A stretch of 64,000 nt of DNA from Salinibacterium sp. PAMC 21357 (GTDB lineage: Bacteria > Actinomycetota > Actinomycetes > Actinomycetales > Microbacteriaceae), in NCBI RefSeq assembly GCF_000247645.1, contig NZ_AHWA01000004.1, forward strand, positions 1 to 64,000, written 5' to 3'. A program made the position numbers and the translations under genes. Positions within the stretch are counted from its first letter, which is position 1. Every line of letters begins with the position of its first letter. Positions 1 to 64,000 of the stretch are shown in pieces. The notes under the pieces are model-generated. The model ran no database searches and was not told the DNA's origin. It saw only the letters and a list, made by a program, of their open reading frames with translations.

Positions 1-88
1 CTAGTTGGGTTGACGCTCGTACGGTTGTTTCGCACTGGAACCATTCCGACAATGTTTCCCCTTCTCATCTGGCTCAATTGGGAGCCAC

Positions 89-1462
89 ATGACTAGCAAG
101 GTGCCTGCAACCCGGACCGTAACCGAGAAGAGCAAAGCCCAAATGGTGCCGAGCACTCAGGAGAACGTGACCGAAGAAATAGCAGTCAGCGCCAAGAACC
201 TCTATAAGGTCTTCGGCCGCCGCCCGAAAGAAGCAGTCGAGCGACTCCAGCACGGGGCCTCTCGAGACGAGATCACAGAACTGGGCACTGCTGCCGTTAT
301 CGATGCAAGCTTCGATGTTCACAAGGGCGAGATCTTCGTCGTTATGGGCCTCTCCGGATCGGGCAAATCTACGCTCATCCGCATGCTCAACGGACTGTGG
401 GAAACCACCTCCGGCTCAGTAACTGTTGGCGACGATGTCATCACCGGCATCGGCGCATCAAAACTTCGCGACGTTCGCCGTCGCCGCATCTCGATGGTGT
501 TCCAGCACTTCGCGCTGTTCCCGCACCGCAGCGTTCTCGAGAATGCTGCTTACGCGCTCGAAGTGCAGGGCATCCCCCGCACCGAACGCCTCGCTCGTGC
601 TCAAAAGGTCATTGACCTCGTCGGCCTCGAGGGTTGGGGCCACAAGATGCCCTCAGAACTTTCTGGTGGAATGCAGCAGCGCGTTGGCCTCGCCCGCGCC
701 TTGGCCGCTGACACTGACGTTCTCCTCATGGACGAAGCGTTCAGCGCTCTCGACCCGCTGATTCGTCGCGAAATGCAAGAGCAGCTGCTTGAGCTTCAAA
801 CGGAACTCGGCAAGACGATCATCTTCATCACTCACGACCTCAACGAGGCTATGTTCCTTGGAGATCGCATTGCAGTAATGCGTGACGGCCGCATCGTTCA
901 GATCGGTACACCAGAAGACATCCTCACTGACCCCGCCAATGACTATGTTGCGCAGTTCGTTCAGGATGTTGACCGCTCTCGTGTTCTCACGGCATCCAGC
1001 GTTATGGAGCCTGCCCGCGTCACCGCGTTCGCTGGTTCTGGACCGCGTGCTGCGTTGAAGACGATGCGCGATCTGCAAAGCTCGATGGCGTTCGTCATCG
1101 GCCGCGATCGCACCCTCAAGGGCATCGTTCGTGATGCTGAGGCAATGAAGCTCGTTCGCCGCGGTGAGACTGACCTCTCGTCGATCATTAGCGACGACTT
1201 CAACGTTGTGCAGGCTGACACGTCACTTTCGGAACTCTTCGTTCCCTCAGTCGAGAGCCCACTACCCCTAGCGGTTGTGGATGACCGCGGTCGCCTCATT
1301 GGCGCCGTGCCTCGAGTGACGCTTCTTGCCGCCCTCGGCAACGTCACCACCGATACTGGCGAGTTGCCCGTAATCGAACCGGCACTCACCGTGTCTACTG
1401 AATTGATCTCTGACGCGCTTGCTACGCCAGAAATCGCACCCGAAACGGAGGCCGCACGATGA
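89..1462 (+). CDS. proV: Glycine betaine/proline-type ABC transporter ATPase
   Basis: ATPase of an osmolyte importer; it hydrolyses ATP at the inner face of the membrane to drive uptake of glycine betaine or a related quaternary amine. The 457-residue protein shows Walker A (GLSGSGKST, about residues 87-95), the ABC signature LSGGMQQR, Walker B (VLLMDEAFSALDP) and the H-loop (ITHD). The region after about residue 290 fits the tandem CBS domains that sense ionic strength or nucleotides in the ProV/OpuAA family. The first 30 residues are poorly conserved, so the true start could be a later in-frame codon. It overlaps the permease by ATGA, so the two are translationally coupled. Confidence 0.93.
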   Translation: MTSKVPATRTVTEKSKAQMVPSTQENVTEEIAVSAKNLYKVFGRRPKEAVERLQHGASRDEITELGTAAVIDASFDVHKGEIFVVMGLSGSGKSTLIRMLNGLWETTSGSVTVGDDVITGIGASKLRDVRRRRISMVFQHFALFPHRSVLENAAYALEVQGIPRTERLARAQKVIDLVGLEGWGHKMPSELSGGMQQRVGLARALAADTDVLLMDEAFSALDPLIRREMQEQLLELQTELGKTIIFITHDLNEAMFLGDRIAVMRDGRIVQIGTPEDILTDPANDYVAQFVQDVDRSRVLTASSVMEPARVTAFAGSGPRAALKTMRDLQSSMAFVIGRDRTLKGIVRDAEAMKLVRRGETDLSSIISDDFNVVQADTSLSELFVPSVESPLPLAVVDDRGRLIGAVPRVTLLAALGNVTTDTGELPVIEPALTVSTELISDALATPEIAPETEAAR

Positions 1463-2427
1463 ACGACTTCCCTAGACTTCCCCTCGGCCAGTGGGTCGAA
1501 GACGGCATTGACTTCATTACCGAAACATTCGGTGGTTTCTTTGACGTAATCAAGTTCATCATCGCCTCAGTCGCCGACGGGATGAACTTCTTGTTCGCCT
1601 CGCCGCCATTCTGGGTGATGCTGATCATCTTCGCGGCAGTCGCCTTTGTGGCACGCGGTTGGGTATTCTCCCTCGGCACCACCGTCAGCTTCCTCCTGAT
1701 CCTCAGCTTGAATCAGTGGGAAAACGCGATGGATACCCTCGCGTTGGTCTTGGTCGCTGCAGCAATTGCTGTGATAATCAGCGTTCCGCTCGGAATTCTG
1801 GCTGCGAAGTACCAACCGGTCTCCACAATCGTGAAGCCGATCCTGGACTTCCTGCAGACAATGCCCGCATTCGTCTACCTGATTCCGGCGCTGATCCTCT
1901 TCCGCATCGGTGACGTGCCCGGAATCGTGGCAACAGTGCTCTTCGCCCTCGCTCCCGGCGTGCGTCTTACTGAACTTGGTATCCGCGGTGTCGATAAAGA
2001 GGTTGTTGAAGCTGGACAGGCCTTCGGTTCTTCACCGAGTCGCATCCTCCGCCAGATTCAGCTTCCGCTGGCACTTCCGTCGATCATGGCTGGTATCAAC
2101 CAGGTGATCATGCTCTCACTCTCGATGGTTGTTATCGCCTCGATGGTTGGCGCTGGTGGCCTCGGCCAGCCGGTTATCCAGAGCTTGAGCCGGGCGGATG
2201 TCTCGCTCGGGTTCGAAGCTGGACTCTCAGTCGTACTGTTGGCCATCTTCCTTGACCGACTCACGGCATCCTTCGGCTCCGGCAAGGGGTACTTCCGCTT
2301 CATCCTCGATTCGTTCAACTTTCGCGGCAAGTCCGACGGAACTGAGACGGCTGAGGCTGACAGCTCTGGCACGACTTCGGCAGCTGCCGATGCCGAGCCC
2401 GCAGAACTGACTCCTCCGGTTCGCTAA
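1459..2427 (+). CDS. proW: Glycine betaine/proline-type ABC transporter permease
   Basis: Inner-membrane permease partner of the preceding ATPase. The 322-residue protein has several hydrophobic helices. The cytoplasmic EAA loop that docks on the ATPase is visible as EAGQAFGSSPSRILRQIQLP, followed by PLALPSIMAGINQ, typical of ProW/OpuAB. The conserved TMPAFVYLIPALILF stretch lies upstream. The C-terminal ~40 residues are low-complexity Ala/Thr/Glu and cytoplasmic. The start ATG lies inside the ATPase stop region (ATGA overlap). The binding-protein gene follows after about 100 bases that contain a hairpin. Confidence 0.93.
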   Translation: MNDFPRLPLGQWVEDGIDFITETFGGFFDVIKFIIASVADGMNFLFASPPFWVMLIIFAAVAFVARGWVFSLGTTVSFLLILSLNQWENAMDTLALVLVAAAIAVIISVPLGILAAKYQPVSTIVKPILDFLQTMPAFVYLIPALILFRIGDVPGIVATVLFALAPGVRLTELGIRGVDKEVVEAGQAFGSSPSRILRQIQLPLALPSIMAGINQVIMLSLSMVVIASMVGAGGLGQPVIQSLSRADVSLGFEAGLSVVLLAIFLDRLTASFGSGKGYFRFILDSFNFRGKSDGTETAEADSSGTTSAAADAEPAELTPPVR

Positions 2428-2458
2428 TTTTCGGGCGCTCACCCGCGCTCGTTTTCCC

Positions 2459-2480
2459 GCACACAGAAAATCCTGTGTGC
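2459..2480 (+). promoter_or_regulatory. Intercistronic stem-loop between permease and binding protein
   Basis: A perfect 8-bp inverted repeat, GCACACAG and CTGTGTGC, is separated by a 6-base A-rich loop. There is no T-tract, so it is not a classical terminator. A second small dyad (CGACG/CGTCG, about 2483-2500) follows. Such elements between permease and solute-binding protein genes commonly protect the downstream mRNA or attenuate the upstream part, which allows excess binding protein; that role here is inference. Confidence 0.5.
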
Positions 2481-2531
2481 ATCGACGTCAACATCGTCGA
2501 CGCTTCAGCGTTGACAGAAAAGGACGACACA

Positions 2532-3425
2532 ATGAAAAAGCAGACACGCGCTGCCATTGCAATTGGAGCGGCAACGCTCCTCGGTCTGTCGGCTTGCGCC
2601 GCAGGCGGAGACGACACCGCGGCAGGTGACGCTCCTGAAAACAAGGATCTCAGCATCGCCGTATTCAACGGCTGGCCCGAGGGCGAAGCAGTTTCGTACC
2701 TCTGGAAGGCAATCCTTGAAGAAAAGGGCTACAACGTAGAGCTCGAATACGCTGACGTTACCCCCATCTTCTCGGGCCTCAGCACCGGCGACTACGACAT
2801 CGCGCTTGATGGATGGCTTCCCGTCACCCACGCAAGCCTGATGGAAGAATACGGTGAGACGATCACCGACCTCGGCGCTTGGAACACTGAAGCGGGACTG
2901 ACCGTTGCAGTGAACGAAGATGCACCGATCGACTCGCTCGAAGAGCTCGCAGCTAACGCTGACGCCTTCGGCAACCGCATTGTCGGCATCGAGCCAGGCG
3001 CAGGCCTGACCGAGGCAGTCATGACGAAGACCATGCCAACCTATGGTCTCGAGGGCATGGAACTTCTCACGTCATCGACTCCCGCCATGCTTGCTGAACT
3101 TCAGGCAGCACTCGATAACGGCGAGAACATTGCCGTTACTCTCTGGCGTCCGCACTGGGCCTACGATGCATTCCCCATCAAGGACCTTGCTGACCCTGAG
3201 GGAACTCTCGGCGACGCAGAAGGAATTCACTCCTTCTCACGCGACACCTTGAGCGACGACATGCCAGAAATCACTGAGTGGATCTCTGACTTCAAGATGG
3301 ACTCCGAGCTGCTCTACTCGCTCGAGAACGTCATGTACAACGAGTACGAAGGAACCGACTTCGAGCCCATCGTTGCAGACTGGATCGCAGCGAACCAGGA
3401 CTACGTAGACGGCCTCACCAGCTAA
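2532..3425 (+). CDS. proX: Glycine betaine-type ABC transporter substrate-binding lipoprotein
   Basis: Extracytoplasmic receptor of the importer, 297 residues from the ATG at 2532. That start is chosen because an AAGGA ribosome site lies 8-13 bases upstream and the protein then begins with a typical lipoprotein signal: MKKQTR, a hydrophobic core, then the lipobox LSAC with Cys at residue 18. The OpuAC/ProX fold is shown by WPEGEAVSYLW near the mature N-terminus, DGWLPVTHASL, GIEPGAGLTEAV and WRPHWAY; Trp residues of this kind form the aromatic cage for quaternary amines. It is the last gene of the operon and is followed by a strong terminator. An upstream ATG-less extension to 2475 is possible but would bury the signal peptide. 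Confidence 0.93.
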   Translation: MKKQTRAAIAIGAATLLGLSACAAGGDDTAAGDAPENKDLSIAVFNGWPEGEAVSYLWKAILEEKGYNVELEYADVTPIFSGLSTGDYDIALDGWLPVTHASLMEEYGETITDLGAWNTEAGLTVAVNEDAPIDSLEELAANADAFGNRIVGIEPGAGLTEAVMTKTMPTYGLEGMELLTSSTPAMLAELQAALDNGENIAVTLWRPHWAYDAFPIKDLADPEGTLGDAEGIHSFSRDTLSDDMPEITEWISDFKMDSELLYSLENVMYNEYEGTDFEPIVADWIAANQDYVDGLTS

Positions 3426-3466
3426 AACTGTGTGAACCTACGGTGCTATTAGCACTGTGATCTACG

Positions 3467-3500
3467 AAAAAGGGGTCGCCTTCGGGCGGCCCCTTTTTTC
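3467..3500 (+). terminator. Rho-independent terminator of the osmolyte operon
   Basis: AAAAAGGGGTCGCC, a TTCG tetraloop, then GGCGGCCCCTTTTTTC. The GC-rich stem with one G-T pair, the stable UUCG loop and the six-T run make this one of the clearest intrinsic terminators in the window. Confidence 0.92.
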
Positions 3501-3547
3501 GTGCGCGCTAGATCTGCTGGTGAACTTTCCGGGGTGCCCACTGCCGC

Positions 3548-3553
3548 TAAAGT
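3548..3553 (+). promoter_or_regulatory. -10 element, leaderless promoter of glycerate kinase
   Basis: TAAAGT, then exactly six bases, then the ATG at 3560. There is no room for a normally spaced ribosome site, so transcription probably starts at the start codon. Confidence 0.6.
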
Positions 3554-3559
3554 CGAAGG

Positions 3560-4780
3560 ATGCCTGAGAACCCCACCCCGGTCGTCGTGATTGCCCCAGA
3601 CTCTTTCAAGGGAAGCCTCAGCGCTGCCGACGCCGCTGCCGCGCTCGAACGCGGTGCCCGAGAAATGCTTCCCGAAACAGCGACGGTGTTGACGTTTCCG
3701 ATGGCCGATGGCGGAGAAGGTTCTCTAGATGCCGTGCTCGCCGCGTGGTTGCAACCGGCCCTGACACTATCGACGGTCGACGCAATCGGTCGTGAGCGCG
3801 ACGCCTCCTACGGATTCGACCTCGACGGCCGCCGTGCGGTAATCGAAGCGGCACAGGCCAACGGTCTCCCCTACGTCTCCGAAGTACCTCTTCAGCCGCT
3901 TCGCGCCGACAGCTACGGCGTCGGTCTTATCGCTGCGAGTGTTATTGCTCGTGGCGCACGCGAGATTACCCTCTTTCTCGGCGGCTCAGCAAGCACCGAC
4001 GGCGGCACGGGTCTGCTTCGCGCGCTCGGCGCACGCTTTCTCAACAGCGACGGTGTCGAGCTGGCCGCTGGTGGCGGTGAGCTAACTTCGCTCGCGACGA
4101 TTGACCTCGATGGACTCATTGACGGCGCTCTGGAGACGACCTGGCGCGTCGCCGTCGACGTCACCAATCCGCTCACCGGAGAACACGGCGCCGCCACTGT
4201 ATTCGGACCCCAGAAGGGAGCTTCGGCATCCGACATTACGCTGTTGGACGCCGGGCTGACCCGGCTTTCTGAGGTGCTGGCTGAGACCACCCACGCTTCT
4301 GAGCGCGGCTTTTCTGCTGCGGGAATCGCCTCGTTGCCTGGAATGGGAGCAGCCGGCGGCATAGCGGCAGGACTCGTCGCGCTGTTCGGAGCGAAGCTCG
4401 TTCCTGGCGCCCAGCTTGTCGCTGACGCGATTGGCCTCAGCGACGCCATCACGACGGCGGATGTCATTCTCACGGGCGAAGGTCGCCTCGACCACCAATC
4501 GCTCGATGGCAAAGTTATCGACTACCTGCGCGGCGCTAAGAGCCCCACCGCGTGGTTGGCCGTCGTTGCTGGCGTCAACCATCTCACTCCGGACGAGTCC
4601 GCTGCTGCGGGCATCGACTTGGCGCTACCGCTCGGCACGGGCATCCAAAGCCGCAAAGAGCTCTTTCAGTATGCCGGTCCCCTTCTCGAAGCTCGCGGTG
4701 CGCACGCTATCGCCGAATGGCTCGATCCCACGGATCTAGAAGCAGAATTCGATGATGATGAGGCTGAAGACGGCGCCTAG
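3560..4780 (+). CDS. glxK: Glycerate kinase (GlxK/GarK type)
   Basis: Phosphorylates D-glycerate with ATP to 2- or 3-phosphoglycerate, feeding glyoxylate and glycerate into glycolysis; cytosolic. The 406 residues compare with about 380 for the family. Family hallmarks are the N-terminal APDSFKGSLSA, PMADGGEGSLDA, LGGSASTDGGTG (about residues 141-152), FGPQKGAS, GAAGGIAAGL and TGEGRLDHQSLDGK, which line the active site. The last ~20 residues are an acidic tail not needed for the fold. It stands alone with its own leaderless promoter and shows no partner genes of glyoxylate metabolism next to it. Confidence 0.94.
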   Translation: MPENPTPVVVIAPDSFKGSLSAADAAAALERGAREMLPETATVLTFPMADGGEGSLDAVLAAWLQPALTLSTVDAIGRERDASYGFDLDGRRAVIEAAQANGLPYVSEVPLQPLRADSYGVGLIAASVIARGAREITLFLGGSASTDGGTGLLRALGARFLNSDGVELAAGGGELTSLATIDLDGLIDGALETTWRVAVDVTNPLTGEHGAATVFGPQKGASASDITLLDAGLTRLSEVLAETTHASERGFSAAGIASLPGMGAAGGIAAGLVALFGAKLVPGAQLVADAIGLSDAITTADVILTGEGRLDHQSLDGKVIDYLRGAKSPTAWLAVVAGVNHLTPDESAAAGIDLALPLGTGIQSRKELFQYAGPLLEARGAHAIAEWLDPTDLEAEFDDDEAEDGA

Positions 4781-4890
4781 GCAGTCGCTTAACGTCGCGT
4801 CCCTACGAGTTCAACGAAGGCGACAGCGGCAAGAGCAGTTCAGCTATAGCGAGCGGCACTGCAGAATCGCTGAAATGCTGAAATGCCGTT

Positions 4891-5358
4891 CTAACGGCGT
4901 TTGGCGAACTGCAGCGGTGTTTCTGCGTAGCGCGCGAATACTGCGCGCTGCTCATCGCTGATGCGCTGTGGGCGTGAGGTTAGGGCGTCGACGAGCACCA
5001 GCGTGGTTGCCGCGCGAACGAACAGCTGCCGCGGCTCGACGCCGACAGGGGTGTAGATCTCGTAGCAAACTTCGAGGCTTGCTCCCCCAACGCGGCCGAT
5101 CCACAGTTCAATGTCTATGGGCTCGCGCATGTACGGAATCGGGAGAAGATATTCGATTTCTTGACGCGCAATGAGCGTCATCGTTGGGCCGCCAGGGCGA
5201 CCATCAAGCACAGCGGTGAGGGGCGCATCCACTCCCGCAGCGGGCCAGAATGCGTGAATGCGCGCCTCTTCGAGCAGGCGAAACACTTCGGCATTGTTGA
5301 CGTGTTGGTACGCGTCGACATCTGACCAGCGCAGCGGGAGTGGTACGTGAAGTCTCAT
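4891..5358 (-). CDS. Acyl-CoA thioesterase, hotdog fold (4HBT family)
   Basis: Probable thioesterase of 155 residues that hydrolyses acyl-CoA. The start at 5358 is chosen because MRLHVPLPLRWSDVDAYQHV begins the conserved hotdog domain; the open frame extends upstream only as the shadow of ettA. The family motif W-S-D-V-D-x-x-x-H-V-N-N, with the catalytic Asp and conserved His/Asn, is at residues 11-22, followed by LLEEARIHAF on the central helix. It starts two bases after the ettA stop and is surely co-transcribed with it. The substrate cannot be told from the sequence. Confidence 0.85.
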   Translation of the reverse strand: MRLHVPLPLRWSDVDAYQHVNNAEVFRLLEEARIHAFWPAAGVDAPLTAVLDGRPGGPTMTLIARQEIEYLLPIPYMREPIDIELWIGRVGGASLEVCYEIYTPVGVEPRQLFVRAATTLVLVDALTSRPQRISDEQRAVFARYAETPLQFAKRR

Positions 5359-5360
5359 CC

Positions 5361-7043
5361 CTAGTCGCGAGTGAGCTTGCGGTAGGCGCTGCGGTGCGGC
5401 TTTGCGGCGTCTGGACCGAGTCGCTCGATCTTGTTCTCTTCGTAGGCGTCGAAGTTTCCTTCGAACCAGTGCCAGTAGCCCGGCTTCGCTTCCGTGCCTT
5501 CGTAGGCGAGGATGTGGGTCGCGATGCGGTCGAGGAACCACCTATCGTGAGTGATCACCACAGCACAGCCGGGGAATTCGAGAAGTGCGTTCTCGAGGCT
5601 TCCCAGAGTTTCCACGTCCAAGTCGTTAGTTGGTTCGTCAAGCAGCAACAGGTTTCCGCCCTGCTTGAGCGTGAGCGCGAGGTTCAAACGGTTGCGCTCA
5701 CCACCGGAAAGCACGCCAGCCTTCTTCTGCTGGTCTGGTCCCTTGAATCCGAACTGCGAGACATAGCCACGCGAAGGGATCTCGGTCTTTCCGACTTGGA
5801 TGTAGTCCTGGCCGTCAGAGACGACCTCCCACAGTGTCTTGTTGGGGTCAATTCCACCGCGGCTCTGGTCGACGTAGGAAATATCGACAGTCTCGCCGAT
5901 TTTGAGATCTCCAGAATCGAGAGGCTCAAGACCAACGATGGTCTTGAACAGCGTGGTCTTACCGACACCGTTCGGGCCGATGACTCCCACAATTCCGTTA
6001 CGGGGAAGCGTGAAGCTCAGTCCGTCGATCAGAATGCGCTCGTCGAAGCCCTTCTTGAGGTTCTTGGCGTCGATGACCTGCGCACCAAGGCGAGGCCCCA
6101 TCGGGATGACAATTTCCTCGAAGTCCAGTTTTCTGGTCTTCTCCGCTTCGTTCGCCATTTCTTCGTAGCGTGCGAGTCGAGCTTTCGACTTAGTCTGGCG
6201 GCCCTTGGAGTTAGACCGCACCCACTCAAGTTCGCTCGAGAGACGCTTCGCGAGTTTGGCGTCTTTCTTGCCCTGCACCTGGAGACGTTCTTGCTTCTTC
6301 TCGAGGTAGGTGGAGTAGTTGCCCTCATAGGGATAGAGGTGACCGCGGTCGACTTCAGCAATCCATTCGGCGACGTGGTCGAGGAAGTACCTATCGTGGG
6401 TTACGGCCAGTACGGCGCCCGGGTACTTGGAGAGGTGCTGCTCGAGCCAGAGAACACTTTCGGCGTCAAGGTGGTTAGTGGGCTCATCGAGAAGCAACAG
6501 GTCGGGCTTCTGGAGAAGGAGCTTGGTGAGCGCAACACGGCGCTTTTCTCCACCGGAGAGTTTGTTGACGGGCCAGTCTCCCGGCGGCGTGCGCAGTGCA
6601 TCCATAGCTTGCTCGAGCTGGGAATCGAGGTCCCACGCGTCAGCAGCGTCGATGTCTTCTTGCAGTGCGCCCATTTCGGCTAGCAAAGCATCGAAATCAG
6701 CGTCAGGTTCCGCCATTTCGAGGCCGATGGCCGCGTGACGGTCAACCTTTGCTTTGATCGGCCCGACGCCTTCTTGCACGTTTTCGAGAACCGTTTTTGT
6801 TTCGTCGAGCTCGGGCTCCTGCATGAGGATTCCCACGGAGTAACCGGGGCTCAGCCGGGCTTCACCGTTGCTGGGGGTGTCGAGACCCGCCATGATCTTG
6901 AGGATTGTGGACTTACCGGCACCGTTGGGACCAACCACACCGATCTTTGCGCCGGGGTAGAACGACATTGTGACGTCGTCAAGAATGAGCTTGTCGCCGA
7001 CCGCTTTTCGCGCGCGCACCATGGAATAAATGAATTCGGCCAT
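5361..7043 (-). CDS. ettA: ABC-F protein EttA, energy-dependent translational throttle
   Basis: Ribosome-associated double ATPase that binds the E site and gates entry into elongation according to ATP/ADP. The 560-residue length is normal. It has two ABC domains in one chain: Walker A GPNGAGKST near residue 38 and GPNGVGKTT near 358, signatures LSGGEKRRVAL and LSGGERNRLNL, and Walker B LLLLDEPTNHLD and LLLLDEPTNDLD. The inter-domain linker is rich in Lys/Arg/Glu, and the N-terminal MAEFIYSMVRARK is typical of EttA rather than Uup or antibiotic-resistance ABC-F proteins. It has its own leaderless promoter; a thioesterase follows after two bases. Confidence 0.95.
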   Translation of the reverse strand: MAEFIYSMVRARKAVGDKLILDDVTMSFYPGAKIGVVGPNGAGKSTILKIMAGLDTPSNGEARLSPGYSVGILMQEPELDETKTVLENVQEGVGPIKAKVDRHAAIGLEMAEPDADFDALLAEMGALQEDIDAADAWDLDSQLEQAMDALRTPPGDWPVNKLSGGEKRRVALTKLLLQKPDLLLLDEPTNHLDAESVLWLEQHLSKYPGAVLAVTHDRYFLDHVAEWIAEVDRGHLYPYEGNYSTYLEKKQERLQVQGKKDAKLAKRLSSELEWVRSNSKGRQTKSKARLARYEEMANEAEKTRKLDFEEIVIPMGPRLGAQVIDAKNLKKGFDERILIDGLSFTLPRNGIVGVIGPNGVGKTTLFKTIVGLEPLDSGDLKIGETVDISYVDQSRGGIDPNKTLWEVVSDGQDYIQVGKTEIPSRGYVSQFGFKGPDQQKKAGVLSGGERNRLNLALTLKQGGNLLLLDEPTNDLDVETLGSLENALLEFPGCAVVITHDRWFLDRIATHILAYEGTEAKPGYWHWFEGNFDAYEENKIERLGPDAAKPHRSAYRKLTRD

Positions 7044-7049
7044 GGGACC

Positions 7050-7055
7050 ATTCTA
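7050..7055 (-). promoter_or_regulatory. -10 element, leaderless promoter of ettA
   Basis: On the minus strand TAGAAT, six bases (GGTCCC), then the ATG of ettA. Confidence 0.6.
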
Positions 7056-7091
7056 CGGAGCGTTCAGGCTTGGGCGAACCCGTTTGAGGTA

Positions 7092-7580
7092 CTACCAGTC
7101 GATTGGTCGGGTCTTTCCGACAAGGCAGCCACCGGTGCCGAGAAGCGGCTCGATGGACGACGCGTAATTGTCTGGCGCGAACTGGCCAAGAAGACACTCG
7201 CCCTTGATGCGCACCGAGACCACGATGGAGTCGGCGGCGAGACCAATCGCCGTCTCGTCTGAGGTAACTTCCATGTCTTGTTTCTCGAAGCCATTGGCGA
7301 TGAGATTATCGACGATGGTTCTGCCATCGCCCCGCCCATTTGCTGCATGATAATCAGCATTGATCAGGTCGAAAAACTGCCGGTTTGCCGCTGCTGCTTC
7401 GCCGGGGCGCAAAATTGGGCCAGTGGGCGCAGCTTCGGGCTCTGGGGTAGCCGACGTCTCGGTTGTCGGCGCCGCCGTCGGCGCCTCAGGCGTTGATGCC
7501 ACGCAGCCACTGAGCACGAGTACAGCCGCAAGGGTTAGTGCGATCGCTCCGCCGATTCGGTGAGCTGGTCGTACGCGCAT
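7092..7580 (-). CDS. Secreted lipoprotein, DUF6993-like
   Basis: Putative membrane-anchored lipoprotein of 162 residues. A basic N-terminus and hydrophobic stretch end in the lipobox LSGC (Cys about residue 26), followed by a Thr/Pro/Glu-rich spacer to about residue 55 and then a small folded domain. The C-terminal part has two cysteines in KGECLLGQ and TGGCLVGK that could form a disulfide. The pattern agrees with a small actinobacterial domain of unknown function (I recall DUF6993, not checked). It lies between ssb and ettA on the same strand. Function unknown. Confidence 0.75.
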   Translation of the reverse strand: MRVRPAHRIGGAIALTLAAVLVLSGCVASTPEAPTAAPTTETSATPEPEAAPTGPILRPGEAAAANRQFFDLINADYHAANGRGDGRTIVDNLIANGFEKQDMEVTSDETAIGLAADSIVVSVRIKGECLLGQFAPDNYASSIEPLLGTGGCLVGKTRPIDW

Positions 7581-7650
7581 TGCAATCCTTTCGCCGGCCT
7601 TGGGCAGTCAGGGCCGCGTCAAGTCTAGATTGCCTGCGCGTACGATCCGC

Positions 7651-8172
7651 TCAGAAAGGGGTAACCGTGGCAAGCTCGCTGTCTGCTGCCTCCTCCGCAT
7701 CGACGTCTGCGCCCTCCCCGGATTCTGACTCGTCTGAGTCATTTGTCGACCCAAACTCGTCACGCGCGGAACTATCGCTGCCACCGTGTTGAGCTGCACC
7801 GGCGCTACCGCTTGTGGAGATCGTCCGCGAGAACTGCGCGGTGCCCCACATAAGATCATGACCGAGCGAGTCTGCTTCGATCTCGATGTTGGTCCCGCTG
7901 CGATCAGCGTTTTCCCACTCGCGAATACGCAGTCGCCCAGTGAGCACCACGCGATCGCCTTTACTCACCGAAGTGGCACTGTTAATCGCAAGCTGCCGAA
8001 ACGACGTAATCGTGTACCAATTAGTTTCGCCGTCGATCCACCGCTGAGTACCTCGATCAAAACGGCGTTGAGTTGACGCGAGTCGAAACGACGTAATGGG
8101 CAAGCCTTCGCCCGTCACGATGTGTCGGGGAGTCGTTGCTACGAGCCCGGAAACGGTAATGCTGTCGGTCAT
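7651..8172 (-). CDS. ssb: Single-stranded DNA-binding protein (OB fold)
   Basis: Binds ssDNA during replication or repair. The 173-residue protein starts at 8172 behind a GGAG ribosome site; the longer open frame upstream is not conserved-looking. The OB-fold core is MTDSITVSGLVATTPRH, followed by ITSFRLASTQRRFDR and NWYTITSFRQLAINSA, then KGDRVVLTGRLRIREW, all typical of SSB. The C-terminal third is acidic, low-complexity Ser/Asp/Glu, but the canonical DDDIPF-type tip is not present (it ends ATVTPF). That suggests a paralogue rather than the main replication SSB, which normally sits between rpsF and rpsR. A lipoprotein gene follows on the same strand. Confidence 0.88.
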   Translation of the reverse strand: MTDSITVSGLVATTPRHIVTGEGLPITSFRLASTQRRFDRGTQRWIDGETNWYTITSFRQLAINSATSVSKGDRVVLTGRLRIREWENADRSGTNIEIEADSLGHDLMWGTAQFSRTISTSGSAGAAQHGGSDSSARDEFGSTNDSDESESGEGADVDAEEAADSELATVTPF

Positions 8173-8417
8173 GTCTGCTCCTTGATCTGGGCCGCACTGC
8201 ACAGCGCGCGGCCGAATTGGGAGACAGATGCGGGCCGACACTCGTGCCGGGAAGCCGACCCGGCATCCGTCTGAGAGCAATGCTCGTCGGCCGCCACGGC
8301 AGAAGTCGGCGAGCGCAGCGATCTGTGGAAGCGGCGCTCGCCGATGGCCCGTTCAGGAGCAGTAGTTCGGCCACACAGACCTGAGGCCAGTCAGTGACTG
8401 AAACTGCCCTGCGCTAC

Positions 8418-8630
8418 CTAGTGTTCGCGGAATTCCGGCCAAGCTGTGCCGGGCAGAAGGTTGGCATGCAGCGCAGACTTCGCAGCATCCAACGACGGGT
8501 AGACCGCTCGAAAATTTTCGTCTTTCAATAACTTGAAGGTGAAACCATCTGTTACCCGGTGGACCGAGCCAACCGCTCCGGCCTGAGTGAACGCCACCCA
8601 GGTTTGTCCGGTCAGAGTGTGATCAGTCAT
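8418..8630 (-). CDS. Small conserved-looking protein, 70 residues
   Basis: Unknown function. It starts 7-9 bases behind a near-perfect Shine-Dalgarno (AAGGAGG), so it is very probably translated. Residues 11-25 (WVAFTQAGAVGSVHR) resemble residues 22-37 of the 81-residue protein at 10560 (WRITRPDGEVLGYVHR), and both then carry a Phe-rich stretch and an S-(L/I)-D-x-A motif near the end, so the two may be paralogues. No signal peptide, membrane segment or cysteine is seen. Confidence 0.7.
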   Translation of the reverse strand: MTDHTLTGQTWVAFTQAGAVGSVHRVTDGFTFKLLKDENFRAVYPSLDAAKSALHANLLPGTAWPEFREH

Positions 8631-8715
8631 TTCCGAACCTCCTTCGACTTAGTTAAACGACGCCAATGTCGCTTATTAACGACCGTACGCCGCCTCGCTC
8701 CGAAGATAAAGACCT

Positions 8716-9273
8716 TCATTGCGAGACGGCGTACAGAGCGCGCGTCAGAGACCTACTTGATATAGCTCGAGAACGAGAACGAATCTTGTTGACCTTAGGC
8801 AATGCCACGGCCATGCAATAGCCCTGGCCGGGGTTCTTCGCGAAGAAGTCTTGGTGGTAGTCCTCGGCGTTGTAATAGTTGTCGAGAGGTTCAATGGTCG
8901 TCACGATGCCGCCATCCCAGTACTCGGATGCTCGATCACGCGCGGCCTCGAAGAGAGCCTTCTGCTCATCGTTCTCATAGAACATCGCTGAACGGTACGA
9001 CGAACCAACATCGTTACCCTGCCGGTTCAACTGGCGTGGGTCGTGCAGGGTGAAGTACACGTCGAGAATTACCTCAGCGGGAATGACGGCGGGGTCGAAG
9101 GTGACCGCTACGGCTTCAGCGTGGCCCGTGGTTTCGGTGCACACCAGCTCATAGCTGGGGTTAGCAACGTGACCACCGGTGTAACCCGAAACGACATCGG
9201 TAACTCCGTTGAGGGTGCGGTAGACCGCGTCGAGGCACCAGAAACAGCCGCCTGCGAGATGAAATGTGTGCAT
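8716..9273 (-). CDS. msrA: Peptide methionine-S-sulfoxide reductase MsrA (C-terminal frameshift likely)
   Basis: Repairs oxidised methionine (S-epimer) in proteins using thioredoxin-type reductant. The catalytic GGCFWC motif is at residues 8-13 and the family motifs GYTGGHVANPSYE and TGHAEAV follow; NPGQGYC carries a resolving-type Cys. Up to about residue 168 everything is normal, but the last 17 residues are basic Arg/Ser junk. Adding one A at about 8771-8773 restores the expected family end (FSSYIK and a stop at 8753), so one base is probably missing in a GAACGAGAACGA repeat. The catalytic part is unaffected. It is divergent from the aldo/keto reductase and has a leaderless promoter. Confidence 0.9.
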   Translation of the reverse strand: MHTFHLAGGCFWCLDAVYRTLNGVTDVVSGYTGGHVANPSYELVCTETTGHAEAVAVTFDPAVIPAEVILDVYFTLHDPRQLNRQGNDVGSSYRSAMFYENDEQKALFEAARDRASEYWDGGIVTTIEPLDNYYNAEDYHQDFFAKNPGQGYCMAVALPKVNKIRSRSRAISSRSLTRALYAVSQ

Positions 9274-9279
9274 AAGTTG

Positions 9280-9285
9280 AGCCTA
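9280..9285 (-). promoter_or_regulatory. -10 element, leaderless promoter of msrA
   Basis: On the minus strand TAGGCT, six bases, then the ATG of msrA. The divergent aldo/keto reductase gene carries the identical hexamer at the same distance. Confidence 0.6.
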
Positions 9286-9351
9286 CTTTCTAGAGCCGGA
9301 TGACTCATACAACACACACTTCCCGTGTGGTGTTCCCTCAGTCGCTGGGCA

Positions 9352-9357
9352 TAGGCT
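9352..9357 (+). promoter_or_regulatory. -10 element, leaderless promoter of the aldo/keto reductase gene
   Basis: TAGGCT, six bases (GAACGA), then the ATG at 9364. Confidence 0.6.
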
Positions 9358-9363
9358 GAACGA

Positions 9364-10370
9364 ATGCCTTATGACGCCGAATCAACCAGATATGACACCA
9401 CCGAATACCACCGCGTAGGCCACAGCGGGCTCAAACTGCCCGCAATCTCCTTAGGACTATGGAACAACTTTGGGTCCGATCGCCCTCGAGACACTCAGCG
9501 CGCAATCCTCCGCCGCGCCTTTGATTTGGGAATCACCCACTTCGACCTCGCCACAACTATGGGCCAGATATTGGCGCTGCCGAGCAGAACTTCGGGGAGA
9601 TCTTCGCCGACGACTTTGAGCCGTACCGCGACGAAATTCTTGTCTCGACTAAGGCCGGCTACACCATGGGGCCTGGCCCCTATCAAGATGGCGGATCGCG
9701 CAAATACCTTCTGTCATCGCTCGATGCGAGCCTTGACCGCCTGGGACTCGAATACGTTGACGTGTTCTACCACCACCGTCCAGATACCGACACCCCTATC
9801 GAAGAGACGATGGGCGCTTTAGCAACCGCGGTGAACTCGGGCAAGGCGCTCTATGTGGGAGTTTCGAACTACAGCCCCGAGCAGACTCTCGCCGCTTCTG
9901 AAGCGCTTGCCGAGTACGGCATCCCGCTTACCATCCATCAGCCGCGCTACAACATGTTCGACCGCCACATTGAAAGCGGCCTCCTGCCAGTGCTTGATCA
10001 GGTCGGCGCCGGCAGCATCGTGTTCTCGCCGCTAGCTCAGGGGCTTCTGACCGATCGCTACATGGACGGAACCATCCCCACTGGGTCGCGCGCGGCAGAG
10101 GGTCGCTGGCTTCAGCCCGGCCCCATCAGCGACACCTACCTTCAGCGTGTTCGTGCACTCAACGAAATCGCGCAGAACCGTGGGCAGAGCCTCGCTCAGT
10201 TGGCGTTGACGTGGGTGCTGCGTCATCCGCAGGTCACGTCAGCACTGGTCGGTGCCAGCAGTGTGGCCCAGCTAGAGAACAACTTTGCCGCGCTTGAGGG
10301 CCCCACCCTAACCGAAGCGGAACTTGCGGCAATCGACGCGCTCGCGGTCGACGGAACCAGCCTGCGCTAA
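9364..10370 (+). pseudogene. Aldo/keto reductase (YghZ/Gpr type), single-base frameshift
   Basis: NADPH-dependent aldehyde reductase of the L-glyceraldehyde-3-phosphate reductase group. Two reading frames together give the full family: residues 1-63 (from YHRVGHSGLKLPAISLGLWN to LRRAFDLGITHFDLA) in the first, and the rest (from NNYGPDIGAAEQNFGEIFAD through STKAGYTMGPGPY, GGSRKYLLSSLDASLDRLG and YVDVFYHHRPD to the end at 10370) in the next frame. The break is at about 9553, where GCC-ACAAC replaces the expected GCC-AACAAC, so one A is missing. The downstream frame is intact for 270 codons, which argues for a very recent mutation or a sequencing error. As read, the enzyme would be dead because the catalytic Tyr/Lys region is shifted. 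Confidence 0.85.
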
Positions 10371-10409
10371 AGGAACTGGCTTGCGCTAAAGATAGCGAGC
10401 CAGACCTCG

Positions 10410-10449
10410 AAACCGGGTCTCACGTTAGTCACGCGAGACCCGGTTTTTT
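10410..10449 (+). terminator. Rho-independent terminator after the aldo/keto reductase
   Basis: AAACCGGGTCTC and GAGACCCGGTTT form a 12-bp perfect stem with a 13-base loop, followed by TTTTTTC. Confidence 0.9.
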
Positions 10450-10505
10450 CATTAAAGCGCCGCGAGAAGCTCCCGGATCAGATGGTCGCAGCAGAATGTC
10501 AGTAG

Positions 10506-10521
10506 TCGAACATATATTCGA
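10506..10521 (+). promoter_or_regulatory. LexA/SOS box-like palindrome
   Basis: TCGAACATATATTCGA differs at one base from the Gram-positive/actinobacterial LexA operator form TCGAAC-N4-GTTCGA. It lies 39 bases upstream of the ATG at 10560, in the interval where a promoter would be. Regulation by LexA is inferred from the motif alone. Confidence 0.5.
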
Positions 10522-10559
10522 ATTGCCCACATAAGCAGGCGCTATCTGAAGGAGCAGCC

Positions 10560-10805
10560 ATGACGACCCTCGACTTTGCTGAAACCACACGCTCGATCAC
10601 CTCGGGCATCGTCACCGTAGAACTCAACGACGACCTCTGGAGGATTACCCGCCCCGATGGCGAAGTTCTTGGCTATGTGCACCGCTGGCAGTCTGATGCC
10701 GGGGCACGCTTTCAAGCCAAACGGATGTTGCAGCGCCAGCGTCGTTTTCTCCCGCTAGGAGACTTCTGGTCTATCGACGACGCACTGGATATCTTTCGAT
10801 TTTGA
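10560..10805 (+). CDS. Small protein, 81 residues, possibly SOS-regulated
   Basis: Unknown function. A strong ribosome site (AAGGAG, about 7 bases upstream) supports the ATG at 10560. The protein is soluble, basic in its middle (FQAKRMLQRQRRF) and has conserved-looking Trp residues. Residues 22-37 resemble the 70-residue protein encoded at 8418-8630, as does the final S-I-D-D-A-L segment. A LexA-like box precedes it. It could be a small DNA-damage-response protein, but nothing in the sequence proves this. Confidence 0.75.
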   Translation: MTTLDFAETTRSITSGIVTVELNDDLWRITRPDGEVLGYVHRWQSDAGARFQAKRMLQRQRRFLPLGDFWSIDDALDIFRF

Positions 10806-10848
10806 TGGGACTCGCCTGTCGCTATGCGTCCCCGCTCACTAGCGGGGT

Positions 10849-10854
10849 TACAGT
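10849..10854 (+). promoter_or_regulatory. -10 element, leaderless promoter of the membrane protein gene at 10861
   Basis: TACAGT, six bases (TCCAAC), then the ATG at 10861. Confidence 0.6.
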
Positions 10855-10860
10855 TCCAAC

Positions 10861-11547
10861 ATGATTCTTCAGTGGTGGAATGACCTCGTTGACTGGTTCA
10901 ACTCCGATCAGGGTTCGGCGTTCATTACGGGCGCCCTCGTGCCCTTCCTCGCGATCATTGTTGGGGGAATCATCGTGGGATTGATAGCTCGCTCATCGCT
11001 GCGTCGCCTCATCGGCCAACAAGACCGCCAGGCAAAAGCTGCCGCCGTTGCCGCCCTCATCTCGTCAGGCCGTCGCGCAGCGACGTGGAGCACTCTCTCC
11101 GCTGGCGAAAAAGAGCATGTTGACCACCAGGCGAGCGAAGCCGAAGTTCGCGTGCGCCTCCTCCCCCTCAAGGGCGCCGATATCGCCGCCGACTGGGCAG
11201 CGCACAAGCTCGCCACGATGAAGAAGAACTCCGTCAACTACAGCTTCCAAGCCGAGCAAGACCTCGCCGAATTGCAAGAGGGACTCCTCGATTGGCAAGC
11301 CCGTCCCGGCCGCGCCAAGAAGCTCTTTGCTCAAGACCTCGCCAGCTGGAAATACGAGACAGGCGAAGCAGAAGACGAACTCGTCGTCAAGCAACAAGAG
11401 TGGGCTTCACGACAAGCTGCCGAAGAAGCAACATCAGCAGCATCCACGTCGAGCTCCAGCGCGGCCAGTTCTAGCGCCGCGACGCCAAGCACGTCAAATT
11501 CAGCGTCAGAAACCGCCCCCACCGTCGTCACCCCCGACCGCAACTAA
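10861..11547 (+). CDS. Membrane-anchored protein with cytoplasmic helical domain
   Basis: Unknown function, 228 residues. One strong transmembrane helix (about residues 20-43, GALVPFLAIIVGGIIVGLIA) follows an amphipathic N-terminus with several Trp. The positively charged RSSLRRLIGQQDRQAK after it predicts that the rest is cytoplasmic. Residues 50-185 look all-helical, with LSAGEKEHVDHQASEAEVRVR and YSFQAEQDLAELQEGLLDWQ. The last ~45 residues are Ser/Ala/Thr low complexity. No enzymatic motif seen. It has its own leaderless promoter and stands alone. Confidence 0.75.
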   Translation: MILQWWNDLVDWFNSDQGSAFITGALVPFLAIIVGGIIVGLIARSSLRRLIGQQDRQAKAAAVAALISSGRRAATWSTLSAGEKEHVDHQASEAEVRVRLLPLKGADIAADWAAHKLATMKKNSVNYSFQAEQDLAELQEGLLDWQARPGRAKKLFAQDLASWKYETGEAEDELVVKQQEWASRQAAEEATSAASTSSSSAASSSAATPSTSNSASETAPTVVTPDRN

Positions 11548-11614
11548 CAGCGCGCTCAGAGAGCGCGAACCACTCGACACGCAGCTGACGTTGGCGCTCG
11601 CGAGCTAGATTATT

Positions 11615-12019
11615 TCAAGAATCTGGTCCGTCAATGGCGACAATGCGCGCGGACCACGGACAAAACCTGTCTGACGTGATGACTTCGTCCTCTACTTGCT
11701 GAGGGGTGCCGTCGCACACCTCGATCGTGATGTTCGCGAACTCCAGCGATTGAGGATCAATATGCCAGGTCCAAGGCGCATTCACGCTCGGATCGTCACG
11801 CACCACAACGCCGCTCGGAATTGCCGCAAGACTCTCCCCCGCCAACAGTGCCTCGGCATGCGCAATAAGTTCGGGTGTCGCCAACTCGATTGTGAAACGC
11901 TCGCCGCCAGCAACTTCGAACGTCGCCACCGTCGGCTCAGGCCCAGAGATGCAGCCCGACAGCGTCACCGCCAATGCACAAGCAATAGCCGTCGCCGACA
12001 GCGCGGAGCGCACGATCAT
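11615..12019 (-). CDS. Lipoprotein, BP74-N-like domain
   Basis: Secreted lipoprotein of 134 residues with a lipobox LSGC (Cys about residue 23). The mature part (ATFEVAGGERFTIELATPEL, then GVVVRDDPSVNAPWTWHIDP, LEFANITIEVCDG and SDRFCPWSARIVAI) resembles the domain found in bacterial homologues of the Dictyostelium calcium-binding protein BP74; that assignment is from memory and was not checked. Two Cys (VCDG and FCPW) could pair. It starts eight bases after the DUF1801 gene stop, so it is the second gene of a two-gene unit. Role unknown. Confidence 0.75.
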   Translation of the reverse strand: MIVRSALSATAIACALAVTLSGCISGPEPTVATFEVAGGERFTIELATPELIAHAEALLAGESLAAIPSGVVVRDDPSVNAPWTWHIDPQSLEFANITIEVCDGTPQQVEDEVITSDRFCPWSARIVAIDGPDS

Positions 12020-12027
12020 GACCGCGC

Positions 12028-12468
12028 TCAGTCGCTTTCAGCGAGTGCATCGTAATCGAACCGGGCAACCTCGTAGCTGCGCGTCAGCAGTTCTTCAAGG
12101 ACAGTCAGATCGACATCCGCGAGCTTCTTCACATAAAGACAGCCCACAGCCAGTTCGTGCGTACCCAAGCGCTCTAACAGCTCGGGAAACTCCCGAAAAT
12201 TGCGGGCGGTGTACAACGAAATCTTTGCTTTTCGGGTCGAAAACCCGATGGAGGCAGTATCGCCCTCACGGCCAGTCGCATAGCGATAGTGGCTTGACCC
12301 AAACCCGATGATTGACGGTCCCCACATCGCGGCGCTCTGGCCTGAGGCCCGTTCGAAGATGGTCAGCAGTGTTTCTGCTTCTTCGCGACGCCGTTCCGAT
12401 TCCACAGCAGAAATAAAGTCCGAGACGCTCGACGCCGTGGGAGTGGTCTTGTTCGGCTGGTTTGTCAT
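12028..12468 (-). CDS. DUF1801 (YdhG-like) domain protein
   Basis: Conserved cytoplasmic protein of unknown function, 146 residues from the ATG at 12468. The frame runs further upstream but there it overlaps tRNA-Arg. The DUF1801 pattern is visible: SDFISAVESERRREEAETL, then MWGPSIIGFGSSHYRYATGR, ASIGFSTRKAKISLY and LGTHELAVGCLYVKKLADVD. The N-terminal ~12 residues are flexible. The lipoprotein gene follows at eight bases, so the pair is probably co-transcribed. Confidence 0.85.
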   Translation of the reverse strand: MTNQPNKTTPTASSVSDFISAVESERRREEAETLLTIFERASGQSAAMWGPSIIGFGSSHYRYATGREGDTASIGFSTRKAKISLYTARNFREFPELLERLGTHELAVGCLYVKKLADVDLTVLEELLTRSYEVARFDYDALAESD

Positions 12469-12488
12469 CGGCGACCCTTTCACTACGG

Positions 12489-12561
12489 TGCCCTCGGCAG
12501 GATTCGAACCTGCGACCAAGAGATTAGAAGGCTCCTGCTCTATCCCCTGAGCTACGAGGGC
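12489..12561 (-). tRNA. tRNA-Arg(TCT)
   Basis: Minus-strand cloverleaf: acceptor GCCCTCG pairs with CGAGGGC plus discriminator A, the D-arm has TAGCTCAGGGGATAGAGCA, the anticodon loop is CTTCTAA with anticodon TCT, and the T-arm has GCAGG-TTCGAAT-CCTGC. CCA is not encoded. It decodes AGA (and AGG by wobble), rare codons in a GC-rich genome. Confidence 0.95.
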
Positions 12562-12689
12562 GGGGTATACACCTTAAACGATAGCGTGTTGCCGGCCCGC
12601 GAATATCCCCTCGGCCTGCCCTTCGAGGGTTGCTCAGGTCGACCTCTAGCTAGGATGAGCGGGTCGTTATATCTACAAGGGAGACGATG

Positions 12690-12725
12690 ATGTCGTTTAA
12701 CTCGCTGGAGCGCGTGACGAAGTGA
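12690..12725 (+). CDS. Possible leader peptide (11 codons) before the membrane protein gene
   Basis: ATG at 12690 (a second in-frame ATG is at 12687) with a well-placed GGGAG ribosome site. It encodes MSFNSLERVTK, then TGA at 12723-12725. The stop overlaps the GTG start at 12722 (GTGA), the arrangement expected for translational coupling. Whether it is a true peptide gene or only a ribosome-loading device is not decidable here. Confidence 0.35.
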   Translation: MSFNSLERVTK

Positions 12726-13492
12726 GTCGGCTGACCCTTTCGCCTCGTGTGGTTGTGGACTCCCAGCGACGCGTGATCGTTGAACTTTCGCGCAACCGCC
12801 GTATCGCTTTTATTGTCATCTTCAGCGCAATTGCGCTCATCGGGGCTATTCCTGTGTTTGCGGCACAAGAGCCCGGGTTTCGCATGTTCATCGGCGCTGG
12901 TGTGCTGTTCATGGTGATCGGCATGTTTGTTGGACTCACGTGGACAAATTCCGCCCGCATGGGCAGGGTGCAACTCGATTCACGAGCACCCAGCCTTCGT
13001 TTTGCAGCCTCACCGGGCATGTTTGCCCTATTTCCCGTGCTGGCAGTAAGCGCGTTGATGCCAGCACTGGTCGTGGTCGGGTTCTCCTGGGCAGGACTGC
13101 CATCCACAATGGGGGATGGACTTGTGCGCTGGGGACCATTCGCTATCGCGATCCTCGCCCTGGCCTGGCTTGCTCAACTGGTGTGGTCTTTTCGACTCAC
13201 ACTCGGTCTCACACTTTCCGTCGACGGCCTGAGCGGTGTGCGCGGAGGCTCTCACCTCGCGTTCGACTGGGATGACATCTCAACTATCACCGCTGTCTCA
13301 GACCGTGGAGCAAAGCTGGCGATCACCACGACGTCGGGTTCCGCCGTCATTATTGAGCCGCGGTGGCTTGGTTCGGATCCCAACGAGGCTGCGGCAATCG
13401 CTAGCTATTTTCTTCAGCATCCGGAACAACGAAGCCTGCTCGGCGATCCGCTGGCGGCCATCGCACACGTCGAAAAAATCGCTGCGGGCTGA
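12722..13492 (+). CDS. Polytopic membrane protein with C-terminal soluble domain
   Basis: Unknown function, 256 residues, GTG start. Four hydrophobic segments are seen at about residues 28-46, 56-76, 99-123 and 138-160. The C-terminal part after a fourth helix (LTLSVDGLSGVRGGSHLAFDWDD onward to residue 250) is beta-rich and reminiscent of a pleckstrin-homology-like bacterial domain, but I do not recognise the family with confidence. No ribosome site of its own lies at a good distance; translation may depend on the short upstream frame that ends in GTGA. Confidence 0.7.
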   Translation: MSRLTLSPRVVVDSQRRVIVELSRNRRIAFIVIFSAIALIGAIPVFAAQEPGFRMFIGAGVLFMVIGMFVGLTWTNSARMGRVQLDSRAPSLRFAASPGMFALFPVLAVSALMPALVVVGFSWAGLPSTMGDGLVRWGPFAIAILALAWLAQLVWSFRLTLGLTLSVDGLSGVRGGSHLAFDWDDISTITAVSDRGAKLAITTTSGSAVIIEPRWLGSDPNEAAAIASYFLQHPEQRSLLGDPLAAIAHVEKIAAG

Positions 13493-13504
13493 TCACCAGA
13501 TAAC

Positions 13505-13861
13505 TCAGCAATCGGTTCGCGTCGGAGCCCATACAGCTTTCGCTAGCGCCACGAGCATCTGATTTACCGTCGGGGCACCCTGAGCCCGGAATACTTCATC
13601 GCCGTTGGCAGCAACGATAACGATGGTCGGCGTCGACACGATTCCTGCGCGCTCAGCTTCATCTGAGTGGCGGGCGACATCCAACTCTGCGTAGTCCACC
13701 TGCGTCACGAGCTTCGATACCTGATCGAGGGTGTCGCGGGCTGTCGCACAGGGGTCGCAAAATGCCGATGAAAAGAACAACACCGTTGGGCGCTTATCAG
13801 CGTTCACGGTGTTGCTCTTCGTCACGTCGGAGTGGTTCTTAGAGGTCGTTTCGCTCGTCAA
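13505..13861 (-). CDS. Thioredoxin-fold protein, cytoplasmic
   Basis: Thiol-disulfide protein of 118 residues with a divergent redox motif: VLFFSSAFCDPCATARDTL puts C-D-P-C where thioredoxin has C-G-P-C. The later STPTIVIVAANGDEVFRAQG holds the cis-Pro region. No signal peptide. It probably starts with TTG at 13861, inside the end of the upstream gene (23-base overlap) behind a GGAAG site; a later start would trim the polar N-terminus without harming the fold. It is co-transcribed with the 92-residue gene before it. Confidence 0.82.
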   Translation of the reverse strand: MTSETTSKNHSDVTKSNTVNADKRPTVLFFSSAFCDPCATARDTLDQVSKLVTQVDYAELDVARHSDEAERAGIVSTPTIVIVAANGDEVFRAQGAPTVNQMLVALAKAVWAPTRTDC

Positions 13862-14117
13862 GATCTTCCAGAGGTTCGCTGTCTGCTTTATCCCACGTGT
13901 AAGTCACGTGAACCTGCTCGCCGACCTGCTTGGCAACAGGGGCGTCATAACGCAGTTGGGTTTCTGACCCTTCGGCATCTGCCGCGATGAGAGTCACGTA
14001 ATCATCCCACCCCTCTTCAGTTGCAATGCGCTTGTCGTTCTGGCCGTCGTAGGGGCCGTCGACGTAGAACACGATGTACTCGTCGCCGTGCGCGAGCGTG
14101 GGAGTTGATTCGGTCAT
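13839..14117 (-). CDS. Small hypothetical protein, 92 residues
   Basis: Acidic cytoplasmic protein of unknown function. The ATG at 14117 (MTESTPTLAHGDEYIVFYVD) is preferred to a TTG seven codons upstream that lacks a ribosome site. Sequence features are EYIVFYVDGPYDGQNDKRIATE and QVHVTYTWDKADSE, with no cysteine, membrane segment or known motif. Its end overlaps the thioredoxin-like gene. It is divergent from orn, with about 65 bases between them. Confidence 0.7.
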   Translation of the reverse strand: MTESTPTLAHGDEYIVFYVDGPYDGQNDKRIATEEGWDDYVTLIAADAEGSETQLRYDAPVAKQVGEQVHVTYTWDKADSEPLEDLDERNDL

Positions 14118-14172
14118 GCCCTCAGTTTTATCAGACAAGAGTGAGCGAACGCTGGTGACACCGCATCAACGG

Positions 14173-14178
14173 TAGAAT
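14173..14178 (+). promoter_or_regulatory. -10 element, leaderless promoter of orn
   Basis: TAGAAT, six bases (CGACTT), then the ATG at 14185. Confidence 0.65.
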
Positions 14179-14184
14179 CGACTT

Positions 14185-14805
14185 ATGGCATCTCACGCTG
14201 AATATCTCGTCTGGATCGACTGCGAAATGACGGGACTGGATGTCGCAATCGATGAACTCGTCGAAGTTGCGGTGGTCATCACCGATTATGACCTCGTTCC
14301 TGTCGATGAGGGAATGACGATCGTCATCAAACCGAGCGCCGCAGCACTCGAAAATATGGGCGAATTTGTGACCCAAATGCATACCTCCAGTGGCCTCATC
14401 GATGAGATGCCCCATGGGGTGTCGTTGGCAGACGCCGAGTTCGCCGTGAACGAGTACATCGTGCGCTACGTGCCGAATCCTCGCTCGGCACCACTGGCTG
14501 GCAACACGATCGGCACCGACCGAACTTTCTTGGCTAAATACATGCCTCGCGTCGACAGTCACCTTCATTACCGCAGCATTGATGTGTCGTCGATCAAAGA
14601 ACTCTCCAAGCACTGGTTCCCACGGGTGTACTTCAACGCGCCAGCAAAAGATGGCGGACACCGCGCCCTTGCCGACATTTTGGAGTCCATCCGCGAGCTC
14701 GATTACTACCGCAAAGCAGTCTTCGTCGGCGAACCAGGACCGACTACCGATCAGGTCAAAATAATTTCTGCTGACGTAGTGGACGGATTCGCCTCTCGTC
14801 TGTAA
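14185..14805 (+). CDS. orn: Oligoribonuclease
   Basis: 3'-5' exoribonuclease that degrades 2-5 nt RNA, the last step of mRNA turnover and of pGpG removal. The 206 residues are slightly longer than the usual ~181-200. The DEDDh exonuclease motifs are visible: WIDCEMTGLD (Asp, Glu), the middle region PLAGNTIGTDRTFLAKYMPR with the second Asp, and GGHRALADILESI with the catalytic His and last Asp. The LxxYRS-type HYRSIDVSSIKEL is typical of Orn. Leaderless promoter directly upstream; tRNA-His follows. Confidence 0.95.
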   Translation: MASHAEYLVWIDCEMTGLDVAIDELVEVAVVITDYDLVPVDEGMTIVIKPSAAALENMGEFVTQMHTSSGLIDEMPHGVSLADAEFAVNEYIVRYVPNPRSAPLAGNTIGTDRTFLAKYMPRVDSHLHYRSIDVSSIKELSKHWFPRVYFNAPAKDGGHRALADILESIRELDYYRKAVFVGEPGPTTDQVKIISADVVDGFASRL

Positions 14806-14850
14806 TACACTTGTAGAGTTGCTTATCGCCGAAGGGCGAGAACAGCCTTG

Positions 14851-14926
14851 GTGGGCGTAGCTCAGTTGGTAGAGCGCTGGCTTGTGGAGCCGGAAGTCGC
14901 GGGTTCGAGCCCCGTCGTTCACCCCA
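14851..14926 (+). tRNA. tRNA-His(GTG)
   Basis: Acceptor GTGGGCG pairs with CGTTCAC (two G-T pairs), the anticodon loop TTGTGGA carries GTG, the T-arm is GCGGG-TTCGAGC-CCCGT, and CCA is encoded at 14924-14926. The genomic base before the acceptor is G (14850), opposite discriminator C, supplying the G-1 identity base of tRNA-His. Confidence 0.95.
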
Positions 14927-14928
14927 AG

Positions 14929-14996
14929 AAAACAGTGGCTTGGCACCCGTGATTTCACTCAGTGATCTCAACAAGTGCCAGGTCACTGTTTTATTT
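14929..14996 (+). terminator. Probable terminator after tRNA-His
   Basis: AAAACAGTG and CACTGTTTT, plus inner GGCAC/GTGCC, form an interrupted stem ending in a T-rich run (TGTTTTATTT). The loop is long, so efficiency is uncertain. Confidence 0.6.
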
Positions 14997-15064
14997 AACA
15001 CGGCATCACTTCGCGTAACGCTGAATCGAATCTTCGCTCCAGCGTGGACTGGCAAGCTGTACTC

Positions 15065-15415
15065 ATGGAGACTCTCGACGCAGAACAGTTCGAGGCGCTC
15101 GTAATCGATGAACTCGATGCGCTATCTGATGAGATTGTCGATGGCCTAGAGAATGTTGTGTTCGTAACTGAGGATCGCCCCGAAGACGGTTCACTCTCAG
15201 TCCTGGGGCTCTATGACGGCGTGGCGCTGACCGAGCGTGGTCAATACGGTTTCGGAGAGTTGCCCGACCGCATCATCCTGTTTCGTGAGCCGCTTCTCGC
15301 GATCTGCGAATCCCTTGATGAGCTGAAAGAGCAGATTCACGTGACTCTCGTTCACGAGATCGCGCACTACTACGGGATAAATGACGAGCAATTGCACGAA
15401 CTCGGCTGGGCGTAG
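15065..15415 (+). CDS. Minimal zincin-type metallopeptidase (DUF1025 family)
   Basis: Small putative zinc protease of 116 residues. The signature H-E-I-A-H-Y-Y-G-I lies near the C-terminus (VTLVHEIAHYYGINDEQLHE), which supplies the HExxH plus downstream acidic residue of the family. FEALVIDELDALSDEIVDGL and VLGLYDGVALTERG are typical of the DUF1025/zincin_1 group. ATG at 15065 is preferred; CAAGCT, six bases, ATG resembles the leaderless pattern. A GTG at 15044 would add seven residues. It sits alone after tRNA-His. Confidence 0.85.
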   Translation: METLDAEQFEALVIDELDALSDEIVDGLENVVFVTEDRPEDGSLSVLGLYDGVALTERGQYGFGELPDRIILFREPLLAICESLDELKEQIHVTLVHEIAHYYGINDEQLHELGWA

Positions 15416-15485
15416 CCCACGTTGGGAGGTCTTCGAGCCACAACCGCGTAAGATTTCGTGAGTGTTCCGAACTTCTGGAGGATTA

Positions 15486-16076
15486 ATGATTTCGAGCAAG
15501 CGCGCTAGTGCGTTGTTGATGGCACCCGCGGCACTGCTGATTCTTTCGGGGTGCGCCTTGATCGAACCCGCCGATACCAGCGAGCCACCAACGGCCATGC
15601 AAACGTGCGCTCTCGGTCACACCTGGCAACTCGATACTGTCGATCTTTCGGAGAAACTTCTTGTCGAGTTGCCCATTGATGGCGTTCCGGCAACAGCGGT
15701 AGAGCCCAGCGGTGGGCAGACCCTCGTGTGGGAAGAAACCGGCGCGGTCACCATTGATTCTGACTTGGAGTTCACGATTACCGCTGCTCCCGCCGCCGAC
15801 CAGATTTATACGCTCACGCAGGCGTACAACGGCACAGTTCTTGGCAAAGCACTCATTAACGTGGATGTCGCAATCCCCCGCAATTGGGATGTGACTGACT
15901 ACGAAGTCGAAACGTCGGCAGCGTTGAATGATGAGCCTTTAGAGGCTGTCCCCTACGTGATTCCGCGCAGCGATTTCGATGACAAACTCGGGCTGATTAT
16001 TACGTGCGAGGCAGACATAATGACGATCAACCCGCGCGGAACTGACTTCATTCAGCGTTGGACAAAATCCAGCTAG
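15486..16076 (+). CDS. Secreted lipoprotein of unknown function
   Basis: 196 residues from the ATG at 15486, chosen for its GGAGG ribosome site and because the signal peptide (MISSKRASALLMAPAALLIL, lipobox LSGC, Cys at about residue 23) then starts at the N-terminus. The mature part has two Cys (QTCALGHTW and IITCEADIM) near its ends and is rich in beta-type sequence. No family recognised. Its last 29 bases overlap tail-to-tail the P-loop kinase gene on the other strand. Confidence 0.78.
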   Translation: MISSKRASALLMAPAALLILSGCALIEPADTSEPPTAMQTCALGHTWQLDTVDLSEKLLVELPIDGVPATAVEPSGGQTLVWEETGAVTIDSDLEFTITAAPAADQIYTLTQAYNGTVLGKALINVDVAIPRNWDVTDYEVETSAALNDEPLEAVPYVIPRSDFDDKLGLIITCEADIMTINPRGTDFIQRWTKSS

Positions 16077-16581
16077 CTGCCGCTGTTCCGTCGAGAATTT
16101 CGTCGACGAGTGCTTTTGGGTTTTCGCGGGCGATGAATCGAAGCTCTTGGCGAGCCCAGCGCTCCCAGTAGGGTGCATAAGCGTCTCCGTCGCGTTCGAG
16201 AGCTCGTTTCTTGCGAGTCACATCATCGAGCTCGACCCACATTGTGTGATCGGCTAGCGGCGCCGACGCGCGGCTAACCGCGCCAACGCCCTCGATGACG
16301 ATCGGGCGATCACCGTCGAGTTCATGCCACGCTCCAGCCTCGTTCGTTTCCCAATTCCATTCCTGCCACTGCAACGTGCTCAGAATGTTGGGCACCATCG
16401 CACTTGCAGCATCGAGTCCATCCCACCCGGGGTAAAAGTCGTCAAGTTTCACCAGTTGCACTTCGGGCCACTTCGCAGCTATGGCGCGCCCCAACTCGGT
16501 CTTTCCCGAGCCGGATCGGCCGTCGATGAGGCACCTCCAGCGCGGGCTGGGGGCGCTGAGAGCGTCTGCGTTATCCAACAA
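16048..16581 (-). CDS. P-loop kinase-like ATP-binding protein in the thiamine transporter operon
   Basis: Small NTPase of 177 residues, uridine-kinase/AAA-like. Walker A is GRSGSGKTELG (about residues 21-31), then VKLDDFYPGWDGLD like the base of phosphoribulokinase/uridine-kinase folds, RPIVIEGVGAV as Walker B-like strand, and an Arg-rich lid RKKRALERDGDAYAPYWERW. The small-molecule substrate is not recognisable. It starts with TTG inside the end of the EcfT gene (11-base overlap), so it is the fourth gene of the TPP-riboswitch operon. A role in salvage phosphorylation of thiamine or HMP is inference from position only. Confidence 0.78.
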   Translation of the reverse strand: MLDNADALSAPSPRWRCLIDGRSGSGKTELGRAIAAKWPEVQLVKLDDFYPGWDGLDAASAMVPNILSTLQWQEWNWETNEAGAWHELDGDRPIVIEGVGAVSRASAPLADHTMWVELDDVTRKKRALERDGDAYAPYWERWARQELRFIARENPKALVDEILDGTAAASWILSNAE

Positions 16582-17326
16582 TGGGGTTCCAACTTCCGGT
16601 CAGCACAGCGACCACGGTAGCGGTGACGCCGATCACGACGCCTACGACCAGAGTCAACCACTCGGCGGTTCCCCAACGAGATTCGCGCGCCCACGTTCGC
16701 GGGGTATCCCCACCGAATCCTCGTGCCTCCATGGCAATGGATAGTTTGCTCCCGCGCCGAATCGAGAGCACGAGAAGCGCAAAACCCTGCCCGGCAATTC
16801 GGCGGATGCGACCGCGATCAGCCACACCACGCGCGCGTCGCGCCAGCTCGAGCGAACGCCAGTCATCCAGAAATAGGCCAACCATGCGCACCGCTGCTAA
16901 CGCCCCGAGCACAAAACGGTCGGGAAGCCGAAGGCGCTGTGCGAGCCCATCAGCAAAGTCAGTGGGGTCGATCGAGATGAACAGAACAACGGCAGGGAGG
17001 CCGATCGCAAGCACTCGCAGGAAGGTCGCGAGAGCAAGCTCAATGGACCCATCACTGATCCGGATGAGGAGAAATTGAAAATACACCTCACCGTCGTAGC
17101 GGCCGTACAGCAGAATCGTGAGTGCGGTGAGCGGTGCCGCCACCCACACCGGCAGCGTGCGCAGCCAGAAACGTTTGGGCTCAATACCCATGAACGCGAT
17201 GACCACCAGTTCGAGCACAAGCGCGGTGGTCGCTGATACCCAGTCGATCGTCGCGATCAGAAATACGCTCACCAACAGCCCTGCGCCAAGTTTGGCTACA
17301 GGATTAACCGAGGCGATGGGGATCAT
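16571..17326 (-). CDS. ykoC: ECF transporter T component (EcfT/YkoC)
   Basis: Transmembrane coupling protein of the thiamine/HMP ECF importer, 251 residues. Hydrophobic helices in the first half are followed by the two Ala-Arg-Gly-type coupling motifs (LARRARG and AMEARGFG) that dock into the ATPase grooves. Start ATG overlaps the ATPase stop (ATGA). Confidence 0.9.
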   Translation of the reverse strand: MIPIASVNPVAKLGAGLLVSVFLIATIDWVSATTALVLELVVIAFMGIEPKRFWLRTLPVWVAAPLTALTILLYGRYDGEVYFQFLLIRISDGSIELALATFLRVLAIGLPAVVLFISIDPTDFADGLAQRLRLPDRFVLGALAAVRMVGLFLDDWRSLELARRARGVADRGRIRRIAGQGFALLVLSIRRGSKLSIAMEARGFGGDTPRTWARESRWGTAEWLTLVVGVVIGVTATVVAVLTGSWNPIVG

Positions 17327-18762
17327 GCGAGCACGACCGTTGAGTCGGCGAGAGCGGCAACGAACTCTTGATCGTGACTCACGGCGATCACGCTGCCGCC
17401 GTCATCCACGAGTTTCGCGAGAAGAATCACCAACTCGCTCCAGGTGCGCGAATCTTGGCCGAACGTCGGTTCGTCAAGAACCAGCACTTGTGGCCGAGTT
17501 GCGAGCGCCGTCGCGACGCTCAGTCGGCGCTTCTCGCCACCCGAGAGGGTGAAGGGGTTGGCGTTGGCCAGGTGCTCAAGCCGCAACCGTGTGAGCAATT
17601 CGTCGACGCGAGCATCCATTTCGGTCTCGGGCAGTGAGAGGGCCCGCGGTCCGACCTCAAGCTCGGCGCGCACAGTGCTGGTGAGCAGCTGGTGTTCCGG
17701 GTCTTGAAAGACAGTGCCGATGCGGGTGAGTAGTTCGCGAGATTTCCAGCGAATCGGATGCTCGCCCGCGCCCGCCGCAAGTGCAGGGGCGGCCACTACA
17801 GCACCGCCGACCGGGGGCAACAGCCCGCCAAGCGTGAGGGCGAGCGTCGACTTGCCCGAACCGTTTGGGCCGGTGATAGCGATGGCGCGGCTGCTGACAA
17901 TGCCGAGATCGCTTGGCGCCGCAACGGCGCGTTTGGCGCGCCCGACAAACAGGTCTTGAGTGGTTATTAGCGTCTGCTGCGCAGCCCGCTGCGATCGCAC
18001 CGGTCGCGCCGGCGGAAACTCGGGAACCCAGACGCCGCGAGCCGCGAGCTCTTCTCCTTGACGAGAAAGAACGTCAGTTGGCGAACCGTCGGCAATGGCT
18101 CCGCCGCCGGCCGCGAGAACAACAACACGATCAACTACATCGCTCCACACAGACACGCGATGCTCGACCACGACGATGGTAGCGCCGGTGGATTCTGCAA
18201 CCCGGATTACGGCATCCCGAACTTCAACGACCCCCTCCGGGTCGAGGTTGGCGGTCGGTTCATCGAGCACAATGAGCCCCGGTTGCATCGCTAAGACCCC
18301 GGCAAGGGCCAGCCGCTGCTTCTGGCCGCCAGAAAGGGCGCTGGTGTTGCGATCAAGGGCAACATCAAGGCCAACCTGTTCGAGGCTGTGCCGCACTCGT
18401 CGCCAAATCTCATCGCGGGGCACACCAAGGTTTTCGCAGCCGAAAGCGACGTCGTCGCCAACGCGCTCCAAGATAACTTGACTATCGGGGTCTTGGATCA
18501 CGAGCCCGGTGCGGCCGCGGTGGGCTGTCGGATGCTCACCGTCAACCAGCAGGGAGCCTTCTGACTCTCCCTCATCGTCACCGACAACACCGGCAAGAGC
18601 ATGCAGGAGGGTAGATTTTCCTGCGCCCGATTCACCAAGAATCAAAACCCGTTCACCGGGCGCAATGCGCAAATCTAGGCCGCGCACCGCCCAAGCCAAC
18701 CTGCTGGAGTGGCGCCACCCCCATCCTTCGACGGTGACGCCAGCAGGCCTGATGGGGCTCAG
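17323..18762 (-). CDS. ykoD: ECF transporter double ATPase, fused A-A' (YkoD type)
   Basis: ATPase of the ECF importer with two ABC domains in one chain (479 residues). First domain: Walker A GESGAGKST, signature LSGGQKQRLAL, Walker B LIVLDEPTANLDP. Second domain: Walker A GPNGSGKST, signature LSGGEKRRLSV, Walker B VLVLDEPTFGQD. The first beta strand (VTVEGWGWRH) has no ATG, GTG or TTG upstream within the conserved region. The most likely start is CTG at 18762, overlapping the EcfS stop as CTGA and giving a protein beginning (M)SPIRPAG. A frame open to 18927 exists but is only the shadow of EcfS. It overlaps the T component by ATGA. Confidence 0.9.
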   Translation of the reverse strand: MSPIRPAGVTVEGWGWRHSSRLAWAVRGLDLRIAPGERVLILGESGAGKSTLLHALAGVVGDDEGESEGSLLVDGEHPTAHRGRTGLVIQDPDSQVILERVGDDVAFGCENLGVPRDEIWRRVRHSLEQVGLDVALDRNTSALSGGQKQRLALAGVLAMQPGLIVLDEPTANLDPEGVVEVRDAVIRVAESTGATIVVVEHRVSVWSDVVDRVVVLAAGGGAIADGSPTDVLSRQGEELAARGVWVPEFPPARPVRSQRAAQQTLITTQDLFVGRAKRAVAAPSDLGIVSSRAIAITGPNGSGKSTLALTLGGLLPPVGGAVVAAPALAAGAGEHPIRWKSRELLTRIGTVFQDPEHQLLTSTVRAELEVGPRALSLPETEMDARVDELLTRLRLEHLANANPFTLSGGEKRRLSVATALATRPQVLVLDEPTFGQDSRTWSELVILLAKLVDDGGSVIAVSHDQEFVAALADSTVVLA

Positions 18763-19397
18763 ACTCGCTTCGCAATCTCGCGACCGGCGCCAAAACGGTT
18801 GAGCGCCCCGGTAGCGGCGAGGCCACGAGTGGCTAGCCAGGAGAGCACCCCCGCGATCAACATTCCGCCGATGACGGCCGCGATCGTGTAGATCACGATG
18901 AACGGGAGCGCCGAACCGGGGTACCACAGCACAAGGTCAGTGATCGCCATTGCGAGGCCGGCGCCTGCGCCAGCAACAACAGCACCGCTGACCCGCCAGT
19001 TAGCGTAAAGGAAAGCCGCGAAGACAATCTCGGCGCCAAGACCCTGAGTGAAACCGCTGACGAGAGTCAACGCACCCCACTGGTTGCCGATGAGTGCGGA
19101 GACTGAGGCCGCAACCATCTCGCCATAAATCGCCGCGCCAGGCTTGCGAATAACGAGCGCCGTGAGAACGCCGGCGAAGAGCCAAAATCCACCGCCAAGC
19201 GCTTGCAGTCCCGGCAGCAACGCTTGCAGCGGCGCGGTGACCGGAGACGAGGCGATATTCCAGACGACGAAAATCAGTCCGCTCGCGACGCCGATGACAC
19301 TGGCAACGACGATGTCGATGACCCGCCACTGAAAACGCGATCGAGGCGGTGTGGACGTGGATGTGGACGTGGAGCTATATGGGGATGTTGTGGTCAC
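18759..19397 (-). CDS. ykoE: ECF transporter S component for thiamine/HMP (YkoE)
   Basis: Substrate-capture membrane protein, 212 residues from the GTG at 19397. A low-complexity Ser/Thr N-terminus (repeated Ser-Thr encoded by a GTGGAC-type hexamer repeat) leads to RFQWRVIDIVVASVIGVASG and five or six hydrophobic helices of YkoE. The TPP riboswitch upstream supports thiamine or its HMP moiety as substrate. Start chosen because AAAGG sits 8 bases before GTG 19397; a GTG five codons earlier is possible. It is the first gene of the ykoEDC-kinase operon. Confidence 0.88.
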   Translation of the reverse strand: MTTTSPYSSTSTSTSTPPRSRFQWRVIDIVVASVIGVASGLIFVVWNIASSPVTAPLQALLPGLQALGGGFWLFAGVLTALVIRKPGAAIYGEMVAASVSALIGNQWGALTLVSGFTQGLGAEIVFAAFLYANWRVSGAVVAGAGAGLAMAITDLVLWYPGSALPFIVIYTIAAVIGGMLIAGVLSWLATRGLAATGALNRFGAGREIAKRV

Positions 19398-19400
19398 TTT

Positions 19401-19426
19401 CGTGCCTTTCACTAGTGAATGGCACG
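19401..19426 (-). promoter_or_regulatory. Shine-Dalgarno-sequestering hairpin, riboswitch expression platform
   Basis: On the minus strand CGTGCC-A-TTCAC-TA-GTGAA-A-GGCACG folds into an 11-bp stem with one A-A mismatch. The AAAGG ribosome site of ykoE (19405-19409) is in the 3' arm, and the GTG start at 19397 lies four bases below the stem. Confidence 0.65.
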
Positions 19427-19436
19427 GGTTTCAAGA

Positions 19437-19534
19437 GTGTCTGCTCCCTGCGCTGGCATGATCCAGATCAGGTTCGACGGTCGAAGCTTGGAGAAGCTCC
19501 CTCTCAGCCCGGCTCACCGGACTCCCGTGTTCGC
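19437..19534 (-). ncRNA. TPP riboswitch (thi element)
   Basis: Minus-strand thi-box core: ACGGGAGTC, then GGGCTGAGAGGG (pyrimidine-sensor arm), GACCGTCGAACCTGATCTGG and ATCATGCCAGCGCAGGGA (pyrophosphate arm and P1 closure). These are the universally conserved TPP-aptamer segments in order. It controls ykoEDC; the hairpin immediately downstream suggests control at translation initiation. Confidence 0.95.
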
Positions 19535-19553
19535 CACCCAGTCTAATCATCAA

Positions 19554-19559
19554 TAGGCT
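19554..19559 (+). promoter_or_regulatory. -10 element, leaderless promoter of the LLM oxidoreductase
   Basis: TAGGCT, six bases (CGCAGT), then the ATG at 19566. Confidence 0.6.
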
Positions 19560-19565
19560 CGCAGT

Positions 19566-20492
19566 ATGGACTTCCGCATTTTCACCGAACCACAAAACGG
19601 CGCCACCTACACCGATCAGTTGCTCCTCGCCCAGGCCGCAGAGAAGCTCGGCTTCACTGGCTACTTCCGTTCAGATCACTATCTGACGATGGATGACCGC
19701 AACGGTGGAATGCCCGGCCCGACAGACTCGTGGACGACTCTGGCGGGGCTCGCGCGCGAAACGTCGACAATCCGTCTCGGCACTCTGGTTTCGTCGGCAA
19801 CGTTTCGGCATCCGGGAATTTTGGCCATTCAGGTGGCTCAGGTCGACGAAATGTCGGGTGGTCGAATCGAACTGGGACTCGGAACCGGCTGGTTTGAGCG
19901 CGAACACTCCGCCTACGGCATTCCCTTTCCGGCAAAGCGCTTCGGGATGCTTGAAGAGCAGCTCGACGTGATCACCGGCATTTGGGGCACCGACCCCGGC
20001 AGCACGTTCTCTTACGAGGGCACGCACTACCAACTGAGCCAATCCCCCGCGCTGCCCAAGCCAGTACAGAACCCGCTACCGATCATCATCGGCGGCAGCG
20101 GCCCCAGCCGCACCCCGGCGCTCACTGCCAAGTTTGCCAATGAATACAACGCCGGCTTCGCCACGATCGCCCCGCTGAAGGAGCGCATTGACCGCGTGCG
20201 CGCTGCATGCGAACACTTCGGCCGCGACCCCGAAACGCTGGTGCTATCGATTGCGGGCACAACCGCCGTTGGCGCCACCGAGACACAGATCTCCGCACGA
20301 GCCACGGCCGCCGACAGCACTCCAGACAAGCTTCGCGCCGGCGGTTTCGCCGGGAGCGCAAGCGAGGTCGTCGACAAAATCGCCCAACTACAGACTCTCG
20401 GTTTTACTCGGGTCTACTTTCAGCTGATGGATTTTCACGACCTCGATCAGCTCGACTTTCTCGCCCGCGAGGTACTGCCCCAGCTTGACTGA
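19566..20492 (+). CDS. LLM-class flavin/F420-dependent oxidoreductase
   Basis: Luciferase-like TIM-barrel oxidoreductase of 308 residues; most actinobacterial relatives use F420 or FMN. Visible features are LAQAAEKLGFTGYFRSDHYL at the N-terminus, TSTIRLGTLVSSATFRHPG, then GGRIELGLGTGWFEREHSAYG, IIIGGSGPSRTPALTAKFAN and a C-terminal SASEVVDKIAQLQTLGFTRV. These match the F420-dependent TIGR03560-like branch, but cofactor use is inferred. It is single-gene, divergent from the riboswitch operon. Confidence 0.9.
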   Translation: MDFRIFTEPQNGATYTDQLLLAQAAEKLGFTGYFRSDHYLTMDDRNGGMPGPTDSWTTLAGLARETSTIRLGTLVSSATFRHPGILAIQVAQVDEMSGGRIELGLGTGWFEREHSAYGIPFPAKRFGMLEEQLDVITGIWGTDPGSTFSYEGTHYQLSQSPALPKPVQNPLPIIIGGSGPSRTPALTAKFANEYNAGFATIAPLKERIDRVRAACEHFGRDPETLVLSIAGTTAVGATETQISARATAADSTPDKLRAGGFAGSASEVVDKIAQLQTLGFTRVYFQLMDFHDLDQLDFLAREVLPQLD

Positions 20493-20553
20493 GGGCCTGT
20501 CGCAGATTGATGAGGTCGTGTCCAGCGCGATGAGGCCGCACGTCACGCTCGAG

Positions 20554-21399
20554 TTATGATTCCTGGTCGACCGTCACAAAGTCGATCAGTTGTTCGACGC
20601 GCCCCAATAGCGCGGGCTCAAGGTCTGCATAGCTAGTGACCTTCGAGAGGATGAACTGCCAGGCGCGCGCAATATCGGCTTGATCCTTGTGCGGCCAGCC
20701 GAAGGCTTCACAGATTCCGTGCTTCCACTCGATACTTCGCGGCACCGTTGGCCAGGCGGCGATACCGAGGCTCTGAGGTTTCACCGCTTGCCACACATCC
20801 ACGAATGGATGACCGACCACGAGGGCATGTTTGCCGTACTTGCCGCGGCTAACCGCATCCGCGATTCGGCTCTCCTTAGACCCGGCAACAAGGTGATCGA
20901 CCAGGATACCCAGCTTGCGTTCGGAGGTCGGAGCAAACTCGGCGACGATCGCTTCGAGATCATCGATGCCACCCAAAAATTCGACGACGACGCCCTCTGC
21001 GCGCAGATCATCGCCCCACACTTTCTCGACAAGTTCAGCGTCGTGGCGGCCCTCGACATAGATGCGGCTCGGAAGTGCGGTGCGGGCACGTTGCTCTGGC
21101 GCCGTAAACGACCCGGAGGCGGTCTTGCGGGTGGCCGCGGCCTTGGGCACGGGCTTGACGAGTTCGACCGGCACACCGTCGATGAGGTAGCCGCTGCCGA
21201 GTGGGAATGCGCGCGACTTGCCTGCGCGGTCTTCAAGTTCCATGAGCCCGTTAGCGAAACGAACAAGAGCACCGACGTAACCATCAGCGATAACTTCGAC
21301 GACCATCCCGGATTCGAGCGGCACTTTAGGCAGCACCGCTGGCCCACGTCGGATGGAGAAATCAGCGAGCACGTCGTGGGAGTAGCGGTCGTTAGTCAC
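20554..21399 (-). CDS. DUF3097 family protein
   Basis: Actinobacterial protein of unknown function, 281 residues, GTG start. An N-terminal small beta domain (about residues 30-85, VEVIADGYVGALVRF) precedes a TOPRIM-like/DUF3097 domain: SRIYVEGRHDAELVEKVWGD with the Glu and His-Asp, KLGILVDHLVAGSKESRIAD with Asp, and HALVVGHPFVDVWQAVKP. Those acidic residues suggest metal binding or phosphotransfer. It has a leaderless promoter with TAGCCT. Confidence 0.88.
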   Translation of the reverse strand: MTNDRYSHDVLADFSIRRGPAVLPKVPLESGMVVEVIADGYVGALVRFANGLMELEDRAGKSRAFPLGSGYLIDGVPVELVKPVPKAAATRKTASGSFTAPEQRARTALPSRIYVEGRHDAELVEKVWGDDLRAEGVVVEFLGGIDDLEAIVAEFAPTSERKLGILVDHLVAGSKESRIADAVSRGKYGKHALVVGHPFVDVWQAVKPQSLGIAAWPTVPRSIEWKHGICEAFGWPHKDQADIARAWQFILSKVTSYADLEPALLGRVEQLIDFVTVDQES

Positions 21400-21405
21400 C
21401 GGTCG

Positions 21406-21411
21406 AGGCTA
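21406..21411 (-). promoter_or_regulatory. -10 element, leaderless promoter of the DUF3097 gene
   Basis: On the minus strand TAGCCT, six bases, then the GTG at 21399; a GTG-start example of the class. Confidence 0.55.
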
Positions 21412-21422
21412 AGCGCAGCTGC

Positions 21423-21842
21423 CTAGTTGCGGCCGGAGGCGCGGCGAGGTGAAGCGAGGTTGACGGCCGGCTGATCGCCATGTGCCCGCGGAGAATTGCG
21501 CAGGTGCTCACGCCACGAAGAAATACCCACGGTCGATGCCACCCCGATTGCGGCACCGATGCTGGCGAGCAAGATATCGACGACGTCGGCATAGCCTGCG
21601 GGCATCCACACGGTCTGAGCGGCTTCGAGCCAAGCGGCGGCAACAATGCTGAAGGCGAGTGCTGCCCACCAGCGGGAGCGCCCGAACATGCAGACCAGAA
21701 ACACCCCAACCGGAACGAACGCGAGAGCTGTCCACAGCCAAAAGCGACCATTGCTGCCAGGAGCGATTACGAAAGCGAGACTCGCCAGGATGGCAAAGTA
21801 GAGCGCGGCGCACACCGCAACTACTAATCTCGATCGGAACAT
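21423..21842 (-). CDS. VanZ-like family membrane protein
   Basis: Polytopic membrane protein of 139 residues, four predicted helices. The start at 21842 gives MFRSRLVVAVCAALYFAILA; the open frame upstream is not needed. The VanZ-type helices with PVGVFLVCMFGRSRWWAA, the acidic WLEAAQTVW and the helix break GYADVVDILLASIGAAIG are visible. Known VanZ confers low-level teicoplanin resistance; for most chromosomal relatives the function is unknown. The C-terminus is a polar tail. Confidence 0.82.
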   Translation of the reverse strand: MFRSRLVVAVCAALYFAILASLAFVIAPGSNGRFWLWTALAFVPVGVFLVCMFGRSRWWAALAFSIVAAAWLEAAQTVWMPAGYADVVDILLASIGAAIGVASTVGISSWREHLRNSPRAHGDQPAVNLASPRRASGRN

Positions 21843-21964
21843 AGTGACATTCTCACAAGCGCATCTTTGTGCCAGTTGTGAGTAGGGTGCAAGTGGAGTG
21901 TGAACGGAGCCCAAAGTGACAACGATTCGGTAACTGCTGGCTCAAATTCCTCTGCCCTGAGCGG

Positions 21965-22459
21965 TTAGCGAGACGCGAGGTTGTCAATCTCTCTAGCGAT
22001 GGGAGGCAACACTTGACGCATGTAGCGCGCCCAAAAAAGCTTCACGACTAACCACACGATCCAGCCGCGAGCCGGACGCGCAAAGAAGGTATAGCGCCAG
22101 CGCACAACCGAGCCACTCTGGCGAGGCTCAAAACGCCACTCGGCCCGTGCCCCCGAGACAAGGTTGCCAAATAGCTTCTGGAAGTCGCTCAACTCATAGG
22201 CGAACAAGCCAGGCGAATCGGCATCCGTGATGGTCTCCACAACATGACCACCGTCAGACAGCATCAGGGTGCGCGTACGACCCACTGAGCTCCAGTGGCC
22301 CGACTGCTCACGGACCTCAACAACCGCCGGAAGAGGACCGAAGCGAGGATAAAACAGGGTGGGATCTAAGGGGCCTGAAAATTCGTAGGCCTGCAGCGCA
22401 CTGGTTCGCGTTCGCGCCTCGGCGATAGCGCTGATGCCGCGGGAACGACGCTCGGTCAT
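21965..22459 (-). CDS. SRPBCC/START-like domain protein
   Basis: Probable ligand-binding helix-grip protein of 164 residues. The ATG at 22459 overlaps the G6PDH-like gene stop as ATGA, so it is translated as the second of a pair. LDPTLFYPRFGPLPAVVEVR, the GRTRTLMLSDGGHVVETITD hairpin and GARAEWRFEPRQSGSVVRWR are typical of polyketide cyclase/START-like folds; the C-terminus has a hydrophobic helix (WIVWLVVKLFWARYM). Ligand unknown. Confidence 0.78.
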   Translation of the reverse strand: MTERRSRGISAIAEARTRTSALQAYEFSGPLDPTLFYPRFGPLPAVVEVREQSGHWSSVGRTRTLMLSDGGHVVETITDADSPGLFAYELSDFQKLFGNLVSGARAEWRFEPRQSGSVVRWRYTFFARPARGWIVWLVVKLFWARYMRQVLPPIAREIDNLASR

Positions 22460-23826
22460 GAAGGGCTCCAACTCGTCGGGCCGTACGACCCCGCCGGATA
22501 CTCTTCAAGCGGCACCCGGTTCTGCCGAAACGCCTCCAAAATCGGAGTCACTATTCGCCAGCACTGCTCAGCAACGTCGCCGCGCACTGAAAGCACGGGA
22601 TCGCCATCGATGAGCGAGGCAATAACTTCTCCGTAGGCGCTCATCGCGGCATCACCGAGGGTTGTCGTGAGCTTCGTGCGGTCGAGCGTAAACGGATCTC
22701 CTTCACCGTTGATGAGCAGATCGAGTTCGAGCGTTGCCGGTTTGATCGAGATGGTGAGCTGAGCCGGGTCAGCCACGCCGGTGAGACCACGGGGCAAGTG
22801 GGGCACGGGAGCGAATGTAATAACAATGTCTTGACGCGCTTTACCGAGCGCCTTTCCTGACCGCAAAATAAACGGCACACCGGCCCAGCGCCAATTGTCG
22901 ATCTCGAACGTCACTTCGGCGAGAGTCTCGGTTGCGAGCTGCGCATCAACTCCGTCTTCATCGACGTAGGAAGGCAGTTCACGATCGCCAATAGTGCCGG
23001 CGGTGTAACGCGCGCGGCGGGCGCACGTGCCGTCGTGCGTTTGCACCCTGGTCGCTCTCAGTACCTGAGCCATCGCACCGCGAAGATCTTCAGAACTGAC
23101 ACTCGCTGGCGGCTCCATAGCGGTCAAGGCCAACACTAAGAGAAGGTGGCTCTGAATCATGTCGACAACAGCGCCGGCGCGATCGTAGTAACCCGCTCGG
23201 CCCTCAAGAGCGAGATCCTCATCAAAAATCAGTTCGACCTTGGCCACATTCGGCGAACCAAGCAAAGGTTCGAAGACGCGGTTCGCAAAGCGGAGCCCCA
23301 ACAAATTGAGCACCGTCGATTTGCCCAAAAAGTGGTCGACTCTAAAGATTTGTTCTTCCGGCAGAATTTTCGCCAGCAACCGGTTAAGGCTGCGAGCGCT
23401 AGCCTCATCGCTTCCGAACGGCTTCTCCAATGCGAAGACAATGCCCGCAGGCAACTGCTCATTAGCGATCGCCGTGCACACCTTCTGCGTAATGGCGGGA
23501 GGGAGCGCAAAGTAGAGCGCGATTCGACCCGATGCTTGACCGAGCACCTCCAACAACTGGGCAGCGTCCGTGACATCTGCCTGAAGGTAGCGCGCTCCCT
23601 GAACCACCGCGCTCGACGCGGACGACTGCTGAGCAGAAAACGAGCTGGCGACACGCTTCTGCCACGCAGCGTCATCCATTTCTTGACGGTCGACACCGAT
23701 CAACGACAAATTTTGCGCCTCGTCGCTCGCCAAAAATGACGCCAACCCCGGCAACAACAACCGAGCGGTCAGGTCTCCCCCGGCACCGAGGATGATCAGT
23801 GTTTCGATACGTCCGTGCTGCGTCAT
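22456..23826 (-). CDS. zwf: Glucose-6-phosphate dehydrogenase-like protein
   Basis: Oxidises glucose 6-phosphate with NADP in the oxidative pentose-phosphate pathway, if active. The 456 residues start at 23826 (MTQHGRIETLIILGAGGDLT). The Rossmann motif reads GAGGDL where the family has GASGDL, and the active-site RIDHYLGK is replaced by RVDHFLGK; both are conservative, but they show a diverged copy. Also seen: FALEKPFGSDEASARSLN, NRVFEPLLG, YDRAGAVVDMIQSHLLLVLA (family GYYDxxGAxRDMxQNHLL) and FILRSGKALG. No tal, tkt or opcA genes are adjacent, so it may be a paralogue of the main Zwf. It is preceded by a small membrane protein gene and followed by the SRPBCC gene. Confidence 0.82.
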   Translation of the reverse strand: MTQHGRIETLIILGAGGDLTARLLLPGLASFLASDEAQNLSLIGVDRQEMDDAAWQKRVASSFSAQQSSASSAVVQGARYLQADVTDAAQLLEVLGQASGRIALYFALPPAITQKVCTAIANEQLPAGIVFALEKPFGSDEASARSLNRLLAKILPEEQIFRVDHFLGKSTVLNLLGLRFANRVFEPLLGSPNVAKVELIFDEDLALEGRAGYYDRAGAVVDMIQSHLLLVLALTAMEPPASVSSEDLRGAMAQVLRATRVQTHDGTCARRARYTAGTIGDRELPSYVDEDGVDAQLATETLAEVTFEIDNWRWAGVPFILRSGKALGKARQDIVITFAPVPHLPRGLTGVADPAQLTISIKPATLELDLLINGEGDPFTLDRTKLTTTLGDAAMSAYGEVIASLIDGDPVLSVRGDVAEQCWRIVTPILEAFRQNRVPLEEYPAGSYGPTSWSPS

Positions 23827-23837
23827 CTCAAACTCCC

Positions 23838-24107
23838 TCACTCAGTCGTTCGGGAGGGTGACGGCCGTTGCCGACCCCGTGGCCGTAACGCCGGCCCGTT
23901 CACCGCGGTATCAGTGACGCCCGCAGCAATTGACAAATAAACGACAAAAAGAGGAATGTCGAGCAGCGCGACAATGCCGAGAGACTGGAACGTGACGGGC
24001 CACGGTTTGCGCACCTTTCCCCGGCTGAGGATGGCACCGCTGGCAAGCACCGCTCCAGCAACGAGAGAATGACCACGCTGAGCACTGGTGAGTTGGGCCT
24101 TTTGCAT
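23838..24107 (-). CDS. Small membrane protein, 89 residues
   Basis: Unknown function. Two hydrophobic stretches (VAGAVLASGAILSRG and SLGIVALLDIPLFVVYLSIA) suggest two membrane helices, with a basic Arg/Pro-rich tail. First gene of the G6PDH-like operon; the next gene starts 11 bases later. A leaderless promoter is present (TAACGT, six bases, ATG). Confidence 0.65.
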   Translation of the reverse strand: MQKAQLTSAQRGHSLVAGAVLASGAILSRGKVRKPWPVTFQSLGIVALLDIPLFVVYLSIAAGVTDTAVNGPALRPRGRQRPSPSRTTE

Positions 24108-24113
24108 GATTCG

Positions 24114-24119
24114 ACGTTA
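24114..24119 (-). promoter_or_regulatory. -10 element, leaderless promoter of the small membrane protein/G6PDH-like operon
   Basis: On the minus strand TAACGT, six bases, then the ATG at 24107. Confidence 0.55.
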
Positions 24120-24240
24120 GCGCAGCACCACCCAACGTGCCGCAAGCGGCCCGAAATGCAACCGAACCGCACCAATGGGCTTTGACACCAAAACGCGGGT
24201 GATTTGGGCGCTTCGTGGGACAAGATGGCAATCGAGTCGC

Positions 24241-24246
24241 TACGGT
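24241..24246 (+). promoter_or_regulatory. -10 element, leaderless promoter of the gene at 24253
   Basis: TACGGT, six bases (TTGGAT), then the ATG at 24253. Confidence 0.5.
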
Positions 24247-24252
24247 TTGGAT

Positions 24253-24693
24253 ATGCAATCGTGGAGGGACGCGCTTAACGCCGACGAACAGGCCGACGTT
24301 GATCGAATTCTCGACTCCGCACTACAAGTGGCCCGAGCTAATCTTGGCCACGCCAGCGAGTTCATGACGTTCGCTCTCATGACCGATGGCAGCGGACGAG
24401 TATTAGAAATGACAGCGGATGACGCTTTACGTAAGAAGCATCCGAACGCCCAGGCGTTGCTCAACCAAACCGTCACGCAATTGCGTCAGATGGCCAACAT
24501 CTCTCGCTGCAGCGCGATCGTCTCGAACACCAGGATTGCCGCCCAAAAGACGGACGCGATTGAGGTTCGAATCGAGCACCGCGCGGGCGCAGCATTGATG
24601 GTTTTACTGCCGTATACGCGAGCCAGATTCACGGGTGCACTAACTTTCGGCGATCTGCGCCTCTTTTCGCACACTGCCGAAGTCTGGGTATAA
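24253..24693 (+). CDS. Hypothetical soluble protein, 146 residues
   Basis: Unknown function. The start at 24253 fits the leaderless pattern; a longer frame reaches 24175. The protein is mixed alpha/beta: WRDALNADEQADVDRILDSA helix, then FMTFALMTDGSGRVLEMTAD, ALLNQTVTQLRQMANISRCS and VRIEHRAGAALMVLLPYTRA. No membrane segment. Single Cys. I cannot assign a family. Confidence 0.7.
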   Translation: MQSWRDALNADEQADVDRILDSALQVARANLGHASEFMTFALMTDGSGRVLEMTADDALRKKHPNAQALLNQTVTQLRQMANISRCSAIVSNTRIAAQKTDAIEVRIEHRAGAALMVLLPYTRARFTGALTFGDLRLFSHTAEVWV

Positions 24694-24750
24694 CCAGAAA
24701 ATTTTGCTCACAGCGGAACATTTCTGATACTCCGTACGTTACTGGTGAGC

Positions 24751-25239
24751 ATGAATAAGCGAATCCTCGCCGTCATTATTGCTCTTGCTGTCATTGTTGT
24801 TGCAGCGGTCGCGATCGTCACAGCCCAGAACTCGAATGACACTGCCGACGTGAACTCCTCGAACGGTAGCTCTCCCGCCTCCGAGAGCTCCAGCAGCACA
24901 GACGAGGTCGCTCCGGTTGCCAATGATGGCGGTGGTAACTACGTCGACTACAGCCCGGCCGCAATTGCGGATGCGGATGGCCGCGTCATACTCTTCTTCC
25001 ACGCCACCTGGTGCCCCCAGTGCGTTTCTGCCGACGGTGACATCAAAGCCTCAGGCGTTCCCTCGGGAATCACCATCGTAAAAGTCGACTACGACACCAA
25101 CCAAGATCTGCGCGCCGAGTATGGCGTCACTCAGCAGACAACGTTCGTCGAGGTTGACTCCGACGGCGCGAAGGTTCACGAAAACTTCGTTGCCTACGCA
25201 GACCCCACGTTGAACGCCGTTCTTACCGCGCTCAACTAG
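24751..25239 (+). CDS. Membrane-anchored thioredoxin-like protein
   Basis: Extracytoplasmic thiol-disulfide protein of 162 residues. An uncleaved-looking helix (MNKRILAVIIALAVIVVAAV) and a Ser/Asn-rich linker precede the thioredoxin fold starting at YSPAAIADADGRVILFFHATW. The redox motif is W-C-P-Q-C, and GVTQQTTFVEVD supplies the cis-peptide turn (Thr instead of Pro at the exact site). CcdA follows after six bases, so CcdA probably supplies electrons. GTG 24745 is an alternative start two codons upstream. It is the first gene of the pair. Confidence 0.85.
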   Translation: MNKRILAVIIALAVIVVAAVAIVTAQNSNDTADVNSSNGSSPASESSSSTDEVAPVANDGGGNYVDYSPAAIADADGRVILFFHATWCPQCVSADGDIKASGVPSGITIVKVDYDTNQDLRAEYGVTQQTTFVEVDSDGAKVHENFVAYADPTLNAVLTALN

Positions 25240-25245
25240 GCTGCG

Positions 25246-25995
25246 ATGCTCAGCCTCATACTGCTGTCGTTTGTGGCGGGAGTTCTCACCGTCGCGGCGC
25301 CCTGCGTGCTTCCGCTTCTCCCCGTGATCGTCGGCGGCTCCATCGCCCGTACCAGTAGCAACTCGACCGTCGCCGAACGTCAGTGGTTTCGTCCGGTGGT
25401 TATCGCCCTCAGTCTTGCGGGCTCCGTCATCCTCTTCACGCTGCTCCTCAAGGCAACAACGGCGCTCTTGGGCGTTCCGCAACTGGTCTGGCAGGTTATC
25501 GCTGGCGGCATCCTGATCATCTTCGGCCTTACGCTCGTGTTCCCCGCACTCTGGGAACGCTTCATGCTCGCCACTGGTATCCAGAACCGTGCAAATGCCG
25601 TGATGAACCGCTCATACTCGCGCGGTGGCCTCGGTGGCGATGTGATGCTCGGTGCCGCCCTCGGCCCCACCTTCAGCAGCTGCTCCCCCACCTATGCGCT
25701 CATACTTGCAACAGTGCTTCCCGTTTCGTTCGGCGAAGGTCTGCTCTACATCGTTGTTTACGCGCTTGGGCTCGCGATCGCACTGCTGATGATCGCATTC
25801 TTAGGTCAAGCGTTCGCTCGCAAATTGGGTTGGCTCGCCAACCCGAACGGCGTCTTCAAGCGCATTGTCGGAATTATTTTGCTCGTCGTGGGTCTCGCCG
25901 TGATCCTCGGGTTAGACAAGCAATTCCAAAGCTACGTTCTTGAACAGGGCTGGTACGACCCTATTCAGCGATTCGAAGAAGGCATCACCGGCTAG
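25246..25995 (+). CDS. ccdA: Cytochrome c biogenesis/thiol reduction protein CcdA
   Basis: Six-helix membrane protein that carries electrons from cytoplasmic thioredoxin to outside thiol proteins; 249 residues. The redox cysteines are in VAAPCVLPLLPVIVGG (residue 20 region) and LGPTFSSCSPTYALI, the paired motifs of the CcdA/DsbD core. It follows a membrane-anchored thioredoxin by six bases, which is its likely partner. No cytochrome c maturation genes (resB, resC) are adjacent, so general extracytoplasmic thiol reduction is more likely here. Confidence 0.88.
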   Translation: MLSLILLSFVAGVLTVAAPCVLPLLPVIVGGSIARTSSNSTVAERQWFRPVVIALSLAGSVILFTLLLKATTALLGVPQLVWQVIAGGILIIFGLTLVFPALWERFMLATGIQNRANAVMNRSYSRGGLGGDVMLGAALGPTFSSCSPTYALILATVLPVSFGEGLLYIVVYALGLAIALLMIAFLGQAFARKLGWLANPNGVFKRIVGIILLVVGLAVILGLDKQFQSYVLEQGWYDPIQRFEEGITG

Positions 25996-26044
25996 CTAAT
26001 CGACGGAGTAGGATTCGGGCACCAATTATCAACCGGAGGTTGTC

Positions 26045-26464
26045 ATGGTTCCCGAAATTAACTACATCGCTGTAATCCTCGCGACGCTCTCAAGCATGAT
26101 CGTGGGCACGATTTGGTACACGCCACGGGTCTTTGGCAACTACTGGATGAAGGCCGCCGGAATCACGCCGAGTGGAAACGCTGCGGATGCCATCCGTCCG
26201 ATTGTCGTTACCGTCATCGTGAGTTTCATTACCGCCTGGGTTCTCGCTGGCGCTGCGTTTATCGCCTTCGACTTTTACGGCGGCAGCTTCTTCGTGAATA
26301 CTCTGCTGACGAGCATTGTGCTGTGGGGCGGATTCACCGCCGCTCGATTCATCACCCACGATCAGTTCGATGGGCGCCCGAATGGCCTCACCGTTCTTAA
26401 CGTGAGCCACGAATTCGTGACAATCGTTGTCATGGCACTGATTATCGGTGTCTGGCCCGCCTAG
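26045..26464 (+). CDS. DUF1761 family membrane protein
   Basis: Four-helix membrane protein of 139 residues, unknown function. DUF1761 features: MVPEINYIAVILATLSSMIV, GTIWYTPRVFGNYWMKAAG, a middle helix, ARFITHDQFDGRPNGL and a final helix with SHEFVTIVVMALIIGVW. Strong GGAGG ribosome site. Confidence 0.88.
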   Translation: MVPEINYIAVILATLSSMIVGTIWYTPRVFGNYWMKAAGITPSGNAADAIRPIVVTVIVSFITAWVLAGAAFIAFDFYGGSFFVNTLLTSIVLWGGFTAARFITHDQFDGRPNGLTVLNVSHEFVTIVVMALIIGVWPA

Positions 26465-26521
26465 TCGACTCGCGCGCCGGTCAACGAAGTTGGGTGCCGC
26501 CGCAGCAGACCATGCCCGACG

Positions 26522-26818
26522 TTAGATTAACTGGATCGTAACCTCGGCCGTATCACCGGCCTCCAAGTCCTCAGCGCGCCGCACAGCAACTTTGACGGGC
26601 AAGAAGAAACTGTCGGCCAGACTGCTGTCGGGAAAGATCGACGTTGTCCAGATTGTTGCCCCGATCGTGACCTCGACGGCTATCGCGCCGAACCCTCGGG
26701 GTGGCGACGGAATCTCCTTGATTTCGACCCCCACCTCCGGCGGCACCTGAAGAAAGTGCACGCTCGGCTTCGACGCCCACGGCGTCAGCTCAGAAGTGAA
26801 TTCGAATGCGGGCTTCAT
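26522..26818 (-). CDS. DUF1905 domain protein
   Basis: Small beta-barrel-like cytoplasmic protein of 98 residues, unknown function. DUF1905 pattern: FTSELTPWASKPSVHFLQVP, then FGAIAVEVTIGATIWTTSIF (family G-W-G-x-I-x-V, T-x-W-T-S) and FFLPVKVAVRRAEDLEAGDT. Often found with or fused to YdeI/OmpD-like domains; here alone. Confidence 0.87.
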   Translation of the reverse strand: MKPAFEFTSELTPWASKPSVHFLQVPPEVGVEIKEIPSPPRGFGAIAVEVTIGATIWTTSIFPDSSLADSFFLPVKVAVRRAEDLEAGDTAEVTIQLI

Positions 26819-26824
26819 ACCTCG

Positions 26825-26830
26825 AGAGTA
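26825..26830 (-). promoter_or_regulatory. -10 element, leaderless promoter of the DUF1905 gene
   Basis: On the minus strand TACTCT, six bases (CGAGGT), then the ATG at 26818. Confidence 0.55.
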
Positions 26831-26866
26831 GCCCTCGGTCGCGAGTCGCGACTGTCCGCCAGCCCG

Positions 26867-27913
26867 CTATTGACTCGTGGCCCGTGAGCCCTCGATGGAG
26901 TTAAGGAAAGTCACCGTGGAGTCGAAGGCCGAACGTGCGTCCTCGAAATCGAGGTGGAACTGGTACTCGTGGGGCAATTGCTCCGTGTGATCTTCCGGGT
27001 AGAACAGTGTTGTCGTGTCGACTCCCAGTTCAGAAAGTGTCTTCGCGAACGGCACTGATTGCGATGCCGTGAGCGGGTCGGCGTTGCCTCCCGAAATCCA
27101 TGTGCGCGGGAAGTCAGCTGTGACGTCATCGAGTACCGACATCTGCTCGCCTCCTGGCGTGCTCGACCAGTCCTTCACGCCGACGTAACCCCACAGTGCA
27201 ATGCGGAAACCCCAGCCGCCAAGCCCCGGTGCATTGGGAATGCCGCTGACATCGTAAATACCGCAGTTGAGGATGACCCCCTGGAGCTGGTCTGTCGAGA
27301 GACTCGGCGCGATTCCCACGGTTGTGGCGTAGGCGGGGTTAGTAACGGCCGTAGCCAGCTGTGCGCTTAATTGAGCACCGGCAGAGTCACCCGCGAACAC
27401 AATGTTCTGGGGATCGACTCGCAGTCGTTCGGCATTATCGAGAATGTAGGCCAGCGCGTCGTTGAGCTCGTTGAGCGCCGTCGGATAGGTAGCTTCGGGT
27501 GACACGGTGTAGTTGACGGCCACAACGGTGAAACCTTCGGCAGCCAGATTGCGGGCGTAGGGGGCGACGTTTGATTTGTCGCCCGATATCCAGGCTCCAC
27601 CGTGGATCCACACGACGGTAGTGAGCGGGCCGGATGACTCGGCGGGCGAATAGACATCGAGCGAAGTATCGGCTCCCGAGTCGCCGTACTCTTCGTCGAG
27701 AGTTTCAGTTAGCGGCACGTCAGTGGCGTACCGTTCCAGCTCTTCAACGGTCGAGGCCGCATTCGAATCGAAGAGTGCTCGAATGAGGAGGGTGGCTGGC
27801 CACGGGCTGAGGGTCCACACGAGGGCGGCGATGATGCCAAGCGCCAGTGCGGTGATACCGATCTTGCTCGAACGTCTGCGAATCCATGGTCGACGTTCGA
27901 AGGTACGGCTCAT
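26867..27913 (-). CDS. Membrane-anchored alpha/beta-hydrolase (HSL/carboxylesterase type)
   Basis: Extracytoplasmic esterase-like enzyme of 348 residues. A basic N-terminus (ERRPWIRRRSSK) and a helix (about residues 18-45) look like an uncleaved anchor or signal. The alpha/beta-hydrolase motifs are HGGAW (oxyanion hole), GDSAG (nucleophile Ser), GGNADPLT (Asp) and a His in the LPHEYQFH segment. This is the DLH/HSL-like group (alpha/beta hydrolase fold-3). Substrate unknown. Confidence 0.85.
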   Translation of the reverse strand: MSRTFERRPWIRRRSSKIGITALALGIIAALVWTLSPWPATLLIRALFDSNAASTVEELERYATDVPLTETLDEEYGDSGADTSLDVYSPAESSGPLTTVVWIHGGAWISGDKSNVAPYARNLAAEGFTVVAVNYTVSPEATYPTALNELNDALAYILDNAERLRVDPQNIVFAGDSAGAQLSAQLATAVTNPAYATTVGIAPSLSTDQLQGVILNCGIYDVSGIPNAPGLGGWGFRIALWGYVGVKDWSSTPGGEQMSVLDDVTADFPRTWISGGNADPLTASQSVPFAKTLSELGVDTTTLFYPEDHTEQLPHEYQFHLDFEDARSAFDSTVTFLNSIEGSRATSQ

Positions 27914-27919
27914 GGATCC

Positions 27920-27925
27920 AGCCTA
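27920..27925 (-). promoter_or_regulatory. -10 element, leaderless promoter of the alpha/beta-hydrolase gene
   Basis: On the minus strand TAGGCT, six bases (GGATCC), then the ATG at 27913. Confidence 0.6.
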
Positions 27926-28061
27926 TCGGCGCCAGCACGGGCTCAGACGTGTTGAGTGGCCCCCTTTGGGGAGAACGCTTCGGCGGGAATGCGGTTGCTG
28001 TCAGCCTCAACGACCGGCAGCAACCGCGTCCCCTGACACTTCAGGTTGCAGCGGCGGTCGG

Positions 28062-28613
28062 CTAACCCCTAACGAGCTGGGTTGTGATCGCAGTGGGGTT
28101 GGCGAAAAGGTCGAGTACGGGGCAATGAGCGTCGACAGCTTCGCGAAGCTCGTCGTAGCGTTCCTGCGACTCTGGGCCGGTGATCGTGATGTTCAAGCGA
28201 ATTGCACCGAACCCGTTGCGCACATTCTCGTCAATTCCAAAGAGGCCGCGCACATCGAGATCACCCTCGGCTTTCACCGAGATGTCGTCGAACGGGATGC
28301 TGAGGGCTTGAGCGTAAAGGCGAAAGACAACGACCTGGCACGCGATGAGTGCGCCGAGCGCGATCTCAACTGGACTTGCCGCGAGATCATCACCGGCGAG
28401 CCCTTCGGGCTCATCAATGTGGAACACGTGATTTCCGGCCTTGAGAACGGTGCCAACAGAACCCTCTCCCTTGCCGGTGACGGCATAGGTGAGTTCTGCA
28501 GCGGCGGGCTTCGCGGCAATACGCGAGTTCCAGGCTACACCCGCTGCAGTGAGGCGAGCGGCGCGATCGGTGGCGGTATCGGTGAACGTGGATTCGTTAG
28601 TAAGAAGTGTCAT
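28062..28613 (-). CDS. OsmC/Ohr family peroxiredoxin
   Basis: Thiol peroxidase of 183 residues from the ATG at 28613. Two active-site Cys are visible: ALGALIACQVVVFRLYAQ and DAHCPVLDLFANPTAI, as in OsmC. GLFGIDENVRNGFGAIRLNI is the beta-sheet before the second motif. Reduces organic hydroperoxides; may use lipoylated proteins as donor. Single gene with leaderless promoter (TACCGT). Confidence 0.87.
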   Translation of the reverse strand: MTLLTNESTFTDTATDRAARLTAAGVAWNSRIAAKPAAAELTYAVTGKGEGSVGTVLKAGNHVFHIDEPEGLAGDDLAASPVEIALGALIACQVVVFRLYAQALSIPFDDISVKAEGDLDVRGLFGIDENVRNGFGAIRLNITITGPESQERYDELREAVDAHCPVLDLFANPTAITTQLVRG

Positions 28614-28619
28614 GCGGCG

Positions 28620-28625
28620 ACGGTA
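28620..28625 (-). promoter_or_regulatory. -10 element, leaderless promoter of the OsmC-like gene
   Basis: On the minus strand TACCGT, six bases (CGCCGC), then the ATG at 28613. Confidence 0.55.
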
Positions 28626-28783
28626 ATCGCAATCCCCCGCGGGCGCGCGGCCGTGACGTAATAGACCGAAACACTGCTTAACACTGGGCAATCTAGTGCG
28701 GTTTACCGCGGGTTGCCGACGCCAGTTTTCCGAGTACTCTGTGAGCCTCGGCCCGCGCTCATTCCCTGTTAGAACGTGCGGCG

Positions 28784-30172
28784 TTAGCGCGTGCGAACGC
28801 GCAGAGCCACCGGAATGGATGCCACAGCCAAGACTGCGGCGAGGCCAAGAGCTGCCACGAATCCGGCACCGTTCACGAGCCCGCCGGCGGCAGCGAAAAC
28901 GAGACCACCAAACGCAATCGCGACGGCGCCACCCGCAGCATCCGCAATCGACAAAGCAGCGCTATTGAAGCCTTGATCACGAGTGCTCGAGTGGCTGAGT
29001 ACGAGCGTCGACAGCCGCGGAAAAGCGATTCCCATGCCGGCTCCAGCGACGAGCCAGCCCACAGCCGCGATCCACAGCGAAAGCATGAAATGGGCGGTAA
29101 CAAACTGGGTCGCGATGCCGACGCTCAAGAGCAGCGAACCGATCACGACAACTGAGCCGTGCGAGACCGATTCCGGCAGGCGTCCCTGCAGAGCGGAGCC
29201 AGTAGCCCACGAAACTGCCCCGACGGTGAGGATGAGCCCGGCAGCCCACGCCGGCAAACCATAGCGCTCGTTGAGGAGATAGGGCAGGTACACCTCGGTC
29301 GAGAAGAAAGAGGCGGCAAACAATCCGCGCAAGACAATCGTGGCAGGAAGCCCCCGGCGGACGATTAAGGATCCGGCGGGCAGCAAAGGCCGCAGCGCGA
29401 TGATCGCGACCACTAAGGCGCCGAACGCCAAAGGCCACGCGAGAGCCCCCTCGCGTTCGCCGCCCAAACTGATTCCCATCACAGCAACCGCAACCACCAA
29501 TGCCCAGACGACGGCGCGCTTACCGGACGACTTCTGCCCGGTAGACGCCGGCTGACGCATCAAGACGCGCACTGCCGGCAGAATTGCTGCACCAGCGGCG
29601 ATGACCAGAAAAACTACGCCGAAGAACACCCAGTGCCAGCTGATCTGCTCGGCGACAACTCCCGCAAGCGGCGGACCAATCAGCGAGGGCAAGACCCAAG
29701 CCGAAGCAAACAACCCAAAAATCTTCGGATGCAACACTGACGGGTACAGCCGGGCCACGACAACATAGAGCGCCACAATAAGTGCACCCGAGCCGAGCCC
29801 CTGCAAAAAGCGACCGACAATAAAAATGCCCATCGCTCCGGCGAAACCGGCCACGAGAAGGCCGACCATGAAGACCGCCATTGCGGCGATTAGAGGCTTT
29901 GCCGGTCCTGTGCGATCTGACCATTGGCCCGCTAACACCATGCCGATCACACTCGCAGCGAGCGTGCTAGAAAACGCGACGGAGTATAGCGACTGACCAT
30001 CGAGATCGCGGCTAATCGTTGGCATGATCGTCGTGACCGCGAGAGTCTCGAACGCCCCCAAGAAAATGAGCGCGAACGCTCCCACCGTCGTCCACACCAG
30101 TTGCGGGCCAAAGATGCTCGTCGGAGCGGATTCCGCGTCAATCGGTGCGCCCACCGGGGTCTTGCTCGTCAT
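28784..30172 (-). CDS. MFS transporter (DHA2/EmrB-like)
   Basis: Membrane antiporter of 462 residues. Multiple hydrophobic helices; the MFS signature after helix 2 is SVIGMVLAGQWSDRTGPAKP, and the N-terminal helix has ALIFLGAFETLAVTTIMPTI with the PTISRDL loop typical of drug:proton antiporters. The substrate cannot be told. Start at ATG 30172 with a GAAGAG ribosome site. Confidence 0.87.
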   Translation of the reverse strand: MTSKTPVGAPIDAESAPTSIFGPQLVWTTVGAFALIFLGAFETLAVTTIMPTISRDLDGQSLYSVAFSSTLAASVIGMVLAGQWSDRTGPAKPLIAAMAVFMVGLLVAGFAGAMGIFIVGRFLQGLGSGALIVALYVVVARLYPSVLHPKIFGLFASAWVLPSLIGPPLAGVVAEQISWHWVFFGVVFLVIAAGAAILPAVRVLMRQPASTGQKSSGKRAVVWALVVAVAVMGISLGGEREGALAWPLAFGALVVAIIALRPLLPAGSLIVRRGLPATIVLRGLFAASFFSTEVYLPYLLNERYGLPAWAAGLILTVGAVSWATGSALQGRLPESVSHGSVVVIGSLLLSVGIATQFVTAHFMLSLWIAAVGWLVAGAGMGIAFPRLSTLVLSHSSTRDQGFNSAALSIADAAGGAVAIAFGGLVFAAAGGLVNGAGFVAALGLAAVLAVASIPVALRVRTR

Positions 30173-30340
30173 GTTTGATGCTCTTCAGTAGTACGAAGCT
30201 ACTGCAGACGGGGCGGATCGCCCCTCGTCAGCGCGGTGAAACAATCACGCGCGGTGGCTGGCGGCTGCGGTGCTTGATCAGCTTACGCCGCCACCCTCGC
30301 AATTCCCACAAATTTGACTAAGAGTGGAGCGCGAGTGCCG

Positions 30341-30673
30341 CTAAGAAATTTCGACCGTCGTGCCCTGGCCGAGTTCTTCAGCATCAGCATCCGTAATCAT
30401 GGCAAACACGCCAGTCGGGATGCCCGGAAGATTCGCGACTCGATTCGCGATGCCCGTCAGGGTCGCTTCATCGGCACCCGTAATCACGATGACATAGGCA
30501 TCATTGAAAACATCGCCCTCTTCGACAACGAAAATCTCGCCACCCTCATCGAGCTCAGTCGTGAATTCAACCAAGGTCTCAATCCAAGGAAAACGAGTCT
30601 CGCCCTCTGCCGCATTGGTATCAGGGGTGAGAGGAACATGGATTTCAACAACGAGTTCAGCAGTGTCAGACAT
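30341..30673 (-). CDS. Small acidic protein downstream of gatB
   Basis: Unknown function, 110 residues, ATG at 30673. Rich in Asp/Glu with beta-type stretches: AELVVEIHVPLTPDTNAAEG, GEIFVVEEGDVFNDAYVIVI, ATLTGIANRVANLPGIPTGV. The end of the GTP-independent gatB gene is only 42 bases upstream on the same strand, so it is probably on the same message. No cysteine, no signal. Confidence 0.7.
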   Translation of the reverse strand: MSDTAELVVEIHVPLTPDTNAAEGETRFPWIETLVEFTTELDEGGEIFVVEEGDVFNDAYVIVITGADEATLTGIANRVANLPGIPTGVFAMITDADAEELGQGTTVEIS

Positions 30674-30715
30674 GACTGTAACGCTACCGCCTGCAGCCGA
30701 CATGCGCTGCTCCCG

Positions 30716-32233
30716 CTATTCGGCTGCGGCGCGCTCCAAGACCAGTTCACGCACACGAGCGGCGTCAGCCTGGCCCTTCATCGCCTTCATCACCGCACCG
30801 ATAACAGCGCCGGCAGCCTGAACCTTGCCATCACGAATCTTCGCAAGAACATCAGGCTGAGCGGCAAGCGCTTCATCGATCGCCGCGATAAGCGGTCCAT
30901 CATCAGAAACAAGCTTGAGCCCACGGCTTTCGACAACAGCCTCCGGCGTTCCCTCGCCAGCGATAACACCCTCGAGAACCTGGCGGGCCAGGCTGTCGTT
31001 GAGAACACCATCGTTGATGAGCGTGACGAGAGCCGCGACATCCACCGGGGTAATCAGCGAACTCGGGTCTGCACTTTGGATGTTGGCGAGTCGAGCAATC
31101 TCGCCCGTCCACCACTTGCGCGCCTGAGCTGCCGTAGTGCCAGCCTCGATCGTCGCTTCGATCTCACTAAACAGGCCAGCGTTGTTGACATCGCGGAATT
31201 CGAGATCAGTGAAGCCCCACGCCGCTTGAAGTCGACGACGACGCTCGGCCGGCGGCTCAGGAAGAGCTGCACGCAACTCTTCGATCAAGGCGAGCGAAGG
31301 CTCAACGGGAAGCAGGTCGGGCTCTGGGAAGTAGCGGTAGTCATCAGCGTCGCTCTTGGGGCGACCAGCGCTCGTGACACCAGTGTCTTCGTGCCAGTGG
31401 CGGGTCTCCTGAGTGATCGTGCCACCCTTCTGAAGAATGGCCGCCTGGCGTTGGATCTCATAACGAACCGCGCGCTCAACGCTGCGCATCGAGTTCACGT
31501 TCTTGGTTTCGGTGCGCGTTCCGAGCTTTCCCGAACCACGCGGGCTCAGCGAAATGTTGGCGTCGCAGCGCAAGTTGCCGCGCTCCATGCGTGCCTCAGA
31601 AATACCGAGCGAACGAACGATGTCGCGAATGGCCGACACGTACGCCTTGCCGACCTCGGGAGCATCCGCCTCAGTGCCCGTAATCATGTGCGTGACGATC
31701 TCGACCAGCGGAACGCCCGCACGGTTGTAGTCAACTAACGAGTACTCAGCCCCCTGGATGCGACCGGTGGCGCCGCCCACGTGAGTGAGCTTGCCGGCGT
31801 CTTCTTCCATATGCGCGCGCTCGATCGGAATCGTGATCGTGCGACCGCTCTCGAGTTCGATGTCGACCGAGCCCTCAAAGGCAATCGGCTCATCGAACTG
31901 GCTGATTTGGTAGTTCTTCGCCAAGTCAGGGTAGAAATAGTTTTTGCGGGCGAAGCGCGAACTCGGCGCAATCTGGCAACCGAGCGCGAGGCCAAGCGAG
32001 ATCGAATACTTGATCGCCTCTTCGTTGACAACAGGCAAGCTGCCGGGCAAACCGAGATCCACCGGAGTGATCATCGTGTTCGGTTCGGCATGCTCCGCAC
32101 CAGATGCTGCCGGGTTCGGCGCATCCGAGAACATCTTGGTCTGGGTGTTCAACTCAACATGCACCTCGAAACCGAGCGTCGGCTCAAATAGTTCGAGTGC
32201 TTTGTCGTAGTCCATCAATTCAGCTTTAGCCAC
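30716..32233 (-). CDS. gatB: Aspartyl/glutamyl-tRNA(Asn/Gln) amidotransferase subunit B
   Basis: Kinase/transamidase subunit that converts Glu-tRNA(Gln) and Asp-tRNA(Asn) to the amide with GatC and GatA. 505 residues, GTG start at 32233 ([20 protein letters not shown]), since the family begins there. The conserved [62 protein letters not shown] and RYFPEPDL are all present, and the C-terminal GatB/YqeY domain follows. It starts 8 bases inside the end of an EamA transporter gene, while gatC and gatA lie 1.7 kb upstream behind it. Confidence 0.95.
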
Positions 32234-33269
32234 CAGATGATTGTACGTGGCGCAGCGGCACCGTATCGGTACCCGGTTCGAGCGGCGCGGATGCTGGCGC
32301 CAAAATTGGTTCGTCATCGTCACTCGGGATCGCCTCAGCCTCGATCGTGAAGTCGCTGAACTCTTCGGACTTCTCTGAGCGAACGAACGCGATTCCCGCC
32401 AAAATGAGCGCTCCCCCAATGAACTGCGTCAGCGACAAGTTTTCGCCGATCAGCAGCCAGGCATAAATCGCCGCCGTGACGACCTCGAGCAATCCGACAA
32501 ACGACGCGAGTCGGGAACCGAGCATCTCGCTGGCCATAATGCTCGTCGAATACGCGATACCGGTCGCGACGATACCCACGATGAGCAGCGGAACCCACCA
32601 CGGCGCCACGATGCCGAGCACCGCGACATCCACCATCGGCATATCGAACGGCACAATTCCGACCAGACCAACGAGACCGAGAAGGATGCCGCCAATAAGC
32701 AGCCCGGCCGCCGCCAGTGCGACCGCGGGCAGACCCTCGCTCGAGCGTGCTGCGACGACGTAGTAAACGGCGGCACCGATCGCCGCGCTCGCACCGAACA
32801 TGATTCCGATGGGATCGAGAGCTCCCGAGCCCTCAGGAGACACGACAAGGACCAATCCGCCCAGAGCTACGACGGAACCAATGAGTACGACCGCTTTGGG
32901 CATCCGCCGAGTTGTGACCCACGCAAATGCAACCAGCAGCAGCGGCGCCATGTACTCCAAAAGAATCGCAATACCGACGGGGATGCGCTCGACGGCCGCG
33001 AAGTAGACGAGTTGAGTGCCGGCGACGCCGATGATTGCCATCAAAAGGATGCGACTGCGCGCGTACCAGAGAGCGATCCAGCGCCCCCTGAGCGCGACGA
33101 TGGCGAACGGGGCGAGAACTGTTCCACCAATAAGCACTCGAAGCGTCACTGCTGCTGCTGGGCTCCACCCTGCCTCGAGCACCGGCTTAATGAGGGCTCC
33201 AGAGAGGCCAAAACTTGCCGCGGCGACGAGGGCGATGAGCATTCCGAGAGTTGTGGTTGAGCGTTTCAT
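32226..33269 (-). CDS. EamA-family (DMT) transporter
   Basis: Membrane permease of 347 residues with ten hydrophobic helices; two EamA repeats, with [20 protein letters not shown] and [40 protein letters not shown] and [12 protein letters not shown] as family features. The C-terminal 50 residues are acidic and cytoplasmic. It overlaps gatB by 8 bases and is divergent from the CGNR regulator. Substrate unknown; family members export metabolites or amino acids. Confidence 0.85.
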
Positions 33270-33340
33270 TGGCGACTGCTTCGAACGAGATTGACGTGTA
33301 TTTCTGATGACGTTAGTCTCGAAAGAAATAAGGAGTCAAA

Positions 33341-33898
33341 TTGCAGTTTGCCCCTGACACGGTAGAGAGCCTTGAGTTCGCTGTTTTACTCGGAAACACG
33401 CACCAGGTCGCCAGCAGATCAGGCGAGGATGAGCTCGGCACGGCCGCCCAAGTGCACTCTCTCGTCATGCAGTTTCGGTTCAGTGGTCGCATTGACCGTG
33501 ATGACACCGAAGTCGCTGAAGTGCGCGCAGTTCGGGACCGCATCCGCGACGTTTGGAAGCTGACACGCGACGATGCCGCCATCGAAATCAACGCCATGCT
33601 CGCCGAAGCAAACGCACTGCCTTTCCTGGCGCGGCACGACGACTTCGACTGGCACCTGCACGCCAACGATCCCGAAGCACCACTTGCCGAGCGCATTCAG
33701 GCCGAGGTCGGCCTCGCCCTCGTCGACGTCGTGCGCTCCGACGCTATGTGGCGGCTGCGTCGCTGCGAAGCCCCAGACTGCGAAGGACTCATGGCTGATC
33801 TCTCGCGCAACGGCTCACGCCGCTTCTGCACCATCCGATGCGGAAACCGAATGAACCAGATTGCGCATCGCGAGCGACAAGCGGCCGACAACACCTAG
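33341..33898 (+). CDS. CGNR zinc-finger (ABATE-domain) protein
   Basis: Probable stress-responsive regulator of 185 residues with a TTG start behind an AGGAG site. An N-terminal ABATE-type domain (about 1-130) is followed by the CGNR zinc finger: R-R-C-E-A-P-D-C-E-G-L, then SRRFCTIRCGNRMNQIAHRE, with the four Cys and the Cys-Gly-Asn-Arg signature. Divergent from the EamA transporter, so a regulatory relation is possible. Confidence 0.9.
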   Translation: MQFAPDTVESLEFAVLLGNTHQVASRSGEDELGTAAQVHSLVMQFRFSGRIDRDDTEVAEVRAVRDRIRDVWKLTRDDAAIEINAMLAEANALPFLARHDDFDWHLHANDPEAPLAERIQAEVGLALVDVVRSDAMWRLRRCEAPDCEGLMADLSRNGSRRFCTIRCGNRMNQIAHRERQAADNT

Positions 33899-33931
33899 CC
33901 CCAACCAAAGAACGCATTCGCGTTAACGCAA

Positions 33932-33962
33932 CCGACCCGCACTCTAGGAGAACACGGGTCGG
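33932..33962. terminator. Weak hairpin between convergent CGNR and gatA genes
   Basis: CCGACCCG and CGGGTCGG form an 8-bp stem, loop 15 bases. No T-tract on either strand, so a terminator role is uncertain. Confidence 0.3.
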
Positions 33963-33981
33963 TCGACAGAAACAAAGCTAT

Positions 33982-35496
33982 CTAGCCGAGGGAAGGAACC
34001 TGGCTAGGCAACGTGTGCCCCCACTGCTGCTCAAGCAAACGCTCAAGCGTTGCGCCAAGCTCATAGAGCCGAGCATCGCCGCGAGCCGGAGCCATAATCT
34101 GGAATCCCGTCGGCAGACCATCCTCGGGCGCGAGTCCCATCGGAAGACCCATGCCGGGGATGCCGGCCAGGTTTGCCGGAATCGTGGTGACGTCGTTCAG
34201 GTACATCGCCATCGGGTCTTCGAGCTTCTCACCGAGCTTGAATGCGGTGGTGGGCGCCGAGGGCGAGACGAGAACGTCCGCCTTCTCGAAAGCCGCAGCG
34301 AAGTCGCGCTGGATGAGCGTGCGCACCTTCTGAGCGCTGCCGTAGTACGCGTCGTAGTAGCCGGCGCTCAAGGCGTAGGTACCGAGGATGATGCGGCGCT
34401 TGACCTCAGCACCAAAACCAGCCTCGCGGGTTGCCGCCATGACGTCTTCGACCGTTCCGCCACCCTCTGGCGTCACGCGCAGACCGAATCGTACCGAGTC
34501 GAACTTCGCGAGGTTGCTCGAAGCTTCGGCGGGAAGGATGAGATAGTACGCCTCAACGGCGTACTCAAAGTGGGGAGCATCCACTTCAACGATCTCAGCA
34601 CCGAAGTCAGTGAGCAACTGCAGCGCTTCGTGGAACCGCTGCGAGACACCAGCTTGGAAGCCGGGGCTGTCGAGCTGCTTGATCACACCAACGCGGAGTC
34701 CTTTGAGGCTTTCGGCGGCAGCACCGGCACGAGCCGCGGCAGCGAACGACGGCCACTGCTCTTTGAGCGACGTTGAGTCGCGCGGGTCATGCCCGCCGAT
34801 GACATCATGCAGCAAAGCAGAGTCGAGAACGGTGCGCGAAACGGGACCCACCTGGTCAAGTGACGATGCCAAAGCGATAGCGCCGTAGCGAGAAACTCCG
34901 CCGTAAGTGGGCTTCACGCCAACCGAACCCGTGAGAGAGGCTGGCTGGCGAATCGATCCGCCCGTGTCAGACCCGAGAGCAAGCGGTGCTTCGAACGCGG
35001 AAACTGCAGCAGCGGAGCCACCACCAGAACCACCGGGAATGCGGTCGAGATCCCACGGGTTTTTCGTGGGGCCATAGGCGGAGTGTTCGGTTGACGACCC
35101 CATGGCGAACTCATCCATGTTGGTCTTGCCGAGCGGGATCAAACCAGCCGTGCGCAATTTAGCCACTGTTGTGGCGTCGTAGGGCGGAACCCAGCCTTCA
35201 AGAATTTTTGACCCCGCGGTGGTCGGCATATCGATCGTGCAGAGCACGTCTTTGACAGCGACTGGCACCCCGGCGAGCTCGCCGAGCGACTCCCCCGCAG
35301 CGCGACGCTCATCGATGCGCTTGGCGTTGGCCAGCGCATCCGCCGACACGTGCAGGAACGCGTTGACCTTGCCGTCAACCGCGGCAATGCGGTCGAGGTG
35401 CGCTTGGGTTGCTTCGACCGAAGACACATCGCCCGAGCTCAGCTTGCTAGCCAAGTCGGATGCCGACATGCGGGTGAGGTCGTTCAGATCTGCCAT
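33982..35496 (-). CDS. gatA: Glutamyl/aspartyl-tRNA amidotransferase subunit A
   Basis: Glutaminase-like amidase of the GatCAB complex that releases ammonia for transamidation; 504 residues. The Lys-Ser-Ser triad is seen as VAVKDVLCT (Lys), [14 protein letters not shown] and [11 protein letters not shown] (Ser-cis-Ser). It overlaps gatC by a base (TAATG-type) and is convergent with the CGNR gene. Confidence 0.96.
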
Positions 35497-35810
35497 TACT
35501 GCTCTTCTCCCAGAATCGCGCTAACCGCAAAACGTGAACCATCGTGTTCGGGTGCTCCTGCCAACGCCTGCTCGGTAGTGAGCGTCACCCCAGGGACATC
35601 AGGGCGGAAGACGTTGCTGAGCGGAATCGGGTGGCTTGTAGCCGGAACCTCGTCGGTTGCGACCTCGCTGACCTTGGCCACGGAATCAACAATCGTGCCA
35701 AGCTCACCAGTGAGCTTCTCGATTTCTTCCTGAGTAAGGGCGATGCGGGCCAGCGATGCGAGGTGCGTGACGACCTCGGTAGTGATCGCACCCGGATTGG
35801 TGTCAGTCAT
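35496..35810 (-). CDS. gatC: Glutamyl/aspartyl-tRNA amidotransferase subunit C
   Basis: Small assembly subunit of 104 residues: [25 protein letters not shown]-type linker and the Phe-Arg-Pro-Asp motif (NVFRPDVPG) that wraps between GatA and GatB. A GGAG ribosome site precedes the ATG. Typical operon with gatA. Confidence 0.95.
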
Positions 35811-35922
35811 GGAGCTCCGAAGATGGGAAACAGACAGGGAACCGTATAAGTGTATTCGGCTTAGCGAGCGGCGAGGAGCGACAGGGCAAGACGATCAACG
35901 CTCACCGCAGTATTACTGAGCA

Positions 35923-37353
35923 CTACGACCGCGCACGAACGAGATCGATCGAAGCCGACGAAGCTGGGCTCGTCGTCTGCCCATCAGCTTTCTCGGTGCG
36001 ATGCCAGCGAAAATGCGCGATAGACGGTGGGGGCACCTTCAGCGACGACGAGATCACTTCTGCCAATGCACAACAGCGCGAAGTTTCGCATTGCTTCGCT
36101 GCCGGTGTGAAGTATTCGTTGTGGCCGACTGAGGCAGCTAACGGTTGCCCCGTAATGATGTCGACGCCGCCGCTGACGCTTAACGACTTGGCACCGAACG
36201 ATGCCGCTCCCGGGTCGGGGCCGAAGTACGAACTGTTGGGAATCGGATCCCACGCCGCCTCCCCCACAAAGACGTTGCCATCGCGAACATGCAAGTCGGC
36301 AACAGATTCCGCAGGGCTTCCTGGTGATCCGACAAGCGCCAGAGCATCAATCTCGAAATCGTATTCCGACAACGCCATCATCGCGGCGGTTGTTCCGTAC
36401 GAGTGCGCAACGATTGAAATGTAGGGCTGATCATTTCCGCGCTCGGCTTGCAACCCAAGAATTGCGGCAGCAAGGGTGTCCCTGCCCTGATCCGCATTGT
36501 CGATAGCGCCGACGTTGGTCAGGTTGGGCGTGTCATAGCCGATCCAAGCGACCGTCGCGACTGATTCGTTGTGAACGAACGGTGACTCAGATTCGATGCG
36601 ATCGAGCCAGATTTGTTGTTGACAGTACAACTCATTGGCCGCGTCGACCCAATACGACATTTGGCCCTCAATAGTGAAGAACATGCCAGGAACCAAGAAG
36701 CTCACGTAGTCGGCTTCGTTGAGATCTCCCAAAACGATCGCAGCGCGGCCCTGGCCAGAAACGTCAAGTGTCACGAGAGTGCGTTCAGGATTTGCTGCGT
36801 CAGCCGTGAGGGACTCGGAGATCGACGACAGCATATTGAGCTGCTGGTGAGCGCTCTGTTGAACGGCACGACCGGCATCCGAGTTCATCACAGTGGTGAG
36901 ATCAGAAATAGTTTGACTGAGCATTGTGCGATTGCTGGTATCACGAATTGTGTACGGAACACCTTCAAGATTTCCGACCAAACGGGGAGCGACGAGCTCT
37001 AAGGAGGTTCGGCGTTCTGCGTCGAGGTCACCCCACCACAGCGCGACCTCTTGAGCGGGTGGTTGGGCAGCAAGAATCTGCTCGACCGCCGCCGGACGGG
37101 CGGCAAAATACTGAGAAATGCTGCTCGCAGGAAGTCGAGACAACGTCGTCAATGTCTGCGCCCCAAAAGAAGCGGGGCCGCCGCTCGACAGCGCAAAAAC
37201 GCCAGCGCCAGGTTCAAGAACCGGGCCGACAAAGGAGGGCGGCGCGTCGCTGGTCACGACTGATTGAGACATTACCGAGGGGACGCCGATAGCCCCGGTG
37301 GCGGGTAAGCCGACAACCGAGGTGGTCAAAACAATTGCGATTTCTAACAGCAA
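35923..37353 (-). CDS. Secreted DUF1023-type alpha/beta-hydrolase
   Basis: Exported hydrolase of 476 residues. TTG start at 37353 behind a GAGGGGA site; a signal peptide follows (LLEIAIVLTTSVVGLPATGA). DUF1023 catalytic Ser: ISIVAHSYGTTAAMMALSEY; the preceding ADYVSFLVPGMFFTIEGQMS and VATVAWIGYDTPNLTN are family signatures, with LVGSPGSPAESVADL after it. The His that completes the triad is likely in VGHNEYFTPAAKQ. Function in actinobacteria is unknown; likely a cell-surface or secreted lipase/esterase. Confidence 0.83.
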   Translation of the reverse strand: MLLEIAIVLTTSVVGLPATGAIGVPSVMSQSVVTSDAPPSFVGPVLEPGAGVFALSSGGPASFGAQTLTTLSRLPASSISQYFAARPAAVEQILAAQPPAQEVALWWGDLDAERRTSLELVAPRLVGNLEGVPYTIRDTSNRTMLSQTISDLTTVMNSDAGRAVQQSAHQQLNMLSSISESLTADAANPERTLVTLDVSGQGRAAIVLGDLNEADYVSFLVPGMFFTIEGQMSYWVDAANELYCQQQIWLDRIESESPFVHNESVATVAWIGYDTPNLTNVGAIDNADQGRDTLAAAILGLQAERGNDQPYISIVAHSYGTTAAMMALSEYDFEIDALALVGSPGSPAESVADLHVRDGNVFVGEAAWDPIPNSSYFGPDPGAASFGAKSLSVSGGVDIITGQPLAASVGHNEYFTPAAKQCETSRCCALAEVISSSLKVPPPSIAHFRWHRTEKADGQTTSPASSASIDLVRARS

Positions 37354-37471
37354 TGTCGGGAATTCCCCTCAGGAACGTCGAGCGCATGCCATCCCCGCAC
37401 GCGATCTCGTTAGCGCAATCTTAGGGTAGAACGTCCCTACTTTGGGGGCGAACGCTCGCATTGCTCAGCGA

Positions 37472-39814
<2,343 letters not shown>

Positions 39815-39869
39815 AACATCGCCTCTGACTAAAGCTGCACAACGTCGAAGTGACACAGAATTCAGCAGC

Positions 39870-41033
39870 CTAAACCTCGACAGGAACCGCAGAGACAGTA
39901 CGGGCGATAGTGCACTGCCCGAGCACTCGTGTGCCCACATAAATAACGGCAGTCTGGCCGGGTGAGACGCCAATGAGCGGCTCATGCGGCCGCACAATGA
40001 GCTCGGGGCCCATCGCGTCGCCAACATTGTCGACGCCCTCGGTAGCCGGAGCAATGCGGGCCGTAGCCGGCATCGGGTCAGAATGAGCGCGCACCTGAAC
40101 GTGACATTCGAAGCTTTCACCCGACTCGCGAATGAATCCGGAGGCGAGCGGGTCAAGACCAGCCCAGGAGAACTTAGTGCCAGCCACCTCAGAGAGCGCA
40201 AGAGCTTCGCGCGGCCCGACAACAACCTCGTTGGTTTTGGGACGGATTTCCAACACGAAACGGGGCTTGCCGTCATCCGTGGGGTAACCAACGTTCAGAC
40301 CCTTGCGCTGGCCAATCGTGAACGCGACAGCACCTTCATGCTTGCCGAGAACCTCGCCATTGCGGTCAAGAATCTCGCCCTGCTCAGCGCCAACCTTGTC
40401 AGCCAACCAGCCGCGAGTGTTGCCGTCAGGGATGAAACAAATGTCGTGCGAGTCAGGCTTGTTCGCTACCGAGAAACCGCGCTCGGCAGCTTCAGCACGA
40501 ATTTCCGCCTTTGAGGGCGTAGACCCCAACGGGAACATGCTGTGGGCAAGCTGCTCAGTGGTGAGCACCCCCAACACGTACGACTGGTCCTTCGCCCAAG
40601 CCGCAGCTCGGTGAAGCTCGCGGTTGCCATTTTCATCTTCAACGATGTTGGCGTAGTGACCGGTAGCGACAGCGTCGAACCCGAGGGCGACAGCCTTCTC
40701 AAGGAGCGCTGCAAACTTGATGCGCTCGTTACAGCGCATGCACGGGTTCGGCGTACGACCAGCCGAATACTCGGCAATGAAATCATCCACAACATCGAGC
40801 TTGAAACGCTCGGAGAAATCCCACACGTAGTACGGGATGCCAATCATGTTGGCCGCCCGCTGCGCATCCATCGAATCTTCGATTGTGCAACAGCCGCGGG
40901 CACCGGTGCGCAACGTGCCGGGCTGCCGGCTCAGGGCCAAATGCACCCCAACAACCTCATGCCCTGCTTCGACTGCCCGCGCGGCAGCAACCGCGGAGTC
41001 CACTCCGCCACTCATCGCCGCTAAAACCTTCAT
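39870..41033 (-). CDS. mnmA: tRNA-specific 2-thiouridylase MnmA
   Basis: Makes 2-thiouridine at position 34 of tRNA Lys, Glu and Gln. 387 residues. PP-loop [15 protein letters not shown] at the N-terminus; catalytic Cys in [12 protein letters not shown] and [28 protein letters not shown] follows. Upstream on the same strand lies a cysteine desulfurase gene, the probable sulfur source. Leaderless promoter (TACACT, six bases, ATG). Confidence 0.95.
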
Positions 41034-41039
41034 AAAACC

Positions 41040-41045
41040 AGTGTA
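41040..41045 (-). promoter_or_regulatory. -10 element, leaderless promoter of mnmA
   Basis: On the minus strand TACACT, six bases (GGTTTT), then the ATG at 41033. Confidence 0.55.
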
Positions 41046-41069
41046 CGAGACGTGTTGCTGGGCAAGTTC

Positions 41070-41327
41070 CTACTGCGGGATGTCAGTGAGCGTCTTTTCG
41101 ACTGCCGCCAGTCGGCCGTCGAGGACATCAAGTCGCTGAATGAGCGCTTGGTTGGCTTCAAGCGTTTGCTCTGCCAGAGCGCGATAATCGCCGCCGGCTT
41201 GCGTATCTGCAAGGTGTTTTGCCATCTCCGCCTTCTTATCGAGGGCATGAATAACGACACCCGCGATGATGCCTACCACCGCGATGATGCCGATCCAGAA
41301 CCAGAGACTATAGAAGATTTCCATCAT
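41070..41327 (-). CDS. Small membrane protein with coiled-coil tail
   Basis: Unknown function, 85 residues. One membrane helix (YSLWFWIGIIAVVGIIAGVV), then DKKAEMAKHLADTQ and a coiled coil (TLEANQALIQRLDVLDGRLA, AAVEKTLTD) in the cytoplasm. Its ATG overlaps the stop of the upstream ArsR-type gene (ATGA), so the two are coupled and probably act together. Confidence 0.75.
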   Translation of the reverse strand: MMEIFYSLWFWIGIIAVVGIIAGVVIHALDKKAEMAKHLADTQAGGDYRALAEQTLEANQALIQRLDVLDGRLAAVEKTLTDIPQ

Positions 41328-41734
41328 TTTCCTTTGTGAGAATCATTGTTGTGTTGGTCTTCGGGCGCCTCGAGAGCGTCACGTTGGTTTGCCGACTGAG
41401 TCACCGCTCTCGCCAGCAATGCGGGAGTGACCGTGACCCTAAATGGCACGACTTCGAAAAACTTGAGCGCCTTGCCGTCATCGCTTAGCTCGTGGTGTCC
41501 GGCAACAAAGCCAGACTCTTCGAGCTTCGCGAGGTGCATGTACAAAAGTGCCCGCGACATTCCTACCCGCCTGGCCAAGTCGCTGACGTGCCTTTGCCCG
41601 CCGGAGAGCTCCGCAAGAATTCGCATGCGCTGCGGGTTAGCAACCGCGGCCAACCAAGCACCGAGCTCCTCAGAGTTCACGAGCTTCCCTTCATCTGTCA
41701 GAAAAAACTTACAGGTGTCGGGAATTGTTGTCAA
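41324..41734 (-). CDS. ArsR-type winged-helix regulator
   Basis: DNA-binding protein of 136 residues, TTG start at 41734 with GGAG upstream. The wHTH core is WLAAVANPQRMRILAELSGG, then HVSDLARRVGMSRALLYMHL (recognition helix) and LEESGFVAGHHELSDDGKAL. The C-terminal half is a polar region with FFEVVPFRVTVTP that may dimerise. No metal-binding Cys cluster like CxC of ArsR itself. It is coupled by ATGA to a small membrane coiled-coil protein, an arrangement seen for PadR/ArsR regulators of membrane stress operons, which here is inference. Confidence 0.8.
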   Translation of the reverse strand: MTTIPDTCKFFLTDEGKLVNSEELGAWLAAVANPQRMRILAELSGGQRHVSDLARRVGMSRALLYMHLAKLEESGFVAGHHELSDDGKALKFFEVVPFRVTVTPALLARAVTQSANQRDALEAPEDQHNNDSHKGK

Positions 41735-41756
41735 TGCTTAGCTCCAGCAGGCGACA

Positions 41757-42947
41757 CTACGCGCCCGGATAATGCCCAAGAACCGTGTCGCGGCTCGAAT
41801 ACCCGGCGGCCGCTGCTTGCCCAACCGCCCGCGGAAGCGCCTCCACGAACTGCGCGATCTCATCAGCAGTCGTCGTCTCCCCCAAAGAAATCCTGAGCGC
41901 TCCCCGCGCCGCGGGTTCGTCTAAGCCCATCGCAAGCAACACATGACTTGCCTCAGGCACGCCTGCTTGGCAGGCCGATCCCGTAGACACACTGAACCCC
42001 GCAACATCCAGCAAGAACAACAACGAATCGCCCTCGCAACCCGGAAATGTAAAGTGCACATTCCCCGGCAGCCTGTCGTCGGAATCGCCCCGGAGCACCG
42101 CATCCGGAACAGCCTGACGAATTCCAGCGATTAGTGAATCTCGCAGCTCGATCAACCGAGAAGCGGTCGCGGCGAGATCGTGAGTCGCCTCCTGCGCCGC
42201 GGCCGCAAAAGCAACGGCACCGGGCGCATCCAACGTTCCCGACCGCGACCGCTGTTGGCTGCCACCATGAATCAGCGGTGTCACGGTCGCCGAACGGGCA
42301 ATCACGAGCGCACCAACCCCGACGGGCCCCCCGATCTTGTGGGCCGACACACTCAACGCCGCAATACCCGCCGCATGAAAATCGAGCGGAACATAACCAA
42401 AAGCCGACACCGCATCGACGTGCATCGGCACTCCACTGGCGGCAGCAAGCGCAGAGACCTCAAAGACCGGCTGCACAGTCCCCACCTCATTGTTAGCCCA
42501 GAGCATGGTGATCAGCGCAACATCATCCGCCAATGCAGCGTGCACATAGTCAACATCTACGCGGCCGAACGCGTCGACCGGAATCCAGTCCAGCACCGCA
42601 CCGTCATGCTCCCGCATCCATTCGACAGCATCGATCGTTGCATGGTGTTCAGCACGCGCCACAAGAATTCGAGGTCGCGCTACGGCGCCCGAATTGCGTG
42701 CCCAGAACAGCCCCTTAATGGCGAGATTAATCGCCTCAGTTCCACCGGAGGTGAAAGTCACCTCAACAGAATCTGCGCCGACACTGGCAGCGACCGTCTC
42801 CCGTGCCTCTTCCAGCATTCGTTTTGCGAACTGGCCCTGAGAATGAATTGATGAAGGATTGCCCACCACCGGAAGTGCTGCGGCGAATGCCTCAACGACA
42901 GCAGGACGCATGGGCGTCGTGGCCGCATGGTCCAGATAAATAGTCAC
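41757..42947 (-). CDS. Cysteine desulfurase (NifS/IscS class)
   Basis: PLP enzyme that moves sulfur from cysteine to acceptor proteins; 396 residues from GTG 42947 (TIYLDHAATTPMRPAVVEAF) behind a CGGAG site. PLP Lys in SAHKIGGPVGVGALVI, PLP-binding VTFTSGGTEAINLAIKGL (phosphate pocket) and the mobile catalytic Cys in STGSACQAGVPEASHVLL. The neighbouring ArsR pair and mnmA lie downstream on the same strand. It is a likely sulfur donor to MnmA. Confidence 0.92.
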   Translation of the reverse strand: MTIYLDHAATTPMRPAVVEAFAAALPVVGNPSSIHSQGQFAKRMLEEARETVAASVGADSVEVTFTSGGTEAINLAIKGLFWARNSGAVARPRILVARAEHHATIDAVEWMREHDGAVLDWIPVDAFGRVDVDYVHAALADDVALITMLWANNEVGTVQPVFEVSALAAASGVPMHVDAVSAFGYVPLDFHAAGIAALSVSAHKIGGPVGVGALVIARSATVTPLIHGGSQQRSRSGTLDAPGAVAFAAAAQEATHDLAATASRLIELRDSLIAGIRQAVPDAVLRGDSDDRLPGNVHFTFPGCEGDSLLFLLDVAGFSVSTGSACQAGVPEASHVLLAMGLDEPAARGALRISLGETTTADEIAQFVEALPRAVGQAAAAGYSSRDTVLGHYPGA

Positions 42948-43063
42948 AGCAACTCCGTATTTTCCTCGTGCACTCCACATGGATGCTCGCGTGTCATTAC
43001 TCTAGATCGCATGCACCCGTGCTTCGATCTTCTCACTACGCCAAGTGATGCCGGTGACGTCTA

Positions 43064-43552
43064 GTGGCCTTCGGAACCCCGGCGACGGTCGCCCTCGACG
43101 CTCAAGGAATTACCTTCACCGCTCACCCGTACGAGAACCGCACGACCACCACCGAATTCGGCGCCGAAGCAGCAAGGGAACTAGGCATCGAACCAGCTCG
43201 GGTATTCAAGACGCTCATGGTCTCTATCGACGCCGAAATGGTAGTCGCCGTTGTTCCGGTCTCTGGACTGCTAGATCTCAAGGCGCTCGCTGCGGTTTTT
43301 CACGGCAAGAAGGCCGTGATGGCTGACCCGATCGTCGCGCAGCGCCGCACTGGTTACGTCGTCGGCGGCATCAGCCCAATTGGGCAAAAGACTGCCCATC
43401 GCACCGTAATCGATGAAACCATCGCTCTGTTCGATACCGTTTTCGTCAGTGGCGGAAGACGTGGATTCGACATCGAACTAACACCACACGATCTCGCCCG
43501 AGCGACAAGAGCCACGATCGCCGCTATCGCCCGCGACAGCAATCGGCACTGA
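43064..43552 (+). CDS. Cys-tRNA(Pro)/YbaK-type aminoacyl-tRNA deacylase
   Basis: Editing domain protein of 162 residues that hydrolyses Cys-tRNA(Pro) made by mistake by ProRS. GTG start at 43064. Family core: GITFTAHPYENRTTTTEFGA, LGIEPARVFKTLMVSIDAEM (catalytic Lys), VAVVPVSGLLDLKALAAVFH, GYVVGGISPIGQKTAHRTVI (GGxSP motif) and RGFDIELTPHDLARATRATI. Convergent with the YbbN-like gene. Confidence 0.9.
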   Translation: MAFGTPATVALDAQGITFTAHPYENRTTTTEFGAEAARELGIEPARVFKTLMVSIDAEMVVAVVPVSGLLDLKALAAVFHGKKAVMADPIVAQRRTGYVVGGISPIGQKTAHRTVIDETIALFDTVFVSGGRRGFDIELTPHDLARATRATIAAIARDSNRH

Positions 43553-43564
43553 GCGGGGTCGACC

Positions 43565-44497
43565 CTAGTAGAGCAGCAGCGTCAGCCGCCGACGAGCCTC
43601 AGTAACGCGAGAGTCTTCGGATCCAGCGATTTCAAAGTACTCGAGCATCCGCGTGCGAATAGCATTCTTGCCTTCGGCATCGGCTGCGGGGAACAACTCA
43701 AGCAGACGGGCGAAAGCATCACCGAGATGTCCGCCAGAAACATCGAGATCGGCAACAGCCAACTGCGCAGCGACGTCGGACGGATCTTGAGCAGCTGCGC
43801 TGCGCACGGACTCCGCAGTCTCATTCTCCAAGCGGGCAAGCAGCGAAACCTGCGCGAGACCGGCAACCGCTTGCTGGTCGCGAGGGTTCTGCGCGATTGC
43901 CAACTCGTACTTTGCGACCGCAGTCGCAAAGTCGCCAGCGGAGATTGCGTCGAAGGCTTCTTGGTGCAGCGGTGGTAGAGGTTCTTCGACCGGCTCGGGA
44001 GCTTCTTCTTCGGATGCTTCGCCAGCCGGAAGCGTACCGGTGACCTCATTTTGTGCCGCCAGCTGCAGCACCTGCTCCAGCACCTCTTTGAGGTCGTTCT
44101 CTGGCATGACACCCGCGAAGAGTTGCACGGGACGACCAGCGATCACCGCGGCAACGGTCGGCACTTGCTGCACCTGGAAGGCCTGCACAAGCTGCGGGTT
44201 GTTGGTTGCGTCAACGGTAACCAACGCAAATTTGCCGGCGTATGCCGCAATCGTGGGTTCAAGCGTGGGCTCAATGCCCTGACCAAAGAACTCTACGATC
44301 ACCGGAACAGTGTTAGAGAGCTCGAGCACTTGCGAGAAGGATGCATCGTTCGCGTTGGTCGCGAAACCACTGGGTTGTTGAGCTTCACCATCAGCGGGTG
44401 GAGCCGGCGTACCGGCAGGGGTGTTGTGCTGACGAACCAATGATGAAAGGTCGACGGCTCCGCGCAAACTGGCGGCGTTCAATGGGGCGTTTGTCAA
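43565..44497 (-). CDS. YbbN/CnoX-like protein, thioredoxin fold without CxxC plus TPR
   Basis: Probable chaperone-like protein of 310 residues. An N-terminal thioredoxin-like domain (about 50-165) has VPVIVEFFGQGIEPTLEPTI where an active thioredoxin has WCxxC: both Cys are absent, so no redox activity. QVQQVPTVAAVIAGRPVQLF carries the cis-Pro. TPR-like helices follow (DAISAGDFATAVAKYELAIA, ARLLELFPAADAEGKN). E. coli CnoX has the same architecture and holds misfolded proteins. It overlaps the membrane-protein gene by ATGA and follows it in one operon. Confidence 0.85.
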   Translation of the reverse strand: MTNAPLNAASLRGAVDLSSLVRQHNTPAGTPAPPADGEAQQPSGFATNANDASFSQVLELSNTVPVIVEFFGQGIEPTLEPTIAAYAGKFALVTVDATNNPQLVQAFQVQQVPTVAAVIAGRPVQLFAGVMPENDLKEVLEQVLQLAAQNEVTGTLPAGEASEEEAPEPVEEPLPPLHQEAFDAISAGDFATAVAKYELAIAQNPRDQQAVAGLAQVSLLARLENETAESVRSAAAQDPSDVAAQLAVADLDVSGGHLGDAFARLLELFPAADAEGKNAIRTRMLEYFEIAGSEDSRVTEARRRLTLLLY

Positions 44498-46296
44498 CTT
44501 AACTCCGATGCTGCGACAAGTCCTTGGGTGTATCCGAGCAAGACGATTTTCTCGCCGCTACCTGCGGCCGGGACATAAAAGAGTAACTGATCGCCGTAGG
44601 TGGATTGAATTCCTGTCTCGGTGATTGAGATTCCCGATAGCGCCTTCGTCTGACCGCTAAAGGTCACCGCAGAACCCTCTTCTTTTGGCTTCGCCACCTT
44701 CGTTTCGTAAAGGTGCACGGCCACAATTGCTCCAGCATCGATGGTCGCTAGAGCAATGGGATCAGCCGAGCCGAGCTCGTGACCGTAGGTAAGCGTTGCG
44801 GTGCTCGAAAGCTCCGCCTGCTCCGCCTGCTTCACCGCGAGACCGACGTTTACGCGCAGACTGTCACCCTCGGGATCGAAGTCTAAGTAGGAGTCACTGT
44901 CGACATCTTGTTCGAGAATTTCGGCGTAGTCGAGTGCTACCTCAGTGGGCGATGATCGCAATAGCCCGCTGTCTTTGGCTAGCCGTGACGTTCCCACGCT
45001 TGCCGCGACAACATCCGGGAACACTACCGAGGGCTCGAGGTTCATCGAGTAGCTGACTTTGTAGTTTTCGCGCGGTGACGCCTGCTCGAGGAACAAAGCA
45101 ATTGGCGCGACAGTGGTGTCAGCCTCATCGAGGATGATCGTGAACACGGTACGCGGCCACGACTCAGTTTGTTGCGGCAACGTCAACTGCACTGGCCCGT
45201 CGGGGATAGCGACCGGCGCCGCAATGGCTGCATCTGCAGTACGCATTGTGTAGTTCGCGGCGCGGTATTCAAGAGCGGCTGAAGTAAAGCGTGTCTTGAT
45301 GAGGTCGGCATCGAGCGATTCATCTGCGGCTAACGAGACTGCGCTGATTCGCGCGACAATCTTCTCGATCTGGCGCACGGTGGCGGCTGGCGGCGTCGTT
45401 TCGCTGCCTGCTGAGGTAGAAGTTGGGGTCGGGCTCGGAACACCGGCATCGCCTGAACCACTGAGAGGCGTAGAGACCGTGCATCCGCTCAGCACAAGCG
45501 CGCTGAGGAGAACCGCCGGCACGGCAATGCGCGTCGTGGTGTGCATGCTGCCACTGGTAGAACCTCTCGAAGAACGCTTGGACTGCTTGTAGCGCGGCTT
45601 CTTGGGCACCTTGGGCATTTTCTGTGGCTTGCGGCGAGGCCCACCAGCCCGACGCATGTGATGCACTGCCCACATAAGAAGGATCAAACCGAGCAGAAGC
45701 ACCGCGGCGCCACCCATAATCAAGGGCGTTGCCCACGGAGTGGTGTTGTCGAGCGGCCACGAAAGCGACACAGAGTTGGGCGCTGGCTTCACACCGTCAG
45801 CCGCAAGGATGAACGAGACATCTCTAGGGATCTTGACGGTCAAAGCGAGTTCGAGATCTGCCGTGTAGTTTTCGAGCCAGAGATCGGAATCATAGGGATC
45901 AGGAACTTCTTGTTCACTGCCGACGATTGATTCGGTGACCAGTTCGCCTGAATCGGGATCAACGGTGACCATGTTGTAGCTAGCATCGCCAACCCACGCC
46001 ACAACGTCTGTACTGCGGCCGTATGCTGCGACGATGCGTCCGGGACCAGCGACACTAATGGTCTGGTTGCCCGAATAGGCGTTAAATGCGGCGCCGTCGA
46101 CCACTGTCAGCGGTGCCGTGCTGTCTGTTTCGGCCGACACACTGACCTCGTCAGGCGTCGCAAGAATGGTCTGCTGCGCGATGCCGAAGCCAATCATTAC
46201 GGCCGCGAGCATAAAACTAACTATGGCGAGAACAAATCTCACTATCTCTCCTTTCGCGTTGCCTACAGTGAATTGCGTCACGAAACCCTTCGCCAC
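44494..46296 (-). CDS. Large membrane protein with two extracytoplasmic domains and an internal lipobox
   Basis: Unknown function, 600 residues, GTG start. TM1 is at about 18-40 (RFVLAIVSFMLAAVMIGFGI), an ectodomain at 45-185, TM2 at about 190-212, then a very basic cytoplasmic linker (residues 214-250, RRKPQKMPKVPKKPRYKQSK). At residue 251 a Met begins a second signal-like stretch, MHTTTRIAVPAVLLSALVLS-GC, a perfect lipobox with Cys at 272, followed by a second ~330-residue ectodomain. The frame is unbroken, so either this is a three-pass protein or a separate lipoprotein is made from the internal Met (45546). The YbbN-like gene overlaps the end (ATGA). Confidence 0.8.
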   Translation of the reverse strand: MAKGFVTQFTVGNAKGEIVRFVLAIVSFMLAAVMIGFGIAQQTILATPDEVSVSAETDSTAPLTVVDGAAFNAYSGNQTISVAGPGRIVAAYGRSTDVVAWVGDASYNMVTVDPDSGELVTESIVGSEQEVPDPYDSDLWLENYTADLELALTVKIPRDVSFILAADGVKPAPNSVSLSWPLDNTTPWATPLIMGGAAVLLLGLILLMWAVHHMRRAGGPRRKPQKMPKVPKKPRYKQSKRSSRGSTSGSMHTTTRIAVPAVLLSALVLSGCTVSTPLSGSGDAGVPSPTPTSTSAGSETTPPAATVRQIEKIVARISAVSLAADESLDADLIKTRFTSAALEYRAANYTMRTADAAIAAPVAIPDGPVQLTLPQQTESWPRTVFTIILDEADTTVAPIALFLEQASPRENYKVSYSMNLEPSVVFPDVVAASVGTSRLAKDSGLLRSSPTEVALDYAEILEQDVDSDSYLDFDPEGDSLRVNVGLAVKQAEQAELSSTATLTYGHELGSADPIALATIDAGAIVAVHLYETKVAKPKEEGSAVTFSGQTKALSGISITETGIQSTYGDQLLFYVPAAGSGEKIVLLGYTQGLVAASELS

Positions 46297-46525
46297 CGTG
46301 GCGGAACCTCAGTTCGGTCTGCAGGTTGAGGGCCCGATCTAGGCGGGTAGGCAACAACAAAGACGTTCAAGAATAGCGGATGGGCGTGCGGGAGCCTAGC
46401 TCAGCGTCTGGGAACTAGCCGGGAGAACGTTGAGTGCCCAGTTTGCCGCGAAACCGGAATGACGGTTTAGCCGCTTCACACCACTAAACTCTAAAGGTCC
46501 TTTCCGCTGACCTCGAGGAGACGTC

Positions 46526-48868
46526 TTGGCCGCCAACGATACTGATTTCGGCACCGAAATGCGCGGCTACAAGAAAGAGGATGTCGACAAGTTAATTGGC
46601 GAACTTCGTCGCGAACTTGTCGCCGCAAAAGCCGACCGCACCTCGACTACAAAAGAGGTAAAGCGACTCCTTGCCGTTAATGAGGATCTTCAGGCAGAGC
46701 TCGACGAAACTGGCAGCCCCACCTATAGCGGTCTCGGATCGAAGCTCGAGAGCATGCTCCGCGTCGCTGAAGAGCACTCGACGCAGCTGATCAGCCAGGC
46801 AGATATTGACGCCGAGAAGATGCGTAAGGCCGTTCAGGCGGAAACCACAAGCTTGCGCAATGAGACCGCCAGCGAGTCAGAGCGCATCCTGGCTGATGCC
46901 ACTCGTGAAGCAGAGTCCCTGAGTGCAGGATCTCGCGCCGAGGCAGAAAGCCTCATCGCCCGCGCACGCGAAGAAGCTGCGCAGCTCACTACAGACGCTG
47001 CACGCGAAGCCTCCACAATTCGCGGGGCGGTTGCTACCGAAGCCGCGGATGCTCGCACCTCGGCCAAGCGTGAGGCCGCCGCCTTACGTGCCGAGACCGA
47101 GCGCGCAATGGCTGAACTTCGAGCAAGCACGGCCACTGAAGTGGCCGAAGCCCGTGAAGCCGCAGAGTCCCTTGCTCGTGACGCTGAGCTTGGCCGCGCT
47201 ACGTTCGAGTCAGAGAACACCAAGCAGCGTGAAGACCTTGAACGCGATGTCGAGCAGGCTCGCACAGATCTCGCCCGCGAGATAGAAACCGCCCGCGCCG
47301 AACTCGAAGCGGAAACCATCGCTGCGCGAGAAACTCTCGCGAACGACACCAAAGCGGCCAACACCAAGCTCGCCAACGAAACAAATTCAGCGCACGCCAA
47401 GCTCGTAAACGAGACTCAGGCTGCTCAGGCCAAGCAGAAAGCTGAACTGGATGCCGCCTACGCGGCTCTTGAGGCAGAAACTAATGCCACCCGCACTGCA
47501 GCGGAGTCCGAAGCCGCTAGCGTGCGCAGCGAGCTCGAGAAAGACGTCCTCACCGCACGCGCGGCACTGGAGAGCGAACTCACCGAAGCGCGCGAGCAGT
47601 GGGAACACGACGAACGTGAAGGTCGGGCGCAGCTCGAAAGCGACGTCACCTCGACTCGCGCAGCACTCGACGATGAAGTCACGACTACACAGGCTGCCCT
47701 AGAACACGAAGTGACCAGCACCAAGGCGTCGCTCGAACAAGAAGTCACGACCACGCAGACTGCTCTTGAGCAGGAAGTGAAGGTCACCAAGGCGGCGCTT
47801 GAACAAGAAGTCACGACCACGCGATCAAATCTGGCGCAAGAAGTTGCCACCGCGAAAGCAGAACTCGACGACGAGGTCACCACGACCCGCGCCGAACTCG
47901 AAGCATTCGTCAAAACCTCGCGGAGCGAACTGGCTGCAGAGCTGGCCGCGCAAAAGAAGGCACTCGTCCGCGAGGTCACAACTACCAAGAAGGCACTCGC
48001 CAAGGAAGTCAGCTCTACGCAGGCAGCCTTGGAGAGCGATGTCGAAACCACCAGAGCCGGCCTCGAGGAAGAGATCGCTACCGCCCGTGCGCTCTTCGCC
48101 AAAGAGTCGACGACCGCACGGGCTGAGTTCGAAGCCGAGATGGTTGCGCGGCGTAACGAGCTCGAAGCAGAAATCGCCAACGGAACCGCGGGTCTCGAAG
48201 CAGAAATGGCTCGCCGTCACGCCGACCTCGATGCCGAGATTGACAGCAAGCGCACCGCGCTCGAAACCGAAGACAGCGAAACCCGCGCGAAACTTGCCCA
48301 CGATGTGCAGAAACAAACAGCAGACCTCAACCGCGACGTCGCACGCCAGCGTGCGGAACTCGCGAACGAAGTTGAATCGACTCGCGCATCCATCAAGCAT
48401 CAGCTTGAAGAGACCCGCACCACAATCGAACGAGAAGCTGAAACCGCACGCATCGAACTTGAGCAAGAGCTTGCTACTCGTCGCGATGACGCCGAAAAGG
48501 AATTCCTGGCTCAGCACCGAGAAGCCTCAACGCAAACCCAGAACTACCTCGAAGAAGCTCAAGCACAGTTGGGCGAAGCCGTTCGCGAAGCAAATGCCAA
48601 ACGACACGAAGCTGAGGAGCTTGACAACAATTCGCAGGCCGAAGCGAAGTCGATTCTCGCCGACGCATCCGAGCGGGCCGCTGCTGAGATTGCCGATGCC
48701 GAGCAGCGCGCTAAGTCGTTGATGGACGACGCCGAGAAGCGTTCCAACGATCTAATTAGCGATGCAGAAGAGCGCTTGACAAAGATCAAAACGGAGCGTG
48801 AAACGGTTGCCGGTTACTTTGAGAACCTTCGCGGAGTTCTCAACCAAGCCGAGGAAGCTGGCCGGTAA
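46526..48868 (+). CDS. Scy-like giant coiled-coil protein with DivIVA-type N-terminus
   Basis: Cytoskeletal/polarity protein of 780 residues, TTG start with a GAGGAG ribosome site. The N-terminal MRGYKKEDVDKLIGELRREL matches the GY-x4-VD-x-L DivIVA membrane-binding motif. Residues 30-60 are a coiled coil, then Ser/Ala/Glu/Arg-rich helix all the way. Residues 243-660 form about 38 consecutive 11-residue repeats with consensus x-T-x-R-A-x-L-E-x-E-V, not the usual heptads. The end (ADASERAAAEIADAEQRAKS, DAEERLTKIKTERETVAGYF) is again like FilP/Scy tails. In Streptomyces Scy organises the tip growth complex with DivIVA; a like role in polar growth is inference. AI-2E permease follows. Confidence 0.82.
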   Translation: MAANDTDFGTEMRGYKKEDVDKLIGELRRELVAAKADRTSTTKEVKRLLAVNEDLQAELDETGSPTYSGLGSKLESMLRVAEEHSTQLISQADIDAEKMRKAVQAETTSLRNETASESERILADATREAESLSAGSRAEAESLIARAREEAAQLTTDAAREASTIRGAVATEAADARTSAKREAAALRAETERAMAELRASTATEVAEAREAAESLARDAELGRATFESENTKQREDLERDVEQARTDLAREIETARAELEAETIAARETLANDTKAANTKLANETNSAHAKLVNETQAAQAKQKAELDAAYAALEAETNATRTAAESEAASVRSELEKDVLTARAALESELTEAREQWEHDEREGRAQLESDVTSTRAALDDEVTTTQAALEHEVTSTKASLEQEVTTTQTALEQEVKVTKAALEQEVTTTRSNLAQEVATAKAELDDEVTTTRAELEAFVKTSRSELAAELAAQKKALVREVTTTKKALAKEVSSTQAALESDVETTRAGLEEEIATARALFAKESTTARAEFEAEMVARRNELEAEIANGTAGLEAEMARRHADLDAEIDSKRTALETEDSETRAKLAHDVQKQTADLNRDVARQRAELANEVESTRASIKHQLEETRTTIEREAETARIELEQELATRRDDAEKEFLAQHREASTQTQNYLEEAQAQLGEAVREANAKRHEAEELDNNSQAEAKSILADASERAAAEIADAEQRAKSLMDDAEKRSNDLISDAEERLTKIKTERETVAGYFENLRGVLNQAEEAGR
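47252..48505 (+). repeat. 33-bp/11-residue tandem repeats inside the coiled-coil gene
   Basis: Residues 243-660 divide without gaps into 38 blocks of eleven (for example TTTQAALEHEV, TSTKASLEQEV, TTTQTALEQEV, KVTKAALEQEV, TTTRSNLAQEV). The DNA is partly identical as well: a 22-base segment starting with GAACAAGAAGTCACGACC occurs at 47735 and 47801, 66 bases (two units) apart, showing growth by duplication. Confidence 0.85.
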
Positions 48869-48938
48869 TTTGCCTGCGGGCCTCTAGAATTGCGGACAGC
48901 CTGACAGCGCGTCGCTCAAGGCTGAACGGAGCCACGCC

Positions 48939-50000
48939 ATGAAGATTCTCAACCCTTTCCGCCTCGGTTTGCTCGGCGGCCTTGGCGTACTCGTTGCGGT
49001 CGGAATCGGCCAGACAATCATCTCCTTGGCGACGATTCTCACCTATGTTGGTGCGGCCCTCTTCTTAGCGCTCGGCCTCGACCCTTTGGTGACGTGGTTA
49101 GAGACGAAAAAGTTTCCTCGATGGACAGCGATCCTCACCGTGCTCGCAGGCGTGCTCGGAGTGTTTGCTGGGCTAGTTTTCGCGATCGTTCCCGTCATCG
49201 CTGAACAAGTGCGCAACGCATCCCGAGCGATTCCACGCCTAGTAACGGCGTTCTTTGATGGAACGATCAAAGAAAATATCGAGACTGCCTTTCCGTGGCT
49301 CAACGTTGAAGACTTACTCGATGGTTTTACTACCTGGGCTACCGAACTCGACTTCACTACGATTGGCGGCGGCGTCTTTGCCGTTGGCATTGGAATCGCG
49401 ACCGGTATTACCGGCGCAATCATCGTGCTTATTCTGACGATCTACTTCGTGTCGTCAATCAACAACATCAAGTCAGGGATCTATCAACTGGTCCCGGCGA
49501 CCAAAAGAGCCAAGTTCATCGACCTTGCTGAACAAGTCAGCACTGCGGTCGGCCGCTACGTAATTGGCCAGGGCTCCCTTGCCCTCGTCAATGGTGTGCT
49601 GTCATTCATCGTGCTCACGTGGATCTTCCCGGCGTTCGATCTGCCAGTGAAATATTCAGCGCTCCTAGCGTTCATAGCCTTCCTGGGCTCACTCATCCCT
49701 CTCGTGGGAACGCTTAGCGGTTCAGTAGTGATCGCCCTGCTGGTGCTGCTCTTTAACGGTCCACCGAGTGTCATAGCCGTCGGGATCTACTACCTGATCT
49801 ACATGCAGGTAGAGGCGTACCTGCTTAATCCCCGCATCATGAGCAAGGCCGTAAAACTGCCGGGCGCTCTTGTCGTCATCGCCGCCCTCGCAGGCGGAAC
49901 GCTGTTGGGAATCTTGGGCGCCCTCATTGCGATCCCGGTTGCCGCAGCAATCTTGCTCGTTGTGCAACAGGTAGTCGTTCCTCGCCAAGCAGAACTTTAG
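48939..50000 (+). CDS. AI-2E family transporter (PerM/TqsA-like)
   Basis: Polytopic membrane protein of 353 residues. Family features: LFLALGLDPLVTWLETKKFP, IVPVIAEQVRNASRAIPRLV, the middle soluble loop, VGRYVIGQGSLALVNGVLSF, LIPLVGTLSGSVVIALLVLL, and YLLNPRIMSKAVKLPGALVV near the end. The family exports autoinducer-2 in some species or acts in Na+/H+ antiport in others, so no substrate is claimed. It lies 70 bases behind the coiled-coil gene. Confidence 0.88.
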   Translation: MKILNPFRLGLLGGLGVLVAVGIGQTIISLATILTYVGAALFLALGLDPLVTWLETKKFPRWTAILTVLAGVLGVFAGLVFAIVPVIAEQVRNASRAIPRLVTAFFDGTIKENIETAFPWLNVEDLLDGFTTWATELDFTTIGGGVFAVGIGIATGITGAIIVLILTIYFVSSINNIKSGIYQLVPATKRAKFIDLAEQVSTAVGRYVIGQGSLALVNGVLSFIVLTWIFPAFDLPVKYSALLAFIAFLGSLIPLVGTLSGSVVIALLVLLFNGPPSVIAVGIYYLIYMQVEAYLLNPRIMSKAVKLPGALVVIAALAGGTLLGILGALIAIPVAAAILLVVQQVVVPRQAEL

Positions 50001-50019
50001 CCGGATGCGGTCTTCGCGT

Positions 50020-50754
50020 TCAGAGCGAGGTAACGGGCTCCGGAGGCCACGTTCGCGGCAGCGGTAACACCGAAGGGTTCAGCCGTTCTGCGATCTCGCT
50101 GAGCACCCGGTAGGTTTGCGCCTCCCCCACCCAGAGATGTTTACCGCCCTCGACCGCTACGAACTCGTGTTCCGGCACCGAAGCGAAACGCTTCGCAGCT
50201 TCTTCCGGGCGCAGATAGTCATCAAGTTCGGGAATGATCGCGACCAGACGTCGGTCATCGCCAGCCCACGCAGCAACGTCGCTCTCGCTGGCACGGTGAA
50301 GTGGCGGCGACAGCAGAATTGCGCCGGTGATGGGGTGCTCGCGACCGAATTTGAGAGTCACCTCGGTGCCGAATGACCAGCCAAGGAGCCAGACGTTAGG
50401 CAGTCCGCGTTCGTGCACGAAGTCCATCGCCGCGGCAAGATCATGTTGCTCAAGCTCGCCTTCACCAAAGCTGCCCTCTGATGTTCCCCGCGGAGAGCTG
50501 ACGCCGCGAAAGTTGAACCTCAGTACCGCAACGTCTGCCAGCGCAGGTAGACGTGCTGCCGCCTTGCGGATGATGTGAGAATCCATGAACCCGCCGGCTG
50601 TCGGCAGCGGGTGAAGCGTAACCAGAGTCGCGGCGATATGTCCAGACTCCGGTATCGAGAGTTCGCCAACAAGGGTGAATCCGTCACTTGTCTGCAGTTC
50701 GATCTCCTCGCGCTTGGCGGGAAGTTCGGTGGCACCTCTGATGGCTTCACTCAC
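50020..50754 (-). CDS. Alpha/beta-hydrolase (COG2945-type)
   Basis: Cytosolic hydrolase of 244 residues, GTG start. Nucleophile Ser in WLLGWSFGTEVTLKFG; the oxyanion strand VTLHPLPTAGGFMDSHIIRK; Arg/Gly loop LRFNFRGVSSPRGTSEGSFG; Asp in IIPELDDYLRPEE; His in AVEGGKHLWVGEAQ. Substrate unknown. Convergent with the AI-2E gene by 20 bases. Confidence 0.85.
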   Translation of the reverse strand: MSEAIRGATELPAKREEIELQTSDGFTLVGELSIPESGHIAATLVTLHPLPTAGGFMDSHIIRKAAARLPALADVAVLRFNFRGVSSPRGTSEGSFGEGELEQHDLAAAMDFVHERGLPNVWLLGWSFGTEVTLKFGREHPITGAILLSPPLHRASESDVAAWAGDDRRLVAIIPELDDYLRPEEAAKRFASVPEHEFVAVEGGKHLWVGEAQTYRVLSEIAERLNPSVLPLPRTWPPEPVTSL

Positions 50755-50764
50755 GGGTGGTTTC

Positions 50765-51061
50765 TCACAATCTAATTTTCCAGCAGTGCTGGTGCCAATG
50801 ACGTCGTGCCGCTAAGTCGTCAGCTGCGCCCATTATTCCGTCAGCTCGCCACGTGACAGTGTGTGCGACTCCCACGGAGATAGGCTGCGAGCATCCGGGG
50901 CAGGTATAAAGCTTGGCCGCGCTGCTTGCCGAGACGGGCTGAACGTTCCATTCGCCGTCGGACTTGTTCTCGGTTCGTCGAGAACCGTACAGCACTTGGT
51001 TCAGGTCACCGCGGTCATCATCGGGGCGACGCCTCCCACGGGGGCGATTTGAACGAGGCAT
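50765..51061 (-). CDS. Small zinc-ribbon-like protein, 98 residues
   Basis: Actinobacterial conserved protein of unknown function, sometimes annotated as ATP/GTP-binding without evidence. Basic N-terminus (MPRSNRPRGRRRPDDDRGDL), a middle LYGSRRTENKSDGEWNVQPV, then a CxxC zinc pair in YTCPGCSQPISVG, and a His/Cys pair in ARRHWHQHCWKIRL, which could complete a zinc site. Leaderless promoter (TAAGCT). The hydrolase gene follows on the same strand. Confidence 0.83.
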   Translation of the reverse strand: MPRSNRPRGRRRPDDDRGDLNQVLYGSRRTENKSDGEWNVQPVSASSAAKLYTCPGCSQPISVGVAHTVTWRADGIMGAADDLAARRHWHQHCWKIRL

Positions 51062-51067
51062 AGTTCA

Positions 51068-51073
51068 AGCTTA
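51068..51073 (-). promoter_or_regulatory. -10 element, leaderless promoter of the zinc-ribbon-like gene
   Basis: On the minus strand TAAGCT, six bases (TGAACT), then the ATG at 51061. Confidence 0.55.
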
Positions 51074-51092
51074 TGCGTTGGATCGAATGAAC

Positions 51093-51749
51093 CTAATACC
51101 AGCCGTGGCTCTCAGAGTAAGCCCAGGCGCCACAGGGCGTGCCATAGCGGCCAGCAATGTAGCTGAGGCCCCAAGAGATCTGGGTCGCCGGGTTTGTCGC
51201 CCAGTCGGCGCCAGCGCTGGCCATCTTGCTGCCCGGAAGTGCCTGCGGGATGCCGTAGGCACCACTCGACGAGTTCATGGCGTAAACGTTCCAGCCCGAC
51301 TCGCGGTTCCACAAGCTGACCAAGCAGTTGTACTCCGCGGCGCCCATGCCCTGCGAAGCGAGGATGGATTGTGCGATCGCTTGGGCTGTGCCGGGATCAG
51401 GCACTCCGGCCGCCGGCGCTGTCGGCGCTGTCGGCGCATCAGGGAGCACAGGTTCGACCACGATTTCTTTGATGGCGAACTTATCGCGAGAAATTTCGTT
51501 AACGAATCCCTCGGCGATAGTAATCGACTGCACTTCGGCGCGCTCAATAGTTGTCGCTGGAACACTGGCAGCAGACACTGTAGTAACCGGATTAGGCGGA
51601 ACCACCATAAAGGCGGCTACGAAGCCCAAGCTCGCCAGCGATGCGAAGACAGGAAGACTCCACGAGGAGCGTTTGTGGCGACCAGAAAGATCCGCACTCT
51701 GGCTTTTAGCCTGAGCGCGGAGGATTGCTGCTCGCGAATTTTTTACCAC
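51093..51749 (-). CDS. Secreted lytic-transglycosylase-like protein
   Basis: Peptidoglycan-directed protein of 218 residues. A basic N-terminus and hydrophobic helix (about 32-55) form a signal anchor; a variable linker rich in Pro/Ala reaches residue 125. The C-terminal domain (about 130-218) is SLT-like: YNCLVSLWNRESGWNVYAMN with the catalytic Glu, SSGAYGIPQALPGSKMASAG, then NPATQISWGLSYIAGRYGTP. Two Cys may pair. The GTG start at 51749 has a short leader. Confidence 0.85.
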   Translation of the reverse strand: MVKNSRAAILRAQAKSQSADLSGRHKRSSWSLPVFASLASLGFVAAFMVVPPNPVTTVSAASVPATTIERAEVQSITIAEGFVNEISRDKFAIKEIVVEPVLPDAPTAPTAPAAGVPDPGTAQAIAQSILASQGMGAAEYNCLVSLWNRESGWNVYAMNSSSGAYGIPQALPGSKMASAGADWATNPATQISWGLSYIAGRYGTPCGAWAYSESHGWY

Positions 51750-51793
51750 AATAACTGCGATATTAGCGCACAGACCTGAAAAACAGGCGGGAG

Positions 51794-52345
51794 CTAGCGA
51801 ACCGCGAGCATCACGTCAATCACGGAGTCGAGCAAATGGTCGACTTGAGACTCACGGTAGCCGCCCTTTGTACTGCGAAATGCGACCGTGCGAACACGTT
51901 CGATCGTGAGCGGAGCGCCGTGCTGAAAGTAGCTGGCAAGTTCTTCAGCGAAAGCATCGACGTCTTTAACTGCGTAACCCGTCGTGAAGGAACTAACGCG
52001 GGAAAACTTCTTGCCCGCATGACGCGCTAGACGGTTCAGAATTTCTTGAGCCTCGGATCGGGCATTCGCGTACCAGGCCGACTCACCGAGCTCGGCGATC
52101 GCCCGGTCGCGCTCGCGCGAAGCGAATGCATCTTCGAGACGTTCCAGAGCGGAATCGACATGCTGTGGCGAATACCCGCCCTTTTGCATAACGAAAGCCA
52201 ACTTGCGGATAGTGCGCGACGAAACCACAGCAGCGTCAGTGCGTTCCGAGGTGTAGGCGCTGCGCGCCTCCTCAAGGAAGTCCTCGACTTGGTCAACGTT
52301 GTAGCCCAACTTTGACTTGCGGGTGCGGGGGAATGTGGTGCTCAC
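51794..52345 (-). CDS. DivIVA-domain repeat protein
   Basis: Cell-division/polar growth protein of 183 residues, GTG start. Four G-Y-x4-(V)-(D/E) motifs: KLGYNVDQVEDFLEEARSAY (residues 12-31), KGGYSPQHVDSALERLEDAF (56-75), TGYAVKDVDAFAEELASYFQ (122-141) and KGGYRESQVDHLLDSVIDVM (161-180). They form two copies of a two-motif module; the DivIVA family usually has one at the N-terminus. The motif binds membrane through its aromatic/basic residue. cdsA is directly downstream on the minus strand of its promoter region. An upstream CAGAAT, six bases, GTG resembles a leaderless promoter. Confidence 0.85.
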   Translation of the reverse strand: MSTTFPRTRKSKLGYNVDQVEDFLEEARSAYTSERTDAAVVSSRTIRKLAFVMQKGGYSPQHVDSALERLEDAFASRERDRAIAELGESAWYANARSEAQEILNRLARHAGKKFSRVSSFTTGYAVKDVDAFAEELASYFQHGAPLTIERVRTVAFRSTKGGYRESQVDHLLDSVIDVMLAVR

Positions 52346-52359
52346 AGTTCTATTCTGCC

Positions 52360-53235
52360 TTACGTGAAGATAAGAAACAGCGCATAGCCGGCAGCGGCCG
52401 ACAAGAGCGAAGAATCGACGCGGTCAAGGAAGCCTCCGTGCCCGGGAAGCCACGTACTGATGTCTTTAATTCCCAAGTCTCGCTTGATTAGTGACTCTGC
52501 TAGATCACCCATCGTTGCGGTGCCGAGAATGACGAGCCCAAAGATGATTCCGACCCAGACGGGCTGACCGAGCATAAAGAGCGCCAACAGCACTCCGGCA
52601 ATAACCGAAGCAAGCGCGGCGCCAGCAAAACCTTCCCAGGTCTTGTTCGGGCTAATTTTTGGTGCCATCGGATGCTTTCCGAAAGAAAGCCCGCTGGCGT
52701 AGGCACCAATATCGCTCACTACGACAACGATCAACAGTGCCAACGTCCACCACTGGCCACCGTCTTGAGCCGTGAGAAGCACCGTGAAACTTGCCAAGAA
52801 TGCAACGTAGAGCATGACGAAAACGCCAGCACCCAGATCCCTCAGCACAGAGCGAACTGAACCGCGATGACTCGGTCGAACTAGGTAGACGAGCCGCCAA
52901 AGGCTAACGAAGGCAATACCCGCGAGTGTGACGTACCACTGCCCCTCGGCAAGCCAATAGAACGATGCAGGAACTACCGCAACGCCAGCGATAACTGTCG
53001 GTACGCGCGGGATATTAAGACCTGCAAACCGCAGCGCGCTGGCGAGCTCGAAAGCGGTGAATGCTACGAGCACACCGGCAAAGAGCATGTAGAGCTCTTT
53101 AACGAAGATCAGGCTGAACAACAACGAAAGCCCAAGCGCTAGCCCTACGGTGAGAGCCATCGCCAATGGGCGCCCAGTGCGGGCGTTAATTTTGTCGTTT
53201 GTCGCTCTAACCTGAGCTTCGAATTCGGAAACCAT
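52360..53235 (-). CDS. cdsA: Phosphatidate cytidylyltransferase
   Basis: Membrane enzyme that makes CDP-diacylglycerol from phosphatidate and CTP, entry point to phospholipids. 291 residues, several hydrophobic helices. The family signature GDLAESLIKRDLGIKDISTW, then LPGHGGFLDRVDS is intact, and the Mg2+/CTP Asp residues are present. The ATG follows the RRF stop by overlap (1 base). Classic order frr-cdsA. Confidence 0.95.
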   Translation of the reverse strand: MVSEFEAQVRATNDKINARTGRPLAMALTVGLALGLSLLFSLIFVKELYMLFAGVLVAFTAFELASALRFAGLNIPRVPTVIAGVAVVPASFYWLAEGQWYVTLAGIAFVSLWRLVYLVRPSHRGSVRSVLRDLGAGVFVMLYVAFLASFTVLLTAQDGGQWWTLALLIVVVVSDIGAYASGLSFGKHPMAPKISPNKTWEGFAGAALASVIAGVLLALFMLGQPVWVGIIFGLVILGTATMGDLAESLIKRDLGIKDISTWLPGHGGFLDRVDSSLLSAAAGYALFLIFT

Positions 53236-53786
53236 TAGACCTCGAGCAACTCGGTCTCTTTGCGCTTGAGAGCGTCGTCGACGGCGTCTACGTGAGCCTT
53301 GGTGCTTGCTTCAAGTTCTTTCTCGGCGCGAGCAACCTCGTCTTCGCCAACTTCAGTCAGCGCGTCGAGGTCGTCTTTAGCTTTGCGGCGAATATTGCGC
53401 AACGCCACACGAGCCTGCTCCGCCTTATCGCGAACAATCTTGACAAAATCCTTGCGGCGATCCTCGGTGAGTTCAGGAAGCGTGGCGCGAATAACGCTGC
53501 CATCGTTGCCAACGCTGGCGCCCAAGTGGTGTGCTCCAGCAATTGCCTTCTCGATGTCCTTCAGAGCGGACTTGTCGAACGGCGTAATGAGCAGCGTGCG
53601 CGCCTCTTGGTTAACCATCGACGCTAGCTGCTGCAACGGCGTCGGCGTTCCGTAGTAATCCACGAGAACTTTTTGGAACAGCGCAGGGTTGGCACGGCCA
53701 GTGCGCACCGTGCCGAAGTCGTCTTTGGCAGCTTCCACTGCCTTGTTCATTTTTTCACTAGCCTCGGCTAGAACATCACTAATCAC
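53235..53786 (-). CDS. frr: Ribosome recycling factor
   Basis: Splits post-termination ribosomes with EF-G. 183 residues from the GTG at 53786, chosen for its AGGAG site and the family-standard [20 protein letters not shown] start. Conserved [69 protein letters not shown] are all present. Confidence 0.97.
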
Positions 53787-53944
53787 TGGCACTCCTCTTA
53801 GTCTCACCCGAGTTTAGCGTGCAGTCGCCACAACGATGGCTGCAGGACGCACGCGATTCACGCATAGCTCGGGGTTGTTGGGCTTCGTTGAACTTGTTGA
53901 GCGACATCGCTTTTGTCGGGCGACGAGGTCAGGGTCGCAGCATG

Positions 53945-54658
53945 TTAGCCGTGAACGCGGGTTCCGATCTGTTCCCCCACGATTGCGCGGGTGAGATTTC
54001 CCTTCGGTTCCATACCAAACACGAGCATGGGCATCGCGTTATCCATGCACAAGCTAAATGCGGTTGAGTCGACAACTTTGAGACCCTGCACAAGAGCGTC
54101 TTGAAAACTGATCGAGTCGAGCTTGCGAGCATCCGGGTTGCTGCGAGGGTCGGAGTCGTAGACGCCATCCACACCGTTTTTAGCAACCAAAACTTCTTCG
54201 GCGCCAATTTCCAAGGCTCGCTGGGCGGCAACGGTGTCGGTGGAGAAGTAAGGCAAGCCTGCACCAGCACCGAAGATCACGACGCGACCCTTCTCAAGGT
54301 GGCGCTCGGCCCGCAATGGGATGTATGGCTCGGCGACTTGCGTCATCGCGATCGCGGACTGCACGCGCGTTGCTGTTCCTGCCTGCTCAAGAAAGTCCTG
54401 AAGGGCGAGGGCGTTCATAACCGTACCCAGCATGCCCATGTAGTCAGCACGACCGCGGTCCATTCCGCGCTGGCTAAGCTCAGCACCCCGGAAGAAGTTT
54501 CCACCACCGACAACAATCGCGATTTCGACATCCGCCGCTGCAGCGGCGATCTCCTTCGCCAGCGACGAGACGACATCCGGGTTGACTCCAAGCTGGCCAC
54601 CGCCGAAAGCTTCACCGGACAGTTTCAGCAGCACCCGACGTTTGCGTTGTGTAGTCAT
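53945..54658 (-). CDS. pyrH: UMP kinase
   Basis: Phosphorylates UMP to UDP; regulates pyrimidine supply. 237 residues; amino-acid-kinase fold: [80 protein letters not shown], and [13 protein letters not shown]. The usual tsf-pyrH-frr order holds. Ribosome site AGAAG upstream of the ATG. Confidence 0.97.
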
Positions 54659-54773
54659 CGTCTTCTTTCGTTCGTGGTCATCATGTACAGGCTATGGGGT
54701 TGAGCAGCGTTCAGCAGCGGCACACAGCACATTCGCCGCAAGCAACCCGCGGCGCCCTCAAAATTGGTCCCGG

Positions 54774-54819
54774 CACACTAAAGGCCCGAGGCATTAGCGC
54801 CTCGGGCCTTCATAGTGTG
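54774..54819 (-). terminator. Terminator between tsf and pyrH
   Basis: AAGGCCCGAGGC and GCCTCGGGCCTT form a perfect 12-bp stem with a 6-base loop, extended by CACACTA/TAGTGTG; a T-run appears on the minus strand only weakly (TTTAGTGTG). It lies between the tsf stop and the pyrH promoter, so it separates the two transcripts. Confidence 0.8.
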
Positions 54820-54823
54820 CGTG

Positions 54824-55651
54824 TTAGGCGCCTACCTTGAAGCGAGCAAAACCAGTAACGGTGATGCCTGCATCGGCAGAAACCTTAGCGATCGAGAGCT
54901 TGTTGTCACGAGCGTAGTCCTGGTCAAGCAGGGCAACCTGCTTGAAGAACGCACCGAGACGACCTTCAACGATCTTGGGGAGCGCAGCGTCAGGCTTGCC
55001 CTCTCCGCGGCTGATCTCTTCAACGATACGACGCTCGTTTTCGACATCATCTGCCGGAACGTCTTCACGCGAAAGATAGGTGGGTGCTGCAAACGAGATG
55101 TGCTGCGCGATTCCGCGAGCAGTCTCTGCATCGTCACCCGTGTATGCGACAACAACGCCAACCTGCGGAGGCAGGTCCTTGTTGGTGCGGTGCATGTAGA
55201 CCTCGAACGAGTCACCCTCGAGCTTGGCCAAGCGACGAAGTTCAAACTTCTCACCGAGAATAGCGGCTTCGTCGTCGATGAGCTGAGCGACCGTGGACGA
55301 CCCTGCGGGGGCCGCGAGGCCTTCCTCAACGGTCGACGCGCCAGCTTCGGCAACGGCAGCAGCAACGGCCTCGCCGAGAGCAACGAACTTGTCACTCTTT
55401 GCAACGAAGTCGGTCTCGCAAGCGAGTTCGATGATCGTCGAGGTTGCACCAGACGAGTGTGCGGCGATGAGGCCCTCACTGGTGGAACGGTCCGAACGCT
55501 TCGCGTTGCTCTTGGCACCGCGCAGACGCAGAAGCTCGGTGGCCTTTTCGAGGTCACCACCAGCTTCTACGAGTGCGTTCTTGGTTTCAACCATGCCGGT
55601 GCCGAGGCGCTCGCGCAGGGTCTTGAGGTCTTCGAGGCGAAAGTCTGCCAT
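54824..55651 (-). CDS. tsf: Elongation factor Ts
   Basis: Nucleotide exchange factor for EF-Tu, 275 residues. LRERLGTGMVETKNALVEAG (family LRxxTGxGxMDxKxAL), DLEKATELLRLRGAKSNAKR, and CETDFVAKSDKFVALGEAV (TDFVA motif) are intact. The rpsB stop lies 12 bases upstream, so rpsB-tsf is one operon. Confidence 0.97.
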   Translation of the reverse strand: MADFRLEDLKTLRERLGTGMVETKNALVEAGGDLEKATELLRLRGAKSNAKRSDRSTSEGLIAAHSSGATSTIIELACETDFVAKSDKFVALGEAVAAAVAEAGASTVEEGLAAPAGSSTVAQLIDDEAAILGEKFELRRLAKLEGDSFEVYMHRTNKDLPPQVGVVVAYTGDDAETARGIAQHISFAAPTYLSREDVPADDVENERRIVEEISRGEGKPDAALPKIVEGRLGAFFKQVALLDQDYARDNKLSIAKVSADAGITVTGFARFKVGA

Positions 55652-55663
55652 GGTTTCGAATCC

Positions 55664-56683
55664 TTACTTCTTGTCGTCGGCTGCGTCAGCAGCCTTCGCA
55701 GCGGGCTTCTTTGCGGCGGGCTTAGCAGCAGGCTTAGCGGCCTTTGCTTCGTCCTTGTCAGCCTTGGCGGGCTCTTCGGCCTCAGCCTTGGCAGGCTTCT
55801 CTGCCTTAGCAGGCGCTTCGGTCTTGGCGGGCTCTTCAGCCTTCTCGACCTTGGCGGCCTCTTCGGCCTTAGCGGGCTCTTCAGCCTTAGCGGGCTCATC
55901 AGCCTTGGCGGCAGCGTCTGCATCAGCCTGGCCGAGAAGCTCAGCTTCCCAAGCGGCCATGGGCTCTACTTCTTTGCCCTCTTCTGGCTTCTGGTGACGC
56001 TGGATGAGGCCCTCAGCAGCAGCGTCAGCAACGATGCGCGTGAGGAGACCAACCGAGCGGATGGCGTCGTCGTTACCCGGGATCGGGTACGCAACGTCGT
56101 CGGGGTCGCAGTTGGTGTCGAGGATAGCGATGACGGGGATACCAAGCTTGTGAGCCTCGTCAATGGCGAGGTGCTCCTTCTTGGTGTCAACGATCCAGAT
56201 CGCCGAAGGGGTCTTTGTGAGGTTACGGATACCACCGAGGCTCTTCTGCAGTTTCGTCAGCTCGCGCTTCTGAATGAGCAGTTCCTTCTTGGTGAAACCA
56301 CGAGTGGTGTCGTCGAAGTCGACCTCTTCGAGTTCCTTCATGCGTGCAAGACGCTTGGAAACCGTCTGGAAGTTGGTGAGGAGTCCACCGAGCCAGCGCT
56401 GGTTGACGTAGGGCTGGCCTACGCGCAGAGCCTGCTCAGCGATCGTTCCCTGTGCTTGCTTCTTGGTACCGACGAAGAGGATGGTTCCGCCGTGGGCGAC
56501 CGTCTCCTTGACGTAGTCATAAACTGCGTCGATGTGACCCAGCGACTGCTGAAGGTCAATGATGTGGCTGCCCGAGCGCTCGGTCAGAATGAAGCGCTTC
56601 ATTTTCGGGTTCCAACGACGAGTCTGGTGTCCGAAGTGTACGCCGCTGTCAAGCAGCTCGCGGATGGTTACGACGGCCATGGC
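55664..56683 (-). CDS. rpsB: 30S ribosomal protein S2 with long repetitive C-terminal tail
   Basis: Small-subunit protein S2, 339 residues from the ATG at 56683 ([20 protein letters not shown]). The core (residues 1-250: [90 protein letters not shown]) is normal. The last 88 residues are an imperfect E-P-A-K-A-E repeat tail of Ala, Lys, Glu and Pro, much longer than S2 in most bacteria but known in actinobacteria. Operon with tsf. Confidence 0.96.
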
Positions 56684-57001
56684 CGTTCTCCTTTTCTGGC
56701 TCACTGGCGCACATGGCGGCAATGGCCTTCTCAGTTAATACTCGCTACCGGTCGGCGCGAATCCTGGTGCCCGGGCATACCTCCGCCCCAACTGCAATGG
56801 TCTGCAAGTGGGGACTGAGTGGAGATAGCGGCCGTGTGTTGAAGTAGTTGTACTGCAACGGGGCACGCGTAGTCACCGCGAATACACGCGGTGCTGCCAA
56901 AATCATACCATCGCTCCCCCACAACTTCATCCCCGCTGTCGGTTCTCCCCCAACACCCGAAATGGCCGCAGAATCCCCGCCTCATCGTCGACAGTTGGTG
57001 A
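56684..57001. other. Intergenic region between rpsB and the M23 peptidase gene
   Basis: 318 bases without a credible gene; long frames here are shadows. It holds the divergent promoters. For rpsB, a -10 TATGAT lies at 56902-56907 on the minus strand, with a weak -35 (ATGAAG) 17 bases upstream, giving a leader of about 210 bases. For the M23 gene, GACAGT, six bases, ATG (57002) is a near match to the leaderless pattern. No ORF, tRNA or hairpin terminator seen. Confidence 0.6.
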
Positions 57002-57531
57002 ATGCTCCGAACCTGCCTTTGCCTACTTCTTGCCATTGCCGTGTTGCCGTTCGGCGAGACGACGTCGAGCATCGCAGTGACAACGCTTCCCCAAGCGGAG
57101 GCCGCGTCCGCGGCCAACTGGGAATGGCCGGTCGCTGACCCGCATCCGATCATTCGCCCGTATATAGCGCCGGAGACACCGTATTCTGCCGGCCATCGAG
57201 GAATCGATATCGAGACGGGTTTAGTCAACGAAGTGCGAGCTCCTGTGGACGGAATCGTGCATTTCGCGGGCACCGTGGTGGACCGACCGGTGCTCTCTGT
57301 TCTCCATTCTGGCGGAATCATCACTAGCTACGAACCCGTCACGAGCACGCTGCTCGCGGAGATGACGTGACCCAAGGTCAAGTGATCGGCGAAGTGCAGG
57401 CAGGCCACTGCACGCGGCCTTGCCTGCACTTCGGAGTTCGCGTCGAGGGCGAGTACGTGTCGCCGCTCAACTACCTGAGCGGGATACCGCGAGCCGTGCT
57501 TCTACCGACCCGCACCTCCGCTGCACGGTAG
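57002..57531 (+). pseudogene. M23-type peptidase domain protein, single-base frameshift
   Basis: Secreted LytM-like peptidoglycan-peptidase homologue of about 175 residues split into two frames. N-terminal signal peptide (LRTCLCLLLAIAVLPFGETT), then NWEWPVADPHPIIRPYIAPE, YSAGHRGIDIETGLVNEVRA (His and Asp zinc ligands) and GTVVDRPVLSVLHSGGIITS. The frame stops at 57368-57370 (GAG-ATG-ACG-TGA). Adding one G (GAG-GAT-GAC-GTG) reads through: VTQGQVIGEVQAGHCTRPCL, HFGVRVEGEYVSPLNYLSG, ending at 57531. The C-terminal half has LHFGVR where M23 has HxH, so one ligand is Cys. It sits where actinobacteria carry an M23 gene next to rpsB. Confidence 0.8.
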
Positions 57532-57538
57532 CGCCTCT

Positions 57539-59722
57539 TTAGCGGTCGACGCTGTGCTTTGCACGATGATCTTCGATGGCGTGCGAGCCCGAACCCTGGG
57601 AATCGGCAACCTGCGCCGCTGCGGCGTGCTTGGCTCCGCCATCGTGCGACGCAGAGTTCGGACGACTACGAACTTCGGCACCAACCGAGATCACACGACC
57701 CGGCCACCAGAATTTCTCGCCAGCGATGAATGCCAGTGACGGCACAATCACCGTGCGAACGAGGAGGGTATCGAGCAGCACACCGATGCAGACAATGATT
57801 CCGATCTGCGTGAGCGTGATGAGTGGCAGCACGCCAAGAACCGCGAAGACGGCCGCCAGCAAAATACCCGCGCTGGTGATTACCCCACCGGTCGATGACA
57901 GTGCCCGGATCATCCCGGCCCGCGTGCCATGCTCAACCGCTTCTTCTCGCGCTCGCGTCACTAAGAAAATGTTGTAGTCCACACCGAGCGCCACCAAGAA
58001 GAGGAAGGCGAACAAGACAACATTCGTATCGATGGCAGGAAAACCAAAGACCGTCTCGAAGAGGAACCAACTCGCTCCGAGGCTGGCAAAGAACGACGCC
58101 ACAACCGTCAGCAGCAACAGAATCGGGGCAAGCAGCGACCGCAGCAAAAGCACCAGAACGATGAAGACGAGCCCAAGAATGAGCGGGATCACAAGATCCT
58201 GATCGGCCTGCTGGGCGCGCTCCACATCGAGAGCTTGTGCATCCAAACCGCCAACAAGCGCGTCGGCGCCATCGATTGACGACAGCTCCGAACGAAGCGC
58301 CTCGATCGCAGCGAATGATGCCTCGGTCTCGGCGGCGTCATCCAACACCACCGTGATTTGCGTGATGGTGTCCGTGCTCTCACCAATGCGCACCGAATCC
58401 ACTCCCGCAACGCCCTCCGCTGCCTGCGCCACCTCGTCGGCGTACTCACTATTAGCAATCACGGATGCCGGCGAACCGCTGCCTGCGGGGAACGCCTCCG
58501 CAATTATGTCTTGGCCTTGAACAGCCTCGGGAACCTGCGTGAAGCTTTCGGTCTGCGACAGCCCGATCTTGATCTGAGGAACACCAAGCGAAAGCGCGCC
58601 CAGCACAACCGCGCCCAAAATGGCAACAACGACGGGCTTCTTCGAGACGAGGACACCCAGCTTGTGCCAGACGCCGCGTTCCGCGCTGCCTTCCGTGCCG
58701 AACCTCGGAATGTAAGGCCAGAACAGCCCACGACCAAAGAGCACCAGGGCTGCTGGGAGAACGACGAGGGCGAAAATCATGGCGATAACAACGCCGGTGG
58801 CACAAGCAATTCCGAGCGCGCGGTTGCCCTGCAACTCAGCAAAAACGAGCGTGAGGAGAGCTAAGACAACGGTGCTACCGCTGGCAATGATGGCGGGGCC
58901 CGCTCCGCGAAGAGCACGCGACATCGCCTCTCGGCGATCCTCGACGAGTCGAAGCTCGTCACGGTAACGAGCAATCAGCAACAGCGCATAATTGGTTCCC
59001 GCACCGAAAACGAGCACCGAAAGAATGCCGGTGACCGAGGCATCCAGTTGGATGCCCGCAAGCGCCGCTACTCTGGCAGCAACGATGCCAGCGAGACCAT
59101 CGGCGGTGCCGACGACAATGAGCGGCACTAACCACAACCACGGGCTGCGGTAGGTGATGAGCAAGAGCGCCGCAACCACGATGACGGTGGTGATCAGCAG
59201 TGTGAAGTCTGCGCCTTCAAATACCGCCGCGATGTCGACCGCGAAACCTTCGGGGCCGCTCAGGAGGGCAGTGAGCCCACTCGGGAGGTCAGCGTTGGCT
59301 TCTGCCCGAATTTCGTCGGCACGCTCGGCTTGCTCCCCTGCCTCAGAAAGCTTGTCGAGCGGGACTGTTACGAGGGCAGTAGTTCCATCATCGGAAAAAG
59401 CTGGCGGCGGAACAAAGCCCTCAGCGGAGAAGTCAGTCAACGCGGTTGCCGCTGCGGACACCGCTTCTGAGTCACTATCGCTCAGAGTCTCACCGTCGCG
59501 GCTAAACACCAGCAGCGCTACCGTCGAGTCGGATCCTGGCAGCTGTTCGGCGGCTGCTGCTGCTTGCGCGGACTCGGCGGAGTCGGGAAGACCGACGCCC
59601 GGCAGCGTTCCTTCTTCGTTGCCGGTGCCTGCCGCAAAAATGGCTCCCGCAGCCACGAGCGCGCCAACTAGTACGATCCAGGAAGTGCGCCGTGCCGTGA
59701 TGAAGGTTCTGAGGCGATGCAT
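57539..59722 (-). CDS. MMPL/RND-family exporter
   Basis: Large membrane transporter of 727 residues from the ATG at 59722 (MHRLRTFITARRTSWIVLVG), behind an AGGAG site. RND fold: two halves, each with an ectodomain and a helix bundle; LLTVVASFFASLGASWFLFE and LFAFLFLVALGVDYNIFLVT (GxDYxxF/L motif of MMPL) are seen, and the first half has ASVTGILSVLVFGAGTNYAL, with LIARYRDELRL. Related proteins export lipids or drugs. The divergent MarR-type gene is its likely regulator. Confidence 0.88.
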   Translation of the reverse strand: MHRLRTFITARRTSWIVLVGALVAAGAIFAAGTGNEEGTLPGVGLPDSAESAQAAAAAEQLPGSDSTVALLVFSRDGETLSDSDSEAVSAAATALTDFSAEGFVPPPAFSDDGTTALVTVPLDKLSEAGEQAERADEIRAEANADLPSGLTALLSGPEGFAVDIAAVFEGADFTLLITTVIVVAALLLITYRSPWLWLVPLIVVGTADGLAGIVAARVAALAGIQLDASVTGILSVLVFGAGTNYALLLIARYRDELRLVEDRREAMSRALRGAGPAIIASGSTVVLALLTLVFAELQGNRALGIACATGVVIAMIFALVVLPAALVLFGRGLFWPYIPRFGTEGSAERGVWHKLGVLVSKKPVVVAILGAVVLGALSLGVPQIKIGLSQTESFTQVPEAVQGQDIIAEAFPAGSGSPASVIANSEYADEVAQAAEGVAGVDSVRIGESTDTITQITVVLDDAAETEASFAAIEALRSELSSIDGADALVGGLDAQALDVERAQQADQDLVIPLILGLVFIVLVLLLRSLLAPILLLLTVVASFFASLGASWFLFETVFGFPAIDTNVVLFAFLFLVALGVDYNIFLVTRAREEAVEHGTRAGMIRALSSTGGVITSAGILLAAVFAVLGVLPLITLTQIGIIVCIGVLLDTLLVRTVIVPSLAFIAGEKFWWPGRVISVGAEVRSRPNSASHDGGAKHAAAAQVADSQGSGSHAIEDHRAKHSVDR

Positions 59723-59741
59723 CGCGCTCCTCCTGAAAATA

Positions 59742-59778
59742 TGTTTAGTTTGGTTAGTTATTAGACAAGTTAGGAACA
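59742..59778. promoter_or_regulatory. Operator-like tandem repeat between MMPL and MarR genes
   Basis: Two 16-base direct repeats, TTAGTTTGGTTAGTTA (59745-59760) and TTAGACAAGTTAGGAA (59761-59776), share TTAG at positions 1 and 10. They fall in the 75-base divergent interval and overlap the likely -35/-10 region of both genes. A MarR-family operator is a plausible reading. Confidence 0.5.
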
Positions 59779-59784
59779 TACCGG

Positions 59785-59790
59785 TAAAGT
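59785..59790 (+). promoter_or_regulatory. -10 element, near-leaderless promoter of the MarR-type gene
   Basis: TAAAGT, seven bases, then the ATG at 59798; one base longer than the six-base rule found for other genes. Confidence 0.4.
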
Positions 59791-59797
59791 GACGGAC

Positions 59798-60388
59798 ATG
59801 CAACATTCTGAACAAGCACCGGAGCGACCCGCAGCGCGGCGACCCACTCAGCTGTTGCGGGACATCCTCGACACCAGCGATGAATTTGAGCAGCACGTCG
59901 GGCGCACCCTTTCAGTCAACGCCACTGACCTCGAAGCCATGGAACACCTGATCATGCACGGGCCGCTCGGGCCCACCGAGTTATCGCGTCGACTCAACAT
60001 CTCGACCGCCGCCGTAACCGGAGTTATTGACCGGCTGATCGGCGTCGGGCACGTCACCCGAGAACAACACCCCACCGACCGCCGCAGTGTCGTCGTCGTC
60101 CCCAACCCCAAGTCGGTTGAAACAGCAATGGCAACCCTCATGCCCATGATTATGGGAATCGATCGAGTACTCGATGATTTTGACGATGCTGAGAAAGCAG
60201 TGATCGAGCGATACCTCGATGGAGTAGTGACCATCTACCGCGCCCAATTGCCCGAACCGGGCGATGTCCCTCCCCCAAAGCCCGCTGTGCCTCGACCACG
60301 CGCAGATACGCCAGGACCACGACGAACCTCCTGGAAACCGGAGAGTCAGTCCGACGGCACGTCCGTGCTGTCGTCCCTCACGAAATAG
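59798..60388 (+). CDS. MarR-family transcriptional regulator
   Basis: Winged-helix regulator of 196 residues, probable repressor of the divergent MMPL exporter. ATG 59798 is preferred to GTG 59789, which overlaps the -10. MarR core: VNATDLEAMEHLIMHGPLGP, TELSRRLNISTAAVTGVIDR (recognition helix), LIGVGHVTREQHPTDRRSVV (wing with D-R-R). A dimer helix follows (YLDGVVTIYRAQLP). The C-terminal 30 residues are disordered Pro/Arg. Confidence 0.88.
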   Translation: MQHSEQAPERPAARRPTQLLRDILDTSDEFEQHVGRTLSVNATDLEAMEHLIMHGPLGPTELSRRLNISTAAVTGVIDRLIGVGHVTREQHPTDRRSVVVVPNPKSVETAMATLMPMIMGIDRVLDDFDDAEKAVIERYLDGVVTIYRAQLPEPGDVPPPKPAVPRPRADTPGPRRTSWKPESQSDGTSVLSSLTK

Positions 60389-60429
60389 AGCGCCGGCGGC
60401 AGGCCCTTCCCCCGCGGAACGCCATCGAG

Positions 60430-61356
60430 CTAGGCCCTCGGGTGCGCTGTGCGGTAACTCTCCCGCAGACGCTCCGTGGAGACGTGAGTATAGAGCTGGG
60501 TAGTACCGAGACTGGCATGGCCAAGCATCTCCTGCACCGCACGCAAATCAGCGCCACCATCCAGCAGGTGAGTCGCAGCCGTATGGCGAAGCGTGTGGGG
60601 GCCCGAACCACCAGAACCCGGAACGTCTGCCAACAAATGCGCGATCACGTCGTACACCGTTCGAGTGGTGAGCCGCTTACCTCGGGCACCCACAAAGAGA
60701 GCACCCGACGCGGTTGCGTCAGCCGTCAATTGCGGACGCCCCTTCTCTACATAATCCGAGATGGCGCGCTGCGCCGGAATCCCGAACGGCACCACACGCT
60801 CCTTCGAGCCCTTGCCAAGCACCCGTACGGTCAGGCGCGAATCATCGATATCGCTCAAACTCAAACCAGTGAGTTCGCTCACTCGCAACGCCGAGGCATA
60901 CAGCAGCTCGACAATCGCTTGGTCACGCAACGCAACCGGATCTGCTGACGATGCGCGGGCCGCGACGCTCTGCAGCATGTCGGACATTTGATCGCGATTG
61001 AGAACCCGGGGAAGGTGCCGCTCAGCTTTCGGCGCTTTGAGCCGCGCCGCGGCATCCGTCGACGCCTGATTGGTTTTCTCCAACCAGGAGCTGAGTCCTC
61101 GAGCAGCGGCCGCCCGACGAGCGAGAGTAGATTTAGCTAACCCCGCCTGCGAGGCATGCCACAGCCAATCCCGCAGCAACTCGAGGTCGAGATCGTCGGG
61201 CCCCGCCGCTCCGCGTTCGATAGCGAAGTCAGCCAAGTTCGTGAGATCGGAACGGTACGACCTCACCGTGTGCACGCTGAATCCGCGATCGGCCGCGAGA
61301 TAGGCGGCAAACGTATCCACAAGATGGTGAAGGTTCACGCCTCTATCGTGCGGCAT
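60430..61356 (-). CDS. xerC: Tyrosine recombinase XerC
   Basis: Resolves chromosome dimers at dif together with XerD; 308 residues from the ATG at 61356. N-terminal SAM-like core (HHLVDTFAAYLAADRGFSVH, LDLELLRDWLWHASQAGLAK). Catalytic residues: Arg in LYASALRVSELTGLSLSDID, Lys in VRVLGKGSKERVVPFG, HxxR in PHTLRHTAATHLLDGGADLR, His in QEMLGHASLGTTQLYTHV with Tyr. C-terminal RLRESYRTAHPRA. Convergent with the MarR gene by 41 bases. Confidence 0.94.
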   Translation of the reverse strand: MPHDRGVNLHHLVDTFAAYLAADRGFSVHTVRSYRSDLTNLADFAIERGAAGPDDLDLELLRDWLWHASQAGLAKSTLARRAAAARGLSSWLEKTNQASTDAAARLKAPKAERHLPRVLNRDQMSDMLQSVAARASSADPVALRDQAIVELLYASALRVSELTGLSLSDIDDSRLTVRVLGKGSKERVVPFGIPAQRAISDYVEKGRPQLTADATASGALFVGARGKRLTTRTVYDVIAHLLADVPGSGGSGPHTLRHTAATHLLDGGADLRAVQEMLGHASLGTTQLYTHVSTERLRESYRTAHPRA

Positions 61357-61382
61357 ACGCCCGTCATTCGGGTTCGCCACGA

Positions 61383-61388
61383 TAGCGT
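61383..61388 (+). promoter_or_regulatory. -10 element, leaderless promoter of the SDR gene
   Basis: TAGCGT, six bases (TTCGGG), then the ATG at 61395. Confidence 0.55.
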
Positions 61389-61394
61389 TTCGGG

Positions 61395-62201
61395 ATGGCC
61401 ACACGATCTTCACGCTCCCCCACCGGCACCGCGCTCGTCACCGGAGCAACCTCGGGCATTGGCGCCGAGTTTGCACGACAGCTTGCGCACGCAGGCTATG
61501 ACGTAGTTCTGGTGGCGCGGAATAGCGCCCGCCTCGAAGCCATGGCGACCGAACTGCGCGACACGGCACGCATTACCGTCGAGGTGATTTCCGCAGACCT
61601 GACGAATGCCACGGAACGCGAGCTCGTCGAAAGCCGACTGAAGTCAGCGACGAATCCCATTACCTACCTGGTAAACAACGCCGGCTACGGACTCCCTCAA
61701 GAATTCGACACGAACTCGGTCGACGATGAGGCTCGGATGCTCGAACTTCTCGCAACCGTTCCGATGAGACTCAGCCATGCCGTGCTTGGCGGAATGCTCG
61801 CTCGCGGCGCGGGCACAGTGCTGACCGTGGCGAGCATTGCCGGCGAGGCACCGCTAGGGCTCTACTCTGCGGCGAAAGCATGGCCCTTGAGCTTTAGCCG
61901 CTGGGCCAACGCCCACTACCGCGGTCGCGGAGTCACCTTTGCAGCGCTAGCCCCCGGTTTCGTTCGCACCGAGTTTCACGCGCGGCTGGGAATCGAACGA
62001 GAAGCTATGGCGCCCAAGTGGATGTGGCTTGAGGCAGAATTTGTCGTGCGGTCTGCCCTGCGCAGCGCGGCGCGCGGTCGCGCGGTGTCGATCCCGAGCG
62101 TGCGCTACAAATTCCTCTGGGCCTTGATGAAGCTTGCACAACCGCTAATCCTGCTGTTTGTGGCGCGCGCGAGCCGAGCAGCGCACGAGCCTGCAAGCTG
62201 A
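61395..62201 (+). CDS. Short-chain dehydrogenase/reductase (classical SDR)
   Basis: NAD(P)-dependent oxidoreductase of 268 residues. Rossmann TGATSGIGAEFARQLAHAGY (TGxxxGIG), NNAGYGLPQEFDTN (NNAG), active-site Ser in LTVASIAGEAPLGLYSAAKA and Y-x-x-x-K (YSAAK) in order. C-terminal part has hydrophobic helix near WALMKLAQPLILLFV, maybe membrane-associated. Substrate unknown. Leaderless promoter; divergent from xerC. Confidence 0.9.
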   Translation: MATRSSRSPTGTALVTGATSGIGAEFARQLAHAGYDVVLVARNSARLEAMATELRDTARITVEVISADLTNATERELVESRLKSATNPITYLVNNAGYGLPQEFDTNSVDDEARMLELLATVPMRLSHAVLGGMLARGAGTVLTVASIAGEAPLGLYSAAKAWPLSFSRWANAHYRGRGVTFAALAPGFVRTEFHARLGIEREAMAPKWMWLEAEFVVRSALRSAARGRAVSIPSVRYKFLWALMKLAQPLILLFVARASRAAHEPAS

Positions 62202-62230
62202 GCCCCTTAGCGTGCGGACGCCTCAGCGCC

Positions 62231-63100
62231 TCAGTTTATTGAGAACCCGCGTGACTCTACTTCGTCTTTGAGATGGTCGCGCAATGCAGCCGACGGTCCA
62301 ACGAGTGTCTCTGGCTTGCTGGTACGACGTGCGGTGTGTTCCGCCCAACCATATTCGGCATCCGGAATTTGGGGGTCGCTGGCAACTTGGCGCCCGGCAT
62401 ACAAACCGTTGGCAATCATGACCTCGTCATAGTCGCTCACGTGCTTCTCAATGTTCTCAGCGGAGTACTGCTCGCGATGCACGACCGCGTCGCTGGGGAG
62501 GCGCGGCTTCACTCCGCGACGCACTCCCGGTTTCGGATAGCCGATTGTGAGGCCCGCAACCGCGAAGACGCCGGCGGGCAAGCCCAACTCCTCAGCGATG
62601 AGACTGGGTCGATTGCGCACCGCTCCGATCGGCACAGCACCGAGACCGAGCGACTCTGCCGCGACAAGCGCGTTCTGAAGAGCGAGGGCCGCATCAATAG
62701 AGGCCAGGAGAAACATCTCGAGATTATTCGCCGCATAATTGTGGCCCTGGCGTTCGGCGAGATAGGTCAGCCGTGAGATGTCAGCACAAAATATGAGCGT
62801 GACCGGAGCGTCGGCTACATAGCGCTGGTCGCCCACGAGATGTGCAAGGCGAGCTCGTCGCTGCTCATCTTCGACAACGATGATGCTGTACGCCTGCAAA
62901 TTCGACGACGTTGGCGCACTCCTTGCCGAGACCAAAATCGCCTCTAACACTTCGGCGGCGATGGGAGTGGAATCGAAGCTGCGGATTGATTCGTGACCGG
63001 TGAGCACCCGGATGGTATCCGTCACAAATTCGGGCGATATCAGCTGTTGCTCTAGTTCGATTCGGGTGTGTGGTGGTGTGATGTCAACGCCCTGAGTCAT
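62231..63100 (-). CDS. NADPH-dependent nitroreductase (NfsA/FRP-like)
   Basis: FMN reductase of 289 residues. The fold: TGHESIRSFDSTPIAAEVLE, ILVSARSAPTSSNLQAYSII, YVADAPVTLIFCADISRLTY, NNLEMFLLASIDAALALQNA (dimer helix), SLGLGAVPIGAVRNRPSLIA, GLPAGVFAVAGLTIGYPKPG. These match the FRP/NfsA-type NADPH oxidoreductases. Natural substrate unknown; related proteins reduce nitro compounds and quinones. Confidence 0.9.
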   Translation of the reverse strand: MTQGVDITPPHTRIELEQQLISPEFVTDTIRVLTGHESIRSFDSTPIAAEVLEAILVSARSAPTSSNLQAYSIIVVEDEQRRARLAHLVGDQRYVADAPVTLIFCADISRLTYLAERQGHNYAANNLEMFLLASIDAALALQNALVAAESLGLGAVPIGAVRNRPSLIAEELGLPAGVFAVAGLTIGYPKPGVRRGVKPRLPSDAVVHREQYSAENIEKHVSDYDEVMIANGLYAGRQVASDPQIPDAEYGWAEHTARRTSKPETLVGPSAALRDHLKDEVESRGFSIN

Positions 63101-63152
63101 AACCCAATGCTTTCATGCCCAGCGGCACACCCCGTACGGTGGCACCCTCGCA

Positions 63153-64000
63153 CTACTCAGAAGCAGCGACCTCGGTGGCATTGAACGTCGAGTTCTTGGC
63201 CGAAAACGTTTCGAGTCGCTGCTCCGGCGTCATCGCCTCGATCTGAGCCCACGCCTCCGCCGAGTGACCAGTGATCTCCGCTGTGTCGCCGATCGGGATG
63301 ATCGAGTGCACCGTCTGCTTCTCGTACACATGCACGACGTTGACGGCTTGGCCGTAATCGACGCCAGAAAGCAACCGTTCGTGGGCGCTGAGATCGAGGG
63401 TGTAACACGTGGCCGATGCGACGGAGACGGGGATGCCCGCAAACGTCGAATGCGTTGAGTAGTGCAAGTGGCCAGCAAGAATCGCTCGCACATCGCTGCC
63501 CTGCAGAACTTCAGCTAGGCGTTCTTGACGCTGCAGCTCCAGCATCCCCATCGCTTCGAGCATGGGAGTAGGAATCGGCGGATGATGCACCGCCAGCAGA
63601 GTGCCGTGCGGTGCCGGGGTGGCAAGTTCGGTGCGCAGCCACTCCAGCTGCTCATCGCTAATGTCACCATGGTGGTAGCCAGGCACGGTCGTGTCGAAGG
63701 AGATGATGCGCAAGCCGTCGATCATGTAGACGCGGTCTTGCGGGGCATCTGATTCTTCGTCGAACAGCAGCTTGGAGTACTGGTCGCGCTCATCGTGGTT
63801 GCCCATCACCCAGATGATTTCGGCGTTCATACGTTTGGCGGCCGGCTCGACGATGGCGCGCAGTCGCACGTAGGCGTCGGCTTCTCCCAGATCAGCGAGG
63901 TCACCGGTGAAGACGATGGCTTGCGGTTGCGCTGTGGAGCGCTCGAGCTGGGCAAGAGCCTGCTCGAGGTGGTCGATCGTGTTGACCGCGCCATAGAGGG
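63153..64000 (-). CDS. 3',5'-cyclic-AMP phosphodiesterase-like metallophosphoesterase, partial (cut at window edge)
   Basis: Calcineurin-like phosphoesterase. The frame runs off the right edge, so the N-terminus is missing; the open part contains 282 residues. Metal-binding motifs in order: [13 protein letters not shown] (GDxxD), [12 protein letters not shown] (GNHD/E), and [17 protein letters not shown] (GHxH). CpdA-like [20 protein letters not shown] and [15 protein letters not shown] are seen. cAMP as substrate is family knowledge; not provable here. Internal start codons (e.g. GTG at 63869) are not real starts. Confidence 0.9.

Follow-up and report, generated by a model that had tools for sequence, protein, structure and literature searches.

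The question raised by this locus is what kind of protein is built around a long, unbroken array of eleven-residue repeats, and what holds the array to that unit. The gene is an open reading frame with a TTG start that encodes a protein of 780 aa at 46526-48868 (+) of the window, the 64,000-nucleotide stretch from Salinibacterium sp. PAMC 21357 that was analyzed. The initial annotation described residues 243-660 (47252-48505) as about 38 coiled-coil hendecads in a Scy-like protein. The features of the locus are as follows.

43565-44497 (-): YbbN-like thioredoxin/TPR gene, upstream, syntenic (Pfam thioredoxin and TPR_20)
46526-48868 (+): FilP-family hendecad rod protein, 780 aa; start position shared with relatives (ATG in several)
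46565-46588 (+): DivIVA-like motif GYKKEDVD, residues 14-21, directly preceded by M12-R13 (Pfam DivIVA, E = 0.0034; R13, G14, Y15 and V20 invariant in 23 aligned sequences)
46586-46711 (+): short N-terminal coil, residues 21-62 (motif-to-neck distance; Fourier analysis)
46712-46738 (+): neck GSPTYSGLG, residues 63-71 (P65, the sole proline in the sequence, nearly invariant and G71 invariant in 23 aligned sequences; AlphaFold2 helix break at 62-66)
46757-47218 (+): Ala-rich first hendecad array, residues 78-231 (periodicity; kept in relatives)
47252-48505 (+): 38 hendecads, residues 243-660, site of most length differences between species (Fourier analysis; homologue comparison)
47735-47756 (+): 22-bp direct repeat, copy 1
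47801-47822 (+): 22-bp direct repeat, copy 2, identical to copy 1 and 66 bp downstream of it
48638-48841 (+): conserved C-terminal cap region, residues 705-772, ending AEERLTKIKTERETVAGYFENLRGVL (alignments; weak DivIVA_Wag31 match)
48939-50000 (+): AI-2E family transporter gene, downstream, syntenic (Pfam E = 1.7e-50)

Eleven-residue periodicity of the rod

Fourier analysis of the LIVMFYW residues over 243-660 confirmed the hendecad repeat. The peak was at 3.6667 residues with a power of 56.9, compared to a highest power of 9.1 among 200 composition shuffles, which were scanned on every sixth grid period. A seven-residue period beating eleven had been named beforehand as the result that would count against the repeat; heptad periodicity was ruled out, with a power of 0.2 at 7/2, and the power at 51/14 was 9.1. 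Aligned as 38 consecutive 11-residue blocks, the region has L at position 7 in 30 blocks and a hydrophobic residue there in 35. E occupies position 10 in 29 blocks and position 8 in 21, R occupies position 4 in 23, and A occupies position 5 in 22. At position 11, 28 blocks are hydrophobic, 16 of them with V, and a small residue (A/S/T/G) fills position 3 in 30. The L, E, R, A and V positions of the proposed consensus x-T-x-R-A-x-L-E-x-E-V do recur, but its T at position 2 is found in just 14 of the 38 blocks. The figure of 38 repeats holds for residues 243-660 and is an undercount for the protein, since the 11/3 signal spans residues 78 to 748 or so (power 62.7 at 11/3 and 66.1 at the peak of 3.6638). 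Over this span the phase of the stripe drifts slowly (about 75, then 115, then 170 degrees), and the type of hendecad switches near residues 220-240, being Ala-rich before and having a V/T/L core after.

The order of parts is a DivIVA-like head, a Gly/Pro neck, a helical rod and the conserved cap. The DivIVA-type N-terminal motif reported earlier is present; the match to Pfam DivIVA (PF05103) reaches 17.8 bits, under the gathering cut-off of 28. Cap-side residues 657-759 match DivIVA_Wag31 weakly (E = 5.9e-5, 23.1 bits, cut-off 260). In the N-terminal coil, the Fourier peak of 3.52 has a power of 5.0, within the range of its shuffles (maximum 7.1). A single-chain AlphaFold2 model of modest confidence (pLDDT 74.1, pTM 0.31; pLDDT below 50 at 1-12, 61-66 and 274-293) places helices at 17-61, 67-543 and 546-779, with a break at the neck. 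By sequence, no solved relative was found in the PDB at E<=0.01.

Homologues keep the repeat. All 27 genomes of the genus have a match to the protein. The Fourier peak lies no more than 0.02 away from 11/3 in 104 of 106 family-like rods, and in 96 of the 106 there is more power at 11/3 than at 51/14. Among 60 more distant homologues, 51/14 exceeded 11/3 in 39. Therefore, the pure 11/3 rod is a trait of this family and not of all FilP-type proteins.

Rod length changes mainly in whole hendecads

Rod lengths were pooled after duplicates had been removed. In the genus, 25 of 27 genomes were measured (G018 was cut by a contig end). Eighty named loci were fetched, six of which were unmeasurable due to a cap absent from the frame or a missing anchor position, and for the order, 60 loci were used, one for each of the top-listed genomes rather than every match. 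Of 122 loci with a neck, three had no cap match and seven had no alignable anchor. Sixty sequences with a cap score below 70 were counted separately because of their weak C-terminal anchor. One locus (L023, genome G003) was not matched by the cap pattern and stands outside all pooled counts; measured separately, its rod is 641 residues long and falls in class 3 modulo 11.

In the 106 distinct homologues, the rod ranges from 259 to 982 residues, so the expectation that perfect hendecad arrays are rarely this long fails within this family. Modulo 11, class 3 holds 91 of the 106 lengths, and 12 more lie one heptad (+7) away, in class 10. Nearly all measurable named loci (72/74) are 3 modulo 11, and there are 28 distinct lengths within that class. 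For modulus 11, 32 of the 44 distinct lengths share one class (P ~4e-23 if lengths are independent), and a scan of moduli from 2 to 25 singles out 11 and its double, 22, alone. At least 67 changes in rod length were inferred, 60 of which are exact multiples of 11. Four of the other seven equal 7 or 4 modulo 11, and the remaining three (3, 3 and 2) are not single heptads. Of 110 single gaps in close pairs, 14 depart from multiples of 11, yet the total difference of each pair is such a multiple. The tail after the rod served as a control; its 28 distinct lengths are spread over all 11 classes and follow no modulo-11 rule. Together, the length classes, the changes and the unruled tail indicate that the rod evolves mainly in whole hendecads. 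This is as expected of a register-locked coiled coil and suggests that helix register matters. Length in the protein's own subclade (11 genomes, all with a rod of 696 residues) was not significantly conserved, since the mean rate predicts 1.7 changes (P(0) = 0.18).

For the N-terminal coil, the motif-to-neck distance is 55 in 103 of the 106 family-like sequences and 62 in the other three, as it is in L023, so the exceptions are +7 steps in four of four family-like cases. In the 60 more distant homologues, it is 55 in 48, 62 in four and some other value in eight, and four of the 12 exceptions are +7 steps.

The stepwise lengths are the main new result, the FilP cytoskeleton family itself being already known. 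In the text consulted on FilP, Scy and hendecad coiled coils, no mention was found of FilP rods differing in whole-hendecad steps, although a description may exist elsewhere, for example in Walshaw 2010 (J. Struct. Biol.).

Another explanation puts both the periodicity and the length classes down mainly to the DNA, as a 33-bp minisatellite that grows and shrinks by slippage or recombination while the protein is under little selection. Most length changes are indeed multiples of 33 bp, and a 66-bp tandem period with 84% matches was found by TRF at 47675-47822, including the 22-bp repeat. Within the genes tested, the best-matching block is a multiple of 33 nt away for 73-99% of positions. Protein identity between hendecads also drops as they lie further apart, from 0.34 (lag 11) through 0.31 (lag 22) and 0.28 (lag 33) to 0.22-0.24 (lags 44-99), as tandem duplication would leave it. 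However, synonymous-codon agreement between hendecads is no higher than chance at 11 of 12 lags, with 66 bp only nominally above it (P = 0.018, uncorrected), and is the same at lag 1 (0.42) as at lag 10 (0.42). In close pairs, the inserted blocks show no unusual similarity to the other blocks, with 10-87% of background windows reaching their identity (six blocks). Steps of +7, in the minority rod class and in the family's N-terminal coil, fit a coiled-coil register and not a 33-bp unit. The 22-base identity given earlier as a sign of growth by 33-bp units exists, but with codon agreement mostly no higher than chance it is weak evidence; the idea of 33-bp expansion draws its support from the homologue length classes instead. 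Evidence at the DNA level for recent expansion is thus weak, such expansion as sole cause is not supported by the codon and inserted-block tests, and we regard a mainly DNA-driven origin as unlikely. Both causes may act together, with recombination supplying units and selection removing the rest.

Eleven-residue periodicity is common to lipid-surface helices and coiled coils. The rod could then be an amphipathic 11/3 helix resting on a membrane or lipid surface, as in apolipoproteins, synuclein or perilipin, and its best Pfam match is Apolipoprotein (PF01442, E = 7.4e-20), whose repeats share the 11-residue helical periodicity. That match scores 71.9 bits against a gathering cut-off of 90, and the stripe is narrow: bulky hydrophobics make up 17.7% of residues 243-660, core position 3 is mostly small and the net charge is -38. 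A surface helix should also not need an exact register between head and cap, yet rod length is quantized. The low score and the narrow stripe disfavor lipid binding, which we consider very improbable. An LEA-type protection protein was rejected, as no LEA family appears among the Pfam matches up to E = 1.

Relationship to FilP, Scy and DivIVA

The protein belongs to the FilP family. Like Streptomyces coelicolor FilP and Janibacter JNB03975, it has about a dozen residues ahead of an RGYxxxxVD head, then a short coil, a proline neck (YAGLG/YSGLG) and a coiled-coil rod, and it is actinobacterial (PMC2680258, PMC9858780). Its RGYKKEDVD (residues 13-21) fits the RGYDxxEVD-type motif of the FilP/Scy group, with 12 residues preceding RGY compared to 13 in Streptomyces-type FilP. 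The nearest named genomes are those of Salinibacterium and other Microbacteriaceae. Streptomyces-type FilP differs in its open frames of 332-337 aa, less than half the length of this one, and in its rod part of 168-169 residues, which peaks near 3.60 and not at 11/3. The Salinibacterium protein, in contrast to these FilPs, has hendecad length steps and its own C-terminal cap, and it is encoded by the only FilP-type gene found in its genome.

The rod gene lies between a lipoprotein-type gene and the AI-2E gene, and the order YbbN-lipoprotein-rod-AI-2E is kept in 57 of 57 loci with full flanks. A FilP-type profile matched two genes in the genome, the rod gene and a DivIVA on another contig (277 aa, downstream of a SepF-like ORF). 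The protein shares the N-terminal motif and weak C-terminal similarity with DivIVA/Wag31, but it is not the DivIVA of this genome, which is separate. FilP-type N-termini and necks are widespread: with weak DivIVA-type matches included, the N-terminal profile matches (E<=0.001) 96 of 119 genomes at the order level and 109 of 148 at the class level. Within the family, 40 genera were sampled; six yielded no FilP-type gene and another only a 21-bit match, which suggests that the gene is dispensable in some relatives.

The protein could instead be a true Scy orthologue, organizing polarity in a non-filamentous relative as Scy does in Streptomyces. It shares with Scy a DivIVA-superfamily head (PMC9858780) and a very long non-heptad coiled coil, family lengths reach 982 residues, and Scy orthologues are reported from some other actinobacteria outside Streptomyces, mostly next to filP (PMC4255298). 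PMC9858780, however, reports Scy only from Streptomycetales, and the 51-residue/14-turn repeat of Scy (PMC3718342) is missing. Five putative Scy frames, from five genomes of one genus, are 1271-1611 aa long (all >1200 aa), each lie beside a FilP gene and peak at 3.641-3.642 (= 51/14), with powers of 38-49 at 51/14 and 0.1-2.1 at 11/3. The Salinibacterium protein gave 53.3 at 11/3 and 0.8 at 51/14 in this comparison, and no second FilP-type gene adjoins it. Scy is also described as starting right before RGYD with the N-terminal helix missing, whereas 12 residues precede RGY here. Periodicity and gene context contradict Scy membership, the label "Scy-like" has to be dropped, and a Scy-type role is scarcely credible. 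One number, the period, separates Microbacteriaceae FilP-type rods (11/3) from Scy (51/14).

A proposed role for the rod

Three FilP-family proteins, one of them from Janibacter, spontaneously make filaments in vitro (PMC2680258), and both rods of 37 nm and striated filaments have been described for FilP (PMC6599971). The 780-aa protein is the Salinibacterium-clade orthologue of this intermediate-filament-like family, and we think that it probably forms paired, register-locked hendecad rods that assemble into filaments near DivIVA-marked poles. At 0.15 nm per residue, the rod of about 700 residues, almost wholly hendecads, would measure roughly 105 nm. Parallel pairing of two chains along the 11/3 stripe (a=V, d=A/T, h=L mid-rod) is most likely and would give an almost untwisted rod, and the data support a register-locked, nearly straight one. 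End-to-end and side-by-side assembly could then produce cortical or polar filaments, linked to DivIVA, that stiffen the cell near those poles. Because the stripe would have to hold register between head and cap, indels would survive mainly as whole hendecads and rarely in heptad or stutter sizes (7 or 4).

The DivIVA-like head possibly targets the membrane. The position equivalent to F17 of B. subtilis DivIVA, a residue whose role there we take as the basis for this reading, is hydrophobic in 105 of 106 sequences, and the next position is R in all 106.

A more tentative idea, which we hold to be possible but doubtful, is that rod length is a selected, species-specific ruler. It would span from a head-anchored surface (DivIVA or membrane) to a cap-anchored partner or filament striation, with each lineage using whole hendecads and the head-cap rotational register fixed because both ends bind partners on a defined rod face. 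If so, rods of about 260-980 residues would set spacings of roughly 40-150 nm. The family is in any case a natural experiment on coiled-coil rods, in which one orthologous gene, sitting in a conserved gene block, comes in dozens of rod lengths, nearly all whole hendecads, and the free tail is an internal control. These graded natural lengths provide material for testing filament spacing or cell stiffness against rod length.

Periodicity of the rod protein

46526-48868 (+): rod gene, encoding a FilP-family protein of 780 residues
47458-48180 (-): antisense ORF, 240 aa
46834-47400 (-): antisense ORF, 188 aa

The initial annotation described about 38 eleven-residue repeats in a Scy-like protein. 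The repeats were recovered as 38 blocks of 11 across residues 243-660 with the claimed column pattern, except that Thr occupied position 2 in only 14 of the 38. Fourier analysis of LIVMFYW over these residues gave a peak at 3.6667 with a power of 56.9, while the maxima of 200 shuffles had a mean of 4.7 and a highest value of 9.1. The 11-residue periodicity (11/3) was thus upheld over the 7-residue one, as power at 7/2 was only 0.2. The 11/3 stripe covers residues 78-748 with a slow phase drift. Near residues 220-240 the core type switches from an Ala-rich array with L at block position 11 and A at 4 and 8 to one with V/I/L at position 11, A/T at 3 and L at 7. An AlphaFold2 model from a 24-sequence alignment (single chain, modest confidence, pLDDT 74.1, pTM 0.31) predicts helices at 17-61, 67-543 and 546-779, and breaks the helix at the GSPTY neck. 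The two antisense ORFs overlie the hendecad array, are Ser/Ala/Val-rich and are probably by-products of repeat codons, not genes.

Excerpts of PMC9858780 describe a DivIVA-like superfamily in which FilP is widespread in actinobacteria, including micrococcales, Scy is confined to Streptomycetales, and FilP/Scy group sizes run from <200 to >1000 residues. Contrary to this, an excerpt of PMC4255298 reports some Scy orthologues elsewhere, nearly all adjoining filP; it also finds FilP orthologues widespread among simple actinobacteria. The Scy repeat is given in part of PMC3718342 as 51 residues in 14 turns. For comparison, gene pairs were taken from five genomes belonging to a single class-level genus, taken to be Streptomyces from the FilP sequence and the gene pair. 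Their putative Scy frames (1271-1611 aa) peaked at 3.641-3.642; power there was 38-49 at 51/14 and fell to 0.1-2.1 at 11/3. In the window protein this was reversed, with 53.3 at 11/3 and 0.8 at 51/14; it therefore belongs to the FilP type, with a rod of pure hendecads, and the label "Scy-like" is not supported. It also differs from the FilP of the five genomes, whose short rods peak near 3.60. Power at 11/3 exceeded that at 51/14 in 96/106 family-like sequences and in only 21/60 more distant ones. Rod purity is a trait of the family, not an order-wide rule.

Orthologues and gene neighbourhood

51794-52345 (-): PolyDIV protein, 183 aa, with four GYxxxxVD-like motifs (TIGR03543, E 3.1e-58, above cut-off)
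44494-46296 (-): 600-aa ORF adjoining the rod gene, of which just the second half has a match, below cut-off, to the SCO2278 lipoprotein family

A match to the rod protein was present in 27/27 genomes of the genus and in 33/40 genera sampled from the family. With an N-terminal profile, six of the seven remaining genera still gave no match and the seventh gave one 21-bit match. The named relatives belong to Salinibacterium and other Microbacteriaceae. The head (RGYKKEDVD), neck (SPTYSGLG..KLE..LR.AEE) and cap (AEERL.KI..ER.TVAGYFENLRGVL) are conserved among homologues, and the middle of the protein varies. A head and neck profile matched 96/119 genomes of the order and 109/148 of the class, tallies that include weak DivIVA-type matches.

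YbbN-like, lipoprotein-type and AI-2E transporter genes flank the rod gene in all 57 named full-flank loci; therefore, these rod genes are orthologues. A match to the 600-aa ORF adjoins the rod gene in 57/57 loci. This ORF looks like a membrane protein fused in frame to a lipoprotein, and may be two genes or contain an internal start; the lipoprotein half carries an internal signal peptide and lipobox of its own (MHTTTRIAVPAVLLSALVLSGC). The PolyDIV gene is located some 3 kb downstream of the rod gene, close to genes resembling cdsA, frr and pyrH. This arrangement agrees with the placement of PolyDIV near UMP kinase in an excerpt of PMC9858780, and a PolyDIV match fell inside the flanks of 39/57 full-flank loci. 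The canonical DivIVA of the genome is on contig 5, downstream of an ORF that looks SepF-like.

Of the eight sampled family genomes <2 Mb, four carry a pair of short FilP-type genes in place of the single long gene (homologue loci L079 and L080, L086 and L087, L078 and L091, and both genes of L092); a 2.4-Mb genome (L071, L090) has two genes as well. In Homoserinibacter gongjuensis (L218), the reading frame ends early, within the rod, although the contig continues, which is a frameshift, a sequencing error or a pseudogene.

Rod length in steps of eleven

Each homologue was anchored at one neck and one cap residue by profile alignment, and its rod length was assigned to a class modulo 11. Within the genus, where a simpler pattern anchor was used, 25/25 measured sequences (27 genomes) shared one class over 8 distinct lengths; a 26th (L023), outside the reach of this anchor, had the same class. 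Rods in the window's 11-genome subclade were all identical in length, which is not significant alone (P 0.18). Among named family loci, 74/80 were measurable: 72 fell in class 3, with 28 distinct lengths, one in class 10 and one in class 7. Pooling and deduplication left 106 sequences with a good cap, 91 in class 3, 12 in class 10 and one each in classes 6, 7 and 9. When only sequences separated by 0.6 or more substitutions per site were kept, class 3 held 33/43 and class 10 held seven. One class was common to 32/44 distinct lengths, and when moduli from 2 to 25 were compared, 11 and its multiple 22 alone stood out.

A tree built with FastTree from the conserved ends called for no fewer than 67 length changes. 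Of these, 60 were exact multiples of 11, and the remaining seven were 7 or 4 (four), 3 (two) and 2 (one) modulo 11. Each of the 767 pairs <0.8 substitutions per site apart had equal rods or differed by a multiple of 11. Single gaps in 146 close pairs were multiples of 11 in 96/110 cases, with overlapping pairs and so non-independent counts.

Other parts of the protein served as controls. In these 106 proteins, the tails beyond the cap had 28 distinct lengths over all 11 classes. The N-terminal coil, from motif to neck, was 55 residues in 103/106 and 62 in 3/106 and in a further locus, L023, so all four family-like exceptions are one heptad off. In the 60 more distant sequences the coil was 55 residues in 48, 62 in four and 54, 56, 61 or 65 in eight, so the heptad step is no rule there. 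Of the 60 rods in this set, 38 fell in class 7 and 12 in class 6, an offset from class 3 of one and two heptads respectively; as the cap match is weak here, this offset carries little weight.

Stepwise 33-bp change could reflect recombination between repeats, selection for register, or both. Expansion by 33-bp units had been proposed for the window; the length classes of homologues support this, and the DNA-level evidence for it is weak. Synonymous-codon agreement between hendecads did not exceed codon-usage expectation at 11/12 lags; at lag 2 (66 bp) it was nominal (P 0.018), fitting the 66-bp tandem signal and 22-bp identity in the DNA. Protein identity between hendecads drops with distance, which suggests old tandem duplication, and blocks inserted in close pairs were similar to the gene's remaining blocks at roughly the background level. 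The array is, from these three results, old. Recombination is a likely supplier of rod units, and selection on coiled-coil register is the best reading of why odd-sized rod indels are scarce.

In the L062 orthologue, one hendecad stretch carries W/F at core positions (WEADFEKQKAD type), with its length class unchanged.

Head residues and proposed assembly

Two head positions, equivalent to F17 and R18 of B. subtilis DivIVA, were hydrophobic in 105/106 and R in 106/106, respectively, so membrane contact by the head is possible.

Three FilP family members form filaments in vitro (PMC2680258, in part), and portions of PMC2680258 and PMC6599971 describe FilP proteins as forming striated filaments and rods, the latter being proposed parallel dimers. 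An excerpt of PMC4255298 reports that Streptomyces FilP interacts with DivIVA. By analogy with this family, the window protein may form such dimeric rods, near 105 nm long, and striated filaments, and may likewise contact DivIVA.
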